Part shown: piece by piece, positions 1-64,000 of the stretch
Layout of the letters: each line of letters starts with the position of its first letter
How positions within the stretch are numbered: the stretch's first letter is position 1
Source of the DNA: Acidobacteriota bacterium
GTDB lineage: Bacteria > Acidobacteriota > Blastocatellia > RBC074
DNA length: 64,000 nt
Direction: 5' to 3'
Assembly (NCBI GenBank): GCA_016196035.1
Contig: JACPYM010000095.1
Span: 1-64,000, forward strand
Notes under the pieces: generated by a model
Databases searched by the model: none
Seen by the model: the letters and a program-made list of their open reading frames with translations, nothing else
Told to the model about the DNA's origin: nothing
Position numbers and translations under genes: made by a program

Positions 1-54
1 GTTTTGCAGCCGCGTAGCGGCGACCCGATTTTAGCCCGGCGTTTCAACGCCGGG

Positions 55-138
55 AAAGCTTGGCAACGGTTCCGCGTCGCGTCAGCGACGCCTGAATTCA
101 AGCGTCGCTGACGCGACGCGGAACCGTTGCCAAGCTTT
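55..138. repeat. Perfect 37-bp inverted repeat (hairpin)
   Basis: Left arm 55-91 and right arm 102-138 are exact reverse complements, separated by a 10-base spacer. Smaller palindromes flank it (CCCGGCGTTTCAACGCCGGG at about 35-54 and CCGTGGTTTTGAAAACCACGG-like bases just after the right arm). No gene is visible in 1-362. The sequence belongs to the general class of GC-rich intergenic hairpins seen throughout this window; a role in termination or as a dispersed repeat cannot be separated here. Confidence 0.85.
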
Positions 139-362
139 CTACCGTGGTTTGAAAACCACGGCTAAACTCAACTGTCGCTACGCGACAAAAACTGATGAGC
201 CTTGCATTTTTACCACTACCTACAGTTTTACTCACACCTCATTTGAAACTATTGAAGCTTGAGCGTCCGCCGCCAGCGCCGCGAGCCGCGGTTTTCCGCT
301 GATGATAAAAACAGCGGCCTTGCTTGCCGTGACCTGGCTGGATCCGCCGAAGGCATTACGTT

Positions 363-1190
<828 letters not shown>

Positions 1191-1272
1191 AACACGGTTG
1201 CGCGGTTTGGTTCGGCGGCGCGCTCGGACGGGCTGAACCCTCAATCGTGTCCGCCAAGTCATCACTGCCACT

Positions 1273-1421
1273 GATAGCGGTTTGCAAGTATGTGCGACCG
1301 AGACGATACGGAGAGCGGTCGCGACCTGGCAGCTCGTTGGTGTGCGACACCGCAGCACCAGGTCACGACCGCTCTCCGTATCGTCTCGGTCGCAGGTCAT
1401 CCCCAACTGCAAGCTGCTATA
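1273..1421. repeat. Inverted-repeat element with GCGGTTTGCAA-type ends
   Basis: Fills much of the 1191-1580 gap. The inner arms 1294-1321 and 1366-1393 (28 bp) are exact reverse complements. The outer ends are imperfect inverted repeats: GATAGCGGTTTGCAAGT on the left and, read in reverse complement, TATAGCAGCTTGCAGTT on the right. The left end resembles that of the elements at 27446, 31705 and 45609, but the inner palindrome is unrelated to theirs. I see no gene in this gap. Confidence 0.75.
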
Positions 1422-1580
1422 ACGCTTTTGGGAAGCGTCATTCTCAAAAGTGGACACCCGCCGTTGGCGTACCGCCACAATGCCGAAGCCATTGAAGAAC
1501 TTACCCCCGCCGCTGTCTTGGCACGCTGCTTGGAACTGCACTCTTAACCGGCAGTTCGTTTTCTATCAAGAGGAGCAACG

Positions 1581-4040
1581 ATGAACACCTTACTGCAAGA
1601 CCTACGCTTCGGCGCGCGAATGTTATTCAAACAACCGGGCTTCACGCTGATTGCCGTCGTCACGCTGGCGCTCGGCATTGGGGCGAATACGGCGATTTTC
1701 AGCGTGGTGAATGGCGTCCTGTTGCGCCCGCTCAATTACCGCGAACCGGAGCGCCTTGTGACGCTCTTGCACGAAGGGCGCGGGCCGGTTGCACCCGCCA
1801 ATTTTCTGGACTTTCGCGCCCACGGCCAAAGCTTCGCCCAGATGGCGGCGGCGGAAGCCTGGGGCGGCGCGCTCACGGGCAACGACCGGCCCGAACAACT
1901 CAGCGGCTTGCGCATGGGCGAAGGGCTGTTCGACATGCTCGGCGTGCCCGCGCTGTTGGGGCGCACCTTGCAAGCCGAGGACTTTCAGCCGGGCCAAGAG
2001 CACGTGTTGCTGCTGAGCCACAAACTTTGGCAGCGCGTCTTTGGCGGCGTGGCGGATGTCGTGGGCAAGCAGGTGCGGCTGAGCGGCGAAAGCTACACGA
2101 TCGTCGGGGTGATGCCGCCGCAGTTTCAATTCCCGCCGTTCTGGTCAACGCGGGCTGAGATGTGGACGCCGCTCGATTTGCGTGCGCGCGCCACCAGCCG
2201 GGGCGGGCAAAGCCTGCGCGTGTTTGCGCGGCTCAAACCGGGCGTGACGCTCGTGCAGGCCCAGACCGAGATGGAAGCCATGAGCAAACAACTGGCGGCG
2301 GCCTACCCGGCAGCCAACACCGGCCTCAACATTCGCGTCACCACTTTGAATGAAAAAATCGTCGGCGATGTGCGCCCGGCTTTGCTGATTTTGTCGGTGA
2401 CGGTTGGCATGGTGTTGTTGATTGCTTGCGCCAACGTCGCGTGTTTGTTGCTGGCGCGCGCGGCGGCGCGGCAAAAGGAAGTCGCGATTCGTGGGGCGCT
2501 GGGTGCCAACCGCTGGCGCATTCTCAGGCAGATGCTGACCGAGAGTTTGTTGCTGGCGTTGGGCGGCGCGTTCAGCGGCGTGTTGTTGGCCGTCTGGGGC
2601 GTCGAATGGTTGACCGGCTTGCTGGCAGGTAATAGCACGAGTTTCAGCGTGCGCCTACCGCGTCTGAACGAAATTCAAATTGATGCGACGGCGTTGTTGT
2701 TCACCTTGTCCGTCGCATTGCTGACCGGTTTGCTCTTCGGCCTCGCGCCCGCGCTGGCCGCGTCAAAACCGGATTTGAATCAGGTACTCAAAGAGGGCGG
2801 ACGCGGCAACACGGGCGGCCCCAGCCGCTGGCGCGCCATGCTGGTCGTCGCCGAACTCGCTTTGTCGCTGGTCTTGCTGATCGGCGCGGGCCTGCTGGTC
2901 AGTAGCTTTCTGAAGCTGCAAGCGATTGATCCGGGCTTCAATCCGCGCAATTTACTGTCGGCGACGGTTTCGCTGGCGGGGGCGACGCAGTATGTCGGCC
3001 CGGCGCGCGAGGCTTTTTACCGGCAATTGACAGAGCGGCTCAAAACAGTGCCGGGCGTCACAGCGGCCAGCGCGATCAACCACCTGCCGCTGGCGGGCGA
3101 TACCTGGGGAACCAATGTGGTGTTTGAAAATCAACCCTTGCCACCGCCCGGCCAAGAGGCAGGCGCGACCTTCCGCGTCTGCCGCCCGGATTATTTCAGC
3201 ACGATGGGCGTGCCGTTGCGCGCGGGCCGCGAATTCACCGAGCGCGATGCGCCGGATGCGCCGCGCGTGGTGATCGTCAACGAAACCCTGGCGAAACGCT
3301 ACTGGCCGTCGGAAGAGGCCCTCGGCAAACGCCTCACGCTCGACGATCCGCGCGACCGCACACAACCGGTGCAATGGCTCACCGTGGTCGGCGTCGTCAA
3401 GGATGTGAAACAGGGAAGCTGGACCGCCGCGCCCGAGAACGAAATCTATCTACCCTTTCAACAAGACCCGATCTTTTATGCCGGTACCGCCGGGCACATG
3501 ACTGCGATGACGTTGGTCGTGCGCACCACCGTCGCGCCGCAAACCCTCGCCCCGGCGGTGCAGGAGGCCGTCAGAGCGCTCGACCGCAACCTGCCCGTCT
3601 CGGCCAGCGTGAGCATGGAGCAAGTCGTCGCGGATACGCTCTGGCAGCCGCGTTTCAACTTGCAACTGATCGGCCTCTTTGCCGCCCTGGCGCTGGTGTT
3701 GGCGGCGGTCGGTCTCTACGGCGTGATGTCCTATTCGGTCACCCAACGCACGCACGAAGTCGGTTTGCGCATGGCGTTGGGGGCGGGGCAGCGCGATGTC
3801 ATTAAGCTGATGGTCGGGCAAGGGATGAAACTGGCATTGCTCGGTGTGGGCCTGGGCCTGCTGGTGGCGCTGGCGTTGACGCGGTTGATGACGAAGCTGT
3901 TGTTTGGCGTGAGCGCCACTGACCCGCTGACCTTTGCGGGAATCGCCTTGTTGCTGACGCTGGTCGCGCTGCTGGCTTGTTACATCCCCGCCCGGCGCGC
4001 GGCAAAAGTTGATCCGATGATTGCGCTGCGGTGCGAATAG
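1581..4040 (+). CDS. ADOP-family FtsX/MacB-like permease (copy 1)
   Basis: An 819-residue membrane protein of the acidobacterial duplicated orphan permease family. It opens with [16 protein letters not shown], followed by a transmembrane segment at about residues 20-42. A MacB-like periplasmic core follows, then a first FtsX block of three helices (about 265-390), another helix near 425-445, a second periplasmic part, and a second FtsX block near 690-815. The C-terminus ends in [11 protein letters not shown], shared with copy 2. A clear AGGAG site lies at 1571-1575, six bases before the ATG. FtsX/MacB permeases normally need an ABC ATPase; none lies nearby. Members are thought to be inner-membrane transport or mechanotransmission proteins, but the substrate is unknown. 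Confidence 0.93.
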
Positions 4041-4064
4041 ATATTGGATGCTAGAAGCTGGCTG

Positions 4065-4312
4065 CTATAGACCTCAAGAAAAAGAATTTCCCTAGCAAGC
4101 TCCAACGGAGCATCAGCCAACAGCCTGGGGTGCAGCCCCAGGCTGCACATTGAGTCGTTGCGCGAAGCCCTGAAAGGGCGCCAGCCATAGGCTTGGCTGG
4201 CGCCCTTTCAGGGCTTGCCGAACCATTTGCACGCCCCCAGGGCTTCACCCTGGGCTGTTGGCTGGCCGTCCCTTTGGGACTTTTCGGAAATTCTTTTTCT
4301 TAAAAACTATAG
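4065..4312. repeat. Inverted-repeat element with CTATAG ends
   Basis: The left end 4065-4091 (CTATAG, then TCAAGAAAAAGAATTTCC) is mirrored by the right end 4286-4312. The interior holds nested palindromes, including one around CAGCCTGGGGTGCAGC and GGCGCCCTTTCAGGG at about 4170-4220. A still wider imperfect pair (GATGCTAGAAGCTGG near 4047 and CCAGCTTCTGGCATC near 4337) encloses it. The left end is nearly identical to that of the element at 27050. It occupies the gap between ADOP copies 1 and 2, and no gene is seen there. Confidence 0.75.
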
Positions 4313-4365
4313 GAAAGGAAGCCAGCCTCTAGCCTCCAGCTTCTGGCATCTCCTATGAGGTATTT

Positions 4366-6774
<2,409 letters not shown>

Positions 6775-6820
6775 TGCACCACGCCAATACGTCGGCGGGC
6801 GTGATGCCGAGGGCTGTCGG

Positions 6821-7750
6821 ATGCAGAAACTACACCTTGACACCGATCTGGGCGGCGACATTGACGATCTGTGCGCGCTGGCAATGGTGCTCAATTGGCC
6901 GGAAGTGGAGTTGCTCGCCGTCACCACGGTGGCTGAACAGCAGGGCCAACGCGCCGGTTATGTGCGCCATGCGTTGCGGCTGGCGCAACGCCCAGATATT
7001 CCCGTTGCCGCTGGGGCCGACATTGCGCAGCACGCTTACCGCGTTTGGCAGGGCTTGCCCAACGCCGCCGACTACTGGCCGGAACCGATTCCGCCCGCCC
7101 GTCCCGCGTTGGACGAAGCGCTGGCCCTGCTGGCGCGCAGCATTGAGCAAGGTGCCACCATTGTCGCCATTGGCGCGTTCACGAACCTGGCGTTATTGGA
7201 ACAGCGCCAGCCCGGCATCCTGCGCCAGGCTCGGTTATATCTGATGGGCGGATATGTCTTCCCGCCCCGCGCCGGATTCCCGCAATGGGGGCCTGAGATA
7301 GATTTCAACGTCCAGGTTGATGCCGCCTCGGCGCAGTTGGTCATCACGCATTCCAATCCGACCTTCGTCACGCTGGCGGTCAGCGTCGAAACCTCGTTGC
7401 GCCACGCCTATCTGCCCCGCTTGCGCCAGGCCGGGCCGCTGGCGCAACTGATCGCGCGGCAGGCCGAGACGTTTGCGCGGGACGAAAACCACGCTGCGCA
7501 GTTTGGGCAAACGTGTGCGGGTGTGCCGGACGATACGATCAACTTTCAGCACGATGCGCTGGCGTGCGCCATCGCCCTGGGCTGGCGCGAAGGCGTGGAA
7601 ATTCGTGAGTTGCCGTTGCGGTCGGAAATCAAAGACGCCTGGCTCTGCCATACGCCAGACGCGCGCGGCAAACCCACGCGCGTCGTGACAAAAATCAATG
7701 GCGACAGGTTTAATGAATTCTGGCTGGAGACCGTTACCCGCCGCATTTGA
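6821..7750 (+). CDS. Inosine/uridine-type nucleoside hydrolase
   Basis: A 309-residue member of the IU-nucleoside hydrolase family, which splits the N-glycosidic bond of ribonucleosides to give base and ribose. The calcium-binding N-terminal aspartate cluster is present as DTDLGGDIDD (residues 7-16), and a late QHDALACAIALG carries the usual His-Asp near the C-terminus. EIDFNVQVDAASA matches the family's mid-protein FNxxxDxxAA segment. The ATG at 6821 is preferred because the N-terminus then starts just before the aspartate cluster and a GAGGG site lies about seven bases upstream; an in-frame start at 6755 would overlap the permease. Base specificity cannot be assigned. Probably cytoplasmic. 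Confidence 0.88.
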   Translation: MQKLHLDTDLGGDIDDLCALAMVLNWPEVELLAVTTVAEQQGQRAGYVRHALRLAQRPDIPVAAGADIAQHAYRVWQGLPNAADYWPEPIPPARPALDEALALLARSIEQGATIVAIGAFTNLALLEQRQPGILRQARLYLMGGYVFPPRAGFPQWGPEIDFNVQVDAASAQLVITHSNPTFVTLAVSVETSLRHAYLPRLRQAGPLAQLIARQAETFARDENHAAQFGQTCAGVPDDTINFQHDALACAIALGWREGVEIRELPLRSEIKDAWLCHTPDARGKPTRVVTKINGDRFNEFWLETVTRRI

Positions 7751-7795
7751 GGCTGCGTGCTTCACTTGGTTCATCCCGCTGGTTTGACGAGGCTG

Positions 7796-10700
7796 TTACT
7801 TGGCTTGGCCGTGGCTCGCGGCAGCTTGCAGCAATTGAGCAATCTCTGGCTTGCCCAACTGCTTGGCCAACTCCAACGCGGTCAGGCCGCTCTTGTCCTT
7901 CGCTTTGATATCGGCACCGTGCTGTAATAGCAGGCGGATGGTGGTGGGCCGATTGTAACGCACGGCGTACATCAGTGGCGTAGACCCATTGCTGTCAGCC
8001 GCATTGACATCGCAACCAGCCCGCAACAATGTTTCGCCAATCAACTGTAACGCCTTGTCAGGCAGTGCCTCTACTTCAAAGACCGACACCTCGCCATGCT
8101 CATCCTGTATTGCTTGGAACTTGCCACTCGAACCAGGCTTGGGTGGCGGCGGCGGGATTCTCTTGTTTCCCCGTTCGATCACGTCGCCACTGGGCCGACT
8201 TTCCATAGACATCACCATCAAAGCATTGCGTCCGTCGCTATCGCGCGTGTTCGGATCAGCGCCTTTTGCCAGTAGGATTTTGAGGGCGTTCTCGTTTCCC
8301 TGGATGAGCCTGGGAAAGCGGTGATTGGGCATTGGATAAAGCCATTGATAACGCGCCGCCGCCAGCAACGGCGGGCCAAAGCGGGTCGGTTCGTTGAGGT
8401 CTGCGCCGTGAGCCAGCAGCAGTTCGATAGCCTGCGGGCAGTAGGTGAGCGCCACGATCAAGGGGCTGCGTCCGATGGAATCGCGCGCCTGCACGTCAGC
8501 GCCGTGTGCGATCAGCAATTGCGCGATTTCTACGCGGCGATCCGTCAACGCCACATGCAAAGGCGGCATCGCGACAGCGCCGATGCCCGGTGGCGTCCAG
8601 CTTCCACTCAACACGAGCGGTGTATTCACGCCCACGCCCTTTTCGAGCAGGAATTCCGTCATCGCTCGTGATTGAATGATGCGCAGGTCGTAGGGATGGA
8701 AACTGCGCCCACCGAATGGCAGTACTGCGCGCCGCAGCCAGCGTTGCCAGCCTCTGGCTGGCGTACTTGGCAAGGCCCAAAAGGGAAGCGGGACGCCGGC
8801 GGCTTGCAAAGCTTTGACCGTATAGAGCCGGCCTGAGTTGATGGCCGTGCTCATCAGGGGAAGTTTCAAGAACTGCAAGTTGCCCAGCAGCAGCAGCAGC
8901 GCGCAGGTCGGCGCATAGGTCTTGAAATAAGGCCACCAACCGTTCGTTTTGGTTTCCATCGCCTGACGCAAGTGCGACACGGCTGTGTCTGTTGTGGTCT
9001 CACCCAAAGCTTTTCGCGCGGTGAAGTACAGCACAGCTTGTTCGATTGAGCTTTTCACGCTGAGGTTGAAGGCGGTAAAGCCGAGCGCCAGCAGCAACGG
9101 CAGCAGCAAAACGGCGTTGTCGAACAATTCCCTGCGCCCGCCATCCAGCGTGTTGCCCCAGAGCACCAACGCCGTCTGCCACGCGGTCAGCACGAGTGCG
9201 AAGGCCAGCAAGCGCCTGAACAAAGGATAGGCCAGCTTGCGGCGCAACGGCTCAATCAGTTTGGCTGAGCGTTGCGCGGCTTGGTCAACGCTCAGACCTT
9301 CCTGCATCAACGGCGGAACGCTCAGCAGGGAATCAGCCCAACGCTTAATCTCAGCCAGTTTGAACGAGCTCAGTTTGCGCGCGAGGCCCGCCAATTCGGC
9401 CCAGGTTGCTTGGGCCAGCGCGCCGCTGCGCTGCCGAATTGCGCTGACGATGTTGCGTGCGTCTAGCTCCGACTTGGCGGTTTTCTGCGTCTGTTCGAGG
9501 AAAAGCGTGAATGCTGCCGTGACTGAATTCTGTTTCCATAAAGTCGTAGCCGCGATCAACAGCCAGAGCAACCCGAAGACCAGGCCCGCTGACAAAGGCC
9601 GCAGCCCCGGCAATTTTACCGTCGCCAGCAGCAGCAAGCCGGTCAAGAGCCACATTCGCCATTGCAAGCGCACCGCCAGTTCCAGCAGTTTGAACCTGTG
9701 TTGCCGCAGCAGGGCATCGGCCTGCTGGCGCAACCAGTCATTGCCGGTGGTTTGCAGATTCAGCAGAAAAGCAAATGCGCCAGCCGTAGCGGGCCGCGCC
9801 GCCGGTTCTTTTGCCAGCGCCTGACCAACGACGGCATCGAGTGTGGCAGGCAGACCCCAACGTTTTTGGCTGAGCGGCACGGGCGTGGTTTCACGATGTT
9901 GTTGCAGCAGTTCCGCGAAGGTTCCGTCAAAGGGCAACTCGCCGCTCAGCATCTGGTACGCGATCACGCCCAGGCTGTAAATGTCCGAAGCGTTGTCTAG
10001 CTCTTCGCCCCGGCCCTGTTCGGGCGACATGTATTTCGGCGTGCCCAGCACGGTGCCCGCGCGCGTCAATTGCCGCAGCGTCAGATTCAGCCGCAGCGTT
10101 TCGTCTTCTGTGATGGAATAGGGCTGAAGTTGCGGCGCGGCTGGCTGGCTCGTTTCGCTGACGACCGGCAGTGGCTCCGGCTCTTCGAGCACCAGCAAGT
10201 CTTGCAACTGGGCGATGCCGAAATCGAGCACCTTGACGTTGCAACCGGCAACTCCGACCGGTTCGAGCCAGATGTTTTCCGGTTTGAGATCGCGATGCAG
10301 AATGCCCAGCCGATGCGCTTCGTCAATCGCCGCGCAGGTCTGGCTGAGAATGTCGAGCGCGTCAGCCAATGGCAGCGGGCGTTTGTCTTTGAGCTTGGCC
10401 GCCAGCGTACCGCCTTCGAGATGTTCCATCACCAGATAGGCCAGCGTTTGCTCGTGCTCGCCCGTGATGCCGAAGTCGGTCACGTTGACGATATTCGGAT
10501 GGCGCAAACGCCCGATGGTCTTGGCCTCGCGCCGGAACCGTTCGATGAATTCGCGCTGGCCCGCCAGTTCGGGCGCGATCACTTTGACGGCCACGCGGCG
10601 GCCCGTGCCGACGTGCAGCGCGCGATAGACCGCGCCCATGCCGCCGCGTCCGCACAATTCCTCCAAACGGTATTTCCCATCGAGCAAGCGTCCGATCATC

Positions 10701-10957
10701 TGCTGACCAGAGGGCGGCGTCAGCGCCTCTGCGAGTTGCGCTTGCCAGCGGCCAAATTGGGACGCAAGGCTGATGCGCAGGGCGGGCGTTTCCAGGAAGC
10801 TGTGATTTTCCTCGTGGTTGTTGAGCAGGGATTGAAGTTCGTGTCGCAAGGCCGGATCGTGTTGTGCGACCTGCGCCAGAAACGCCGCGCGTTCTTCGGT
10901 TGGACATTCCAGCGCCTGGTGAAAAAGCTGATCAATCTTTTCCCAATCTGTGTTCAT
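7796..10957 (-). CDS. Membrane Ser/Thr protein kinase with C-terminal ankyrin repeats
   Basis: A 1053-residue protein. An N-terminal helical segment (about 1-90) is followed by a Hanks-type kinase domain: glycine loop GRGGMGAVY (103-111), Lys125, HRDLKPEN (221-228), DFG (245-247) and the SPE segment (about 311-313). The stretch from DFG to SPE is about 65 residues, longer than usual, with an acidic/proline-rich insert. Several hydrophobic segments occupy roughly residues 430-720. The C-terminal 270 residues carry about five ankyrin repeats (for example PLHVALTDRRVEIAQLLIAH and GSTPLMYAVRYNRP). Catalytic residues look intact. It is divergent from the ECF-type sigma factor at 11232, an arrangement known for kinase-controlled sigma factors, so it probably signals to that factor. 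Confidence 0.93.
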   Translation of the reverse strand: MNTDWEKIDQLFHQALECPTEERAAFLAQVAQHDPALRHELQSLLNNHEENHSFLETPALRISLASQFGRWQAQLAEALTPPSGQQMIGRLLDGKYRLEELCGRGGMGAVYRALHVGTGRRVAVKVIAPELAGQREFIERFRREAKTIGRLRHPNIVNVTDFGITGEHEQTLAYLVMEHLEGGTLAAKLKDKRPLPLADALDILSQTCAAIDEAHRLGILHRDLKPENIWLEPVGVAGCNVKVLDFGIAQLQDLLVLEEPEPLPVVSETSQPAAPQLQPYSITEDETLRLNLTLRQLTRAGTVLGTPKYMSPEQGRGEELDNASDIYSLGVIAYQMLSGELPFDGTFAELLQQHRETTPVPLSQKRWGLPATLDAVVGQALAKEPAARPATAGAFAFLLNLQTTGNDWLRQQADALLRQHRFKLLELAVRLQWRMWLLTGLLLLATVKLPGLRPLSAGLVFGLLWLLIAATTLWKQNSVTAAFTLFLEQTQKTAKSELDARNIVSAIRQRSGALAQATWAELAGLARKLSSFKLAEIKRWADSLLSVPPLMQEGLSVDQAAQRSAKLIEPLRRKLAYPLFRRLLAFALVLTAWQTALVLWGNTLDGGRRELFDNAVLLLPLLLALGFTAFNLSVKSSIEQAVLYFTARKALGETTTDTAVSHLRQAMETKTNGWWPYFKTYAPTCALLLLLGNLQFLKLPLMSTAINSGRLYTVKALQAAGVPLPFWALPSTPARGWQRWLRRAVLPFGGRSFHPYDLRIIQSRAMTEFLLEKGVGVNTPLVLSGSWTPPGIGAVAMPPLHVALTDRRVEIAQLLIAHGADVQARDSIGRSPLIVALTYCPQAIELLLAHGADLNEPTRFGPPLLAAARYQWLYPMPNHRFPRLIQGNENALKILLAKGADPNTRDSDGRNALMVMSMESRPSGDVIERGNKRIPPPPPKPGSSGKFQAIQDEHGEVSVFEVEALPDKALQLIGETLLRAGCDVNAADSNGSTPLMYAVRYNRPTTIRLLLQHGADIKAKDKSGLTALELAKQLGKPEIAQLLQAAASHGQAK

Positions 10958-11085
10958 CGCTCGGCTCCATTGTCCTGCTGTGTCGGTGATTGTTTAATAT
11001 GCTGACGGTGCAAGCAATCGTCCGTCACCGCAAATAGCGACAAAGCGGTGCGAATCCGCCCAGGCTGAACGAAAAAAAGAAAATC

Positions 11086-11208
11086 CCTGGGTACGCAGCG
11101 CTTCCAGCGTGCAGTCTCGGCGTGAGACCGAGCAATGCCGAAGGGTACCCTTTCAGCATCATTCTATCTTCTGCCAAGACCGCACGCTGGAAGCGGTGCG
11201 TACCCAGG
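11086..11208. repeat. Inverted repeat in the kinase/sigma divergent promoter region
   Basis: Arms 11086-11112 and 11182-11208 (27 bp, one mismatch) frame a 69-base spacer. The element fills much of the 274-base divergent gap and ends 23 bases before the sigma-factor ATG, so the right arm would lie in the 5' untranslated leader or overlap the promoter. It may be just another dispersed repeat of the kind common in this window, or may affect expression of the sigma gene. Confidence 0.75.
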
Positions 11209-11231
11209 AATTTCTCTCGAAGGAAAACGCA

Positions 11232-11810
11232 ATGTCTACGAACTCATCCGAAATCAGCCTGTTACTTGATCAATATCGCGCCGGGCAGGCCGAAGCGTTT
11301 GGTAAATTGATGGCGCTGGTCTATGACGACCTGCGCCGCCTAGCCGCCTGGCAGCTTCAGACCGAACGCCCGGAGCACACCTTGCAACCCACCGCGCTGG
11401 TGCACGAAGCCTATCTGAAACTGGCCGGACAGAATCCGGTCGAATGGCAAAACAAGGCGCACTTCTTCGCCCTGGCGGCCCAGGTCATGCGCCACATTCT
11501 GGTGGATCACGCGCGCACCAAACAGCGCGACAAACGCGGCGGCGGACAAGCCAGCGTCGCACTTGATGAAGCGCTCAAGCTGAGCAACGCCAGCGAACCG
11601 GGCCTGGTCGAATTGGATGAAGCGCTCGACACCCTGGCCGGGCAGGACGCGCGCAAGGGCCGCATCGTCGAGTTGCGCTATTTCGGCGGACTGAGCATCG
11701 AAGAGACTGCCGACGTGCTGGGCATCTCGCCCACTTCCGTGCGCCGTGAATGGACGCTGGCAAAAGCCTGGCTGCGGCGCGAACTGGGCAAAGACGTCCG
11801 CGCTAATTGA
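11232..11810 (+). CDS. ECF-like RNA polymerase sigma factor (kinase-linked type)
   Basis: A 192-residue sigma-70-family protein with region 2 at about residues 8-97 and a region 4 helix-turn-helix at about 145-185 (IEETADVLGISPTSVRREW). The region 2.2 sequence reads LQPTALVHEAYLKL, without the acidic DAED-type motif that normally contacts RNA polymerase. This matches the acidobacterial/planctomycete subfamily (TIGR02999-like), in which kinase phosphorylation has been proposed, and shown in a related ECF43 factor, to supply the missing charge. The ATG at 11232 follows a GAAGGAAA-type site and gives the normal short N-terminus; an upstream in-frame start at 11109 lies inside an inverted repeat. 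No anti-sigma gene is adjacent. Confidence 0.9.
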   Translation: MSTNSSEISLLLDQYRAGQAEAFGKLMALVYDDLRRLAAWQLQTERPEHTLQPTALVHEAYLKLAGQNPVEWQNKAHFFALAAQVMRHILVDHARTKQRDKRGGGQASVALDEALKLSNASEPGLVELDEALDTLAGQDARKGRIVELRYFGGLSIEETADVLGISPTSVRREWTLAKAWLRRELGKDVRAN

Positions 11811-11963
11811 ACACGCCTTTGTTCTCTACTGGGAAGCGCCGTTCCCGAAAGCGAACAATCAATCTCGCGCAGCGTTGCGTTCCCGTTTCAAATTGCTTTT
11901 CGCCGCAGACTTTAGCCGCGCGCATGCGCTGGCACGGAAACTGTATGCCAAACCCCAGAGCCG

Positions 11964-11996
11964 CTGACGATTCACTGACGATTCACTGACGATTGT
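11964..11996 (+). repeat. Three tandem copies of an 11-bp unit
   Basis: The unit CTGACGATTCA occurs at 11964-11974 and 11975-11985, with a degenerate third copy at 11986-11996. It lies between the sigma factor and ADOP copy 3, about 40 bases before the permease start. It could be a small direct-repeat operator or a simple slippage repeat; sequence alone does not decide. Confidence 0.7.
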
Positions 11997-12034
11997 TGAC
12001 CAGTTATTCAACGCAGATTCAGGGAGCACCACTG

Positions 12035-14452
12035 ATGAACACCTTCTGGCAAGACCTGCGCTACGGCGCGCGAATGTTGATGAAACAGCCCGGCTTCACG
12101 TTGATCGCCGTTGTTACGCTGGCGCTGGGCATCGGCGCGAATACGGCGATTTTCAGTGTGGTCAATGCGGCGCTGCTGCGCCCGTTGCCATACGTCCACG
12201 CCGAACAACTGGTCGCGGTCTTTGTGCGCACGAACAGCGACCCGCGCGAATATGTCGCGTGGCCTGATTTGCTGGACTGGCGCGCGCAGAACCGGTCGTT
12301 TGCCCAACTGGCGGCTTTCGTGCCGCAGAGCGTCAACCTGACCGGGCGCACCGGCAGCCAGATCGAACCGGGCCGGGTCATCGGTGGTTTTGTGAGCGCC
12401 GATTTTTTTCCCATGCTTCAGGTCACTGCCGCACAGGGGCGCGCCTTTTTGCCCGGCGAAGATGTGACGGGCGCTGAGCGCGTCGCTGTTGTCAGCTATG
12501 AAACCTGGCGCGACCGGTTTGGCGCTGATCCGCAACTGCTCGGCCAGACGCTGACGCTCAACAATCAACCGTTCACGGTCGTGGGCGTCCTGCCAGCGGG
12601 CTTCCGCGCGCCTTATTCCGAAATTGAGGTGTGGCTGCCGATTCAGCATTACCCGAATTTTTCGCTCGACCGCAAGGTCACGAGCGCGGGCGTGTTCGGA
12701 CGGCTCAAGCCGGGCGTATCCATGCGGCAGGCGCAAACCGAGATGGATACGATTGCCGCCCGCCTGGCCCAGCAATATCCCGAAACCAACAAAGAGCGCG
12801 GCGTCAATCTGGTTGGTTTGCAAACGCTGCTGGCCGAGCAATTGAAACCCGCGTTGCTGGTATTGTTCGGCGCGGTGGGCTGCGTGCTGTTGATCGCCTG
12901 CGCCAATATCGCCAACCTGTTGTTGAGCCGCGCGGTCGGGCGTGCGCGTGAACTGGCCTTGTGCGCCGCCTTGGGCGCCAGCCGCGCGCGCCTGTTGCGG
13001 CAACTGCTGACCGAAAGCCTGTTGCTGGCGCTGGTGAGCGGAGTCATCGGGCTGCTGATCGGCGTCTGGGGGATGGAGGCCCTGGCAACCAGCAGCGCCG
13101 TCAATTTGCCGGGGCTGTTTGAAATCAAACTCGATCGCGCGGTGTTCGGGTTCACGCTGGGCGCGGCGCTGTTGACCGGTTTGGTTTTCGGCTTGTTGCC
13201 GGCCTGGCGTTTCTCGCGGCCTGACCTGAACGAAGCCTTGAAAGAGGGCGGGCGGACGGCGGGCGCGCAACCTTCGCGCAACCGCTTGCGCGGATTGCTG
13301 GTCGTCGCTCAGGTCGCGCTCTCGCTGGTATTGCTGGTGGGCGCGGGGTTGATGGTCAGAAGTTTTGCGAACCTGCTCGGCGTTGATCCGGGCTTCGATG
13401 CGCACAATGTGCTGACGCTGGAATACCGCGTGCCGCGCAACAAATATCCCGAACCGCAGCAGCAATGGCGCTTTCACGAACAGGTGGTCGCGCGCGTGCA
13501 AGCCCTGCCCGGCGTTGAATCTGCCGCCGCCGTGGGCGCGATTCCGCACGGCGGAAATTCCGGCACCTCCGGGTTTACTCTGCCTGAGCGCGCGACACCG
13601 CCCGCCGGTCAGGAACCGCGCGCGCAAACCAATCGCGCCGATCCGCACTATTTCCGCACCCTGAAAATTCCGGTCTTGCAGGGCCGCGTTTTCACCGCGC
13701 AAGATCAAGCGCAAACGCCGCCTGTGATCATCATCAACCAAACGATGGCGCGGCAATACTGGCCGGCGGGCGAGGCCCTCGGGCGGCAGGTGCATCTGTT
13801 GTCCCCGGACGTCACGGCCACGGTTATCGGCGTCGTCGGCGACATCCGGCATCTCAGCTTGGACGAACCCGCGCAGCCGCAAATCTATCTGAACTACGCG
13901 CAGCAGCCGCACATCTTTGCCTCGCTGGTGGTGCGCACGCGCGGCGATGCCAACAGCTTTGCCAACGCGGTGCGCGCCGCTATCTGGTCGGTGGACAGCG
14001 AACAGCCCGTTTGGAAAGTGCGCACGCTCGAATTCCTGCTGCAACGCTCGTTAGGTGGGCAGCGATTTCTGCTGCAATTAATCGGCGCGCTCGCCGGCCT
14101 GGCGCTGCTGCTGGCGGCGGTCGGCATTTATGGCGTCATCGCCTATGCGGTCAGCCAGCGCACGCATGAGATTGGCATTCGCATGGCGCTGGGCGCACAG
14201 CGGCGCGACGTGTTGCGGCTGGTGCTGGGGCAGGGCCTGAAGCTCGTCTTGCTCGGCGTCGCACTCGGCATGGCGGCGGCGTTCGCGCTGACGCGGCTGA
14301 TGAACACCCTGTTGTTTGGTGTCGGCGCTACCGATCCGTTGACCTTTGGCGTCGTGGCGCTGCTGTTGTTGCTGGTTGCGCTAGCGGCCTGTTGGTTTCC
14401 CGCGCGCCGTGCGCTGGGCGTTGAGCCGCTGATGGCGTTGCGCGGTGATTGA
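12035..14452 (+). CDS. ADOP-family FtsX/MacB-like permease (copy 3)
   Basis: An 805-residue ADOP permease with the standard layout: [18 protein letters not shown] at the N-terminus, a helix at about 20-42, MacB-like periplasmic core, FtsX block near 265-385, middle helix ([19 protein letters not shown]), second periplasmic part, and a terminal FtsX block. The ATG at 12035 is chosen over one 42 bases upstream because AGGGA lies nine bases before it and the product starts like its paralogues. It follows the sigma gene on the same strand after 224 bases that contain small tandem repeats but no gene. In acidobacterial genomes such permeases often sit beside kinase/sigma modules; whether this sigma controls it is a guess. 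Confidence 0.93.
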
Positions 14453-14492
14453 GTTGCCGCCGGCGGTTTCATTGTCGCTAACTAAAATCTTT

Positions 14493-14576
14493 GCCGCAGA
14501 GGCACAGAGACACGGAGGAAGACGGAGAACGGTGCCAACGCTGTGAAAAAGCCCTGTGTCTCCGTGCCTCTGTGGC
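14493..14576. repeat. Imperfect inverted repeat (GCAGAGGCACAGAGACAC type)
   Basis: The left arm 14493-14516 and right arm 14555-14576 match with a few mismatches and would form a hairpin downstream of ADOP copy 3. It could serve as a terminator for that gene, though there is no clear T-run after it. Confidence 0.6.
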
Positions 14577-14617
14577 TAAGCTGTTCGTGTCTTGCGTAAG
14601 TTCTGATGAGGTTTGCC

Positions 14618-15100
14618 ATGTTTTGTCCCTCTTGTGGCGCTGAATCTGATGAAGCCTGGCGCTCGTGCCGTCGTTGCGGCGGCACGAGCGCCGTTTCGGC
14701 AAACGCGGCTGCGCCTGCAACACCGCTGGTGCAACCGGTGCCGCGGGACTGGCTCATTCCGCTGATCAACGCCGCCGCCGCCGTCAGCCTTGCCGGGATC
14801 GGCATCGGCGGGCTGGCGATCATTCTCGGTTATCTGGAAAGGCTGCTGCGTCTGGAAGTCCCGCTGCAAGCCGCCTTGCTGGTGACGCTGGGCGGCCTGC
14901 TTGGCTTTTTCATGGTCATCGGATTTATCAGTCAGCAGCTTTTCCGCAGCCTGCATAAGCCACAAGCAGCGTCTCAACCTGAGCCGCGTTTCGCCGAGGC
15001 CGAACCGCAGGCCGCGCGGCTCAACAGTGCAGAGGCCGCCGCGGCCAGCGTCACCGAACACACGACCCGTCATCTGGAGGGAGAGTTATGCAAGCGTTGA
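14618..15100 (+). CDS. Small zinc-ribbon membrane protein
   Basis: A 160-residue protein starting MFCPSCG, with a CxxC...CxxC zinc ribbon (Cys3, Cys6, Cys17, Cys20) joined to two probable transmembrane helices at about residues 47-72 and 83-107, then an Ala/Glu-rich tail. The start at 14618 puts the ribbon at the extreme N-terminus; an ATG 12 bases earlier is also possible. Its last 13 bases overlap the start of ADOP copy 4, and the Shine-Dalgarno site for that permease lies inside this gene, so the two are very likely translationally coupled. The function is not recognised; zinc-ribbon plus membrane-helix proteins of this kind are common and poorly characterised. Confidence 0.75.
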   Translation: MFCPSCGAESDEAWRSCRRCGGTSAVSANAAAPATPLVQPVPRDWLIPLINAAAAVSLAGIGIGGLAIILGYLERLLRLEVPLQAALLVTLGGLLGFFMVIGFISQQLFRSLHKPQAASQPEPRFAEAEPQAARLNSAEAAAASVTEHTTRHLEGELCKR

Positions 15101-17517
15101 TGCAAGACCTGCGCTATGGCGTGCGCATGTTGCGGAAGAACCCCGGCTTCGCCTTGATCGCAGTTTTTTCGCTGGCGTTGGGGATTATGGCGACGACGGC
15201 GATGTACAGCGTCATTCACGCCGTCATTCTCGACCCGTTCCCGTACAAAGACGTAGACAAGCTGATGAGCGTCAAGGTGTGGAGTCCGCACGAGCGCGGC
15301 TTTCGCACTTACTATTCGACCGATCAATTTCTGGAAATCGCCGAACGCAGCGCAATCTTTGAAGGCGTGATCGCTTCGACCATCAGCGATGTGTTGTGGA
15401 CGGATGGCGCGGAGCCGCAACGCTTGCGCGGCAATTTCGGCACGGCCCGGACGTTTCAAGTGATGGGCGTGCCGCCGCTGCTGGGGCGCACGTATACGCC
15501 GGAAGACGCCAACACCGCAGCCGCGCCGGTCGCGGTGTTGGGCTACAAATTCTGGCGGCGGCAATTCGGCGGCGACCCCGGCGTCATCGGCAGGGAAATG
15601 CGCTTGAACGACCAAGTCCGCACGGTGATCGGCGTGATGCCCAAGCGGTTTATGTGGCGCGGCGCCGATGTGTATCTGCCCGTGGTGCTCCGGCGCGGGC
15701 AAACGGTCGAAGGCATTCGCAGCGTGCATTTGCTCGGACGGTTGAAACCCGGCGTCACGCCCGCACAAGCCGAAGCCGATTTGCGCCCGATTATCGCCGA
15801 TCTCAAGCAGCGCGAACCCGATCAGTTCCCGCAACAATGGCAAGTCGGCCTGCTATCGTTCAAAGAAACTTTTCCCAGCGCCATCCGCGAAAACCTTTGG
15901 ATTCTGTTCGGCGCGGTCGGACTGTTGTTGCTGATCGCCTGTGCCAACGTCTCGAATCTGTTGCTGGCTAAAGCGGGCGAGCGCCGCAAGGAAATGACCG
16001 TGCGCGCGGCGCTGGGCGCAAGTCGTGGGCGCATCATCCGGCAGTTATTGACTGAAAGTCTGCTGATTGCCGTGACGGGTGGCACGCTGGGCGTTTTGCT
16101 CGCCGTCTGGAGCTTGCAGGCAATCTTGAAAATCGTCCCGCCCAACACCATCCCCGATGAAGCCGAAGTCACACTCAACATGCCGGTCTTGCTCTTTGCG
16201 CTGGCGGTCTCGGTGCTGACCAGCATGCTCTTTGGCCTCGCGCCAGCCTTGCACACGGCCACGCACGATTTGGCGAACCCCTTACGCGAAGCGGGCCGCA
16301 GTATGGCTGGTAGCCGGCGGCAGGCGTTCTTGCGCAAGAGTCTGGTCGTCGCCGAAGTTGCACTTTCGCTGCTGTTGCTGGTGGGCGCGGGGCTGATGAT
16401 CCGTAGCGTGCTGGCAATGCAAAACGCCGGCCTCGGCTTTCGCACCGACCGTGTGTTGACGATGCGCGTGCCGCTGCCCGAAAAGCGTTACCCCGACCGT
16501 GCGCAGCGCGTGGCGTTCTTTCAAGACGTGTTGCGCCGCGTGCGTGCTGTGCCGGGCGTTGAGGCCGTCGGGTTGAATCTGGGATTGCATCCGTTGGGCA
16601 GCATGGGCGCGGCAGTCGAGGTCAGCGGCGCAGCGCAACAAGACGCGCGTGCGGCGATGATTCATCACACCAATGCCGATTACGCCAAGGCAATGGGGAT
16701 CACGCTGTTGCAAGGCCGCCTGTTTACGGAAAGCGAAGTGGACGGCCAGCGGCAACTGGCGCTGGTCAATCAAACCTTCGCGCGCAATCGGCTGCCCGGG
16801 CGCGATCCGCTGGGCCAAGTCATTCGCATTCCGCGCCTCGCCCAGGCTCCGTTCAAAATCGCCACCGACTCCTTTGAAATTGTCGGTGTCGTGAAGGATG
16901 CGCAGAATCGGAATTTGAATCAAGAGATCACGCCCGAAATCTATATCCCGTTCACGCTGGCCGGGGCGGCGGATCGGCTGGCTGTCCTGGCGCAAGGCGA
17001 CCCGTCGGCGCTCACCCGCGCCGTGCTCAACCAAATTCGCGCGGTGGACGCCCAGCAACCCGTCACCAATGTGATGACCATTGACGGCGTGTTGCAGGAA
17101 TTCTTTTACGCTGATCCGAAATTCAATCTCGTGCTCTTTGCGGTCTTTGCGGCCTTGGGGCTGACGCTGGCGGTGATCGGCGTTTACGGCGTGATGTCCA
17201 GCGCGGTCGCCCAGCAGACACAGGAAATCGGCTTGCGGATGGCGTTGGGCGCCAGCCCCGGCGCGGTTTCGGGCATGATCATCAAACGTGGCGCGAGGCT
17301 GCTGGCGACGGGGATTGGCGTGGGGCTGCTGGGCAGTCTGCTGGCAACGCGCTTGCTGAAAGGCTATGTCTGGAATCTTTCGGCCTTTGACAGCTTTGAT
17401 CCGCTGACCTTTGGCGCGGTCGCCTTGCTCTTGCTACTGGCCGGATTGCAAGCCTGTTGGTGGCCGGCCCGGCGGGCGGCGCGCATAGACCCGTTGGTGG
17501 CGTTACGGATGGAATAG
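15088..17517 (+). CDS. ADOP-family FtsX/MacB-like permease (copy 4)
   Basis: An 809-residue ADOP permease beginning MQALMQDLRYGVRMLRKNPGF, with an N-terminal helix at about 20-42, MacB-like periplasmic core, FtsX block near 265-385, middle helix around 420-440, second periplasmic part and terminal FtsX block. It differs from the others by a longer loop before the last helices (KGYVWNLSAFDSFDPL) and ends ARIDPLVALRME. The GGAGGGAGAG site lies inside the preceding zinc-ribbon gene, which overlaps by 13 bases, suggesting one transcript and a possible functional link with that small membrane protein. Confidence 0.93.
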   Translation: MQALMQDLRYGVRMLRKNPGFALIAVFSLALGIMATTAMYSVIHAVILDPFPYKDVDKLMSVKVWSPHERGFRTYYSTDQFLEIAERSAIFEGVIASTISDVLWTDGAEPQRLRGNFGTARTFQVMGVPPLLGRTYTPEDANTAAAPVAVLGYKFWRRQFGGDPGVIGREMRLNDQVRTVIGVMPKRFMWRGADVYLPVVLRRGQTVEGIRSVHLLGRLKPGVTPAQAEADLRPIIADLKQREPDQFPQQWQVGLLSFKETFPSAIRENLWILFGAVGLLLLIACANVSNLLLAKAGERRKEMTVRAALGASRGRIIRQLLTESLLIAVTGGTLGVLLAVWSLQAILKIVPPNTIPDEAEVTLNMPVLLFALAVSVLTSMLFGLAPALHTATHDLANPLREAGRSMAGSRRQAFLRKSLVVAEVALSLLLLVGAGLMIRSVLAMQNAGLGFRTDRVLTMRVPLPEKRYPDRAQRVAFFQDVLRRVRAVPGVEAVGLNLGLHPLGSMGAAVEVSGAAQQDARAAMIHHTNADYAKAMGITLLQGRLFTESEVDGQRQLALVNQTFARNRLPGRDPLGQVIRIPRLAQAPFKIATDSFEIVGVVKDAQNRNLNQEITPEIYIPFTLAGAADRLAVLAQGDPSALTRAVLNQIRAVDAQQPVTNVMTIDGVLQEFFYADPKFNLVLFAVFAALGLTLAVIGVYGVMSSAVAQQTQEIGLRMALGASPGAVSGMIIKRGARLLATGIGVGLLGSLLATRLLKGYVWNLSAFDSFDPLTFGAVALLLLLAGLQACWWPARRAARIDPLVALRME

Positions 17518-17645
17518 CTCCGTTCGAGGTGAAATGTCGCTGGGCGCGTAAACAAATCTGCGCAACCTGAAACCTTTCTCCGTGGCGTGTCCCTTACTGC
17601 AAACCTGTCCGGTTCGTCTCAATGTAAAGCGGAGGAGAAACCACC

Positions 17646-20066
17646 ATGCAGACTCTTTGGCGAGACTTGCGCTACAGCGTGCGAATGCTGCTCAAACAAC
17701 CGGGCTTCGCCGTCATCGCGGTGCTCACCCTGGCCTTGGGCATCGGCGCGAATACGGCGATGTTTAGCGTGCTCAATACGTATCTATTCCGCGCGCTGCC
17801 ATATCCGAATTCCGCGCAACTGATGCGCGTCTATCGCACTTCGATCCATTCGCAAAGCTGGCCGCATTCGCCCGCCAGTTTTATGGATCAGCGCGAAAAG
17901 AATACGGTCTTTGAGCGCATGGTCGCGTTTAACGGCATCAGCCCGAATCTGGCCGAAGAGGGCGAAGCCGCCGAGCGTTTGCAGGGCATGGCCGTCACGG
18001 CGGATTTCTTTCCGGCCCTGGGCGTGCCTGCTGCGTTGGGGCGCGTCTTTACCGCCGCAGAAGATCAACCGGGCGCGAGTCAGGTCGTCGTGCTTAGCGA
18101 CCGTTTCTGGCAACGGCGTTTTGGCGCAGACCCGAACATCGTGGGGCGCACGCTGCGGCTGGATGGCGAAAATATCAAAGTCGTGGGCGTGATGCCGCCC
18201 GGCTTCGATCATCCGTTGCTGTGGGACACGGTGGATGTGTGGCGGCCTTTGGCGTTTGCCGCCGACCAGCGCCAGAATCGCGGCAATAACTTTTTGCGCC
18301 TCTTTGCGCGCCTGAAACCGGGCGTCTCGCTCGCCCAGGCGCAGGCCGCGATGAATGTATTGGCGGCCAACCAAGCGCAAGAACATCAAGAGAATCGCAA
18401 TGAAGGGCTGCGGCTGGAACCATTGCAACGCTCTGTGTCGGATGACATCGGGCGCAAAGTCATGTGGTTTGTCTTTGGCCTCGCGGGGTTTGTGTTGTTG
18501 ATTGCCTGCGCCAACCTCGCCAATTTGCAACTGGTGCGCACGGCAGGACGCGCGAAAGAATTGGCGGTGCGCATGGCATTGGGCGCTGGGCGCTGGCGTT
18601 TATTGCGGCAATCGCTGACTGAGAGTTTGGTTATCTCGTTGCTGGGCGGCGCGCTGAGTTTGCTGTTTGCCGTGCAAGGCGTTGATTTCATCAGCCAACG
18701 CCTGTTTAGCGAATTGCCCGGCGCGGCGGTGACGCTCGATTATCGCGTGTTCGGCTTTGCGTTGTTGTGTTCGGTGCTAACGGGGCTGCTTTTCGGCGTT
18801 GTTCCCGCGTGGCTGGCCTCGCGCACGAATGTCAACGAAGCCTTGAAAGACAATCTGCGCGGTTCCTCCGCCGGGCGCGGGCAACATCGTTTGCGCCACG
18901 CGTTGATTATTGGCGAAGTCGCCTTTGCGCTCGTCTTGCTGGCAGGCGCTGGCTTGTTCTTGCGCGGGCTGTATCGCTTCACCAAACACGATCCAGGCTG
19001 GCAGGTGGATGGCTTGTTGACGGCGCAGATCGGGTTACGCGGCGCGAACTATGCCAAACCGCCGCAACGCCTGGCGTTTTATCAGCAACTGGAAGAACGC
19101 CTGCGCGCGCTGCCCGGCGTTGAACAGGTGGCGCTGTCGAATTCAAATCCGGTCTGGGGCTTTAACAGCAGCGGTTCGTTCCGCATCGAAGGCCAGCCCG
19201 TGCCGCAAGCCGGTCAATGGCCCGAAATCTATTTCGAGCCGGTCAGTACCGACTATTTCAACACGCTCGGCGTGCGGCTCAGCGCCGGACGCACCTTCAC
19301 TGCCGCCGACACCAGCGACAAAGCGCCGGTCATCATCATCAACGAAACGACGGCGCGCCGTTTCTGGCCCAACGAAAGCGCCATCGGCAAACGCCTCGGC
19401 AGGCCCGGCGACAACCCCAACTGGCACGAAGTCGTCGGCGTCGTGAACGACATGGCTTTTCCGGCAGACCTAAGCGAACCGTATACGCGCTTCCAGGGCT
19501 TTCGTCCTTTAACACAATCGCAGACCAACAGCGTCGTCATCACTTTACGCAGCACCACGCCGCCCGAAGCGCTCGTGAACACGCTCCGCGCCGCCGTGGC
19601 GCAACTCGATCCGGCGCAACCCGTGCACAGGCTGCGCACAGCGCGCAGCCTGGTCGAACAAGGTTTGGGCAGCATCGCACTGCTCAGCACGCTGCTCGCC
19701 GCTTTCGCGGCCTTGGGACTGGCCTTGGCGGCCATCGGCATTTACGGCGTCATCTCATACACCGTCGCCCAGCGCACCGGCGAAATCGGCATTCGCCTGG
19801 CCTTGGGCGCGCAATCCAAAGATGTGCTCTGGCTGGTGCTGGGCAAAGGTGGACGGCTGATTCTGCTGGGCGCGCTGCTGGGCATTGCGGGCGCGCTGGC
19901 CGAGGCCCGCTTGCTCGCCGCAGCCATTCCAACCTTGCCGACGCGCGATCCGCTGACCTTGGCGCTCATCACCTGCGCCTTGGTGCTCGTCGCGTTCTTG
20001 GCCTGTTATCTGCCCGCTCGACGTGCGACCAAAGTTGATCCGCTGATTGCGTTGCGCTACGAGTAG
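17646..20066 (+). CDS. ADOP-family FtsX/MacB-like permease (copy 5)
   Basis: An 806-residue ADOP permease starting MQTLWRDLRYSVRMLLKQ with the same two-FtsX-block layout as its paralogues; the middle helix is IGEVAFALVLLAGAGLFLRG. The C-terminus KVDPLIALRYE is family-typical. The terminal block (ALAEARLLAAAIPTLPTRD) departs from the [16 protein letters not shown] consensus of copies 1 and 3, so it is a more divergent copy. A strong GGAGGAG site lies about 12 bases before the ATG. It follows copy 4 by 128 bases on the same strand. Confidence 0.93.
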   Translation: MQTLWRDLRYSVRMLLKQPGFAVIAVLTLALGIGANTAMFSVLNTYLFRALPYPNSAQLMRVYRTSIHSQSWPHSPASFMDQREKNTVFERMVAFNGISPNLAEEGEAAERLQGMAVTADFFPALGVPAALGRVFTAAEDQPGASQVVVLSDRFWQRRFGADPNIVGRTLRLDGENIKVVGVMPPGFDHPLLWDTVDVWRPLAFAADQRQNRGNNFLRLFARLKPGVSLAQAQAAMNVLAANQAQEHQENRNEGLRLEPLQRSVSDDIGRKVMWFVFGLAGFVLLIACANLANLQLVRTAGRAKELAVRMALGAGRWRLLRQSLTESLVISLLGGALSLLFAVQGVDFISQRLFSELPGAAVTLDYRVFGFALLCSVLTGLLFGVVPAWLASRTNVNEALKDNLRGSSAGRGQHRLRHALIIGEVAFALVLLAGAGLFLRGLYRFTKHDPGWQVDGLLTAQIGLRGANYAKPPQRLAFYQQLEERLRALPGVEQVALSNSNPVWGFNSSGSFRIEGQPVPQAGQWPEIYFEPVSTDYFNTLGVRLSAGRTFTAADTSDKAPVIIINETTARRFWPNESAIGKRLGRPGDNPNWHEVVGVVNDMAFPADLSEPYTRFQGFRPLTQSQTNSVVITLRSTTPPEALVNTLRAAVAQLDPAQPVHRLRTARSLVEQGLGSIALLSTLLAAFAALGLALAAIGIYGVISYTVAQRTGEIGIRLALGAQSKDVLWLVLGKGGRLILLGALLGIAGALAEARLLAAAIPTLPTRDPLTLALITCALVLVAFLACYLPARRATKVDPLIALRYE

Positions 20067-20083
20067 TCGGTAGTCGGTAGACC

Positions 20084-20237
20084 TTAGCGGGATTAAGCAA
20101 CGAACAACCACGGGGCACACGGGGCGCACGGGGAACTCAAGGAAACCTCCACGGAGGAAGAGTTTTGATCTGCCGCCCCGCTTTGTGTTTTCCCCGCTTT
20201 CCCCGTGTGCCCCGTGGCTAATTCCTCTTCCCGCTAA
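20084..20237. repeat. Inverted repeat after ADOP copy 5
   Basis: Inner arms CCACGGGGCACACGGGG (20108-20124) and its exact complement at 20201-20217 are enclosed by TTAGCGGGA at 20084 and TCCCGCTAA at 20229-20237. The element fills most of the gap between the convergent permease and P-loop kinase genes. It could act as a two-way terminator or be a dispersed repeat. Confidence 0.7.
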
Positions 20238-20290
20238 TGTCTAGTAATCAGTAAGTGGGAGATCGAATGGTTTGGAAAATACGATGTGTC

Positions 20291-20815
20291 TCAGCCGCCG
20301 GAATGCGTGTGGCTGAGGGTTTGGAAGAAGCGCTCAATCTCCGCCGTGGACTGCAAGATCAACGCCTGTTGGTGGGGAGCAAGTTGTGCGAGTCGCGCCA
20401 GCAACTTGGGTTTGCGTTGCGCCGGGTAATGCCAAATCCAACTGAGGAATTCAAACGAGAGTTGCTCCGGGCAGCCGGGCGTCATGTCCGGGCGTGTGCG
20501 ACCCCGGTATTGCACGTAGCGCTTGAGCACGCGCCACAAACACAAGCTGCGCGGCAAATCCAAAAACACCACCGTATCGCAGGCCGCCAGTCGCTGTTCC
20601 AGTGTCCCGCCATAATTCCCGTCCATAACCCAGCGCTCGCCTGCCAGCAACCGCGCGACGGTGGCGGCCCATTCCTGCTTCGGTGGTTCGACCCAGCCCG
20701 GCTGCCAGTACAACGCATCCAGATGGAGCAGCGGCAACCCCGTCGCCCGCGCCAAGCGCGCCGCGAACGTGGATTTGCCCGCGCCACCTGAGCCGATTAC
20801 CAACACTCGTTTCAT
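20291..20815 (-). CDS. P-loop nucleoside kinase-like protein (FlaR/topology-modulation type)
   Basis: A 174-residue P-loop NTPase. The Walker A motif GSGGAGKST is at residues 8-16, followed by HLDALYWQPGW and WVMDGNYGG, the signature of the adenylate-kinase-like group annotated as DNA topology modulation protein FlaR-related. VVFLDLPR provides the Walker B-like strand and RxxxR residues follow, as in nucleotide kinases. The biochemical substrate in this subfamily is unclear and the topology name is historical. No close operon partner: palindromes lie on both sides. Confidence 0.82.
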   Translation of the reverse strand: MKRVLVIGSGGAGKSTFAARLARATGLPLLHLDALYWQPGWVEPPKQEWAATVARLLAGERWVMDGNYGGTLEQRLAACDTVVFLDLPRSLCLWRVLKRYVQYRGRTRPDMTPGCPEQLSFEFLSWIWHYPAQRKPKLLARLAQLAPHQQALILQSTAEIERFFQTLSHTHSGG

Positions 20816-20836
20816 CGGGATTACTTCAAAGGTCTG

Positions 20837-21006
20837 GATCAGTTTGCAATTGTGTTTATGTGAGCAGTAGGCACCGGAGCGGTACCGCGCGCGTGAGCAA
20901 GCGGCGCGTCAAGCTTGTACCAATGGCTGAACCGCCAAACCTCCGCTTGCTCACGCGCGCGGTACCGCCCCGCAGGTTCCCGTACACTGAAGTGAAAACC
21001 GATCTA
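20837..21006. repeat. MITE-like inverted-repeat element, copy A
   Basis: One of five related elements (others at 31705, 45609, 51207, 62807). The inner arm CCGCGCGCGTGAGCAAGCG (about 20885-20903) pairs with its complement at about 20944-20962, flanking a loop containing CGTCAAGC. Outer ends: GATCAGTTTGCAATTG on the left and GAAGTGAAAACCGATCTA on the right (20989-21006). It fills the gap between the P-loop kinase start and the SnoaL-like gene end. It has no coding capacity, so any movement would need a transposase in trans. Confidence 0.85.
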
Positions 21007-21031
21007 ATACGTGCGGCTGCGATTGAACCGC

Positions 21032-21451
21032 CTACATCCAACCGAGTTCTTTCAGCGCCCAAGGGGCATTCCATACTTTCACCATACCCGCGACTTTATT
21101 TTCGTCGTTCATCGTCAACACATAGACATAATCGGTATGTGTTTCTTTGTTGGTGGGCGGGACAGGGCCACCTTCGCCCGTATGCCGGGCGTGGTAGGTC
21201 GCAAAGAAAATGGCCGTGTTGGTCGTCTCGTCAAAAGCCGCCGCATGCAAGTCGTAGGTGGCCCCCGGTGCGGTGATAGTTCCGATGGCCGCCATCCAGT
21301 CACAATAAGCTTGAATCGTGGTGATCCCGGCCAGCGGCTCACTCTGTGCCCTGAATGATGCGCCCTCCGCAACATACGCTTGGCACCCTTCCCAGCCTGC
21401 TGGAGCTTCGCAGGCAGCAAAGAATTTCTTGGCGTTTTCAAAAGCAGTCAT
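21032..21451 (-). CDS. SnoaL-like (NTF2-fold) protein
   Basis: A 139-residue protein of the NTF2-like/SnoaL superfamily: an N-terminal helix (FENAKKFFAACEAPAGWEG), an AGITTIQAYCDWMAAI helix, then beta strands including FFATYHARHTGEGG and the late MVKVWNAPWALKELGW. Such small cone-shaped proteins bind or isomerise small hydrophobic ligands, but catalytic residues vary and no specific reaction can be assigned. An AGGAG site precedes the ATG at 21451. Probably cytoplasmic, monocistronic. Confidence 0.75.
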   Translation of the reverse strand: MTAFENAKKFFAACEAPAGWEGCQAYVAEGASFRAQSEPLAGITTIQAYCDWMAAIGTITAPGATYDLHAAAFDETTNTAIFFATYHARHTGEGGPVPPTNKETHTDYVYVLTMNDENKVAGMVKVWNAPWALKELGWM

Positions 21452-21606
21452 CTTGTCTCCTTACTTGGTTTGGTTGAAGTGATACACCGAATCGTAGCGG
21501 GTTGTTCTTTAGCGCCTAACACCGCATTCATCTGGGCGGCGACCTCTGCTACCAAACCTATCGGTTACGGCAAGCCGCTCCGGTTGAACGGATGTTATCC
21601 CATTTC

Positions 21607-22764
21607 CTAGAGGGCAAGAATACGAACGAGAAAATCCTTGGCTTTATGCTCATCAATCTCGGCACTTGGTCGCTCAATCAGACCATTTATCGCTTTCCCC
21701 TCAAATTGGGATACACCTCTGGAATTTCGCCCAGCCCAATGCCGTAGCAAGATTGTTCCATCAAGCAGATTCTTTTGAAACATGGATACCAGGGCTGTGT
21801 TGACAATCCTGCCCGGATCAACGCCAACGAAATAGAACATGAAAACCGACCTGTCTCCCGCAAGAAACTCAAGCATCTTGTCCAAGTTGTAAGCCTTCGG
21901 ATTGGAGTTGAGTATCAGTATCTTCGTCTTCACGTCCGTTTCAGTGTCAAACGCATCAAAGTGTCTTTGATAGTCACCGAGCGTGTTAGCGGTCTTGAAC
22001 GAAGGCAGCCCATTTGAGCCAGACTTCAGGGACTCGATCAGGCGTTGTCGCAGCGACTCGTCGTCTCCGGCTATCAAGTATTCGATCACACGTCCCCGGA
22101 CATTCACATTCTCAATCAGGGCTGCCAAGAGGATTTCGTTCTTGTATCTGGCGACTTTGTCATCAAGTTCATCCTTCAGCGTTGTGACATCCGGGGATGC
22201 AACAAAACGAATAGCCCTACTGGGGGCTGCAAGAATATTCTCCCCTTCGATGCCTCCAACCGTAAATTTCGAACCAGATGGAGATATGTTGTTTGTGGCT
22301 TCTACGAGTCGCGCTAAATTCCCCTCAAATCCGATGTCTGCATGAATAGCGAAGAGTCGAACAATGTTCTCGGCGCAATTCTCGATACCCTCAAAATTCT
22401 GTACTATGTCGGAGCCGTTGAAACTTCCGCGAATGTTGTTCACCCTGAGTTCTTGGGAACTGTGACTTATTTTCTTTAGGAAGGTCGTATTCGCGATAAG
22501 ACAGAAGTTCTTTGCAGGAGTGACCAGACACACAATAAACGGACGGTCGTCATACTTTTTGAGATTTGATAGCGAAAGGACTGTGTTGCCAAAGTTACGA
22601 CTGGCTGACGAACTAAAGCGTATTGCAAACTCCGCACAATAGTAAACCGACCGATCCTTCGTCAGACTGAGTTCCTCTGAAACCAGCATAGCGAGACGGG
22701 CTTTGTCACTGATGCCATTATTATCGTGGATCAATTGAAGAAGATGATCGAGCGCTTCAGGCAT
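21607..22764 (-). CDS. Probable restriction endonuclease partner of the adjacent methyltransferase
   Basis: A 385-residue protein with no motif I can name securely; no PD-(D/E)xK or HNH site is obvious by eye. Its assignment rests on context: it directly follows the DNA methyltransferase on the same strand with an 8-base overlap. The start at 22764 (MPEALDHLLQL) is preferred over 22788 because an AAAGGA site lies just upstream of it. Features seen: SVYYCAEFAIRFS near 40-52, a DRPFIVCLVTP strand near 70-80, and KILILNSNPKAY near 280-290. The gene is visibly richer in A and T than its neighbours, as expected of an acquired restriction-modification cassette. It may instead be another kind of defence effector. 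Confidence 0.6.
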   Translation of the reverse strand: MPEALDHLLQLIHDNNGISDKARLAMLVSEELSLTKDRSVYYCAEFAIRFSSSASRNFGNTVLSLSNLKKYDDRPFIVCLVTPAKNFCLIANTTFLKKISHSSQELRVNNIRGSFNGSDIVQNFEGIENCAENIVRLFAIHADIGFEGNLARLVEATNNISPSGSKFTVGGIEGENILAAPSRAIRFVASPDVTTLKDELDDKVARYKNEILLAALIENVNVRGRVIEYLIAGDDESLRQRLIESLKSGSNGLPSFKTANTLGDYQRHFDAFDTETDVKTKILILNSNPKAYNLDKMLEFLAGDRSVFMFYFVGVDPGRIVNTALVSMFQKNLLDGTILLRHWAGRNSRGVSQFEGKAINGLIERPSAEIDEHKAKDFLVRILAL

Positions 22765-23743
22765 CGAATAATCCTTTCGTTCGCACATTTGGCGTTTTCA
22801 CTTTTGCAGGCTTCTGGTCATTGAGGCTGTTTCTCTCCCAAAAAACGCCGTCGGCATATCCTTGAATACTGGAATCTTCATTTGCAGCTTCGAGGCGCTT
22901 TAGCACCCAGCAGCAATACTCGCGGTTAATTTCAATGCCGCAAAAGTGTCGTCTGAGCTTTTTGGCGACGACTGCTGTGGTCCCGCTGCCAAGAAACGGA
23001 TCAAGAATGAAGTCGCCAGGACGGGAGCTAGCAAGAATCAGTTTTGCGATCAATTTTTCTGGTTTCTGCGTAGGATGATCGGTATTCTCCGACATAGACC
23101 AGAATGGAATGGTTATGTCGGTCCATAGATTTGATGGATGTGTGAGTCTGTGGTTTCCGTTTTCCGTTTCATCCCAATCCTTCGGCCTTCCGTCCTCATG
23201 ACGATACGGCGCGATTACCTTCCGCTTTAACTTCACAGCATCAACGTTGAAAGTGTACTCATCTGCAAGTGTGCAAAACCAAATATCCTCGGTGTTGTTC
23301 TTCCAGTTTGCCTTCGCCCCGCGCCCCTTCTCGCGTTCCCATGTGATTCTGTTACGGATATGCAGATGCTGGTCTAGAACTGGAAAGATCAGCGTGGATG
23401 TTCTCCAGTCGCTACAAACGTAAACGGATGCTGTGGGCCGTAGCAATGGGACTAGCGAAGACAGGATGCTATCGAACCATGAAATGTAGGCGTCGGCATC
23501 TTGAGCGCGGAATACATGGCCGTTGAAATCCTTTGTCAGATTGTAAGGGGGGTCAAGTATGAGAAGGTCCGCAAACGAGCGAGGGAGTAGTGGGCATGCC
23601 ATCGCAAAATCCTGATTTATGATGCGGTCTGTAATCAACGGCACTGTTGCGGGTTGCGACAATTGCAGTAACGCTCCTGACAATCTCGACACTTCTTCTG
23701 CCTGGCATATCAGCGTTCTATTCCGTGGTGCACGTATCTTCAT
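22757..23743 (-). CDS. Site-specific DNA methyltransferase (beta-type amino-methyltransferase)
   Basis: A 328-residue N6-adenine/N4-cytosine DNA methyltransferase. The catalytic motif IV DPPYNL is at residues 64-69, and the SAM-binding motif I DPFLGSGTT comes later at 248-256, preceded by HPTQKPE at 223-229. This IV-before-I order defines the beta group. DPPY more often marks adenine methylation but does not exclude cytosine. It is the first gene of a two-gene unit with the downstream probable endonuclease, consistent with the methylase being made first. No good Shine-Dalgarno site precedes the ATG at 23743. A 30-bp palindrome lies about 45 bases upstream. Confidence 0.9.
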   Translation of the reverse strand: MKIRAPRNRTLICQAEEVSRLSGALLQLSQPATVPLITDRIINQDFAMACPLLPRSFADLLILDPPYNLTKDFNGHVFRAQDADAYISWFDSILSSLVPLLRPTASVYVCSDWRTSTLIFPVLDQHLHIRNRITWEREKGRGAKANWKNNTEDIWFCTLADEYTFNVDAVKLKRKVIAPYRHEDGRPKDWDETENGNHRLTHPSNLWTDITIPFWSMSENTDHPTQKPEKLIAKLILASSRPGDFILDPFLGSGTTAVVAKKLRRHFCGIEINREYCCWVLKRLEAANEDSSIQGYADGVFWERNSLNDQKPAKVKTPNVRTKGLFDA

Positions 23744-23787
23744 AATTCTATCGGGCTAACATGTAATTAGGTTGCAAAGTCAGGTTC

Positions 23788-23817
23788 CTGATAGCTCAAA
23801 CATGTTTGAGCTATCAG
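23788..23817. promoter_or_regulatory. Perfect 30-bp palindrome upstream of the methyltransferase
   Basis: The sequence from 23788 to 23817 is its own reverse complement (half-site CTGATAGCTCAAACA). It lies between the start of the methyltransferase gene and the end of the DUF3037 gene. It could be an operator for the restriction-modification unit, or a terminator hairpin for the DUF3037 gene, which is transcribed toward it. No control-protein gene is seen next to it. Confidence 0.6.
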
Positions 23818-23865
23818 AAACTGTTTCTCATATCAGAAACTTTGTCGATTGCTGGCATCAGAAAC
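23812..23865. repeat. Three direct repeats of (T/C)ATCAGAAAC
   Basis: Copies at 23812-23821, 23831-23840 and 23856-23865, spaced 19 and 25 bases apart; the first overlaps the right half of the 30-bp palindrome. A GTTTCT/AGAAAC inverted pair also sits between copies 1 and 2. Such iterons can bind a regulator, but no protein is known to use this one. Confidence 0.55.
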
Positions 23866-23886
23866 ATTGGCCAGCTAGCGGCCTTC

Positions 23887-24321
23887 TTAATTTTTGCCAT
23901 CAACATCAGGCTGTTCACGTGCCATTCGCACCATCGTATCCAGCAAACGCTCAAGTACGGCAGCCGGATTTGTACAACGTCCGGTATGCACCGGCGAAGT
24001 CTGAATGATGGTGCTGCGAGGGGCGACCAGCCAATGGAAGCGTTCGCGTTGCGACAGTTGGCCAATCGGCCCGGCTTGCGCTCCACCCGCACAAATCGCG
24101 GGGATAGCCGCCAGGTGTGCGCGGATGAACGCGACATCCAGCGTGGGATCGAAAACGAGCAACCGCTGTTCGTCCAGTTCGATACGGGCTTCGAGGAATT
24201 TGTGGGTCTGGCAGTAGACGATCACGCCGACGTTGAGGAACTCTTCGCGCTCGACCTTGGGCACGACGCGGATGGTGGCGTAATCATAGGTACAGGGATC
24301 GTGGTTACAGGGATCGTGCAC
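23887..24321 (-). CDS. DUF3037-family protein
   Basis: A 144-residue protein matching the DUF3037 pattern: YDYATIRVVPKVEREEFLNV near the N-terminus, then GVIVYCQTHKFLEARI, and a central helical part. The GTG start at 24321 is chosen because GGAGGAGG lies about six bases upstream; the gene then overlaps the end of the HipA-like gene by 17 bases. An ATG at 24378 would force a 74-base overlap. A duplicated ACAGGGATCGTG at the 5' end encodes an HDPCNHDPC repeat. DUF3037 genes are commonly found directly after short HipA-like kinases, as here, so the two probably form one functional unit; its biochemical role is unknown. Confidence 0.82.
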   Translation of the reverse strand: MHDPCNHDPCTYDYATIRVVPKVEREEFLNVGVIVYCQTHKFLEARIELDEQRLLVFDPTLDVAFIRAHLAAIPAICAGGAQAGPIGQLSQRERFHWLVAPRSTIIQTSPVHTGRCTNPAAVLERLLDTMVRMAREQPDVDGKN

Positions 24322-25150
24322 GAAGCGCCTCCTCCAGAAAAGCGTGTGGTGCGGCGAGCCGGTTCGACAGGTATTCAACGTAAGCGTCCCGGTGTTCGTC
24401 GCTGCTGCTAAACGGCGCGTCGCCCAGCAGCCAGGCGTCAGGAATCTGTTTGACTACGCTGTCTATGAGCGCGGGCGTGAGCAGCGCGGACATTTGCGCG
24501 TCGGCGGCTTCGAGCGCGCTGGCAAAGCCGAGCAGGACGTGATCTTTGATCAGCTTGAAAGGATCGCGGCTGCGTTCGCGGTAGTTGGCCCAACTGTGAT
24601 GAAAATAAAGCGCCGCACCGTGATCAATCAGCCAGAGCCGCCGATGCCACATCAACATGTTCGCATTGCGCGCCGTGCGATCCATATTCGTCACAAAAGC
24701 GTCGAACCAGACGATGGCCGAAGCCAGCGCCGCATCGGGCTGTTCGGCCACTGGGTCAAAGGTCACGGAGCCGGGCAAGTAATCGAGCGCGAGATTCAGC
24801 CCGGCGCTGGCCCGAATCAGGTCTTGTATCTCCGGGTCAGGCTCGGTGCGCGCGAGTTCGGGATCGAGTTCGACAAAGACGATTTCCGGCACGGGCAATC
24901 CGGCGGCGCGCGCCAGTTCGCCCGCCACCAACTCGGCGATCAAGGCTTTTTGTCCCTGGCCTGCGCCGCGAAACTTGAGCACATACATGCCCTCATCATC
25001 GGCTTCGATGATGGCGGGCATGGAGCCGCCTTCGCGCAAAGGGGTCACATATCTGGTGGCAATTACTGTTCTCACGTTGTTTTCCAGTTGTTGAGCGGTC
25101 AGACGGGCGCAATTATGCGGCACCCGTTCGGCGCTGTCACGACGGGTCAC
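24305..25150 (-). CDS. Short HipA-like kinase
   Basis: A protein of up to 281 residues related to the catalytic part of HipA kinases. RTVIATRYVTPLREGGSMPA opens the conserved region. NMDRTARNANML supplies the catalytic Asp and metal-binding Asn, and LIDHGAALYF the following Asp. It lacks the N-terminal lobe of full-length HipA toxins and no hipB-like gene is adjacent, so classical toxin-antitoxin function is not supported. The start is uncertain: GTG at 25150, or GTG at 25075 just before VRTV, which would fit the usual N-terminus of this short family better. The DUF3037 gene overlaps its 3' end. Confidence 0.8.
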   Translation of the reverse strand: MTRRDSAERVPHNCARLTAQQLENNVRTVIATRYVTPLREGGSMPAIIEADDEGMYVLKFRGAGQGQKALIAELVAGELARAAGLPVPEIVFVELDPELARTEPDPEIQDLIRASAGLNLALDYLPGSVTFDPVAEQPDAALASAIVWFDAFVTNMDRTARNANMLMWHRRLWLIDHGAALYFHHSWANYRERSRDPFKLIKDHVLLGFASALEAADAQMSALLTPALIDSVVKQIPDAWLLGDAPFSSSDEHRDAYVEYLSNRLAAPHAFLEEALRARSL

Positions 25151-25287
25151 CTTTCAACTTGAATCAAGCTTTTTCCGCCACGCATTCGACGCCATCGCGG
25201 GAAACTGGCAAAATGGCGCCCGTCGTTTTTGATCCAAGGAAATGCTGTATTGGCAATGGACGCCGCGCGTTTAATCAGGAGACAAGT

Positions 25288-25575
25288 TTGACTACAGAGA
25301 ATCCAAATCTGAGCACCGCAGAAGCAGAGCGCATTCTGGAGAATTTGATTCAAGAGACCATGAGCGGAAAACTCCGTTGGGGTTTTCAGCCGCCCTCGAC
25401 CGCCCAGGCCAATCGCGGCACGACGCATTATGTGTTGCGGTTGCGTCGCCGGGTGTATCGTCTGACCGCCCGGCGCGACGGACGCAAGCAGGTGGACTGG
25501 ACGATTGAACAAACAGAGCCGGAAGGCGGCCTGATGACCAAGCTTTTCCAGTTGGCGACCGGCGTGAGTGCTTAA
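25288..25575 (+). CDS. Small basic hypothetical protein
   Basis: A 95-residue protein if started at TTG 25288, where CAGGAGA sits about five bases upstream. Longer in-frame starts at 25159 or 25213 would place it within the promoter region of the divergent HipA-like gene. It contains an N-terminal amphipathic helix (STAEAERILENLIQETMSG) and a basic middle (LRLRRRVYRLTARRDGRKQ), ending in a short hydrophobic tail. No family recognised. It is convergent with acetate kinase. Confidence 0.5.
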   Translation: MTTENPNLSTAEAERILENLIQETMSGKLRWGFQPPSTAQANRGTTHYVLRLRRRVYRLTARRDGRKQVDWTIEQTEPEGGLMTKLFQLATGVSA

Positions 25576-25619
25576 GACAGGCCGCCGCCCGGGGCTGCCG
25601 GCCAAGCGCTGCCACGCGC

Positions 25620-26864
25620 TTAGGGCGGGGGCAAGCCGCGCACGCAGCGCACTGTGTCGCGTGCGATCAGCAACTCTTCGTCAGTCGGAATCACAAAGGC
25701 CTTTAAGCGGGATTCGTCTTTACTGATCAGCCCTTCGCGCCCGCTGGAAAGCAGTTTGTTGCGGTCGGCATCCAACTCCAACCCCAGCCATTGCAAGCCG
25801 TCGCAAATGCGCGCGCGCACATTCGCCGAGTTCTCGCCAATTCCGCCGGTAAAGACAATCGCGTCGGCCCCGCCCAGCGCCGCCAAGTAAGAACCGATGT
25901 ATTTGCGCGCCCGGTAGCAAAAGATGTCTATCGCCAGCCGCGCGCGCCGGTCGTTCATCTCTTGCTCTTCTTCCAGCAATTCACGCATATCGTGTGTCAG
26001 TCCTGAAATGCCGAGCAGGCCGGATTGTTTATTCATCAGACTGTCTGCCTCGCGCGCCGACAAGCCTTCTTTGGCCGAAATGAAATCCACGATGGCGGGG
26101 TCAATGTCGCCGCAACGTGTGCCCATCACCAGGCCTTCCAGCGGCGTCAACCCCATCGAAGTGTCAATCGAATTGCCCGCCTTGATGGCCGCGATTGAAC
26201 AGCCGTTGCCGAGGTGTAAGGTGATGATGTTGGTCTCTTCGCGTTTCAGGTTGCAGAGTTGCCGGTAACGGTATGCGACATAGCGATGTGAGGTGCCGTG
26301 AAAGCCGTAGCGCCGGATGCGGTAGCGGCGATAAAACTGATACGGCAAGGCATACAGGTAAGCGTGTTCCGGCAAGGTTTGATGAAAGGCCGTGTCGAAG
26401 ACTGCCACCTGCGGCAACGCGGGGCCGAACAATTCGCGCGCGGCCTGAATACCTTTGATGTTGGCCGGGTTGTGCAGCGGCGCCAGGTCAATGCAATCCT
26501 CAATGCCGCGCAGCACCTCAGCAGAAATGAGCACTGAACGCGCGAACCCTTCGCCGCCGTGGACGACGCGATGGCCCACCGCGTGCACATCCGCCATGCT
26601 GTTGATCTCGCGAATGCCGGATTCCGGCGCAGCGGCCCAGCGCACGATGAAATCAATGGTCGCGCGCACGTCACGCAACACCGCCGAGGATTTTTGCGGG
26701 GCGCGGCCTTCGACCTGTAGGGAAATGATCGCCTCGCCGCCGATGCGTTCGATGATTCCGCGTCCCAGCCGCCGGTCGGCGTTGTTTTCAATCAGGTCAA
26801 GCTCGGTCGCAATCAACTGAAACTTGATCGTGGCGCTGCCGCAATTGAGGACCAATATGTTCAT
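25620..26864 (-). CDS. ackA: Acetate kinase
   Basis: A 414-residue enzyme of the acetokinase family (ASKHA fold) that interconverts acetate + ATP and acetyl phosphate + ADP. Signature segments: [16 protein letters not shown] at the N-terminus (usually GSSS; here GSAT), [10 protein letters not shown] near 85-95, [11 protein letters not shown] near 145-155, [13 protein letters not shown] near 170-185, HLGNGCS near 205, and a C-terminal glutamate in TDEELLIAR. The ATG at 26864 gives the usual N-terminus; GGAG lies 11 bases upstream. Phosphotransacetylase, its usual partner, is not in the window. Confidence 0.95.
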
Positions 26865-27049
26865 AATCCGCATGGCTCCGTCCAAAATAAGCTACCAACT
26901 CATCGCCCAGCGCGGCGCAAATGATACGGCAAGCGCCGCGCCGCGCCGCCCACCGCAGCCTACGCAAACCTGACTGCCGCGCGCAACCCTGGTTGCAGTA
27001 TCGGCGTCGCTAAAGTTGTGCTGTTCTCACGCCCCGCTTCTCGCCCAAG

Positions 27050-27440
27050 CTATAGATTTCAAGAAAAAGAATTTCCTCTTGAACCCGCGCAGCGGGTAGC
27101 CAGAATTTAGCCCAGGGTGAAGGCGCAGCCGCAACCCTGGGTATTGGACGCCTTAGCATCCAAGCCCACGAAGTGGGCGGCAGACCAGCATCTGTCGCCC
27201 ACTTCGTGGGCTTGCGAACTTACACTAGCGCCACCCAGGGCTAACGCCCTGGGCTTTATGCTGTCGCCCGCCTTCGCGGGCTTGCTACAGAAAAGCATTA
27301 GAGTTGTTGCGACCTTTGGAAACAACAACTCAGCAAATTGGCGACGGGGACACTGAAACCCAGTGGGCGACCGTCATTCTCCATTCTATATTCTCCATTC
27401 TCTTTCCACTGCAACAAGTCTATGATCTTGAAATCTATAG
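27050..27440. repeat. Inverted-repeat element with CTATAG ends, second copy
   Basis: The left end CTATAGATTTCAAGAAAAAG (27050 onward) is almost the same as that at 4065. The right end (27424-27440) is the complement of its first 15 or so bases. The interior contains several separate hairpins: GCCCACGAAGTGGGC near 27165-27180 with its complement near 27198-27212, GGGCTAACGCCC near 27238-27250, and GCCCGCCTTCGCGGGC near 27264-27280. It has no coding content. Confidence 0.7.
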
Positions 27441-27445
27441 CCTCC

Positions 27446-27561
27446 TAGATCGGGTTGCAATTGTGTGTACGGTTCGTAGTCCCGGCTGCCGCCGGAAGAT
27501 GGACAAGCCTTCCGGCGGCAGCCGGGACTACGAACCGTACATTGATCTGCGAACTGATCTA
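27446..27561. repeat. Inverted-repeat element with TAGATCGG-type ends and a distinct core
   Basis: Ends read TAGATCGGGTTGCAATTG on the left and ...GAACTGATCTA on the right, like the MITE-like family elsewhere in the window. The inner arms 27467-27498 and 27509-27540 (32 bp, exact complements) are unrelated to the CCGCGCGCGTGAGC core of that family. It abuts the previous element, five bases away. Confidence 0.75.
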
Positions 27562-27863
27562 GTTCGACAATCCGCCGCAGATTGCTACCGCACGCGGTTG
27601 CATCCAACCCCTTGAAACGCTTTCCCGCCTCCGTCAGTTGTGGGAACGGCTGATCCCACAACCGGACAGCGCCATCGCGACCACGGTTGTGGCTGCCAGT
27701 TCAAATTCCCATCTGCCAGCAGTTAAGTGAGACCTGAAACTGGCACGCAGATTGGTTAGCGGCAATTGCACGTCACAAACATTGCCGCCCTTGCCGCCGT
27801 CCAGCGTGACGACGCAGCCTGCCTGCCGTTTGCTTGGCGGGCAAAGATGAATGGAGGAAACAG

Positions 27864-30254
<2,391 letters not shown>

Positions 30255-30313
30255 TAGGCGCTGACCGTTGCCACAGCCGTAGTCGCCAATAACGCAGGAA
30301 CAGCGTGGTGAGG

Positions 30314-30411
30314 GTAGCGCAACCTGCCGAGGTTGCGCAGCTCCAGCCACGGTTACTTTGGAACCATGATTGGAGTTGCCGAAGCCGCGCAACCTCGGCA
30401 GGTTGCGCTAC
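30314..30411. repeat. Paired palindromic repeat (REPIN-like), GCAACCT class
   Basis: Exact 24-bp arms at 30314-30337 and 30388-30411; each arm is itself nearly palindromic (GCGCAACCTGCCGAGGTTGC). This is the layout of two REP units facing each other. A related pair lies at 32672-32805. It sits in the gap between ADOP copy 6 and the cyanophycinase-like gene. Confidence 0.75.
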
Positions 30412-30518
30412 GCGCGCGTCGCTTCTTTTGTTATCGCAGGGTGGAACGGCGCTACAGTTTTCGCCGGTTGAGATGTATGCTGTGCCGCACTTCAACCTCG
30501 TTCCGCAAAGGAGAACCC

Positions 30519-31475
30519 ATGAAAAAGCAGCTTCTGATCGTGCTGACCTGCGCTTTGCTCGTGGCCGTGTTTACGCTGGGCCAACAATCCAAGCTCAACG
30601 CCGCCGCGCAAGACGCCCCTGAATACGGCCCCGCCAAAGGCACGCTTGTCATTGTCGGCGGCGGCCCGACCAATGGCACCGGCATTGTGGAAAAGTTCAT
30701 TGAGTTGGCGGGCGGCCCGAATGCCAAATTCGTCATCGTGCCGACGGCGGGTGGCAACAAATTGCCGAATGGCGAGGTCAAGGTCTATAAAGAAGAAGAA
30801 GTCGTCGCGGCGTGGAAAAAGCGCGGCGTCACCAACGTGCGCATGCTGCACACGCACGACCCCAAAGTCGCCGACACCGAAGAATTCGCCGCGCCGTTGC
30901 GCGAAGCCAATGCCGTTTGGTTCGACGGCGGACGCCAATGGAACATCGTGGATTCGTATATGAACACGCTGACCTACCGCGAATTTCACAAGGTGCTGGA
31001 ACGCGGCGGCGTGATTGGCGGTTCTTCGGCAGGCGCGACGATTCAGGGCGATTATCTGGTGCGCGGGGCGATTGCCGGGCCGGACATCATGATGACGCCG
31101 GAAAAGGAGCACGAACACGGCTTCAACTTCTTGCGCAAGACGGCCATTGACCAGCACCTCAACACGCGGCTGCGCTGGGACGACTTGATCCCGGTCATCA
31201 AGAAATATCCCAACCTGCTCGGCATCGGTTTGTCCGAGGGCACTGCCATCATTGTCAACGGCGACCGCTTTGAAGTGCTGGGCGCGTGGAAGGTCGCGAT
31301 TCACGATAACACCCAGGTTTACCAACCGTGGGAGAAACCGTATTACGTGCTGTCGGCGGGCGATGCGTACAACATGAAAACCCGCAAGGTCGAGAAGCGT
31401 GGCAATGGTGCGTTGACGCGACCGCAACCGGCGGCGAGTGGGGAGGGGACGCCATCGCGCAGAACTCCCGAATAG
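30519..31475 (+). CDS. Secreted cyanophycinase-like peptidase (family S51)
   Basis: A 318-residue protein with an N-terminal signal peptide (KKQLLIVLTCALLVAVF). The S51 fold is indicated by TLVIVGGGPTNGTGIVEKFI near residues 45-65, FVIVPTAGG near 77-85, a WFDGGRQWN segment near 140, and the nucleophile motif GGSSAGATIQGDY near 165-180, in which the second serine is the expected catalytic residue. GIGLSEGTAIIV follows, as in cyanophycinases. The ATG at 30519 has AAAGGAG upstream and exposes the signal peptide. Family enzymes hydrolyse beta-Asp-Arg peptides; without a cyanophycin synthetase here, an extracytoplasmic peptidase acting on outside peptides is more likely. The C-terminal 25 residues are low-complexity. 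Confidence 0.88.
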   Translation: MKKQLLIVLTCALLVAVFTLGQQSKLNAAAQDAPEYGPAKGTLVIVGGGPTNGTGIVEKFIELAGGPNAKFVIVPTAGGNKLPNGEVKVYKEEEVVAAWKKRGVTNVRMLHTHDPKVADTEEFAAPLREANAVWFDGGRQWNIVDSYMNTLTYREFHKVLERGGVIGGSSAGATIQGDYLVRGAIAGPDIMMTPEKEHEHGFNFLRKTAIDQHLNTRLRWDDLIPVIKKYPNLLGIGLSEGTAIIVNGDRFEVLGAWKVAIHDNTQVYQPWEKPYYVLSAGDAYNMKTRKVEKRGNGALTRPQPAASGEGTPSRRTPE

Positions 31476-31704
31476 TTCCAACTCAGGGGAGCCGTTAGAT
31501 GTGACTGCGGACAGCGTCAAGCAATTGCTGAATGGCATCCGTAACGACTGCCGGTTCGTCCAGTTGAATGTGGCGCCTGCTGTTCGGTGCGCCATCAGTT
31601 TGCTGTTACGCGAGAGTTTCGTGAACTTGACCTTTGTGGCCGCTTTTCTTCATTTACCCTCGTTTCTTTTCTTCGTTGCTTCGCGGTTTCATTTTCTTGA
31701 GGTC

Positions 31705-31884
31705 TAGAGCGGTTTGCAATCGCGTTTACGGGAGCAACTCGCGCCGGGACGGTACCGCGCGCGTGAGCAAGCGGGGCGTCAAGCATACGCCGTTGGCCGA
31801 ATCGCACAGGCACCGCTTGCCCACGCGCGCGGTACCGTCCCGGCGCGCGGCTCTTTTCCCGTAAACTGAAGTGAAAACCGATCT
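31705..31884. repeat. MITE-like inverted-repeat element, copy B
   Basis: The inner arm CCGCGCGCGTGAGCAAGCG pairs with a right arm having one change (GCTTGCCCACGCG). The left end is TAGAGCGGTTTGCAATCGCG; the right end is GAAGTGAAAACCGATCT. It lies in the gap 31476-31892, between the ends of the cyanophycinase-like gene and the LytTR regulator. The rest of that gap shows no gene. Confidence 0.85.
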
Positions 31885-31892
31885 GAAGCAAC

Positions 31893-32666
31893 TCAAAGCC
31901 CCGGAAAGCGGCGGCGCAGCAGCGGCGCTTGGCGTTCGCTGACTTGCAGTTCAGTTTGTGCCGCATCCTTCATCGCCAGGCTGAAAGAGCTTTTGAAATC
32001 GGGGCGCAGTTCTTTGATGTGCGCCAGGTTGATGAGTGTCGAACGGTGTGCGCGGAAGAATTGGTCAGCGGGCAAACAGTCTTCGAGCTGGTTGAGTTGG
32101 TAGTTGACCCAATAGGTCTCGTTCACCGTATGCGCACGCACAATGCCATCTGCCACGCGGAAGAAATAAATATCGGTTGGCGCGAGCAGCAAGAAACGAT
32201 CTCGTTTGCGGGCTACGATGTGGCGCAGCGGTGTGGTCGCAGGTGTGGTTTGAATGAGTGCCGAAAGTTCGCGTTGTTCATCAGCGCGTTGCGGCGCAGA
32301 GGCGTGCAAGCGTTGCGCGCGGTCTACTACCAGCGCCAGACGTTCATCTTCGACGGGCTTGAGCAGGTAAGCCAGCGCATTCGCGGCAAAGGCCGCCAGC
32401 GCGTGTTGATCGTAACCCGTCACGAAAACCACCAACGGCAACGTGACAGAAGCAGGCAAGGCTTGCAGAACTTGCAAGCCATTCAGCCCCGGCATTTCAA
32501 TGTCCAAAAAAAGCAGGTCGGGCGCGAGCGCAGTGATTTGTTGTAAGGCCTGCAAGCCATCGGCGGCTTCGCCAATGATTTCGACGGCGGAAGCGTGCGC
32601 CGCCAGCAAGCGCGTCAGGCGCGCCCGCGCCGAAGCTTCGTCATCCACGATCAGGGTTCTCATCAT
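31893..32666 (-). CDS. LytTR-family response regulator
   Basis: A 257-residue two-component regulator: receiver domain at residues 1-120 with the acidic pair at 8-9, the phospho-acceptor Asp55 in LLFLDIEMPG, and the later switch Thr and Lys in VTGYD and LLKPVE. The LytTR DNA-binding domain occupies roughly 145-257 (TDIYFFRVADGIVRAH, FFRAHRSTLINLAHI). Its partner sensor kinase lies upstream on the same strand with a 135-base gap that contains a palindrome pair. Two adjacent ATGs (32666, 32663) are possible starts; no clear ribosome-binding site decides. Confidence 0.93.
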   Translation of the reverse strand: MMRTLIVDDEASARARLTRLLAAHASAVEIIGEAADGLQALQQITALAPDLLFLDIEMPGLNGLQVLQALPASVTLPLVVFVTGYDQHALAAFAANALAYLLKPVEDERLALVVDRAQRLHASAPQRADEQRELSALIQTTPATTPLRHIVARKRDRFLLLAPTDIYFFRVADGIVRAHTVNETYWVNYQLNQLEDCLPADQFFRAHRSTLINLAHIKELRPDFKSSFSLAMKDAAQTELQVSERQAPLLRRRFPGL

Positions 32667-32671
32667 AAAAT

Positions 32672-32805
32672 GTAGAGCAACCTTTTCAGGTTGCTCGTGC
32701 CTTCTTATTCAGTCAATTGAAGAGAAACCGAACCTTTTCAGATTGTGCGTGAACTCGTATTGGGTCAGTAACGAGAACCTGAGCAACCTGGAAAGGTTGC
32801 TCTAC
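32672..32805. repeat. Paired palindromic repeat (REPIN-like) inside the two-component operon
   Basis: Arms 32672-32696 and 32781-32805 match with a few mismatches and read GTAGAGCAACCT...AGGTTGCTC, the same general class as 30314-30411. It fills almost the whole space between the sensor kinase and the regulator, and its right arm overlaps the last bases of the kinase gene. It might alter the ratio of the two products by affecting mRNA folding or stability. Confidence 0.7.
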
Positions 32806-34799
32806 GTTTCGCAGGGTAACAGCAAGGTTACGCGGCTGCCCCCCGTGGCGACGGTTTCGCAATTCATTTGCGCCCGTCCGCCATAACTCGTTGCCAACCG
32901 TTCGGCGACATTGCGCAAGCCAATGCTGTGGCCGTTGCGCGCGGTTTCATTCGCCGCCATGAGCGTAGCCGGATCTCTAGCGAAGCCTAAGCCATCGTCT
33001 TCAACCATCAAGCTAAGTTGTTTGCCAATGCGCCGCACGCTGACCTGCAACGTGCCGCCGCCGATTTTGGGCGCGAGGCCGTGCTTGAGTGCGTTCTCTA
33101 CCAATGGTTGCAGAATCAATGACGGCACACTGGCAGCCGCCAGCGACTCATCCATCGTGAATTGCACGCGCAAGCGGTCGCCGAAACGCAGGGCTTCGAT
33201 GTCGAGCCAGGTTTTGAGGAAGTCGAGTTCTTCGCGCACCGAAATCATTGGGCATTCGCTGCCGCGCAAAACGTGGCGGAAGATTTTGGCCAACTGCACG
33301 GTGACGCGCTCGGCCTGTTGCGGATTGGCGACGATCAGGTCGGCAATCGTATTGAGTGAATTGAACAGAAAGTGCGGATTGATTTGCGTGCGCAAGGCGC
33401 GCAATTCGGCTTCCGTGATCTGGCGGCGCAACCGTTCCTCTTTGTTCTGTTGCGCCTGGCGCGCGCGTTCGAGGGCGAGCGATTCGAGACGGCTGCTGAC
33501 TTGTCCGGCGAGGCCACGTAGCCAACTCAATTCGCTGTCGAGCAAGTTGCGCCGTTGTGCGCCGGGCGCAATGGCAAGCACGTGCGTAACCTGACCGCCG
33601 ACGCGAATGGGCGCGAGAAATTCGACCTCTTCTCCCATTCGCGCACGCAACGGATCGCCGGGTTTTAGTTCGCATAATTCGCCGCTGTTGAGCGTGGCGG
33701 CATGTTGCGCCGTGTCGAACGCAACCAGCGGCGCAACCAGCGGAATGATGCGAGTATCCTCCAACAGCAACGTAGTGCGCGCGAATTGCGCGACGCTGGC
33801 AAACATCGTTTCGGCTTCTTCTTCGTGCGCCAGATTTTCCCAGCATTGCCGCGTCACCGCCGCATAATCCGGCTCACGAAACAGCCAGCCATCCACCAGA
33901 TAATCCAGTTTTGGCAAGAGCCAGACGAAACCGCACAACAGCAACGTCAGGCATGCCGTCGCCGCGATGACGGAGCCTGCCGTAGGGAAAACCGCGATCT
34001 GCCTGACGACGCGCGGCAACTCCCACAACAACCAGACGCCGCTGCCCAACGCCAGCAACAACGCCGTCAAAAGGCGCACACTCGCTTTGATGAAGACATT
34101 CGACAGGCGAAAGTCGCGGAAGTAAAATGTCATTCCAAACATCATCAACAACGGGGCTTGTTGTTCGGCAAAGGCTAACCATTCAGACTGCCAGCCGTAA
34201 GCCCGCGAAAGCAACGCAATCACCGCCGGCGTCATTACGCCGCACACCATCATCACGGCATAAAACCGGGCGGCGAAATCGCGTGACCAGCTGCGCCGCA
34301 GCAACAACAACGCGCCCAGCGTAACCGTTGCGACGTGCAGCACCAGTCCCAGAATCGCCGACCGGCAATGGCTGTCTGCACCCGCAGCGCGGCTGAACCC
34401 GTAATACAGCGTCAACGCGCTTGCGCTCAACAGGGCCAGGCCGTAAAGCCAGCGCGAGGCTTGCGCACTCCATGAATCTTCGGTACGCGGGCGTTGCCAC
34501 AGCACCAGAAAACTCACCGGAAAGAAGACGCCGCCCGCAAAAGTCAGGCAATCCGCTGCCACCAGCCAGACGGATTGCGCCGCAAAACCGGCGATCACCA
34601 ACAACCTTACGCACAGCGAACCCAGACACCACGACAAAGCGATAATCGCCTGCAAATATTTGGCGTACGCGTGTGTCAGGGCGGGCGGGCGGCGTGATAA
34701 CAAGCGGAGAAACAGCACACACATCATCGCGCCTACGCCAAACCCCAGCGTTTGCGCGATGAGAATAACAGTCATTCCGTTTTCTGCTGATAGCGGCAT
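32802..34799 (-). CDS. LytS/YehU-type sensor histidine kinase
   Basis: A 665-residue kinase. The first 300 residues hold about eight hydrophobic segments and no large periplasmic loop, so it probably senses at or within the membrane. A GAF-like region (about 320-435) precedes a coiled coil. The His_kinase domain has the phospho-acceptor His476 in QINPHFLFNSLN, followed by the N box LVENALKHG near 566-574, EDDGLGF near 600-606, and GHSIGLRNV. This is the PF06580 type that pairs with LytTR regulators, as here. The gene diverges from the cytochrome/copper gene at 35041. Confidence 0.93.
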   Translation of the reverse strand: MPLSAENGMTVILIAQTLGFGVGAMMCVLFLRLLSRRPPALTHAYAKYLQAIIALSWCLGSLCVRLLVIAGFAAQSVWLVAADCLTFAGGVFFPVSFLVLWQRPRTEDSWSAQASRWLYGLALLSASALTLYYGFSRAAGADSHCRSAILGLVLHVATVTLGALLLLRRSWSRDFAARFYAVMMVCGVMTPAVIALLSRAYGWQSEWLAFAEQQAPLLMMFGMTFYFRDFRLSNVFIKASVRLLTALLLALGSGVWLLWELPRVVRQIAVFPTAGSVIAATACLTLLLCGFVWLLPKLDYLVDGWLFREPDYAAVTRQCWENLAHEEEAETMFASVAQFARTTLLLEDTRIIPLVAPLVAFDTAQHAATLNSGELCELKPGDPLRARMGEEVEFLAPIRVGGQVTHVLAIAPGAQRRNLLDSELSWLRGLAGQVSSRLESLALERARQAQQNKEERLRRQITEAELRALRTQINPHFLFNSLNTIADLIVANPQQAERVTVQLAKIFRHVLRGSECPMISVREELDFLKTWLDIEALRFGDRLRVQFTMDESLAAASVPSLILQPLVENALKHGLAPKIGGGTLQVSVRRIGKQLSLMVEDDGLGFARDPATLMAANETARNGHSIGLRNVAERLATSYGGRAQMNCETVATGGSRVTLLLPCET

Positions 34800-34886
34800 C
34801 CTTCGCTCCTCATTGCTGCGGGCCAGTCATCCCTGGCAACTGAGCAAGGATGATCCCAACCGGTACCGGAACGCCAGCCTATTCGG

Positions 34887-34943
34887 CTGAGCGCGGAAAA
34901 TTTCGTGTGAACGCCGCGCTGAGACGAAAATTTCCGCGCTCAG
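34887..34943. repeat. 20-bp perfect inverted repeat in a divergent promoter gap
   Basis: Arms 34887-34906 and 34924-34943 (CTGAGCGCGGAAAATTTCGT and complement) lie between the divergent sensor kinase and cytochrome/copper genes. It may be a regulatory palindrome or a dispersed hairpin; it is the only structure seen in this 241-base gap. Confidence 0.7.
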
Positions 34944-35040
34944 TCCTTTCTGCTTCTGCGTGCGCCGCTGCTGCCCCTATTTTGTGCGCGACGAACAACA
35001 CGTTCACGGAACCACAACACTTGCTGAAGGAGCATACACA

Positions 35041-36687
35041 ATGACACGCAAACTATTTTTCATCCTGGCGCTCTGCGCCGCCAGTCTCACCGGATTCACC
35101 AGTCAGGCACGTAATGATAACCGTGTGACCTTCACCAAAGAGATCGCGCCGATCCTTTACCAGCACTGTGCGCAATGCCATCGCCCGGACGAAGCCGCGC
35201 CGTTTTCCGTCTTGCGTTATCAGGACGTGCGCCCGTGGGCCAAATCCATTCGGGAAAAAGTCGTCGCGCGCGAAATGCCGCCGTGGCATGCCGATGCGCC
35301 GCACGGACAGTTCTCCAACGACGCGCGGCTGACACAAGCCGAGATTGACGCTATCGCCGCCTGGGTAGACAGCGGCGCACCCGAAGGCAATCCGAAGAAT
35401 TTGCCGCCCGCGCCGAAAGCCGCTTCAACGTGGGCGATTGGAGAGCCGGATGCCGTGCTGCAAATGCCGCAGGCTTACACACTCGCGGCGCAGGGAACGG
35501 ACGATTACATCTACTTCCGCGTGCCGACCCATTTCACCGAAGACAAATGGATTCAAGCCGCCGAATTCCTCCCCGGCAATCGGCCTGTAGTCCATCACGC
35601 CCTCGTGTTCGTCGAGTCGCCGTCGCTGTACCGTCGCGCGCTCGATCAGGCCAAAACGCAAGGCGGCGATTTGCGCAACCCAGTCTCGGTCTTTCAAACC
35701 TCACGCGGTAGCTCTGAATATCTGGACGGCACGGTTTATCGCACCAAGCCAGACACGCCCGTCATCAACGATCTGTGCGCTTCGACGCGCAACAGCGACA
35801 GCGGCGGCGGCCCATTCCTGCTGATGGGATATGCGCCGGGCAAGAACGCCGATGTTTATCCGACTGGCACAGCGAAACGCATCCCGGCGGGCGCGAACCT
35901 GATCTTCCAGATGCATTACGCCAAGACCACGGGACAGTCCGAAACCGACCGCACCAGCGTCGCGCTGCGGTTCGCCCGGCAACCGGTCGAGAAACTGGTC
36001 GAATCGCTGATGATCGAAAACTATCAATTCGCCATCCCGCCCGGAGCCGCACAACACACAGCGACGGCCTGTTACACGCTGCCTCGCGAGGTCGAATTGA
36101 TGGATTTCACGCCGCACATGCATGTGCGCGGCAAAGCCATGAAATACGAGGTGATTTATCCAGACGGCAAACGCGCCACGCTGCTGAATGTGCCACGCTA
36201 CGATTTCAATTGGCAGACGCTTTATATGCTCAGCCAGCCGTTGCGAGTGCCCCAGGGCGCACGCCTGATGGTCACAGCCACCTTCGACAATTCCGCCCAA
36301 AACAAACGCAATCCCGATCCGACCAAAACAGTGCGCTTTGGCGAACCGACATACGACGAAATGTTGATTGGGTTCGTAGGTGTTGCGCGTCCGAAACCGC
36401 CAGAACGTCCGGTGGCGAAACTCGCGCCAGAAACACTGGCAGCGTATGAGGGCGTGTATTCCGCCGGACTTGGGCCACAATTCACCATCCGGCAGGAAGG
36501 CGGCACGCTTTATTTCATAATCCCCGGTCAATTGCCCTTACCCGCGACGCCTGAATCAGCCACAAAATTTTACTTCCGGGATGTAGAAGACGCCGAGGTG
36601 GTCTTCAGCAAAACCGCAGCGGGCGATGGGGTTGAATTACAGGCGACCTTCGGCCAACAAAAGATCCAGGCGAAGAAGCGCAACTAG
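35041..36687 (+). CDS. Secreted cytochrome c fused to a copper monooxygenase-like domain
   Basis: A 548-residue protein with a signal peptide (about 1-23), then a c-type cytochrome domain with heme motif CAQCH at 43-47 and a likely distal methionine in REMPPW (79). Next is a two-domain region resembling type II copper ascorbate-dependent monooxygenases (PHM/DBM-like): HHALVF at 185-190, QMHY at 290-293 and HMHV at 359-362 offer the expected histidine/methionine copper ligands. The last 90 residues look like a small beta domain (EGVYSAGLGPQFTIRQEGG) of DUF3471 type. The ATG at 35041 starts the signal peptide. Presumably periplasmic and redox-active; substrate unknown. It diverges from the sensor kinase, which could regulate it. 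Confidence 0.85.
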   Translation: MTRKLFFILALCAASLTGFTSQARNDNRVTFTKEIAPILYQHCAQCHRPDEAAPFSVLRYQDVRPWAKSIREKVVAREMPPWHADAPHGQFSNDARLTQAEIDAIAAWVDSGAPEGNPKNLPPAPKAASTWAIGEPDAVLQMPQAYTLAAQGTDDYIYFRVPTHFTEDKWIQAAEFLPGNRPVVHHALVFVESPSLYRRALDQAKTQGGDLRNPVSVFQTSRGSSEYLDGTVYRTKPDTPVINDLCASTRNSDSGGGPFLLMGYAPGKNADVYPTGTAKRIPAGANLIFQMHYAKTTGQSETDRTSVALRFARQPVEKLVESLMIENYQFAIPPGAAQHTATACYTLPREVELMDFTPHMHVRGKAMKYEVIYPDGKRATLLNVPRYDFNWQTLYMLSQPLRVPQGARLMVTATFDNSAQNKRNPDPTKTVRFGEPTYDEMLIGFVGVARPKPPERPVAKLAPETLAAYEGVYSAGLGPQFTIRQEGGTLYFIIPGQLPLPATPESATKFYFRDVEDAEVVFSKTAAGDGVELQATFGQQKIQAKKRN

Positions 36688-36864
36688 CTCACGTAACATG
36701 CGCTATTGGCTGAGCGCCTTGTACTGTATTGGCGACATCCCCGTGATTTGCATTTCACGACGGCAAATTCAATGCGAGGCTAAAGAACATGCGATTGGTT
36801 TGACCCATTGAAACTGCTGCCATCCGCTTTCAATTACCAAGCAATCCATTCCGCCCGATCCAGG

Positions 36865-37665
36865 CTATTTCTTCAAATACTCATTCGGTTCGACCAATTG
36901 CAGGTCGGGGCAGCTCTTGATGGCTTCACGCAAGTAATACGCGTGCCCCTGGCCGAAGATCACCAGCACGCGGTCTTGCGGCGAATCAATCGTCTGGCTG
37001 ATGTTCGTAAAGATGCGGAAGTTGCGTTGATACCAGGCCGTCAGCACATCCGCACCGACAAATTGGTCTTTGCTGCGCACGCGCGCCAGTTGCAGATAAA
37101 AGTCACGCGTCTGCTCTTGCAACGCAGGCTCGTTCATCTCGGCCAGCGCCGCGCGCACGGTCATCTGCTCCCATTCTTTTTGTTTGACCTGCACTTGCGC
37201 AAGCGTCTTTTGGAAAAGTTCGAGGAAGGCTTTGTTGCCGGTCTCTTGCGCGGCTTTCATCAAGGCATCGAAATCCATGCCTATTTGGTGATCCACCAAA
37301 TAGACTTGCTTGTGCCCGAAGCGGCGCGCCAGCCGGAAGCCGAGTTGCTGGCTCTCATTGGCGTTGAGCTTGAATTCATCTTTCAGATACGCCTGATAGT
37401 GCGCTTGAAACTGCGTATTTTCAGGCGGCGTTTCCAGCAGGATTTTGGTGGGTTTGAAACGCGCCAAGGCCTCGAGCACCTCCGCGATTTCCTGCTGCTT
37501 TTTCTCGCCGAGATGATCGGGGAAATTCGCTTTCACCGCATCCAGATTCGGATTGGCAAAATGATAGGTGCCCAGCACCATGACTTGCGCTTTGCTTTGT
37601 GATTGGGCTGCGGCGACACCGGCCAGCAAGAGTAAGACTGCCAGCAGTGAAAACAGCTTCGACAT
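36865..37665 (-). CDS. Secreted DUF5694-type protein
   Basis: A 266-residue protein with a signal peptide (KLFSLLAVLLLLAGVAAAQ). QVMVLGTYHFANPNLD begins the conserved part, followed by a long helical middle and a late VLVIFGQGHAYYLREAIKS with the terminal Gly-His typical of the DUF5694 / TraB-GumN-like fold, where histidine and acidic residues (GTYHF, LLETPP, GQGHA) sit in one pocket. AAGGAA lies upstream of the ATG. Its biochemical activity is not established. It is followed downstream by only a short gap to the cytochrome gene, with which it is convergent. Confidence 0.8.
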   Translation of the reverse strand: MSKLFSLLAVLLLLAGVAAAQSQSKAQVMVLGTYHFANPNLDAVKANFPDHLGEKKQQEIAEVLEALARFKPTKILLETPPENTQFQAHYQAYLKDEFKLNANESQQLGFRLARRFGHKQVYLVDHQIGMDFDALMKAAQETGNKAFLELFQKTLAQVQVKQKEWEQMTVRAALAEMNEPALQEQTRDFYLQLARVRSKDQFVGADVLTAWYQRNFRIFTNISQTIDSPQDRVLVIFGQGHAYYLREAIKSCPDLQLVEPNEYLKK

Positions 37666-37702
37666 ATGGATGTTCCTTCTCCCGCGCCTGTTGCGGTTGG
37701 AA

Positions 37703-38872
37703 TTAGATCGCGCCTGTCTCTGCGAACTGCTTGATCGCTTCGTCGCTGTAACCCAGCCCCTGCAAAATCTCGCGCGTATGTTCGCCGAGTTGCGGCGGCG
37801 GCAATTCCATCGTCCCTGGCGTCGCCGAAAGGTTCACCGTCGGCGCGATTTGTTTCAACGCGCCTTCGGTCGGATGTTCGATCTCGCCGATCATCCCGCG
37901 CGCTTTGATTTGCGGGTCTTCGATCATTTCTTCAACGTCGTTGACCAGCGCGATGCAAGTGTCTACGCCGTCAAAAGCCGCCAGCCATTCCGCCGCTGTG
38001 CGTGTTTTGAAGAGGTCGCGCAGCGCCACGATCATGCCCGTTTGGGCATTGTTGAATTGCTGCGGGATGAACTCTTCGCGGCCCAGCACGCGACAGGCTT
38101 CCTGCCAGAATTTCGGTTCCAGCGCGCCGAGCGATAGATAACGCCCATCCTTTGTTTCATAAAGCTGATAACAGGCGTACTTGCCTGACAACCCATCATT
38201 GCCACGCGGCGGTTGCGCTTCGTTCGCCAGGTAGGAAGCCAGCGGCACATACATCAACGACAACGCACTGTCGGTCATCGAGACGTCTACGAATTGGCCT
38301 GCGCCCGTGCGCTCGCGCGCCTGCAACGCCAGCAGCACGCCGATGACCGCGTGCAAGCTGCCGCCCGCCAGATCGGCCAGTTGCACGCCGGGCAAAACGG
38401 GCGGCCCGTCTTTGCCGCCAATCACGCCCAGCACGCCCGCCGTGCTCAGGTAATTCGCATCGTGACCCGGCTTCAGGCGATACGGCCCGTCCTGCCCGTA
38501 GCCGGTGAGCGCGCAATAAATCAGGCGCGGGTTCAACGCTTGCAACGTCGCATAACTCAAGCCCAGCCGCTCCATCACGCCGGGGCGGAAGCCTTCGACG
38601 ACGACATCGGCTTGGGCGGCAAGCTTCAGGAAAATCGCGCGCCCGGCTTCGGATTTGAGGTTGAGCGTCAGGCTGCGTTTGTTGCGATTGGTGACGAAGA
38701 AGTACGCGCCGGGCCGTTTAATGCCGGCGCGCGAATGCCGCGCGGGATCGCCGGTGCCGGGCTCTTCGATTTTGATGACGTCGGCGCCGAAATCGCCGAG
38801 CATCATGGTGGCGACGGCGCCAGGCAGCAGACGGGTGAGATCGAGGACAGTGATGCCGTTTAAGGGTTTCAT
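37703..38872 (-). CDS. CaiB/BaiF CoA-transferase family, alpha-methylacyl-CoA racemase type
   Basis: A 389-residue enzyme of the family III CoA-transferase fold. GDFGADVIKIEEPG (26-39) and NKRSLTLNL are family hallmarks. Residues His137 and Asp138 in GHDANYL, Asp167 in LADLAGG and Glu252 have the same spacing as the catalytic His/Asp/Glu set of alpha-methylacyl-CoA racemase (126/156/241 in the mycobacterial enzyme), so racemisation of 2-methylacyl-CoA thioesters is favoured over CoA transfer. AGGAA precedes the ATG. Cytoplasmic; no other fatty-acid oxidation gene is adjacent. Confidence 0.88.
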   Translation of the reverse strand: MKPLNGITVLDLTRLLPGAVATMMLGDFGADVIKIEEPGTGDPARHSRAGIKRPGAYFFVTNRNKRSLTLNLKSEAGRAIFLKLAAQADVVVEGFRPGVMERLGLSYATLQALNPRLIYCALTGYGQDGPYRLKPGHDANYLSTAGVLGVIGGKDGPPVLPGVQLADLAGGSLHAVIGVLLALQARERTGAGQFVDVSMTDSALSLMYVPLASYLANEAQPPRGNDGLSGKYACYQLYETKDGRYLSLGALEPKFWQEACRVLGREEFIPQQFNNAQTGMIVALRDLFKTRTAAEWLAAFDGVDTCIALVNDVEEMIEDPQIKARGMIGEIEHPTEGALKQIAPTVNLSATPGTMELPPPQLGEHTREILQGLGYSDEAIKQFAETGAI

Positions 38873-38979
38873 AGTGAGTTCCTAACGAGAATGTCAAAGG
38901 CAGGCAAAGATTGGGCGGCAAAATCAAAACAGTCAAGCTGGTGCAAGAGGAAGTTGATACGAGTTTCGACGCGCAGCGT

Positions 38980-39083
38980 CTTTGGAGTGCGTGCGGCACA
39001 GGCCGCCGCTTTGGTAATCCCTTCGTTTGGTATACCGCCAAGGGGATACCAAAGCGGCGGCCTGTGCCGCACGCACTCCAAAG
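38980..39083. repeat. Perfect 37-bp inverted repeat
   Basis: Arms 38980-39016 and 39047-39083 are exact complements, with a small secondary palindrome (TTGGTATACCGCCAA) in the 30-base spacer. It lies in the 338-base gap (38873-39210) between the start of the racemase gene and the end of TonB receptor 1, which are transcribed in the same direction. Apart from this and the hairpin at 39145, the gap shows no gene. Confidence 0.85.
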
Positions 39084-39144
39084 GCTTCGCCAGACAAAAC
39101 CTTCTGTTCAGCCCGCCATAGGATAGTTTGGTTGAAATGACAAA

Positions 39145-39184
39145 GGCGGCGGCGCTATTCGCTTTTGTGAATAGCGCCGCCGCC
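39145..39184 (-). terminator. Hairpin downstream of TonB receptor 1
   Basis: Arms GGCGGCGGCGCTATTC (39145-39160) and complement (39169-39184) with an 8-base loop, placed 27 bases past the receptor's stop codon. On the minus strand it is followed by a short T-containing stretch, so it is a reasonable rho-independent terminator. Confidence 0.65.
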
Positions 39185-39210
39185 GCTCTCAGCTTTGTTC
39201 GAGCGCCGGA

Positions 39211-42200
39211 TCAGAACGACAGCTTCAGCGCGAACTGAATCTGCCGTGCTGGCGTGTATAAACTGCGAATCGTGCCGAAGCCGCCCGCCGAGGTCACCGC
39301 GCCGGTTGCGTTGCGCACGATGCTCGACGCCGTGCCGCTGGGCGTGCCGAAGTTGGTCTTGTTGAGCAGGTTGAAAAACTCCGCCCGGAATTCCAGCTTC
39401 GAGACTTCGTTGATCACCGGCAGCGCGAAGTTTTTCTGCAAGCCCAGATCGAATTGATAAACCGACGGGCCGCGTCCGAGGTTGCGTCCGGCGTTGCCGA
39501 AGGGTTGATCCTGTGTGGGCAGGAACACGGCTTCGGTGTTGAACCAGCGATCAATCGTGCGCTCGCTCTTGGGCAGCAGCGGATTGCCGACCAGGTTCGG
39601 ACGCAAGGCGATGCCGCCCAGGAACGAGGCCAGATTCGCTGTGACCGGCGAGGGCGTGTAGCGGAAGTTGACCGCCTGACCGCTGTACATCGCGTTGATG
39701 CCGGTCAGCGTCCAGCCGCCCAGCGCCGCATCCAGCGCGTAGGGCAAGCTGCCGAGCCACGCGCGGCCTTTGCCGAAGGGCAGTTCCCAGACGAAGCTGG
39801 TCGTGTTGTTGAAGGGTTGATCGTAAGCACCGACACCGCGATCCGCCGCGATGTTGAACAGGTTTTGCGGACGCCCTTCATTGCCGCCCGGTTCTTCCAG
39901 CACTTGCGAAACGTTATCAATCGCCTTCGAGAAGGTGAAAGAATTGAGCACGTACAGGCCCTTCGAGAAACGGCGCTCGAATTTCACCTGCAACGCGTTG
40001 TATTCCGAATAGGCCGCCGGCAGCGTCGCCGAGATCGAGCGGAAGCCTTGAATCGGGCGGCGCGCATCCAGCGCGGGGCGTTGCGCGGCGGGCAAGGCCA
40101 GTTCCGCTGTGGTCAGCGGACGCGCCTGGTTGTAATCGGCCAGCAACAACATCTTCAAGGCGTGATTGCCGACATAAGCCACATCCAACAGCATATTGCC
40201 CGGCAATTCGCGTTGCACCGACAACTGCCAGTTTTGAATGTAAGCCGTGCGCGTTTCGCGCGGCGTGAAGAGCACAACGTTGTTGGGCAGATTGGTCGGA
40301 TAGCCAGTCTGCGTCGGACGGAAACAGTTGTCGGCATAGACCGTGCCGGTGCAGAGCGCGAGCGCGGCGTTTTGCGTGACGTTCGCGCGCGTGATTTGCG
40401 GGAAGTTCGTCGCCAGCAAATCGGCGCTGCCGACGCGGTTGAAATGCACGTAGCCGATGCCGTACCCGCCGCGCACGACCGTCTTGTCGAGCAGGTTGTA
40501 GGCGAAGCCCAAACGCGGCGCCCAGTTGTTGCGGTCGGGATCAACCAGCGCGCGGTCATACGCCGAGCCGTCTTTGGCTTGAATGATCGCCTTCGTCGTC
40601 GGGTCGAAATTCGACAGACGATTCTGTGCTTCGCGGAAGGGCGAGGCGTATTCGTAACGCACGCCCAGATTGAGCGTGAGTTTCTGGTTCACTTTGAAGT
40701 CGTCTTGCGCGTAGGTGTAATGCAAGCGCCGCTGCATCTCGACCACCAGCAGGTTGGCGAATTCGTATTGCGAACGCGCGCCGAAGAAGAAGTCCGACAG
40801 GTTGAAGATCGTATTCGCCGCCGATGTCGCAGTGTTGCGGCTGAACTGGCTCGAATAGGTATCCAGGCCCATCAGCGGGTTGGTGTCCTGCACGTCGGTG
40901 TTGACCGAAAGGTATTCGTAGCCAGCCTTCAAACTATGGCGGCCCCGCGTCGTCGTGTAGTTGAAGCGCGGATTGATCGAGAACGGATTTTGAAATTGTG
41001 GGTTGGTGGATTGACGGCCCAATTGCGCAAAGCCGGTGACAGTTTGCGTGGTCAAGCCGCCCGTAATCAAACGGTCTTCGGGCAAGCCGGTGATGCCGTA
41101 AAGTTCGCGCACGCTCGGCCCGCCAGAGAGAGGCGGACGTTTACCGCCTTCGATTTTCGAGACGCCCAGCCGCGCTTCGAACGCCGAACCGTTCGAGAGC
41201 GCATAGGTCGCACCCGCCACCAGTTGCTGATTGAGCACGTTGATGAAGCCGTTCTGGTTGCTGCCCGACGGCCCAGGGATGTTCGGCCCGTTGAACTCGT
41301 TCACCTTGCGATGGCTTATGCGCACAAAGCCGTTGAGCTTGGCGCTGAAATTGTGATCGAGCTTGAGATTGAACTTGTCGTTGAAATTGCGGTTGGTCAC
41401 CAGTTCGCTGTAATTGCTGGCGAAACTGGTTTCAGTTTTACCCGCCACATTGGGCGCGGGCAATTCGTTGAGCACCTTGCGCGCGAGCGCCGTCATCGGA
41501 ATGCGCTGGCCTGCTGTGAAGATCGTGCCCGCCGCAATCGTCGCTCCGGTCGAATCAACAAACGCATAAGGCACGCGCACATCGCCAGTCAGAATGCCCT
41601 GACGTTGCAGCAAGGTCGGCAGCGTCGAGAAGACGACGTCTTTGGCGACTTGGCGAAAGCCTTCGTAATCAAGGAAGAAAAACGTGCGGTCTTTGATGAT
41701 CGGCCCGCCCAGCGTGAAACCGAATTGATTACGGATCAACGGTGGTTTGACGCCGCTCACCGGTTTGAAAAAGCCGACCGCGTTCAGCACGGTATTGCGA
41801 TGGAACTCCCACAGGCTGCCGTGAATTTGGTTGGTGCCGCTGCGATAGGCCGCGTTGATGACCGCGCCACCGCTGCGCCCGAATTCCGCGCTGTACGTGT
41901 TGGTCTGCACTTTGAATTCGGCCACGGCGTCGGGCGAAACCTGCACGACTTGCGAAGAGAAGCCCTGGTTGCTGGTGCCGTAAGCGTTGTTGTCCACGCC
42001 ATCAAGCAGGAAGTTGTTGAAAGTGTTGCGCAGGCCGTTGACGTTGAAAGCGGCCTCGCGTCCGCCGCCCGTCGCGGCGTTTTGATTGGATTCGCGCACA
42101 CCAGGTGCGAGCAGCACGAGGTTGGCATACGAACGGCCATTGAGCGGCAGGTTGACGATCTGTTCGCGTTGCACGACCTGGCCGCGCACGCTCGATTCGG

Positions 42201-42606
42201 TTTCCAGCAGTTGCGCGGCGTCGGTGATGACGACGGTTTCCGAAACCTGGCCGGGTTGCATGGTCAGGTCTACGCGCTGGCGGGCGTTGACGACGACTTC
42301 GACACGCTCGGCGACCGCAGTCGAGAAGCCCTGCAAGGCGGCGCTGACGCGATAGATGCCGATGCGCACGTTGATGAATTGATAGTTGCCTTCGTTGTCG
42401 GTTTGCGCGGTGGTCGCGAGGCCGGTGGCCGCGCTTTTCAACTCGACTTTGACATTGGGGAGTACTGCGCCATTGGCGTCACGCACAGTGCCGAGCACGG
42501 TGGCGGTGTCGAATTGCGCCCACGCGGCGATGCTGGTCAGGCTCAAACAGAGCGCCAGCCAGAGCAGTCGCAACGCAGGGTTCCGCAGAAATTGGAGACG
42601 ATGCAT
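39211..42606 (-). CDS. Oar-like TonB-dependent receptor (1)
   Basis: A 1131-residue outer-membrane protein. After a signal peptide (about 1-30) comes a carboxypeptidase-regulatory beta-sandwich (GTVRDANGAVLPNVKVELKS, about 38-115) and then a plug-like domain (VVQREQIVNLPLNGRSYANL near 145-165) leading into a large predicted beta-barrel ending in the terminal phenylalanine usual for outer-membrane proteins. This CarboxypepD_reg/plug/barrel layout is the Oar-like group expanded in Acidobacteriota and used for import or display of large substrates. GGAGGAAAC precedes the ATG. The substrate is unknown; no carbohydrate enzyme lies adjacent. Monocistronic. Confidence 0.92.
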   Translation of the reverse strand: MHRLQFLRNPALRLLWLALCLSLTSIAAWAQFDTATVLGTVRDANGAVLPNVKVELKSAATGLATTAQTDNEGNYQFINVRIGIYRVSAALQGFSTAVAERVEVVVNARQRVDLTMQPGQVSETVVITDAAQLLETESSVRGQVVQREQIVNLPLNGRSYANLVLLAPGVRESNQNAATGGGREAAFNVNGLRNTFNNFLLDGVDNNAYGTSNQGFSSQVVQVSPDAVAEFKVQTNTYSAEFGRSGGAVINAAYRSGTNQIHGSLWEFHRNTVLNAVGFFKPVSGVKPPLIRNQFGFTLGGPIIKDRTFFFLDYEGFRQVAKDVVFSTLPTLLQRQGILTGDVRVPYAFVDSTGATIAAGTIFTAGQRIPMTALARKVLNELPAPNVAGKTETSFASNYSELVTNRNFNDKFNLKLDHNFSAKLNGFVRISHRKVNEFNGPNIPGPSGSNQNGFINVLNQQLVAGATYALSNGSAFEARLGVSKIEGGKRPPLSGGPSVRELYGITGLPEDRLITGGLTTQTVTGFAQLGRQSTNPQFQNPFSINPRFNYTTTRGRHSLKAGYEYLSVNTDVQDTNPLMGLDTYSSQFSRNTATSAANTIFNLSDFFFGARSQYEFANLLVVEMQRRLHYTYAQDDFKVNQKLTLNLGVRYEYASPFREAQNRLSNFDPTTKAIIQAKDGSAYDRALVDPDRNNWAPRLGFAYNLLDKTVVRGGYGIGYVHFNRVGSADLLATNFPQITRANVTQNAALALCTGTVYADNCFRPTQTGYPTNLPNNVVLFTPRETRTAYIQNWQLSVQRELPGNMLLDVAYVGNHALKMLLLADYNQARPLTTAELALPAAQRPALDARRPIQGFRSISATLPAAYSEYNALQVKFERRFSKGLYVLNSFTFSKAIDNVSQVLEEPGGNEGRPQNLFNIAADRGVGAYDQPFNNTTSFVWELPFGKGRAWLGSLPYALDAALGGWTLTGINAMYSGQAVNFRYTPSPVTANLASFLGGIALRPNLVGNPLLPKSERTIDRWFNTEAVFLPTQDQPFGNAGRNLGRGPSVYQFDLGLQKNFALPVINEVSKLEFRAEFFNLLNKTNFGTPSGTASSIVRNATGAVTSAGGFGTIRSLYTPARQIQFALKLSF

Positions 42607-42754
42607 GTTTCCTCCTCAGGAATATCCATTGGTGTTGCCATTGGTGGTAATTGATGGAAGACGGTGGGGCATTCCCCTGGCCGTAAGTAAGCAAAGACGC
42701 TAACAGCCGCTGGTCAAATCGAATTCAAGCAAAGCTTAAGTGCGCGTGAAATCT

Positions 42755-44644
42755 TCAGGGTTGTCCGCTGGCAATCGGGTTTGCCGACGCTGTTTGCCGC
42801 CAGCCCGGCGTAATGCCTTTTTCGTTGGCATCCTGCGCATACGCCGTGCTCCACGCGCTCCATCCATCGGAATAATTGCGAATGTTGCCGTAGCCTAGCA
42901 GATAGGCATAGAGGAACGTCAAGCTGGAACGCCAGCCGCTGCCGCAATAAAAAATCACCTCGCGCGCGAAGCCTGGTCCGTCGTGCCCTGCTTTGAGACC
43001 CGCCTGTGCCCAGCGCACTGCAATTTCGCTGACGCTGCGCAAGGTGCCGTCGTGATCCTGATACAAGCGCGCCTTGTCATCGGCATCGCCAATCGGCAAC
43101 GCACCGGGAATGCGCCCGCGCAGGGCCATGTAATCGTAGCCGCTGATTTCGCCACGATATTCGGCCTCGCTGCGCGCATCGGCCAGCCAGACGTTGCCGT
43201 TGTCAAAATTTGCGCGCACATACTCCGTCGTCGCCAACCACTCAGCACGCGGCGGAGCGGAGAAGGAAACAGCCGGTGGCTGGCGCACCTCAGTCTCGCC
43301 CGCATAGCCCGCCGCCTGCCAGGCCTGGTAACCGCCGTTGAAGAAGCGCACATCCTGGACGCCCGCGTAATTGAGCACCCACCAAACGCGCGCGGCGGCA
43401 ATCGTCTGTTGGCTGTATACGATCACCGTCGTCTCCGGCGTGATGCCATGACGCCCGATGACCTGTTGCAACGCAGCGACGGATTTCAAATGCCAGCGCG
43501 GATAGCCATTCTCGAAGTCATCCGTATCCAGATGCAGCGCGCCGGGCACGTGGCCCTGGTTGTAATCTTTGGCCGCTGTGAGCGCCCCCCAACTCGTTTC
43601 CAAAATGACGAAGCGCTCAGTGCGATAGGAGGCGGGGCGCGGGGCCTTGGCATTGGGCGCATAAAAGTCTTGCACGGCTTTGACCCAGGCAGCCGAGACG
43701 ATGGTTTCATAACGTGGCGCGGCGTTGAGCGGAAGTTTTTCTGTCTTGCTCCATTCGTTCATGCCGCCTTCATACACTGCCACGCGCGGATAGCCCAGCA
43801 AGCGCAGGGCGAAATACGCAAAGCCCGCGCGCGTGCCCGCGTTGGAATAGAGGGCGATTTCTTTGTCGCTGGTAAGGCCATGTGCCGTCCACAGCGTTTT
43901 CAATTCCTCTGCCTGGCGCATTACGCCATCGGCGGCCAACGCCCATTGCCAGGGCCAATGTACTGCGCCGGGGAGGTGGCCGCCGCGTGTTTGGCCCGGC
44001 GCGGGCCAGCCCAAATACTCTTCATCTGAGCGCACATCAACTAAAGCAAAATCCGGTTGGCCCAGGCCCCGTTGAACTTGTTTTTGATTGAGGCGGATTT
44101 TCTTTTCCGGTGCGGCGTCAAACGGGGTGTGGGCAAATTGCGGTTCATAGGTTGTCGTGCGACGATTTTCGCCCAGCCAGCGCGGCCAGCCGCCATTGAG
44201 CAGGGCGACCTGCGAACAGCCCAGCGTTTCAAGCGTCCAGAAAATGTAGCCGGCGGTGCCTTGCGATCTGGGCGGATCGTCGTAAATGACGATGTTGGCG
44301 CTGCGCGTCAGGCCCAAACGCGCGAGTTGCAGCGCCAATTCAACCGGGTCTTCGCGCCGTTGCGTGGTGTCGTCGCGTAAGGTTTCGACCGGCAACGCAA
44401 GCGCGCCGGGCACGTGGCCCGCCGCATATTCGGCGCGCGAACGCGCGTCAATGATGCGTAAGCCACGCTCGTCCAATTGCCGATTTAAGGCTGTCGTTGA
44501 GATGAGCAACGAGGCGTTGGGATAAGGCGGTGAATCCATGGAACAGGCCGAAGCGAGGAGTAAGGTCAGACAGCAAGCCGTCCAGCCTCTGATGGACGCC
44601 CAGGCAGGTAGTGTAGGTTTCGTTGGCGGAGAACTGACTTCCAT
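42755..44644 (-). CDS. Lipoprotein with four rhodanese-like domains
   Basis: A 629-residue protein with a lipoprotein-type N-terminus (hydrophobic segment ending ASAC at Cys34). Four rhodanese folds follow, at about residues 50-185, 190-320, 335-460 and 470-610. The catalytic-cysteine position reads YDDPPRSQG in domain 1, YSNAGTRAG in domain 2 and YSQQTIAAA in domain 3; only domain 4 has a cysteine, in FYCGSGWRSS. So three domains look inactive and one may transfer sulfur or bind thiosulfate-like ligands. Tandem rhodaneses usually pair one silent and one active domain; a set of four is longer. An ATG at 44749 is possible but the 44644 start exposes the lipoprotein signal. It is a lone gene near TonB receptor 1. 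Confidence 0.85.
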   Translation of the reverse strand: MEVSSPPTKPTLPAWASIRGWTACCLTLLLASACSMDSPPYPNASLLISTTALNRQLDERGLRIIDARSRAEYAAGHVPGALALPVETLRDDTTQRREDPVELALQLARLGLTRSANIVIYDDPPRSQGTAGYIFWTLETLGCSQVALLNGGWPRWLGENRRTTTYEPQFAHTPFDAAPEKKIRLNQKQVQRGLGQPDFALVDVRSDEEYLGWPAPGQTRGGHLPGAVHWPWQWALAADGVMRQAEELKTLWTAHGLTSDKEIALYSNAGTRAGFAYFALRLLGYPRVAVYEGGMNEWSKTEKLPLNAAPRYETIVSAAWVKAVQDFYAPNAKAPRPASYRTERFVILETSWGALTAAKDYNQGHVPGALHLDTDDFENGYPRWHLKSVAALQQVIGRHGITPETTVIVYSQQTIAAARVWWVLNYAGVQDVRFFNGGYQAWQAAGYAGETEVRQPPAVSFSAPPRAEWLATTEYVRANFDNGNVWLADARSEAEYRGEISGYDYMALRGRIPGALPIGDADDKARLYQDHDGTLRSVSEIAVRWAQAGLKAGHDGPGFAREVIFYCGSGWRSSLTFLYAYLLGYGNIRNYSDGWSAWSTAYAQDANEKGITPGWRQTASANPIASGQP

Positions 44645-44781
44645 CGTACTGCCTGCCCAAACACCTCTGTACACATAGTCAAAGAGCGTGAAGTTCAAGT
44701 TTCTGCCGTCGTTGGAGCTTTCGCACACAGGCTGAAGCCTGAACTCCATGCTCTTTGTTCTCTGGTGTAAGCCCCTGTGGG

Positions 44782-45507
44782 TTATTTCTTCTTGGCCGCC
44801 GGTTTCTTGCTCGGGGCCATGGCTCTGGCATATCGCCCAATCGTATCCGGGAAAGTTTTGGTCAACGCCGGCGCGGGCTTGGCGCCTTTCAGCACCACTG
44901 GCGCGGCATTTTCGTCGCCATAGGCTTCCTTCATATCGTCCTTGTCCGCCGCGATCACGCTGCCTTTGAGTTCGAGACCCGCGAAGAGGCCTTTGCTGCG
45001 CGAATAAGAAAGAATCTGCGCATCCATTTTCAAATCGGTCGAAGCGCCCGCCTGACGACCCACCGGCCCGGCGGCGGCGGTGGCGTCGCCGCCAATCTCG
45101 AATTTGCTCGAAAGCAGGCTGTTCATGCCGCTATCGCTCATAAACAGCAAAATGAAATCGGTGGATTGCGCGCCGATCTGCAAGCCGAAACTGCCGCCTT
45201 TCATATTGAAATAGGCGGGCGCGCTCCAGCCTTTGGCCGTGTGACAGGTAGCGACACCGCGTCCGCCGCGTCCGCCGATGACGAACCCGGCTTTGATCAC
45301 GTCGGGGAAAACCGCCACGCAGCGGGCCTTGCCCAGCACCGCTTCCGGGATGGCCTTGTCGGGAATGTCCATGATTTCTTTGAACACCTTGGCGGCCTTG
45401 TTGGCCTGTTTGACGGTGTCGCTGCTGGCGCTCAGCTTGCCTTGCGCAAAGGTTGCGCCGCTGAGCAGACAGAGAGTGATGAGCAGAGAACTGGAACGCA
45501 GGTACAT
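44782..45507 (-). CDS. Secreted SYLF/YSC84-domain protein (1)
   Basis: A 241-residue protein with a signal peptide (SSLLITLCLLSGATFAQG) and a SYLF domain: KARCVAVFPDVIKAGFVIGG, RGGRGVATC, GSFGLQIGAQSTDFILLF, and SYSRSKGLFAGLELKGSVI. The C-terminal tail is Lys/Ala/Pro-rich. GGAGGAG lies upstream of the ATG at 45507. The family binds lipids and, in eukaryotes, actin; in bacteria it is generally a periplasmic lipid-binding protein. A close paralogue lies at 59480, sharing most of the core. Confidence 0.88.
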   Translation of the reverse strand: MYLRSSSLLITLCLLSGATFAQGKLSASSDTVKQANKAAKVFKEIMDIPDKAIPEAVLGKARCVAVFPDVIKAGFVIGGRGGRGVATCHTAKGWSAPAYFNMKGGSFGLQIGAQSTDFILLFMSDSGMNSLLSSKFEIGGDATAAAGPVGRQAGASTDLKMDAQILSYSRSKGLFAGLELKGSVIAADKDDMKEAYGDENAAPVVLKGAKPAPALTKTFPDTIGRYARAMAPSKKPAAKKK

Positions 45508-45608
45508 AGTCTCCTCCGTAAGTGAATTTGTTTGGGGGGAACTGCTTAATTTCGCTGCCAGCATTGTGTCAGGACGAAGTTGCTGGAAGCAAGCTGTCAA
45601 AAGCCCGC

Positions 45609-45779
45609 CGCTTGCAATTGCGTTTACGGGAGTCGTTGACGTGGGGACAGTACCGCGCGCGTGAGCAAGCGGCGCGTCAAGCTTGCGCCATTAGCTGAAC
45701 TGCCAACTGCCGCTTGCTGACGCGCGCGGTACTGTCCCGCTGCGCGGTTTTCCCGTACACCATAGTGAAAACCGATCTA
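45609..45779. repeat. MITE-like inverted-repeat element, copy C
   Basis: Core arms CCGCGCGCGTGAGCAAGCG and a right arm with one change (CTTGCTGACGCGCG) enclose a loop with CGTCAAGC. The left end CTTGCAATTGCGTTTACGGG and the right end GTGAAAACCGATCTA match copies A and B. It lies just upstream of the SYLF gene 1 start. The gap 45508-46411 also holds the element at 45888; the rest of that gap (46041-46411) shows only a small TCACCC/GGGTGA hairpin at 46151 and a run of nine C bases at 46181. Confidence 0.85.
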
Positions 45780-45887
45780 AAGCCGGAAATAACCAGAATA
45801 AATACTTCGGCGGCGGCTGAAATGTTTTGGCCCTGCGGTTGTTTTCAGAATGAAGAAGTCACCAACGTCGTCAAGCGAGCTTGGGTA

Positions 45888-46040
45888 GTGTCCTAAAGTT
45901 GTGTTGCCAGCGAGTGCAAGCTGTTTCCCCACGAAGCCACACGAAGAAAACACGAAGCTGCTTGGCGATCTTCGTGTTTTCTTCGTGTGGCTTCGTGGGG
46001 AAACAGCTTTGTTTTAGGCAGCAACACAGGAATAGGACAC
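45888..46040. repeat. Inverted-repeat element with GTGTCCTA ends and 40-bp perfect arms
   Basis: Inner arms 45918-45957 and 45970-46009 are exact 40-bp complements. The outer ends GTGTCCTAAAGTTGTGTTGC (45888 onward) and, inverted, GTGTCCTATTCCTGTGTTGC (ending 46040) match imperfectly. A third kind of MITE-like element in the window, unrelated in sequence to the CCGCGCGCGTGAGC family. Confidence 0.8.
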
Positions 46041-46411
46041 AACTCGAGCTTGGTTGGCAGTTTAGCAGCCAGGGCCTGCTTGGCCATATCTCGAACAATG
46101 CCCACCGTCCCGGGAGTCGAAATTTTGCTAGCAGAATTTATTCACAGACATCACCCAAATGGGTGACGACACCAAATCCACCCCCCCCCAAATAAAATCC
46201 GCCGGTCACCGAAATTTCAGCGCCAGCGCCGACACTATGAATTGTAAGCAACGGGGAATGAGTGCTGGCCCCTTGCGGGCCTAGCCGTGCAACAACGCCT
46301 AACCCAGCGAAAAAAACAAAATGCCGTCAAGCAAGTCTGGGACGCAGTTTTTCCGCCAGGCTTGATTGACGGCCTCCTAAACACGCTCAGTAAACTTTTG
46401 GAGAAAGTCTG

Positions 46412-49400
46412 ATGACTGCAAAACAAGCGATCAATCGAGCCAGCTTGGGGCTGGCCTTCTTATGTTTGGCCGCAGCCGGCTTCGGCTGGCGCGCGCTGGC
46501 GCACCGCGCCGTCAATGGGACGCCGCAACCCGCCGTCAGCCGTCCGCCACTGGCGGCGCTGCTTAACCCGGATGGCACGCTCAAACCGGCGCACGGTTTT
46601 GAAGGCAGTCTGGACGGACGCGGCTGGCGTTTGACCGCGACTAGCGAGGGCGCGCCGCGTTTTGTCAGCGCCGCACCGGGCGATGAATTGTGGGACGCGC
46701 AATTCACCAACGCGCTCGGCGTCAACGGCACGGTCGAAGCCATCGCCGTCAGCGGCAGCGATGTTTATATCGGCGGTTCATTCAGCGCCGTGCAGGGCGT
46801 CGCGGCCAAGAACATCGCGCGCTGGAATGGCAGCGTCTGGTCGGCGTTGGGCGAAGGCATCAGCGGCACGGTGTATGCGCTGGCTGTCAGTGGAAGCAAT
46901 GTTTACGTGGGTGGAGGATTCATCACGGCTGGCACCACGGCAGCCAACGGTATCGCCGTTTGGAATGGCAGCATTTGGACGCCGCTAGGGGATGGCGTGA
47001 CCATCGCCAGCGGCGGCAACGGTAGTGTGCTTGCGTTGGCCGTCAGCGGCAGTGACGTTTATGCCGCTGGAGGATTCACCACCGCTGGCAGCGCCCCGGC
47101 CAACAACATCGCGCGTTGGAATGGGAGTACCTGGTCGGCCCTCGGCGGCGGCTTGACGGCAACCGGCAGCAACACCGTTACGGTGGAGGCCCTGGCCATC
47201 AGCGGTAGCGATCTGTACGTGGGCGGCTTTTTTAGCAGCGCGGGTGGCACAGCGGTCAGCAATATTGCCCGCTGGAACGGCAGCGCCTGGACGGCACTGG
47301 GCGCGGGCCTCAACAACCAAGTCAAGGCGCTGGCCGTGAGCGGCGGCAACATTTATGTGGGAGGCAGCTTTACCGGCGCGGGGAATGTTGCGGCACTGCG
47401 CATTGCGCGCTGGAATGGCAGCGCCTGGGTAGCACTCGGCAGCGGTCTCAGCGGGGAAAGTTTTTCTGATGTAAATGCGTTGGCTGTCAGCGGCAATGAT
47501 GTTTTCGCAGGCGGGGGATTCACCACCGCAGGCGGCCAGCCCACCAAGCGCGTCGCCCGCTGGAATGGCAGCGCCTGGTCAACGCTCGGCAGCGGCATTG
47601 GCCAGACGACCACTCACCAAGTAAAAGCACTCGCCGTCAGCGGCGGTGAACTCATCGCGGGTGGCTTCTTTTCTACGGCGAGTGAAGTGCTCACTGGCAA
47701 TCTGGCCCGTTGGAATGGCAGCGCCTGGTCGAGCCTGGGCAGCCCCGGCCCCAGCAACAGCGTCAATGGTGTGGTCCGTGCCATCGCGCTCAGCGGTAAT
47801 GATGTTTATGTGGGCGGTGATTTCAATTTGGCGGGTGGTGTGGCCGCCAACAACATTGCCAAGTGGAATGGCTTGTCCTGGTTGGCGCTGGGCAGCGGTC
47901 TGGATAGTTCAGTCAACGCGATTGCCGTCAGCGGCAATGATGTTTATGTAGGCGGCAACTTTGGCAGCGCGGGCGGCGTCGCTGCGGGTGGCGTCGCCAA
48001 ATGGAACGGCAGCACTTGGTCGGCGCTCGGCAATGGATTGAGGTTGGTTGGTGCACTGGCAATAAGCAGCGGCAACGTCTATGCAGGCGGCTCTTTCACT
48101 ACAGTCAATGGCACGACTTTCAATAACATTGCGGTTTGGAACGGTTCGACCTGGGCACCGCTCGGTAGCGGCGTGAATGGTCAGGTTTTGGCGCTGGCTG
48201 TCAGCGGCAACGATGTTTACGCGGGGGGCACATTCACCACGGCGGGCGGCAATCCAGCCCGCACGATTGCCAAATGGAACGGCAGCGCCTGGACGGCGCT
48301 GACTACCGATGTGGGCACGCGGCAGATGTCGGCGCTGGTACTCAATGGCAACGATCTTTACGCGGGCGGCTTCTTTACCAGCGTGGGCGTGCCCGACACC
48401 ACGGGCGTCGCCAAATGGAATGGCAGCGTCTGGGCGGCGCTTGGCAGCGGCATCCCGCGCGGCTTTGTCTTCGCCCTCGCCTTGCAAAACAACGCGCTTT
48501 ACGCGGGCGGCAGCTTTTTAAGAGCGGGCGATACGGCGGTGAACAACCTCGCCAAATGGGATGGCGGCAACTGGTCAGCGCTCGGCAGCGGCGTCAACAG
48601 CGGCGTCAGCGCCCTCGCCGCCAACGCCAGCTACGTATACGCGGGCGGCAGCTTCGCCACGGCGGGCGGCAAGCCTTCGCATTACTTTGGCCGCTATCAG
48701 CAGCCTTGCACCGGCACGCTCAGCGCCGCCAGCCAGAGCTTCCCGGCGAGCGGCGGCGCGGGCAGCGTCAACGTCACGGCCCCGGCATGCAACTGGACGG
48801 CTGTCAGCAATGCGCCTTGGGCCACAATCACCAGCGGGGCAACCGGCAGTGGCAATGGCACGGTCAATTTTACCGTCACCGCCAATCCCGATCTCAGCAC
48901 GCGCACGGCGACGCTGACCATCGCCGGGCAAAGCTTCAGCCTCACGCAAGCCGGGCAAACGTGCAGCTACACACTCGCGCCCACCAGCGCGACGGCCAGC
49001 GCCAGCGGCGGCACGGGCAGCGCGACGGTGACGCCCAACCTCGCGGCCTGTGCCTGGACGGCCACGAGCAACGCCGCGTTCATCACGATCACCAGCGGCG
49101 CGAGCGGCATGGGTACAAGCGCGGTGAATTACACGGTCGCGGCCAATCCGAATCCAAGCACGCGCACGGGCACACTGACCATCGCGGGGCTGACTTTCAC
49201 GGTGACGCAGGAAGCATTGGCTTGCAGCTACACGCTGACACCCGCGAGCCTGAGCGTCGCGGCCAATGGCGGAACGGGCAGCGTGGCCGTCGCCGCCGCG
49301 AATGGCTGCGCCTGGATGGCCGCGAGCAACGATGCTTTCATCACGCTAACCGGCGGCGCGTCGGGCAATGGCAACGGCACGGTCGCGTTCACTGTCGCGG

Positions 49401-51136
49401 CCAATCCCGCCGCTACCCAACGCACGGGCACGCTGACCATCGCGGGCCAAACCTTCACCGTCACACAAGCGGGCCAACCGTGCAGCTACACGCTCACGCC
49501 CGCAAACGCTAGCGTCCCGGCCAGCGGCGGCGGCGGCACAGTCGCTGTCGCCGCGTTGAATGGCTGCGCCTGGACGGCCACGAGCAATGCCGCCTTCATC
49601 ACCGTTACCAGCGGGGCCAGTGGCAATGGCAACGGCACGGTCGCTTTCAGCGTCGCGGCCAATCCAACCACTAGCGCGCGCACGGGCACGCTGACCATTG
49701 CCGGACAGACCTTCACCGTCACGCAAGCCGCGCTGCTTTGCGACTATGCGATTGCGCCCACCAGCCAAACCGTGAGCGCCGCCGCTGGCACGGGCAGCGT
49801 TGCGGTGACGACCACGAGCGGCTGCACTTGGACGGCCACGAGCAATGTCAACTGGTTGACGATCACCAGCGGTGCAAGCGGCAGCGGCAATGGCAGCGTC
49901 AGCTTCACCATTGCTGCCAACCCCAGCACCAGCGCGCGCAACGGCACGCTGACCATTGCCGGGCTGACGGCCACCGTCAATCAGAGCGGCGCGGTGACCA
50001 ACCGGCTAGTTCGGTTGGCCCCGGCGGTAGGCGCGGCAGGCAGTACGGTCAATGTGCCGGTTGAACTCGTGGCGCAAGGCGATGAAACGGCGCTCAGTTT
50101 CAGCCTGGGCTACGATCAAGCTTTACTCAGCAACCCTTCGGCGACGGCAAGCGCTGACGCGAGTGGCGCAACGCTGAGCCTGAACCTTGATCAAGTTGCG
50201 CAAGGCCGGATTGGCTTGCGGCTGACGCTGCCTGCGGGACAACGTTTGGCAGCGGGCACGCGGCAACTTGCGCTCATTACGTTCACGCTGGCCGCCGCCG
50301 CAACCGGTCCGACCGCGCTCAACTTTGGCGATATACCGACGGCGCGGCTGGTGGCCGATAGCGCGGCCAATCCGTTGCCCGCGAATTACCTGGGCGGTTC
50401 CGTGGCCATCGCACAACCGGTGGCTAGCGTCTCCGCCGCCAGTTTCAGCGCCGCCGCGCTCGCACCCGAAGCGATGGTGGCCGCCTTCGGCACGCGGCTG
50501 GCGACGCGCGTCGAAGCCGCCAGCACGCTGCCCTTGCCGACCAGTCTGGCCGGCACGAGTTTGCGGGTGCGCGACGGCGCGGGCACGGAACGGCTGGCCC
50601 CGCTCTTTTTCGTCGCGCCGGGACAAATCAATTATCTCGTGCCGGCGGGGACGGCGTTGGGCACGGCGAGTTTAACGGTGACGAGCGGTGACGGCGCGCT
50701 CTCGCTAGGCACGCTCAACATTACCAGCGTCGCGCCGGGACTCTTCGCCGCCAATGCCAACGGTCAGGGCGTGCCGGCGGCGGTGGCCTTGCGCGTCAAG
50801 GCGGATGGGGCGCAAAGCTTCGAGCCGGTGGCCGTCTTCGATCCGGCGCGCAATCAATTCGTGGCCGTGCCGCTCGATGTGAGCGCCGCCAATGAGCGCG
50901 TGTTTCTGATTCTGTTCGGCACGGGCTTCCGGTTTAACAGCGCGTTGGCGGCAGTCAGCGCAAATTCGGGCGGGACGGATTTGCCGGTCTCATTTGCGGG
51001 CGCGGCGGGCGAATTGGCGGGCCTCGATCAACTCAACGTCGAGTTGCCGCGCAGTTTGAGCGGACGCGGCGAGTTGAATCTCACAGTGACGGTGGATGGA
51101 CGCAGCAGTAACACGCTGCGGGTGTTGCTGAAATAA
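46412..51136 (+). CDS. Large secreted repeat protein: propeller-like repeats, BACON-like domains, cohesin-like domain, TIGR03437 C-terminus
   Basis: A 1574-residue protein with a hydrophobic N-terminal signal segment. Residues about 105-760 hold 14 copies of a repeat of about 46 residues (core VxALAVSGxDVYVGGxFTTAG, then [16 protein letters not shown]), which would form one or two beta-propellers. Five BACON-like all-beta domains of about 85 residues follow ([23 protein letters not shown], then TLTIAGxTFTVTQ). A cohesin-like domain comes next ([22 protein letters not shown]), then the C-terminal domain known from Solibacter and other Acidobacteriota (TIGR03437: [22 protein letters not shown]). 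It is probably extracellular and adhesive. No enzyme site is seen. The ribosome-binding site is weak, so expression may be low or the start uncertain. Confidence 0.9.
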
Positions 51137-51206
51137 ACGGGACTGGCGCGAACCCTGATCCTTCGCCACAGAGTAACAGCGCGCAGGAGAAGATTTTTGG
51201 TTGTCC

Positions 51207-51387
51207 TAAAGCGGTTTTCACATCAGTGTATGGGAAAAGCCGCGCAGCGAGACGGTACCGCGCGCGTGAGCAAGCGGCGCGTCAAGCTTACGCCATTGGC
51301 CGAATCGCCCAGGCTTCGCTTGCTCACGCGCGCGGTACCGTCCCGGCACAACGCGCTCTACCGTACACTGAACTGCAAACCGATCTA
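51207..51387. repeat. MITE-like inverted-repeat element, copy D
   Basis: The core arms match copy A and the loop has CGTCAAGC in the same orientation, but the end types are swapped: TTTTCACATCAGTG on the left and, inverted, TTTGCAGTTCAGTG on the right. It lies downstream of the large repeat protein, between it and the small minus-strand gene at 51500. Confidence 0.85.
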
Positions 51388-51429
51388 AGCGCTCTCTTCG
51401 TGACTCTGCGGCAACGACCCTGCATTCGT

Positions 51430-51473
51430 AAAAAGGTGGGGCGCGGAAACAAAATTCCGCGCCCCACCTTTTT
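51430..51473. terminator. Bidirectional rho-independent terminator
   Basis: A 19-bp perfect stem (AAAAAGGTGGGGCGCGGAA and complement) with a 6-base loop and T-runs on both sides. It sits 27 bases past the stop of the small minus-strand gene at 51500 and downstream of the large plus-strand repeat protein. Confidence 0.85.
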
Positions 51474-51499
51474 ATCTATCTTGATTGCGTTACCGAAAC

Positions 51500-51865
51500 T
51501 CAGTTGCCCTTTTCAATCATCAGCGTGCGCACCGGCGAAGTCACGATGCGTTTGCCGTCAAAGCAGATTTCGATGCGCAAGCCGATCCCGAGCCAGCCCA
51601 TTTTCAGCATGCAACCGCCAAAGGTGGAGCCGCTCACGGTGGCTTCGATAGGTTGCGAAAAGAAACGTCCGCCTTGCACCAGGGCTTTGCCGGTTTCGGG
51701 TTCCAGCAAAAAAATGTAGTAGTCGGAATTGAGGGTCTTGGCACAGACCGTATCGAATTGGCTGAGCGAACGAATCGCCACACCATCAAAGCTCGAACTC
51801 ATCTCGGTGAACCCGTCAAGCGAGCAATAACGCGGGATATTGTGCATTCGTGGCTCTTTCATCAT
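51500..51865 (-). CDS. Small hypothetical protein
   Basis: A protein of about 121 residues, with a possible start at 51865, where GAGG is immediately upstream of paired ATGs; 51847 is an alternative. It contains beta-rich segments (YYIFLLEPETGKALVQGG, SGSTFGGCMLKMGWLGIGLRIEICFDG). A PilZ-like or small beta-barrel fold is possible but none of the PilZ motifs (RxxxR, DxSxxG) is visible. A good terminator follows. Function not recognised. Confidence 0.6.
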   Translation of the reverse strand: MMKEPRMHNIPRYCSLDGFTEMSSSFDGVAIRSLSQFDTVCAKTLNSDYYIFLLEPETGKALVQGGRFFSQPIEATVSGSTFGGCMLKMGWLGIGLRIEICFDGKRIVTSPVRTLMIEKGN

Positions 51866-52387
51866 CCTCACCAATTTCAACCGGTCAATTCGCAACCAAG
51901 CAGGCAACGCTGCCTCGCAGCCATCAGCGCACTCTGAATTTCAAGTTGCTTTCCCTGCTAACCGTAGCCGCTTGCACAACCGGTGCTCATGGCCACCAAA
52001 GTTGGGGCAGTATAACCTCATTACTGCGCACACGGTCAAGTTTCGTTTCGTGCCCCGCAAGATTTCCGGGCGCCGAAATTCACCTCCTCTTGCCCGGCAT
52101 CTTGCCAAACTCCGCCATCTCTCCTAAGCTGCGCGCATCATCCATAAAACTGTAGTTGTTGCAGTATCCATAGAATTACCGGACAGGAAGTAATTGGCTG
52201 GCAGACGATCCGCCAAAGAGACTGGAATCCATCAACCGTTTTTTCTATAAATTCATAGTCTTCATCGTTAGCGCGTAAAAAAAGCAGTGCCGTCAGCAAT
52301 GCGCGAGCACTGAAAATCAACTGGTTGGAAGCGGGCGCCCGCAATCCTGTCTTTCACCTGTCTGCTTACCCTTTTTGGGAGGACCCT
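51866..52387. other. Gene-free gap
   Basis: About 520 bases between the divergent small hypothetical gene and TonB receptor 2. It is less GC-rich than its surroundings. No convincing gene, RNA or long palindrome is seen; the promoter and leader of the receptor must lie here. Confidence 0.6.
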
Positions 52388-55300
52388 ATGAATAGGAATG
52401 GTTGTGAATGGTTTCGTCGGGCCGTCAACGCGGCTCTCACACACAGTTTATTGATGGTGGCAGTGGGCCTTTGGCTTAGTTGGGGGGCCGTCCCAGTCAA
52501 CGCCCAAGCCACTTCCACCGGCACGGTTTCAGGTCAAGTCACCGATGCCACCGGCGCCACCCTGCCGGGGGCTGAAATCATCCTGAAAGACACGGCCACC
52601 AATGCGAAACTCACGGGCGTGACCAACGAAGCGGGGCGTTATAGCTTCGTCAATGTGCCGCCCGGCGTGTATGACATCACCGTCACCAAGACCGGCTTCC
52701 AGCGCGCCGCCGTCAATGCGCACAAGGTCACGGTCGGCACTGTTTCCACCATCAACCTATCGCTGCAAATCGGCAACGTTGCCGAAACCGTCGTCGTGAC
52801 GGCCACCGGCACCGAATTGCAAACGACCAACGCCACCGTCGGCACGACGCTCAGCGGACGGCAACTCGAATTGCTGACCAACCTGGGACGCGACGCCAAC
52901 GCGCTGATGGTCTTGCAACCGGCGGTCGCGCCGGGCGGTCAGGTGGCGGGCGCGGTGCAGGATCAGAATACCTACCAACTCGATGGCGGCAACAACACCA
53001 GCGATATGGATGGCACGCAGAATATCTATACGCAGGCTGCTGGGTTCATCGGCGCGGGCGCGGCGGGTGGTACGCCGTCGGGCGTCTTGCCCACACCGGC
53101 GGAAAGTATCGAAGAATTCAAAGTCGGCACGACGAATCAAACGGCCGATTTCAACGGTTCGGCCGGCGGCCAGATTCAACTGGTCACCAAACGCGGCACC
53201 AATCAATTTCACGGCGCGGTTTATGACCACTATCTCGGCAGCAACTTCGGCGCGAACTCGTGGCTGAACAATCACACGCCGTTCCGCAACATTCAGGGAC
53301 AGGTCGTTTCACCCTCCACGCCGCTGCCGTCGAGCCATCAAAACCGCTTTGGCGGCAATGTGGGTGGCCCGCTGACGCCGCACTTTCTGGGCGGCAAGAC
53401 GTACTTTTTCGCCTTTTACGAAGGCCGCCGCTTTCCGCAAAGCACCAACTTCGAGAAGCCGGTGCCGACGGCATTGATGCGCGCGGGCGTCATTCAAGTG
53501 CCCGACAGCACGGGCGTCTATCGCCCCTACAACCTTAATCCGACGGCGGTCACAGTCAACGGCGTGACCTATCAACCGGCCACGTGCGGCGCGACGAATG
53601 TGGCCTGTGATCCGCGCGGCATCGGCCTCAATCCGATTGTTTCGCAAATCTGGCAGAAGTTCCTGCCGCTGCCCAACAACCCGACGGGCGGCGACCAATA
53701 CAACACGCAAGGCTATCGCGGTTCGATCAAATTGCCGCAGACTTCGGACAATTACGTGTTGCGGCTCGATCACGACTTCGGGCCGAAATGGCGCTGGATG
53801 GCGAGCTATCGTTATTACGATTTCTCGCAACTCGCCACGACGCAGGTGGACATCGGCGGCGCGCTGGGCGGCACGCTGGGGCAGCCGGTCTCGCTTGCGC
53901 CGCGTGTGCAAAAGCCGGGTTATTTCGTGACGGGCTTGACGACGACTCTCAAGCCGACACTGACCAACGATTTCCACTACAGTTACACGCGCAACTTCTG
54001 GCAATGGGGCACGGCGAGCGCGCCGCCGCAATTGGCGGGCTTGGGCGGCGCGGTCGAAATCGGCGGTGAATCGGCCAATGCGCTGATCCCTTACAACGTG
54101 AACACACAGAGCGTGCGGCAACGGTTCTGGGACGGCATTGACCATCACTTCCGCGACGACATGACCTGGATCAAAGGCAATCACCTGTTCCAGTTCGGCG
54201 GCTTGTACCAGCGCAATTGGAACTATCACCAGCGCAACGACAACGGCCAGGGCATCATGGCCGCGAACGTTTATCAGATCGCCAACATCGGGCAGAACTT
54301 CACGACGGGCGGTGTGACCTATATTCCGTCCACCGTGCCAGCGGCGCAAAACAGTTCTTGGCAGAGCCTTTACACCCAGGTGCTCGGCATCGTCGGCCAG
54401 CCGCAAACGCTTTACACGCGCAAGCTGCCTGACCTGAGTCTGCAACCGCTGGGCACGCCCGCCGAAGACATCGCGATCATTCCGACTTACAACGTCTATT
54501 TCAGCGACATCTGGCGCATGAAGTCGTCGTTCACGCTGACATATGGATTGGGTTATACGGTCGAAATGCCGCCGTTTGAAACGGCAGGCAAGCAGGTGAT
54601 GCTGGTGGATTCCGCTGGTAATGCGATCCGTTCGGCGGAATATCTGGCGAAACGCAAAGCGGCGGCCTTAGCCGGGCAGGTCTACAATCCGACGCTCGGT
54701 TTTGCGACCATCGGCAATGTCACGGGCAAACCCAAATATCCTTACGATCCGTTTTATGGCGGATTGAGTCCGCGCATTGCAGCCTCGTGGAATCCGAAAT
54801 TTGCGAGCGGCAGTTTGCTCAGCAAAATTTTCGGCGAACAGCACGGCGTCGTGCGTGGCGGTTACAGCCGCATCTATGGCCGCTTGAACGGCGTGGATCT
54901 GGTGCTGGTACCGTTGCTGGGCACGGGCTTGATGCAGGCCGTCTCCTGTCAGGGTGCGGTGCGCGCCTCGGCGGCGGTCAACGGCAATCAATGTTTAGGC
55001 GCGACTGTGGGCGCGAATCCGCTGACGGCTTTCCGCATCGGCACCGATGGCAATGTCGCGCCAGTGCCAGCGGCGGCGGCGACCATTCCACAACCTTACT
55101 TCCCCGGCGTGGGCGGCAACGCTTCGGCGGGCGATGGTTCGGTGCTCGATCCGAGCTTCCGGCCCAACTATTCCGATTCATTCGACCTGACGATTCAACG
55201 CGAATTGATCCCGCGCAAACTGATGGTGGAGGTCGGTTACATTGGGCGGCGCATCGGCAACGAGTATCAATCGGTCAACCTGGACGCCGTGCCGCACATG

Positions 55301-56431
55301 ACGACGTTGGGCAACCAGGCGTTCTCGGCGGCCTATGCCAATCTCTATCAGGCGCTGGTGGGCGGCCAAACCATCTCCGCCCAGCCGTTCTTTGAAGCGG
55401 CGCTGGGCGGGCCGACTTCGGCCTACTGCACGGGCTTCGCCAATTGCACCGCCGCCGTGGCGTCGAAGCAGGCGACCAACATCCGCTCGACGCGCGTTTA
55501 CGACCTCTGGGCCAATTTGAACAGCCAGACTTCGTGGACGCTGGGTCGCACCTTGCCGAGTTCCGGCCCCGGCTCGCAATTGAGTTCGGTCTTTATGCAA
55601 ACCAGCCAGGGCTACGGCAACTACAATGCGTTCTTCTTTTCGCTGGAAGCGCGCGACTGGAAGGGGCTGACGGTGCGCTCGAATTACACTTTCAGCAAGA
55701 CGCTGGGTACGGGGGCGGTGACGCAATCCACTAGCTCCTTCACCATCGTTGATCCTTGGGACATCAGCGCGATGTACGGCACACAATCCTTCGACCTAAC
55801 GCATGTCTACAACCTGTCCGCGTTGTATGAAGCGCCCTTCTTCAAAGGCAAGAAAGGCGTCTTGGGGCATGCACTGGGCGGCTGGACAGTCGCGCCGCTC
55901 TTCCAGGCGCGCAGCGCGTTTCCCTTGCGCGTGAGCATGACGCAAGGTGCGGGCAGCAATTGCCAGGCGTTTGGCGAAGTGAACTGCGCTTCGGGCAACA
56001 CCTGGGAAAACGCCGTGTTCGTCGGGAAGTACGCGGCGGGCAATTCCTCGCATTACGACCAATCCTTCAGCGGGACGGTCGGGCGGAATACCAACGCGGC
56101 GAATAACGGTTCGGGCATCAACATGTTCGAGAACCCGGAAGCGGTCTATAACTCCTTCCGGCGTTTGATCCTGGGCCTCGATCATCGCGGTGGCGGTAAC
56201 GGCGTGTTGCGCGGGTTGCCGACCTGGAACCTCGACCTGAGCGTCTCGAAGGACATCCATTTCACCGAGCGCGTAGGCATGTCGTTCCTGGCGCAGTTCG
56301 CCAATGTGCTGAACAAATTCCAGCCCAGCGATCCGAGCATGAACCTGGACAGCCCGCAAACCTTCGGGTACATCAACGGGCAGGCGAATTCGTCCCGGCA
56401 GATTGAATTCGGGTTGCGTATTCACTTCTAG
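52388..56431 (+). CDS. Oar-like TonB-dependent receptor (2)
   Basis: A 1347-residue outer-membrane protein: signal sequence (about 1-45), a carboxypeptidase-regulatory domain (GTVSGQVTDATGATLPGAEI, about 47-130), a plug region, and a long beta-barrel ending in Phe. The plug contains a glycine/asparagine-rich loop (LDGGNNTSDMDGTQ) common in this group. It is longer than receptor 1. GGGAGGA precedes the ATG at 52388, and this start gives a signal peptide; an in-frame ATG 63 bases earlier has no ribosome site. The convergent TPR gene at 56520 has a matching type of N-terminal domain and may be linked in function. Confidence 0.92.
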   Translation: MNRNGCEWFRRAVNAALTHSLLMVAVGLWLSWGAVPVNAQATSTGTVSGQVTDATGATLPGAEIILKDTATNAKLTGVTNEAGRYSFVNVPPGVYDITVTKTGFQRAAVNAHKVTVGTVSTINLSLQIGNVAETVVVTATGTELQTTNATVGTTLSGRQLELLTNLGRDANALMVLQPAVAPGGQVAGAVQDQNTYQLDGGNNTSDMDGTQNIYTQAAGFIGAGAAGGTPSGVLPTPAESIEEFKVGTTNQTADFNGSAGGQIQLVTKRGTNQFHGAVYDHYLGSNFGANSWLNNHTPFRNIQGQVVSPSTPLPSSHQNRFGGNVGGPLTPHFLGGKTYFFAFYEGRRFPQSTNFEKPVPTALMRAGVIQVPDSTGVYRPYNLNPTAVTVNGVTYQPATCGATNVACDPRGIGLNPIVSQIWQKFLPLPNNPTGGDQYNTQGYRGSIKLPQTSDNYVLRLDHDFGPKWRWMASYRYYDFSQLATTQVDIGGALGGTLGQPVSLAPRVQKPGYFVTGLTTTLKPTLTNDFHYSYTRNFWQWGTASAPPQLAGLGGAVEIGGESANALIPYNVNTQSVRQRFWDGIDHHFRDDMTWIKGNHLFQFGGLYQRNWNYHQRNDNGQGIMAANVYQIANIGQNFTTGGVTYIPSTVPAAQNSSWQSLYTQVLGIVGQPQTLYTRKLPDLSLQPLGTPAEDIAIIPTYNVYFSDIWRMKSSFTLTYGLGYTVEMPPFETAGKQVMLVDSAGNAIRSAEYLAKRKAAALAGQVYNPTLGFATIGNVTGKPKYPYDPFYGGLSPRIAASWNPKFASGSLLSKIFGEQHGVVRGGYSRIYGRLNGVDLVLVPLLGTGLMQAVSCQGAVRASAAVNGNQCLGATVGANPLTAFRIGTDGNVAPVPAAAATIPQPYFPGVGGNASAGDGSVLDPSFRPNYSDSFDLTIQRELIPRKLMVEVGYIGRRIGNEYQSVNLDAVPHMTTLGNQAFSAAYANLYQALVGGQTISAQPFFEAALGGPTSAYCTGFANCTAAVASKQATNIRSTRVYDLWANLNSQTSWTLGRTLPSSGPGSQLSSVFMQTSQGYGNYNAFFFSLEARDWKGLTVRSNYTFSKTLGTGAVTQSTSSFTIVDPWDISAMYGTQSFDLTHVYNLSALYEAPFFKGKKGVLGHALGGWTVAPLFQARSAFPLRVSMTQGAGSNCQAFGEVNCASGNTWENAVFVGKYAAGNSSHYDQSFSGTVGRNTNAANNGSGINMFENPEAVYNSFRRLILGLDHRGGGNGVLRGLPTWNLDLSVSKDIHFTERVGMSFLAQFANVLNKFQPSDPSMNLDSPQTFGYINGQANSSRQIEFGLRIHF

Positions 56432-56445
56432 CAAGCGGTCAGGCA

Positions 56446-56509
56446 GAGATGGGGAGATGGAAGGTTATGCCGTAAAGTCCATCTCCCCATCCCCCCATCT
56501 CCCCATCTC
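56446..56509. repeat. Inverted repeat between convergent genes
   Basis: GAGATGGGGAGATGG at 56446-56460 pairs with its complement at 56495-56509, and partly with a second copy near 56479. It lies between the stops of TonB receptor 2 and the TPR gene, and could form a two-way terminator hairpin. Confidence 0.6.
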
Positions 56510-56519
56510 ATTTCCTCGC

Positions 56520-57716
56520 TCATTTCTTCAGCGCCAGCTTGATTTTCTCAATCACTTCTTTGACCTGCGGCACGTTGGCGGCGCGGGGCGCTTCGGTCAG
56601 GTATTGTTCAAACGCCTGCAAGGCGGCTTCATATTTTTGCTGACTGTAGTAAAGCTGACCCAACAGCAACTGGGCCAGCGGCATACGCTTGCCACCAAGA
56701 GCGTAGGCTTTCAACAGCGCCGCTTCGGCTGCGGCCAACCTGTCCAATTGGAGGTAGGCCGCGCCGAGGTAAAACTGCACCTCAGCGGATTCAGGTTCGA
56801 GCGCGACGGCTTTTTCCAATTCACTGAGGGCGGCCTGGTAACGCTCCTGACCGGAAAGCGCGCGGCCCAGTTTGACGTAAGCGTCCGCGCGGGTGCTGCG
56901 TTCGAGCGTCTCGTCCTGCAAGCCTGCGCGTAGTTGCTGTTCAGCTTCATCGAATTGTTTGGAGACCAGCAACCCGTCGGCCAAGAGAACGCGCGCCTGC
57001 CCCAACGTCGGCTGGTCTTTGACCAACTCGTTGAGCACCATCACCGCCTCGCCGTAGCGGCCCTGGCGATTGCGCACCAGCCCTAGATGCAGCCGGGGCA
57101 AATGAAACCGCGTGCTGATGCTGATGGCCTGCGTAAAGGCCGCCGCCGCTTCATCCAACCGATTGAGTTTCAAATACAACAGGCCCAGGTCATCGAGCAC
57201 ACGCAGGTAACGCGGATAAAGCGTCAAGGCCCGCGTGAATTCGCTGAGCGCCGGTTCAGCGCGCCCGGCAGCGGCTTCTTTTTGCGCGGCCTCGTAAGCG
57301 GCGCGGGCCGTGGCAGGGGCTTGCGCGTCAGCTTCGGCTACACCCGGCGAGCGTGCGGGGATTGGGACATCCCGCAAGGGGAGTAGAAAAACCGGAATGT
57401 AAGTCGTTGTGCGGGCCAGCCGAATGCGGTAGGTGGTCGTTTCAAAGTTGTGTTTGTCAGTGTCAACGGTGAGTGTGACCTCACCAGTGTCTACCAGTTC
57501 AGGCGCAAACTGATATTGGCCTTTTTTATCGGTGAAAAGAAGCTCCGCGTTTTGCCTGTTTCGCGTCAGCCAAAAGCGCACTTCGCGTGTCGGCAGTGTC
57601 CCGCCGGGCATGAAAATCTGAATGACGGGCGGCGTTTGTGCGATTGGCGCGTGACTGAAATCCAGCCGGCTGGATAGCGCTAAGACAATGAAGAGTGACA
57701 AACGAATCGTAGGCAT
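56520..57716 (-). CDS. Secreted TPR-repeat protein
   Basis: A 398-residue protein with a signal peptide (IRLSLFIVLALSSRLDFSHA), an N-terminal beta domain (about 30-115) resembling a peptidase-regulatory/Ig fold, a Pro/Ala linker, then about six tetratricopeptide repeats (about 145-390) such as LDDLGLLYLKLNRLDEAAAA and QFYLGAAYLQLDRLAAAEAA. The start at 57716 gives the signal peptide and has GGAG upstream; longer in-frame starts run into sequence without signal features. TPR proteins of this kind scaffold envelope complexes. Probably periplasmic. Confidence 0.82.
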   Translation of the reverse strand: MPTIRLSLFIVLALSSRLDFSHAPIAQTPPVIQIFMPGGTLPTREVRFWLTRNRQNAELLFTDKKGQYQFAPELVDTGEVTLTVDTDKHNFETTTYRIRLARTTTYIPVFLLPLRDVPIPARSPGVAEADAQAPATARAAYEAAQKEAAAGRAEPALSEFTRALTLYPRYLRVLDDLGLLYLKLNRLDEAAAAFTQAISISTRFHLPRLHLGLVRNRQGRYGEAVMVLNELVKDQPTLGQARVLLADGLLVSKQFDEAEQQLRAGLQDETLERSTRADAYVKLGRALSGQERYQAALSELEKAVALEPESAEVQFYLGAAYLQLDRLAAAEAALLKAYALGGKRMPLAQLLLGQLYYSQQKYEAALQAFEQYLTEAPRAANVPQVKEVIEKIKLALKK

Positions 57717-57947
57717 CGTTGAACTCCGCGTAGAGGTTGAAGCGATGGTGGATTGGCGCAACTTAGCACGGTCGTTTTTGGCTGTAAACGCACGCTCTCT
57801 TGACACAAAACTTTGACGGCTACCCTCTCTACTCTCCGTTCGACGAAGCTGGTCAGTTTCTGCGGCGGATTTATTGCAGTAGAATGCCCGCGTTTTCCGC
57901 GAATAATTCAGCACCACGCATTGCGGTGAGTGTAGAACTTTCCTGAG

Positions 57948-58019
57948 TAGTGGCTCAAGCAGGGGAGACAAACAAGCAGGGGAGACAAAAGAAAGATGGT
58001 AGTGGCTCAAAGAGGGGAG
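57948..58019. repeat. Short direct repeats upstream of nagA
   Basis: TAGTGGCTCAAGCAGGGGAG at 57948-57967 recurs with one or two changes at 58000-58019, and AAGCAGGGGAGACAAA occurs twice (57957 and 57974). GATCTGCG repeats follow near 58077-58105. The gap 57717-58184 shows no gene; these repeats may be remnants of slippage or part of regulatory DNA upstream of nagA. Confidence 0.6.
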
Positions 58020-58184
58020 GTCTTGCCGCAGATGAACGCTGAAAAACGCAGAGTAAGCTGGTTAGCCAATGGAATTGATCTGCGTTGGTCGGCGTTGATC
58101 TGCGGCTTGGCTCTCTCCCCATTGATCCACTACTCTTTCCTGTAACCCAAAAACTAACGACTCAGATTCGCCCTCTCAACACCT

Positions 58185-59378
58185 ATGAATAACCGTCTCG
58201 CCATCGTCAACGGCAGCGTCGTCACGCCGCAAGCTGTCATCAACCCTGGCCTTGTGCTTTGCGAAGCCGGGCGTATTCGTTACGTCGGCCCGGCACACGA
58301 CGCCGAACCCGATGAAGGCTCGCGGCTCATTGACGCCAGCGGCTGTTACGTGCTGCCCGGCTTGATTGACACGCACTTTCACGGCAGCGGCGGCGATGAC
58401 GTGATGGCCAACGGCGCGGCGGGTATTGGACGCATTGCGCGGACGCTCTTGCGCTACGGCACGACCGGCTTTCTGGCCACGACGATTGCTGCGCGGCACA
58501 GCGAATTGCTGCGCGCCGTCGCGGACACAATTGAAGCCGAAGCCGCGCCGGCAGAACCTGCGGCAGCCATCCTCGGCTTGCACATCGAAGGGCCATACAT
58601 CAATTTGAAATTCAAAGGCGCCCAGCCTGAATGGGGCATCCGTGATCCCAACTTTGACGAATGTCGCGAGTTGCTCGCCGCCGCCGCTGGCCGCATCAAG
58701 ATCATGACCCTTGCGCCCGAATTGCCGGGCGGACTGGAATTGATTCGCTGGCTCACGGCACACAATGTCATCGCCTCAGTCGGCCATTCCGACGCCGATT
58801 ACGACACGGCGCTCGCCGCCATTGAGGCCGGGGCCAGGCGCGCGACGCACCTCTTCAATGCCATGTCCGGCGTGCATCATCGCCAACCGGGTTTGGCGGC
58901 GGCGGCGCTGAACGAGCCAGGCCTGTGCGCCGAATTGATCTGCGACGGGGTGCACGTGCATCCGCAAATGGCGCGGCTGGCCTGGCAGATGAAGGGACGC
59001 GCGGGTTTGGCCTTGGTGACAGACGCCACAGCGGCGCAGGGCGTCGGTGATGGCGTCTTCAGGCTGGGCGATTTTCAGATTCAAGTGCGCGACAATCTCT
59101 GCACGCTGCTCGACGGCGTGACAATTGCCGGTTCGGTGCTGACGATGAATGGCGCGGCCCGCAACGCACTGCAATTCACCGGCATGGATTTAATAGACCT
59201 GGCGCACACCGCCGCGCTGCTGCCCGCCCAAGCCTGTGGCGTGGCTGACCGCAAAGGCTCGCTCGCAGTTGGCAAGGATGCGGACATCGCTATCTTTCAG
59301 CCGGATTTCACGACGGCTTATACAATCTGCGCGGGGCAAGTGGCTTATCAAAAGGCAGCGGGCGAAATGGGCAGCTAA
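58185..59378 (+). CDS. nagA: N-acetylglucosamine-6-phosphate deacetylase
   Basis: A 397-residue amidohydrolase-fold enzyme. Metal- and substrate-binding residues are all visible: HxH at 64-66 (DTHFHGSGG), Glu135 in HIEGPY, His201 in VGHSDADY, His222 in THLFNAMS, and the catalytic Asp280 in VTDATAAQG. It removes acetate from GlcNAc-6-phosphate, feeding amino-sugar catabolism. Released acetate could be handled by acetate kinase, whose gene is elsewhere in the window (25620). No nagB or transporter is adjacent. A ribosome-binding site is not obvious before the ATG at 58185. Confidence 0.93.
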
Positions 59379-59479
59379 TGGAGGTGTCTCTACCTTGCTT
59401 CATTCAACCAGCCTCTGCCAAAATGCGCGTGCAGTAGATTCCACCATCACGCATCATCAACAATTAACGGAGGAGATTT

Positions 59480-60178
59480 ATGAATCGTCGAGCAGTTCCC
59501 CTATTTGTGTCCCTATGTCTGCTCAGTCTGACCGCCTTTGCGCAAGGCAGGCTTAGCGCGAATAGCGACACGGTCAAGCAAGCCAACAAGGCCGCGACCG
59601 TCTTCAAAGAAATCATGGATATTCCCGACAAGGCCATCCCTGAAACCATTCTCGAAAAGGCCAAGTGCGTCGCCGTCTTTCCCCAAGTCATCAAGGCCGG
59701 GTTCGTCATCGGCGGACGCGGCGGACGCGGCGTGGCGACCTGCCGCATCGCGAACGGTTGGAGCGCGCCCGCTTACTTCGACATGAAAGGCGGCAGCTTC
59801 GGCTTGCAGATCGGCGCGCAGGCGACCGATTTCGTGCTGATTTTTATGAACGAAAAAGGCTTGAGCAGTCTGTTGAAGAATAAATTCGAGGTGGGCGGCG
59901 ATGCTTCGGTGGCCGCCGGGCCGGTGGGCCGTCAGGCGGGCGCTTCGACTGACTTGGCGCTGAATGCCGAGATTCTCTCTTACTCGCGCAGCAAAGGCTT
60001 GTTTGCGGGCCTCGAGCTCAAAGGCACCGTCATTTCAGTGGACAAAGATGATATGAATCAGGCTTATGGCGACGAGAACGCCGCCAGTGCTGTGTTGAAA
60101 GGGCAGAAACCCGCGGCGGAACTAACCAAAATCTTCCCCGACACGGTCGGAAAGTATGCGAAGGGTTCAGGCAAATAG
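59480..60178 (+). CDS. Secreted SYLF/YSC84-domain protein (2)
   Basis: A 232-residue protein with a signal peptide (RRAVPLFVSLCLLSLTAFAQG) and a SYLF domain very similar to that of the protein at 44782: KAGFVIGGRGGRGVATC, KGGSFGLQIGAQATDFVLIF and SYSRSKGLFAGLELKGTVI are nearly identical in both. It lacks the Lys/Pro-rich tail of paralogue 1. GGAGGAG precedes the ATG. Probably a periplasmic lipid-binding protein; a perfect hairpin follows. Confidence 0.9.
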   Translation: MNRRAVPLFVSLCLLSLTAFAQGRLSANSDTVKQANKAATVFKEIMDIPDKAIPETILEKAKCVAVFPQVIKAGFVIGGRGGRGVATCRIANGWSAPAYFDMKGGSFGLQIGAQATDFVLIFMNEKGLSSLLKNKFEVGGDASVAAGPVGRQAGASTDLALNAEILSYSRSKGLFAGLELKGTVISVDKDDMNQAYGDENAASAVLKGQKPAAELTKIFPDTVGKYAKGSGK

Positions 60179-60202
60179 AAATCGTTTGCTGACACTGCTT
60201 TT

Positions 60203-60248
60203 ATGATGAAGAGGGCGGCAGAACATGTTCTGCCGCCCTCTTCATCAT
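60203..60248. terminator. Perfect 46-bp palindrome between convergent genes
   Basis: The sequence 60203-60248 (half-site ATGATGAAGAGGGCGGCAG) is its own reverse complement apart from nothing: no mismatch was found. It lies between the stops of SYLF gene 2 and the broken gene on the other strand, so it fits a bidirectional terminator. Confidence 0.8.
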
Positions 60249-60273
60249 ACATACCAGCCTGCAAGCCGCTGTT

Positions 60274-61330
60274 TCAACGTCCCAAAGTCATCACCGGCCG
60301 GTCACTACTTTGGCCCTGCGCCTTGATCAACGTCGTTTCGGTGGCCGAACATTTGACGTACCAACTTTGTTCCGCGCTCCGCCACACCGTCACATCCGCC
60401 TGGCCATCACCGTCGTAATCGCCCGCACCCGTTTGATCGCCCACGGTGCCCCATTGCACGAGGCGGTAATCATTCGTCGCGCTTTGCCAGAGGTACCACG
60501 TGCCATTGGTGCCGCGCCAAACCGCCAAGTCCGTCTTACCCTCGCCGTCGTGCCCGCCGTCATCGCTTGGTTGCTGTAACTGAGCAAGGGTGGCGTGTTT
60601 GTTGGTACGGTGACGGTCAGTGTGCCTGTGCCGGTCGTGGTTTGATTGTCCGTCACGACGAAGACGAAGGTGAACGGCGCATTCGGCGCCGCGCAGGTTG
60701 TCGCGATCTGCGCCGTGACTGCGCCCGCAGGTGTAATCGTAACGCCGCTGACGGTGACGCCGTTGCTGCTTGCGGTGGTTGGGTTGCCGTTGATGGTGAT
60801 GCCCAAAGTATTGACCGATTGATCGGGATCAAGCGCCGTGGCGCTGGTGAAGCTAGCCGCATTGCCGCCCGCTTTGACCACGAGTGTATTGCTGCTAATA
60901 GTCGGCGGCGTATTGGTCAGCAGTGTCGCCGTCGCCGTATTGCCCGCGCCGCTATTGGCCGCCATCACGTTACCGCTGACGTTGTTGAAAGGCCCTGGCG
61001 CAACCGGCGTGACATTCACCCTGACGGTGCATGGCGCGCCGATAGCGACCGTTGCACCGCTCAGCCTGATGCCCGGAGCGCCTGCAACTAACAGGTCATT
61101 GCTGTCGTTGGTGAGCGCCGCGCCGCCACCACAATTCATGATGACGGGATTGGGCGGATTCGCTACCACCAGATTCAGCGCGTTTGGGAAAGTATCGGTA
61201 AATCCGACGCCCGTCAGCGCCACCGGGTTCGTCGCCGGATTGGTGATCGTGAAGGTCAGCGTCGTCATGCCGTTGACTGGTGTGGTGGACGGCGCGAAGA
61301 CTTTGCCGATGACCGCTGGCAGGTTGCCGG
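60274..61330 (-). pseudogene. Remnant of a secreted DUF11/VCBS-type repeat protein
   Basis: The minus strand encodes DUF11-like and Ig-like modules (GKVFAPSTTPVNGMTTLTFT, then NTPPTISSNTL and NTPPLLSYSNQAM) down to about 60565, where the open frame leaves its family and a second frame carries a VCBS/FG-GAP-like part (GKTDLAVWRGTNGTWYLWQS, GAGDYDGDGQADVTVWRS) to the stop at 60274. The N-terminal signal and first domains are missing: recognisable sequence ends near 61315-61330, where it meets the truncated gene on the opposite strand. The break near 60550-60565 is a frame change and probably also a deletion, because the Ig-like domain stops in mid-fold. Acidobacterial proteins of this sort are normally long and secreted. 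Assembly error is an alternative to decay. Confidence 0.7.
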
Positions 61331-61335
61331 TGGCA

Positions 61336-62790
61336 GGGATCAGGTGCTCAAGGCGCGCGCGCGCTGCCACCGAATTGCGCGGCAAACTGGGCGAGAGCCT
61401 GAGTTCGATTCAGAAATTCGACGTGCAATTTGAACGTACCACCTCTTCGCTCGAGGCGCTCCGGGAATATGCTCTGGGCCGAGCCGAAGTCAGCAAAGGG
61501 CAGTTCCGCCAAGCCATTGAGCACCAGTGGCGGGCCGTTGAAATAGACCCGAACTTCGCCTCGGCCTGGACAGCCTTGGCCACTATGTACAACGACACGA
61601 ACGAGCCGGGGCTGGCGGCGGAGTGCGCGGCCAAAGCCTTCGCGTTGCGCGACCGTGTGAGCGAATACGAAAAGGCGCGCATCACCGTGTTCTATTACCT
61701 GTATGTCACTGGCGAGCTTGAGCAGATGATCGAGGCGCAGCAGGCGTTCATTCAAAACTACCCGCGCGATTATACCGGGCCGGGCAATCTCGCCGATTTC
61801 TATCACCGGACGGGTCAATTCAAACCGGCCGTCACCGCCGCGCGTGAAGCGCTACGCTTGAATCCGAACTCGGCGAACTTACACAAAAATCCGGCTGAAT
61901 TTTTGCTGAATTTCAATCGCTTCGCGGAGGCCAAAGAAGTCTGCGCGGGGGCGCTGAGCCAGAACTTGGACAGTTTCGATATACGCGGCCTTCTCTATAC
62001 CTTCGCCTTCGTCAGCGGCGACACGGCGGCGCAGCAAGAGCAACTCACGTGGGCCGGCGGCAAACCGGATGAATATCAGGCCGTGTACTGGCAAGCGCAG
62101 CAGGCAACCTTCTTAGGCGCGTGGCGCGAATCGCAGGAACTGGCGCGCCGCGCCACCGCACTGGCCGTCCGTCACGACGCGCCAGAGGCCGGGGCGCAGT
62201 ACTTGGCAGATGCCGCTTTGCACGCGGCAGTGCTCGGACAAGCCGTGCAGGTCGCTGGCCTGGCGGACGCCGCGCTGAGACTCGTCCGCAACAAGTACGT
62301 GCTGGTGCGCGCCGCCTTGGCCCTCGCGCTCGCAGGCCAAGCAGTGCAGGCACAACTACTGGTGCGCGAACTGGAGCAGCAATACCCCAAAGACACATTC
62401 GTCACCCAGCTCTGGCTGCCGACGATCAACGCCACGTTCGCTTTGCAGAAAGGCGAAACGCAGACGGCCATTCAACTGTTGGCAGCGGCGCAACGTTATG
62501 AACTCGCCGGAGAATTCTGGCCGCAAACGATGCGCGCGCAGGCGTACCTGAAGCTCAAGCAAGGCGCGCAAGCCGCTGCCGCCTACCAACAGATACTCGA
62601 CCAGCGCGGGCAGGCGCCGCTGTCGGCCCTCTATCCGCGCGCCACCCTCGGACTGGCGCGGGCAGCAGCGTTGCAAGGCGCTGCGGCAAAGAGTCGCCGG
62701 GCGTATCAGGATTTCCTGACACTGTGGAAAGAGGCGGATGCGGCTTTGCCCGTGCTGATTGAAGCGCAGCGAGAATTGGCGCAACGTTGA
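61336..62790 (+). pseudogene. 5'-truncated TPR part of a kinase/regulator protein
   Basis: About 480 residues homologous to the C-terminal TPR half of acidobacterial kinase-TPR proteins: TELRGKLGESLSSIQKFD, then ALREYALGRAEVSKGQF and a run of TPR units to the stop at 62790. The N-terminal kinase or DNA-binding half is absent. The recognisable sequence begins near 61336 (DQVLKA in one frame) and continues after a GC-rich run (61353-61364) in another, suggesting an indel there. A long open frame runs upstream from 60838 but is antisense to the DUF11-like remnant and is not part of this gene. Without a start and front half it is unlikely to be functional. Confidence 0.7.
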
Positions 62791-62806
62791 GCCAAGTGTT
62801 GGGGGT

Positions 62807-62987
62807 TAGATCGGTTTTCACTTCGGTGTATGGCAAAAGCCGCGTAAGCGGGACAGTACCGCGCGCGTGAGCAAGCGGCGCTTCGGCGTTGCGCCAGTCC
62901 AGCCGTGCTTGACGCGCCGCTTGCTCACGCGCGCGGTACTGTCCCGGCGCGGCGCGCCTACCGTACACGCAAATGAAAACCGATCTA
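62807..62987. repeat. MITE-like inverted-repeat element, copy E
   Basis: Same core arms (CCGCGCGCGTGAGCAAGCG and complement), but the loop is in the opposite orientation to copies A-D, and both outer ends are of the TAGATCGGTTTTCA type. The right end (TAGATC read on the minus strand at 62982-62987) supplies the stop codon of the VanZ-like gene. Confidence 0.85.
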
Positions 62988-63467
62988 GGTGTGCACACGT
63001 GGACGCCGCCACAGCCCCAGCGCGAGCAACGCCGTCAAGCCGCCGCTCATATCCAATAAACTGTCGTAAAGCGAACCTGTCCGATGGGCGGTGAAGGTCT
63101 GATGCCATTCGTCCAGCAATGCCCAGACCGCGATGATGACGAATGCCTGTGCGGCCCAGCGCCATTGCCACTTGAGAGGCGAACCCGCCCAAAAAGCCCG
63201 AAACCACAAGAGCGCGAGAAAGCCGTATTCAGTGAAATGCGCTGTCTTGCGCACGAGAAAATGAACCGTCTCGTATTGGCTGTCGGTAATGGCAGGGAAG
63301 ACCAGGTGCAGCAACCAGGCGAGCCGCGAACCCGTGTTGTCAGCAGAGAAGGCGTCGGTCGAAAACCCGAACATCGCGGCCATCCAGAGCAGGGGCGGGA
63401 GCCAGTAAACGCTGGTGGCTGGGGGCTGGTGGCTGGGGGCTGCTGCTTTGGACTGTAGTTGGTTCAT
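62985..63467 (-). CDS. VanZ-like membrane protein
   Basis: A 160-residue protein with four probable transmembrane helices and the VanZ-family motifs: KTAHFTEYGFLALL near 75-90 and DEWHQTF followed by HRTGSLYDSLLDMSGG near 115-140. In glycopeptide-resistance clusters VanZ gives teicoplanin resistance, but most family members have no such link. The ATG at 63467 (MNQLQSK) is preferred; a GTG at 63506 is possible. A short minisatellite (CTGGTGGCTGGGGG, about 63414-63441) lies in the N-terminal coding part. The C-terminus runs to a stop codon inside MITE copy E, so the original end may have been displaced. Confidence 0.8.
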   Translation of the reverse strand: MNQLQSKAAAPSHQPPATSVYWLPPLLWMAAMFGFSTDAFSADNTGSRLAWLLHLVFPAITDSQYETVHFLVRKTAHFTEYGFLALLWFRAFWAGSPLKWQWRWAAQAFVIIAVWALLDEWHQTFTAHRTGSLYDSLLDMSGGLTALLALGLWRRPRVHT

Positions 63468-63484
63468 CGGTCGGTCTAAAAGGC

Positions 63485-63532
63485 GATTGCGGAATTTCAC
63501 GAGCACTTAGGGTGCTGCAAAATTCCGCAATC
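63485..63532. repeat. Inverted repeat followed by ATCCGCA direct repeats
   Basis: GATTGCGGAATTT (63485-63497) and its complement (63520-63532), then three copies of CCGCAATC-type units up to 63554. It lies between the VanZ-like gene and atpG, just past the stop codon of atpG, and could act as its terminator. Confidence 0.6.
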
Positions 63533-63554
63533 CGCAATCCACAATCCGCAATCG

Positions 63555-64000
63555 TTACAGCGCTTCAGCGCCGCTGACCACTTCAATGATTTCGCGCGTG
63601 ATGGCGGCCTGGCGCACGCGGTTCATGTTCAGCGTGAGCCGGTCAATCACTTCGCTGGCGTTCTTGGATGCCGAATCCATCGCGGTCATGCGCGAACCCA
63701 TTTCAGAGGCTACTGATTCGAGCAACGCTTGGTAAATGCGATTCTCGATCAGTTTGGGCAGAAGCACTTCAAAAATCTCCGCCGGTTTCTGTTCGTAAAG
63801 GTAATCGCCACCGGCTTCCGTCGGTTCATTTTCTGGCAGTTGGCCGATGGGCAGTAACTGGACGAGTGAGGGTTTTTGCACGAGCGCCGATTTGAATTCG
63901 CCGAAGAGTAGATAAATTTTGTCTACCGGCTGCGCTTCGTTGGTGAAATCGGCGATGAGTTGCTGGCCGATGTTGATGGCGTCCGTCGCCGTGACTTTGC
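63555..64000 (-). CDS. atpG: ATP synthase F1 gamma subunit, partial (3' part)
   Basis: The C-terminal 148 residues of the F1 gamma subunit; the 5' part lies beyond the window edge. The closing helix is diagnostic: YQALLESVASEMGSRMTAMD, then ASKNASEVIDRLTLNMNRV and RQAAITREIIEVVSGAEAL. Upstream residues (KVTATDAINIGQQLIADFT, KIYLLFGEFKSALVQ) match the gamma Rossmann-like domain. In the intact enzyme this subunit is the rotor shaft linking the catalytic hexamer to the membrane ring. The other atp genes are presumably just outside the window, in the same direction. Confidence 0.95.
   Translation of the reverse strand, partial: KVTATDAINIGQQLIADFTNEAQPVDKIYLLFGEFKSALVQKPSLVQLLPIGQLPENEPTEAGGDYLYEQKPAEIFEVLLPKLIENRIYQALLESVASEMGSRMTAMDSASKNASEVIDRLTLNMNRVRQAAITREIIEVVSGAEAL

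Follow-up and report, generated by a model that had tools for sequence, protein, structure and literature searches.

The kinase–sigma pair analysed here, a membrane-bound Ser/Thr kinase with an ankyrin-repeat tail and an ECF sigma factor, is best read as a sigma system switched on by phosphorylation in the manner of EcfP/EcfK, with a small helical module at the N-terminus of the kinase proposed as the sigma recruiter. By analogy with the characterized systems, the sigma factor most likely needs phosphorylation for its function. The two genes lie in a window of 64,000 nucleotides (the whole stretch of DNA that was analysed) from an Acidobacteriota bacterium, and both open reading frames described in a first-pass annotation of the sequence were recovered at the same positions (Table 1). 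The host is a soil-type bacterium whose genome encodes nearly a hundred kinases and some 48 PF07638 sigma factors, and the pair studied is one among dozens of such pairs.

Table 1. Positions of the kinase and sigma genes and of their parts within the window
Feature	Position	Strand	Basis
Ser/Thr kinase gene, 1053 aa	7796..10957	-	ORF, Pfam, AlphaFold model m35cf23d74672
N-terminal helical module, aa 4-62	10772..10948	-	profile A2, three confident model helices, PknS match
Protein kinase domain, aa about 86-400	9758..10702	-	Pfam, invariant columns, Foldseek to PknB
Disordered part of the enlarged activation segment, aa 248-301	10055..10216	-	length survey, pLDDT <50
Polytopic membrane region, aa about 421-694, about five TM helices	8876..9697	-	hydropathy, loop charge, model helices
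Ankyrin-repeat tail, aa about 700-1049, predicted periplasmic	7811..8860	-	Pfam, topology prediction
ECF sigma factor gene, PF07638/TIGR02999, 192 aa from ATG	11232..11810	+	ORF, Pfam/NCBIfam, start inspection
QPTA motif, region 2.2; Thr54 codon 11391-11393	11385..11396	+	alignments, literature on EcfP/EcfK

The kinase consists, in order, of the N-terminal module, the kinase domain, the polytopic membrane region and the ankyrin tail. The kinase domain matches PF00069 (E 2.2e-42, 145.7 bits against a cutoff of 31.7), its fold is supported by a Foldseek match to PknB (E 7.1e-19), and the catalytic residues, read from invariant columns of the alignment, are intact (G103-G108, K125, H221-R222-D223, D245-F246-G247 and P312-E313). 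The first-pass description of a membrane kinase that ends in ankyrin repeats and has an enlarged activation segment was accurate: hydropathy, loop charge and model helices indicate about five transmembrane helices, the tail matches PF12796 (E 4.2e-27, 95.0 bits against a cutoff of 27.3; the ankyrin families tested were PF12796 and PF00023), and the activation segment comprises 61 residues, while those of the other kinases of the genome mostly have 19-50 (median about 33). Residues 248-301 are predicted to be disordered in the AlphaFold model (pLDDT under 50). The tail and the long segment, which had prompted the suggestion of a new input, are however not special to this kinase. Among 162 genomes of the class, 112 carry a long-loop, multi-TM kinase core, frequently with an ankyrin tail and mostly without a sigma factor, so that both features carry little information on sigma control, and the notion of the ankyrin tail as a unique sensor was rejected. 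These long-loop polytopic ankyrin kinases (L129-L139 and L141) share the subfamily, the long insert, the polytopic region and often the ankyrin tail with the window kinase, but differ from it in that the N-terminal module and an adjoining sigma gene are mostly absent.

The start of the sigma gene is more likely ATG 11232, which is preceded by an AAGGA Shine-Dalgarno-like run, than the listed GTG 11109. The product matches Sigma70_ECF, PF07638, as a whole-domain member of the family (E 2.2e-57, 194.4 bits against a cutoff of 21.1) and TIGR02999 (Sig-70_X6; 213.9 bits against 126.15). Its region 2.2 reads LQPTALVHEAYLKL, with QPTA in place of the acidic motif and neither D nor E at any of the four DAED-equivalent positions, in agreement with the first-pass annotation, and Thr54 aligns with the phospho-Thr position of EcfP and EcfK (ECF43). 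The DAED-less state was considered as an unusual trait and rejected as such, being the rule in the PF07638 family; QPTA/QTTA-like motifs are found in nearly all 48 strong PF07638 sigma factors of the host genome. With DAED absent, Thr at the phospho-position (QPTA against the ECF43 consensus QTTA) and a Hanks-type kinase gene adjoining the sigma gene, the window sigma factor resembles ECF43 by motif and gene context.

Lack of conservation of the pairing, named in the first-pass annotation as a ground for refutation, was not borne out, the linkage being conserved. A kinase gene lies within 2.5 kb of 37 of the 48 strong PF07638 sigma factors of the host genome (11 have none within that distance) and of the sigma gene at 68 of 80 sampled loci of other genomes. 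The 80-locus set was selected in part by a pattern containing [TS]AL, and the Ser/Thr count of 80/81 is therefore not independent and was set aside. Strong co-divergence of sigma factors and kinases within the genome was rejected, as the correlation is weak (rho 0.21). Of the earlier interpretation, the EcfP/EcfK-type motif with its Thr and the conserved linkage thus stand, while DAED loss, ankyrin tail and long loop are not special to this pair.

The DAED-less motif, the ankyrin tail, the long activation segment and the membrane-bound kinase are each common to many paralogues or relatives. The trait that tracks sigma partnership, overlooked in the first-pass annotation, is the N-terminal helical module, ~60 aa folded into three confident helices in the AlphaFold model. 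Profile A2, of which the window sequence is itself a row, matches the module at E 6.2e-24. In the host genome, the module is present in 36 of 37 sigma-linked kinases and in 9 of 60 unlinked ones (p 5.5e-17). Across seven genomes reached through other phyla, a PF07638 sigma gene lies beside 43 of 52 module-bearing and 2 of 98 module-less kinases (p 4e-26), and module counts follow sigma counts per genome (rho 0.956, 151 genomes). The module is scattered across the kinase tree rather than restricted to one clade, and the module–sigma test on supported tree contrasts gave a median p of 0.06. The module seems to mark kinases as sigma-factor partners. No named Pfam domain reached significance for it, and searches for a known fold (Foldseek best E 0.52, VIA-align best Z 4.8) were uninformative, as for a small helical bundle. 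A module profile built from the class matches PknS ahead of its kinase domain (PDB 9EED, 9eed_A residues 8-62, E 1.5e-7); the remaining three hits are designed TPR proteins.

Association alone cannot separate docking from some other shared need, and the module could serve autoinhibition, dimerisation or stability and accompany this type of operon while the kinase still activates the sigma factor. A flexible linker joins the module to the kinase, the module is invisible in the PknS crystal, and some kinases with the module lack a sigma gene nearby (9 of 52 without one within 2.5 kb in the seven genomes of other lineages, besides the nine of the host genome), all in keeping with such a role. We nevertheless consider it rather unlikely: kinases of the same subfamily do without the module when no sigma factor is linked, which argues against a general need of the kinase, and module numbers rise and fall with sigma numbers genome by genome. 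Taken further, sigma docking would make the module a portable recognition unit, acquisition of which would couple any Hanks-kinase lineage to a DAED-less ECF sigma factor, and pairing with a phospho-activated sigma factor would be defined by one small domain in at least Acidobacteriota, Planctomycetota, Verrucomicrobiota, Gemmatimonadota, Rhodothermia, KSB1 and Gammaproteobacteria; for this wider claim the balance is about even.

The anatomy of the kinase, its intact catalytic residues, the conserved Thr, the conserved linkage and the module–sigma association within and across phyla are the observed base for a model of the pathway, which as a whole (the kinase switching on its partner through module recruitment and Thr54 phosphorylation) we hold to be somewhat probable. 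Counting against it are the weak co-divergence of sigma factors and kinases, the module-bearing kinases that lack a nearby sigma gene, the 11 sigma genes with no kinase close by and the median p of 0.06 on tree contrasts. As for EcfP, a sigma factor whose region 2.2 lacks the acidic DAED patch would bind core RNA polymerase poorly. An envelope signal on the polytopic region and the predicted periplasmic ankyrin tail would activate the kinase, and the N-terminal module would bring in the PF07638-class sigma factor, a new step suggested by its association with linked sigma genes. The kinase would then, in analogy with EcfP/PknT and EcfK/PknS, phosphorylate Thr54 in QPTA, possibly along with further Ser/Thr residues; EcfK T51A remains functional in X. 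citri, and the Thr site may thus not be the sole one. With negative charge restored, the holoenzyme would form and the regulon would be transcribed.

The layout of the locus bears on whether the sigma factor is the target at all. The two genes are divergently transcribed rather than arranged as an operon. The interval between them holds a dispersed palindromic element, and simple consensus searches there found neither a sigma70-type promoter nor a terminator. The kinase might act on other envelope proteins, leaving the sigma factor to its own expression or another regulator; the divergent arrangement and the palindromic element fit this, and most members of the long-loop ankyrin-tailed subfamily lack a linked sigma gene, from which it can be argued that the kinase chassis has other targets. 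Divergent pairs also occur elsewhere, however (7 of the 80 sampled loci; L090 is likewise divergent), the window kinase carries the very module associated with linked sigma genes, and its neighbour has a phospho-dependent motif, which makes an unrelated target distinctly improbable. Control of the neighbouring sigma factor remains the favoured reading.

The sequences of the window kinase and its closest relatives are compatible with five TM helices and a cytoplasmic position of the two K/R-rich loops (109 and 49 aa), which places the tail outside, as predicted above. Ankyrin repeats are frequently cytoplasmic, and six hydrophobic stretches in some ankyrin-tailed relatives would place the tail inside, where it would serve to bind other proteins and not to sense the envelope. 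This alternative is doubtful given the five-helix fit, and the TPRs of PknS are periplasmic, as are most TPR/WD40 tails of planctomycete STKs (PMC11032199); a periplasmic tail is thus retained in the model. GPDPase_memb (PF10110) was rejected as a family assignment for the membrane region: this part of the window kinase gave no match at E up to 1 and only 2 of 11 relatives matched (best E 5.3e-6), with L092 under the curated cutoff.

In two ECF43 systems, EcfP/PknT and EcfK/PknS, phosphorylation has been shown to activate the sigma factor, and the accounts of these systems propose no answer to how the kinase finds its sigma factor. If the module tracks partnership, it would explain target choice in a genome with so many kinases and sigma factors, allow partners to be predicted where the genes are non-adjacent, and provide a component with which kinases could be rewired to transcription. 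The window pair would add a different kinase chassis (polytopic, with a long activation loop and an ankyrin tail) coupled to sigma output. By published description, EcfP of Vibrio parahaemolyticus is likewise a DAED-less sigma factor (STTA, with the second Thr phosphorylated, against QPTA) with an adjacent kinase gene, PknT; there, phosphorylation and the polymyxin response have been demonstrated, whereas the window pair is known from its genes. The ECF groups 59, 61, 62, 217 and 283 resemble the window pair in having ECF genes beside Ser/Thr kinase genes, and phospho-activation is predicted for them (Table in PMC8999054). A close parallel is EcfK/PknS of Xanthomonas citri (ECF43), in which PknS phosphorylates EcfK directly: in both kinase–sigma gene pairs the sigma factor has Thr at the phospho-position of region 2.2, and both kinases are membrane proteins that share the N-terminal helical module and end in a repeat-type tail. 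PknS differs from the window kinase in having a single TM helix instead of about five and periplasmic TPRs instead of ankyrin repeats, its activation segment is much shorter, and the EcfK motif QATE retains one acidic residue where QPTA has none.

The pair lies in a genome of 9.6 Mb in 139 contigs (the window is contig C95). Judging by named relatives of the sigma factor, the genome probably belongs to the class Blastocatellia of the Acidobacteriota. The likeliest start codon of the sigma factor is the ATG at 11232, in preference to a GTG at 11109, since an AAGGA run stands ahead of the former. Between the two genes is a near-perfect palindrome that ends 19 bp ahead of this ATG and may affect the promoter region common to both; similar copies dispersed over the genome (at least about 40, the best ~40 of 209 candidates) suggest an element of the MITE/REP type. 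The pair has a permease gene on either side, and the one downstream of the sigma factor on the same strand could be among its targets.

Features of the kinase–sigma factor locus (nucleotide positions in the window; aa, residues of the kinase)
Feature	Position	Strand	Remarks
Permease gene	4366-6774		MacB_PCD/FtsX-type (Pfam)
Kinase gene	7796-10957	-	ORF, 1053 aa; Pfam Pkinase + ankyrin
N-terminal helical module	aa 4-62
Kinase domain	aa about 86-400		intact glycine loop, K125, HRD, DFG and SPEQ motifs
Activation-segment insert	aa 248-301		predicted disordered
Polytopic membrane region	aa 421-694
Ankyrin tail	C-terminal to membrane region
Palindrome	11081-11213		65-nt arms, 78% complementary; 3-nt loop
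ECF sigma factor gene	start ATG 11232	+	divergent to kinase; PF07638 (Pfam) / TIGR02999 (NCBIfam)
Permease gene	11993-14452	+	MacB_PCD/FtsX-type (Pfam)

As the first-pass annotation had claimed, the sigma factor lacks the acidic region 2.2 motif: the region reads LQPTALVHEAYLKL, with Q-P-T-A at the four positions of D-A-E-D in canonical ECF sigma factors. Neither this motif nor the linkage to a kinase is exceptional. The genome encodes 48 strong PF07638 sigma factors, only 4 of which have an acidic residue at the motif, and almost all aligned sequences (these 48 and a few from relatives) have QPTA, QTTA, QTSA, QATA or similar. The earlier reading had been staked on conservation of the pairing, and the pairing is conserved, since a kinase lies within 2.5 kb of the sigma factor in 37 of the 48 cases and in 68 of 80 loci from other genomes. 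The linked kinases of this genome are nearly all co-directional and downstream, the window pair being one of two divergent pairs among the 37; elsewhere, 7 of the 68 pairs are divergent. Kinase-linked, DAED-less ECF sigma factors have been described before, and phospho-activation is predicted for several groups (PMC8999054).

The kinase domain gives a structural match to PknB, and its activation segment spans 61 residues versus mostly 19-50 (median about 33) in kinases of the same genome. Loops of the membrane region hold 18 K/R residues (109-residue loop) and 6 (49-residue loop); these charges and the helices of the model favor a predicted topology of five transmembrane helices with a periplasmic ankyrin tail, a topology that is ambiguous in some relatives. 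The ankyrin tail and enlarged activation segment had been taken as signs of a possibly new input. Both are present, but they are common in a subfamily of kinases with a long activation segment and a polytopic membrane region, the majority of which have no nearby sigma factor, and are thus traits of the subfamily and not of sigma control. Across the class, Blastocatellia, a profile of the membrane region has matches in 112 of the 162 genomes; within the window's own family it matches only the window genome. Fetched subfamily members combine the polytopic region with activation segments of mostly 68 to over 200 residues (shorter at locus L094). Ankyrin tails are found at L093, L094, L129-L134, L136-L139 and L141, and sigma-linked cousins occur among these (L093, with the sigma factor 73 bp away; L137, 59 bp). 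The closest pair overall, L090 (G017:C4, 4442-8598), is also divergent, with 56% identity in the sigma factor and 57% in the kinase domain; its C-terminal domain, 'SENAWxxY...GYRLENGxPVxWxAGxDGxDxGG', is a second exchangeable tail without a Pfam name, shared with L086, L087, L097, L135 and L140. Other members have no tail. The kinase-domain tree of the subfamily, in which the window kinase sits on a long branch of uncertain placement, implies at least seven changes of tail type and at least six of the N-terminal module.

This module, of ~60 residues and without a match among Pfam families, follows sigma partnership (sigma factor within 2.5 kb of the kinase throughout). In the window genome it is carried by 36 of 37 sigma-linked kinases versus 9 of 60 others (Fisher p 5.5e-17), and for 6 of those 9 a sigma factor is found no more than 8 kb away. 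One of the 36 is interrupted by an in-frame TAG, and in the single exception the module is encoded just upstream, in its own 107-aa frame; these two genes (L060 and L058; G000:C2:42969-44150 and G000:C65:40008-41037) may be pseudogenes or assembly errors. Within the long-loop subfamily, sigma linkage is seen for 10/14 module-bearing and 1/22 module-less kinases under a strict call for L093 (p 4e-5), or 11/15 and 0/21 under a lenient one (p 2e-6). A profile built solely from members of the window's class was also applied to seven genomes, each picked for holding such a sigma factor and reached via loci of Planctomycetota, Verrucomicrobiota, Gemmatimonadota, Rhodothermia, KSB1 and a gammaproteobacterial symbiont; among the 150 kinases listed, 43/52 module-bearing versus 2/98 module-less kinases were sigma-linked (p 4e-26). 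Across the class, modules per genome track PF07638 sigma factors per genome (Spearman 0.956 over the 151 genomes with uncapped counts, uncorrected for kinship or genome size), and where such a sigma factor is absent (16 genomes), 11 genomes lack the module and 5 have one. At L291, a locus of the gammaproteobacterial symbiont of Ctena orbiculata, the module is missing from the kinase immediately downstream of the sigma factor and present on a second kinase upstream of it, a natural experiment on which of the two controls the sigma factor.

As to whether the association reflects shared ancestry alone, the module occurs at dispersed places in the kinase tree of the genome and class and changes state at least 23 times among 133 kinases, although many branches are weakly supported. 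In supported independent contrasts, sigma linkage moves with the module in 6.2 of 9 and opposite to it in 0.4 (median p 0.06). Sigma and kinase distances correlate weakly within the genome (rho 0.21; 21/1000 permutations as high) and in other pairs (rho 0.26; 0/1000), where species history also contributes. These results support a module shuffled in step with sigma partnership, with docking as a candidate role that they do not prove.

For the module of the window kinase, AlphaFold predicts three confident helices, with pLDDT above 90 at roughly residues 11-50, and fold searches with this model gave no informative match. Against the PDB, the only natural protein matched by the module profile was the X. 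citri kinase PknS (9eed residues 8-62, E 1.5e-7), for which direct phosphorylation of a sigma factor has been demonstrated (PMC13147305). Its authors remark on 83 extra residues at the N terminus, a segment without an assigned role that is conserved in Xanthomonadaceae; it was predicted to form three or four helices and is not visible in the crystal structure. Beyond this one note on PknS, the link between module and partnership is undescribed in the literature we found, which takes in neither most subscription papers nor the principal classification of ECF sigma factors or the publication on EcfP; a prior description is possible.

The proposed analogy to ECF43-type, kinase-activated sigma factors is sound, because Thr54 aligns with the phospho-Thr position of EcfP and EcfK. 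V. parahaemolyticus EcfP has STTA there, the second Thr being phosphorylated by PknT (PMC8999054); the ECF43 consensus is QTTA, and PknS phosphorylates EcfK at that site (PMC13147305). The EcfK T51A variant is still functional in X. citri (PMC13147305), and the exact acceptor site may therefore differ. In the most likely scheme, a signal from the envelope, sensed through the polytopic region and the ankyrin tail, would activate the kinase, the module would present the sigma factor to it, and Thr54, perhaps together with sites in the linker as for EcfK, would be phosphorylated, allowing RNA polymerase binding. Our own data contribute the anatomy, the linkage and the module association to this scheme; a sigma factor inactive without phosphate, with its charge restored by phosphorylation, would be the counterpart of EcfP and EcfK, from which both ideas are borrowed. 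The window sigma factor resembles EcfP in lacking DAED, with QPTA in place of STTA, and its kinase shares the N-terminal module with PknS; new in the window pair is the joining of a polytopic, ankyrin-tailed kinase with a long, predictedly disordered activation segment to a DAED-less ECF output.
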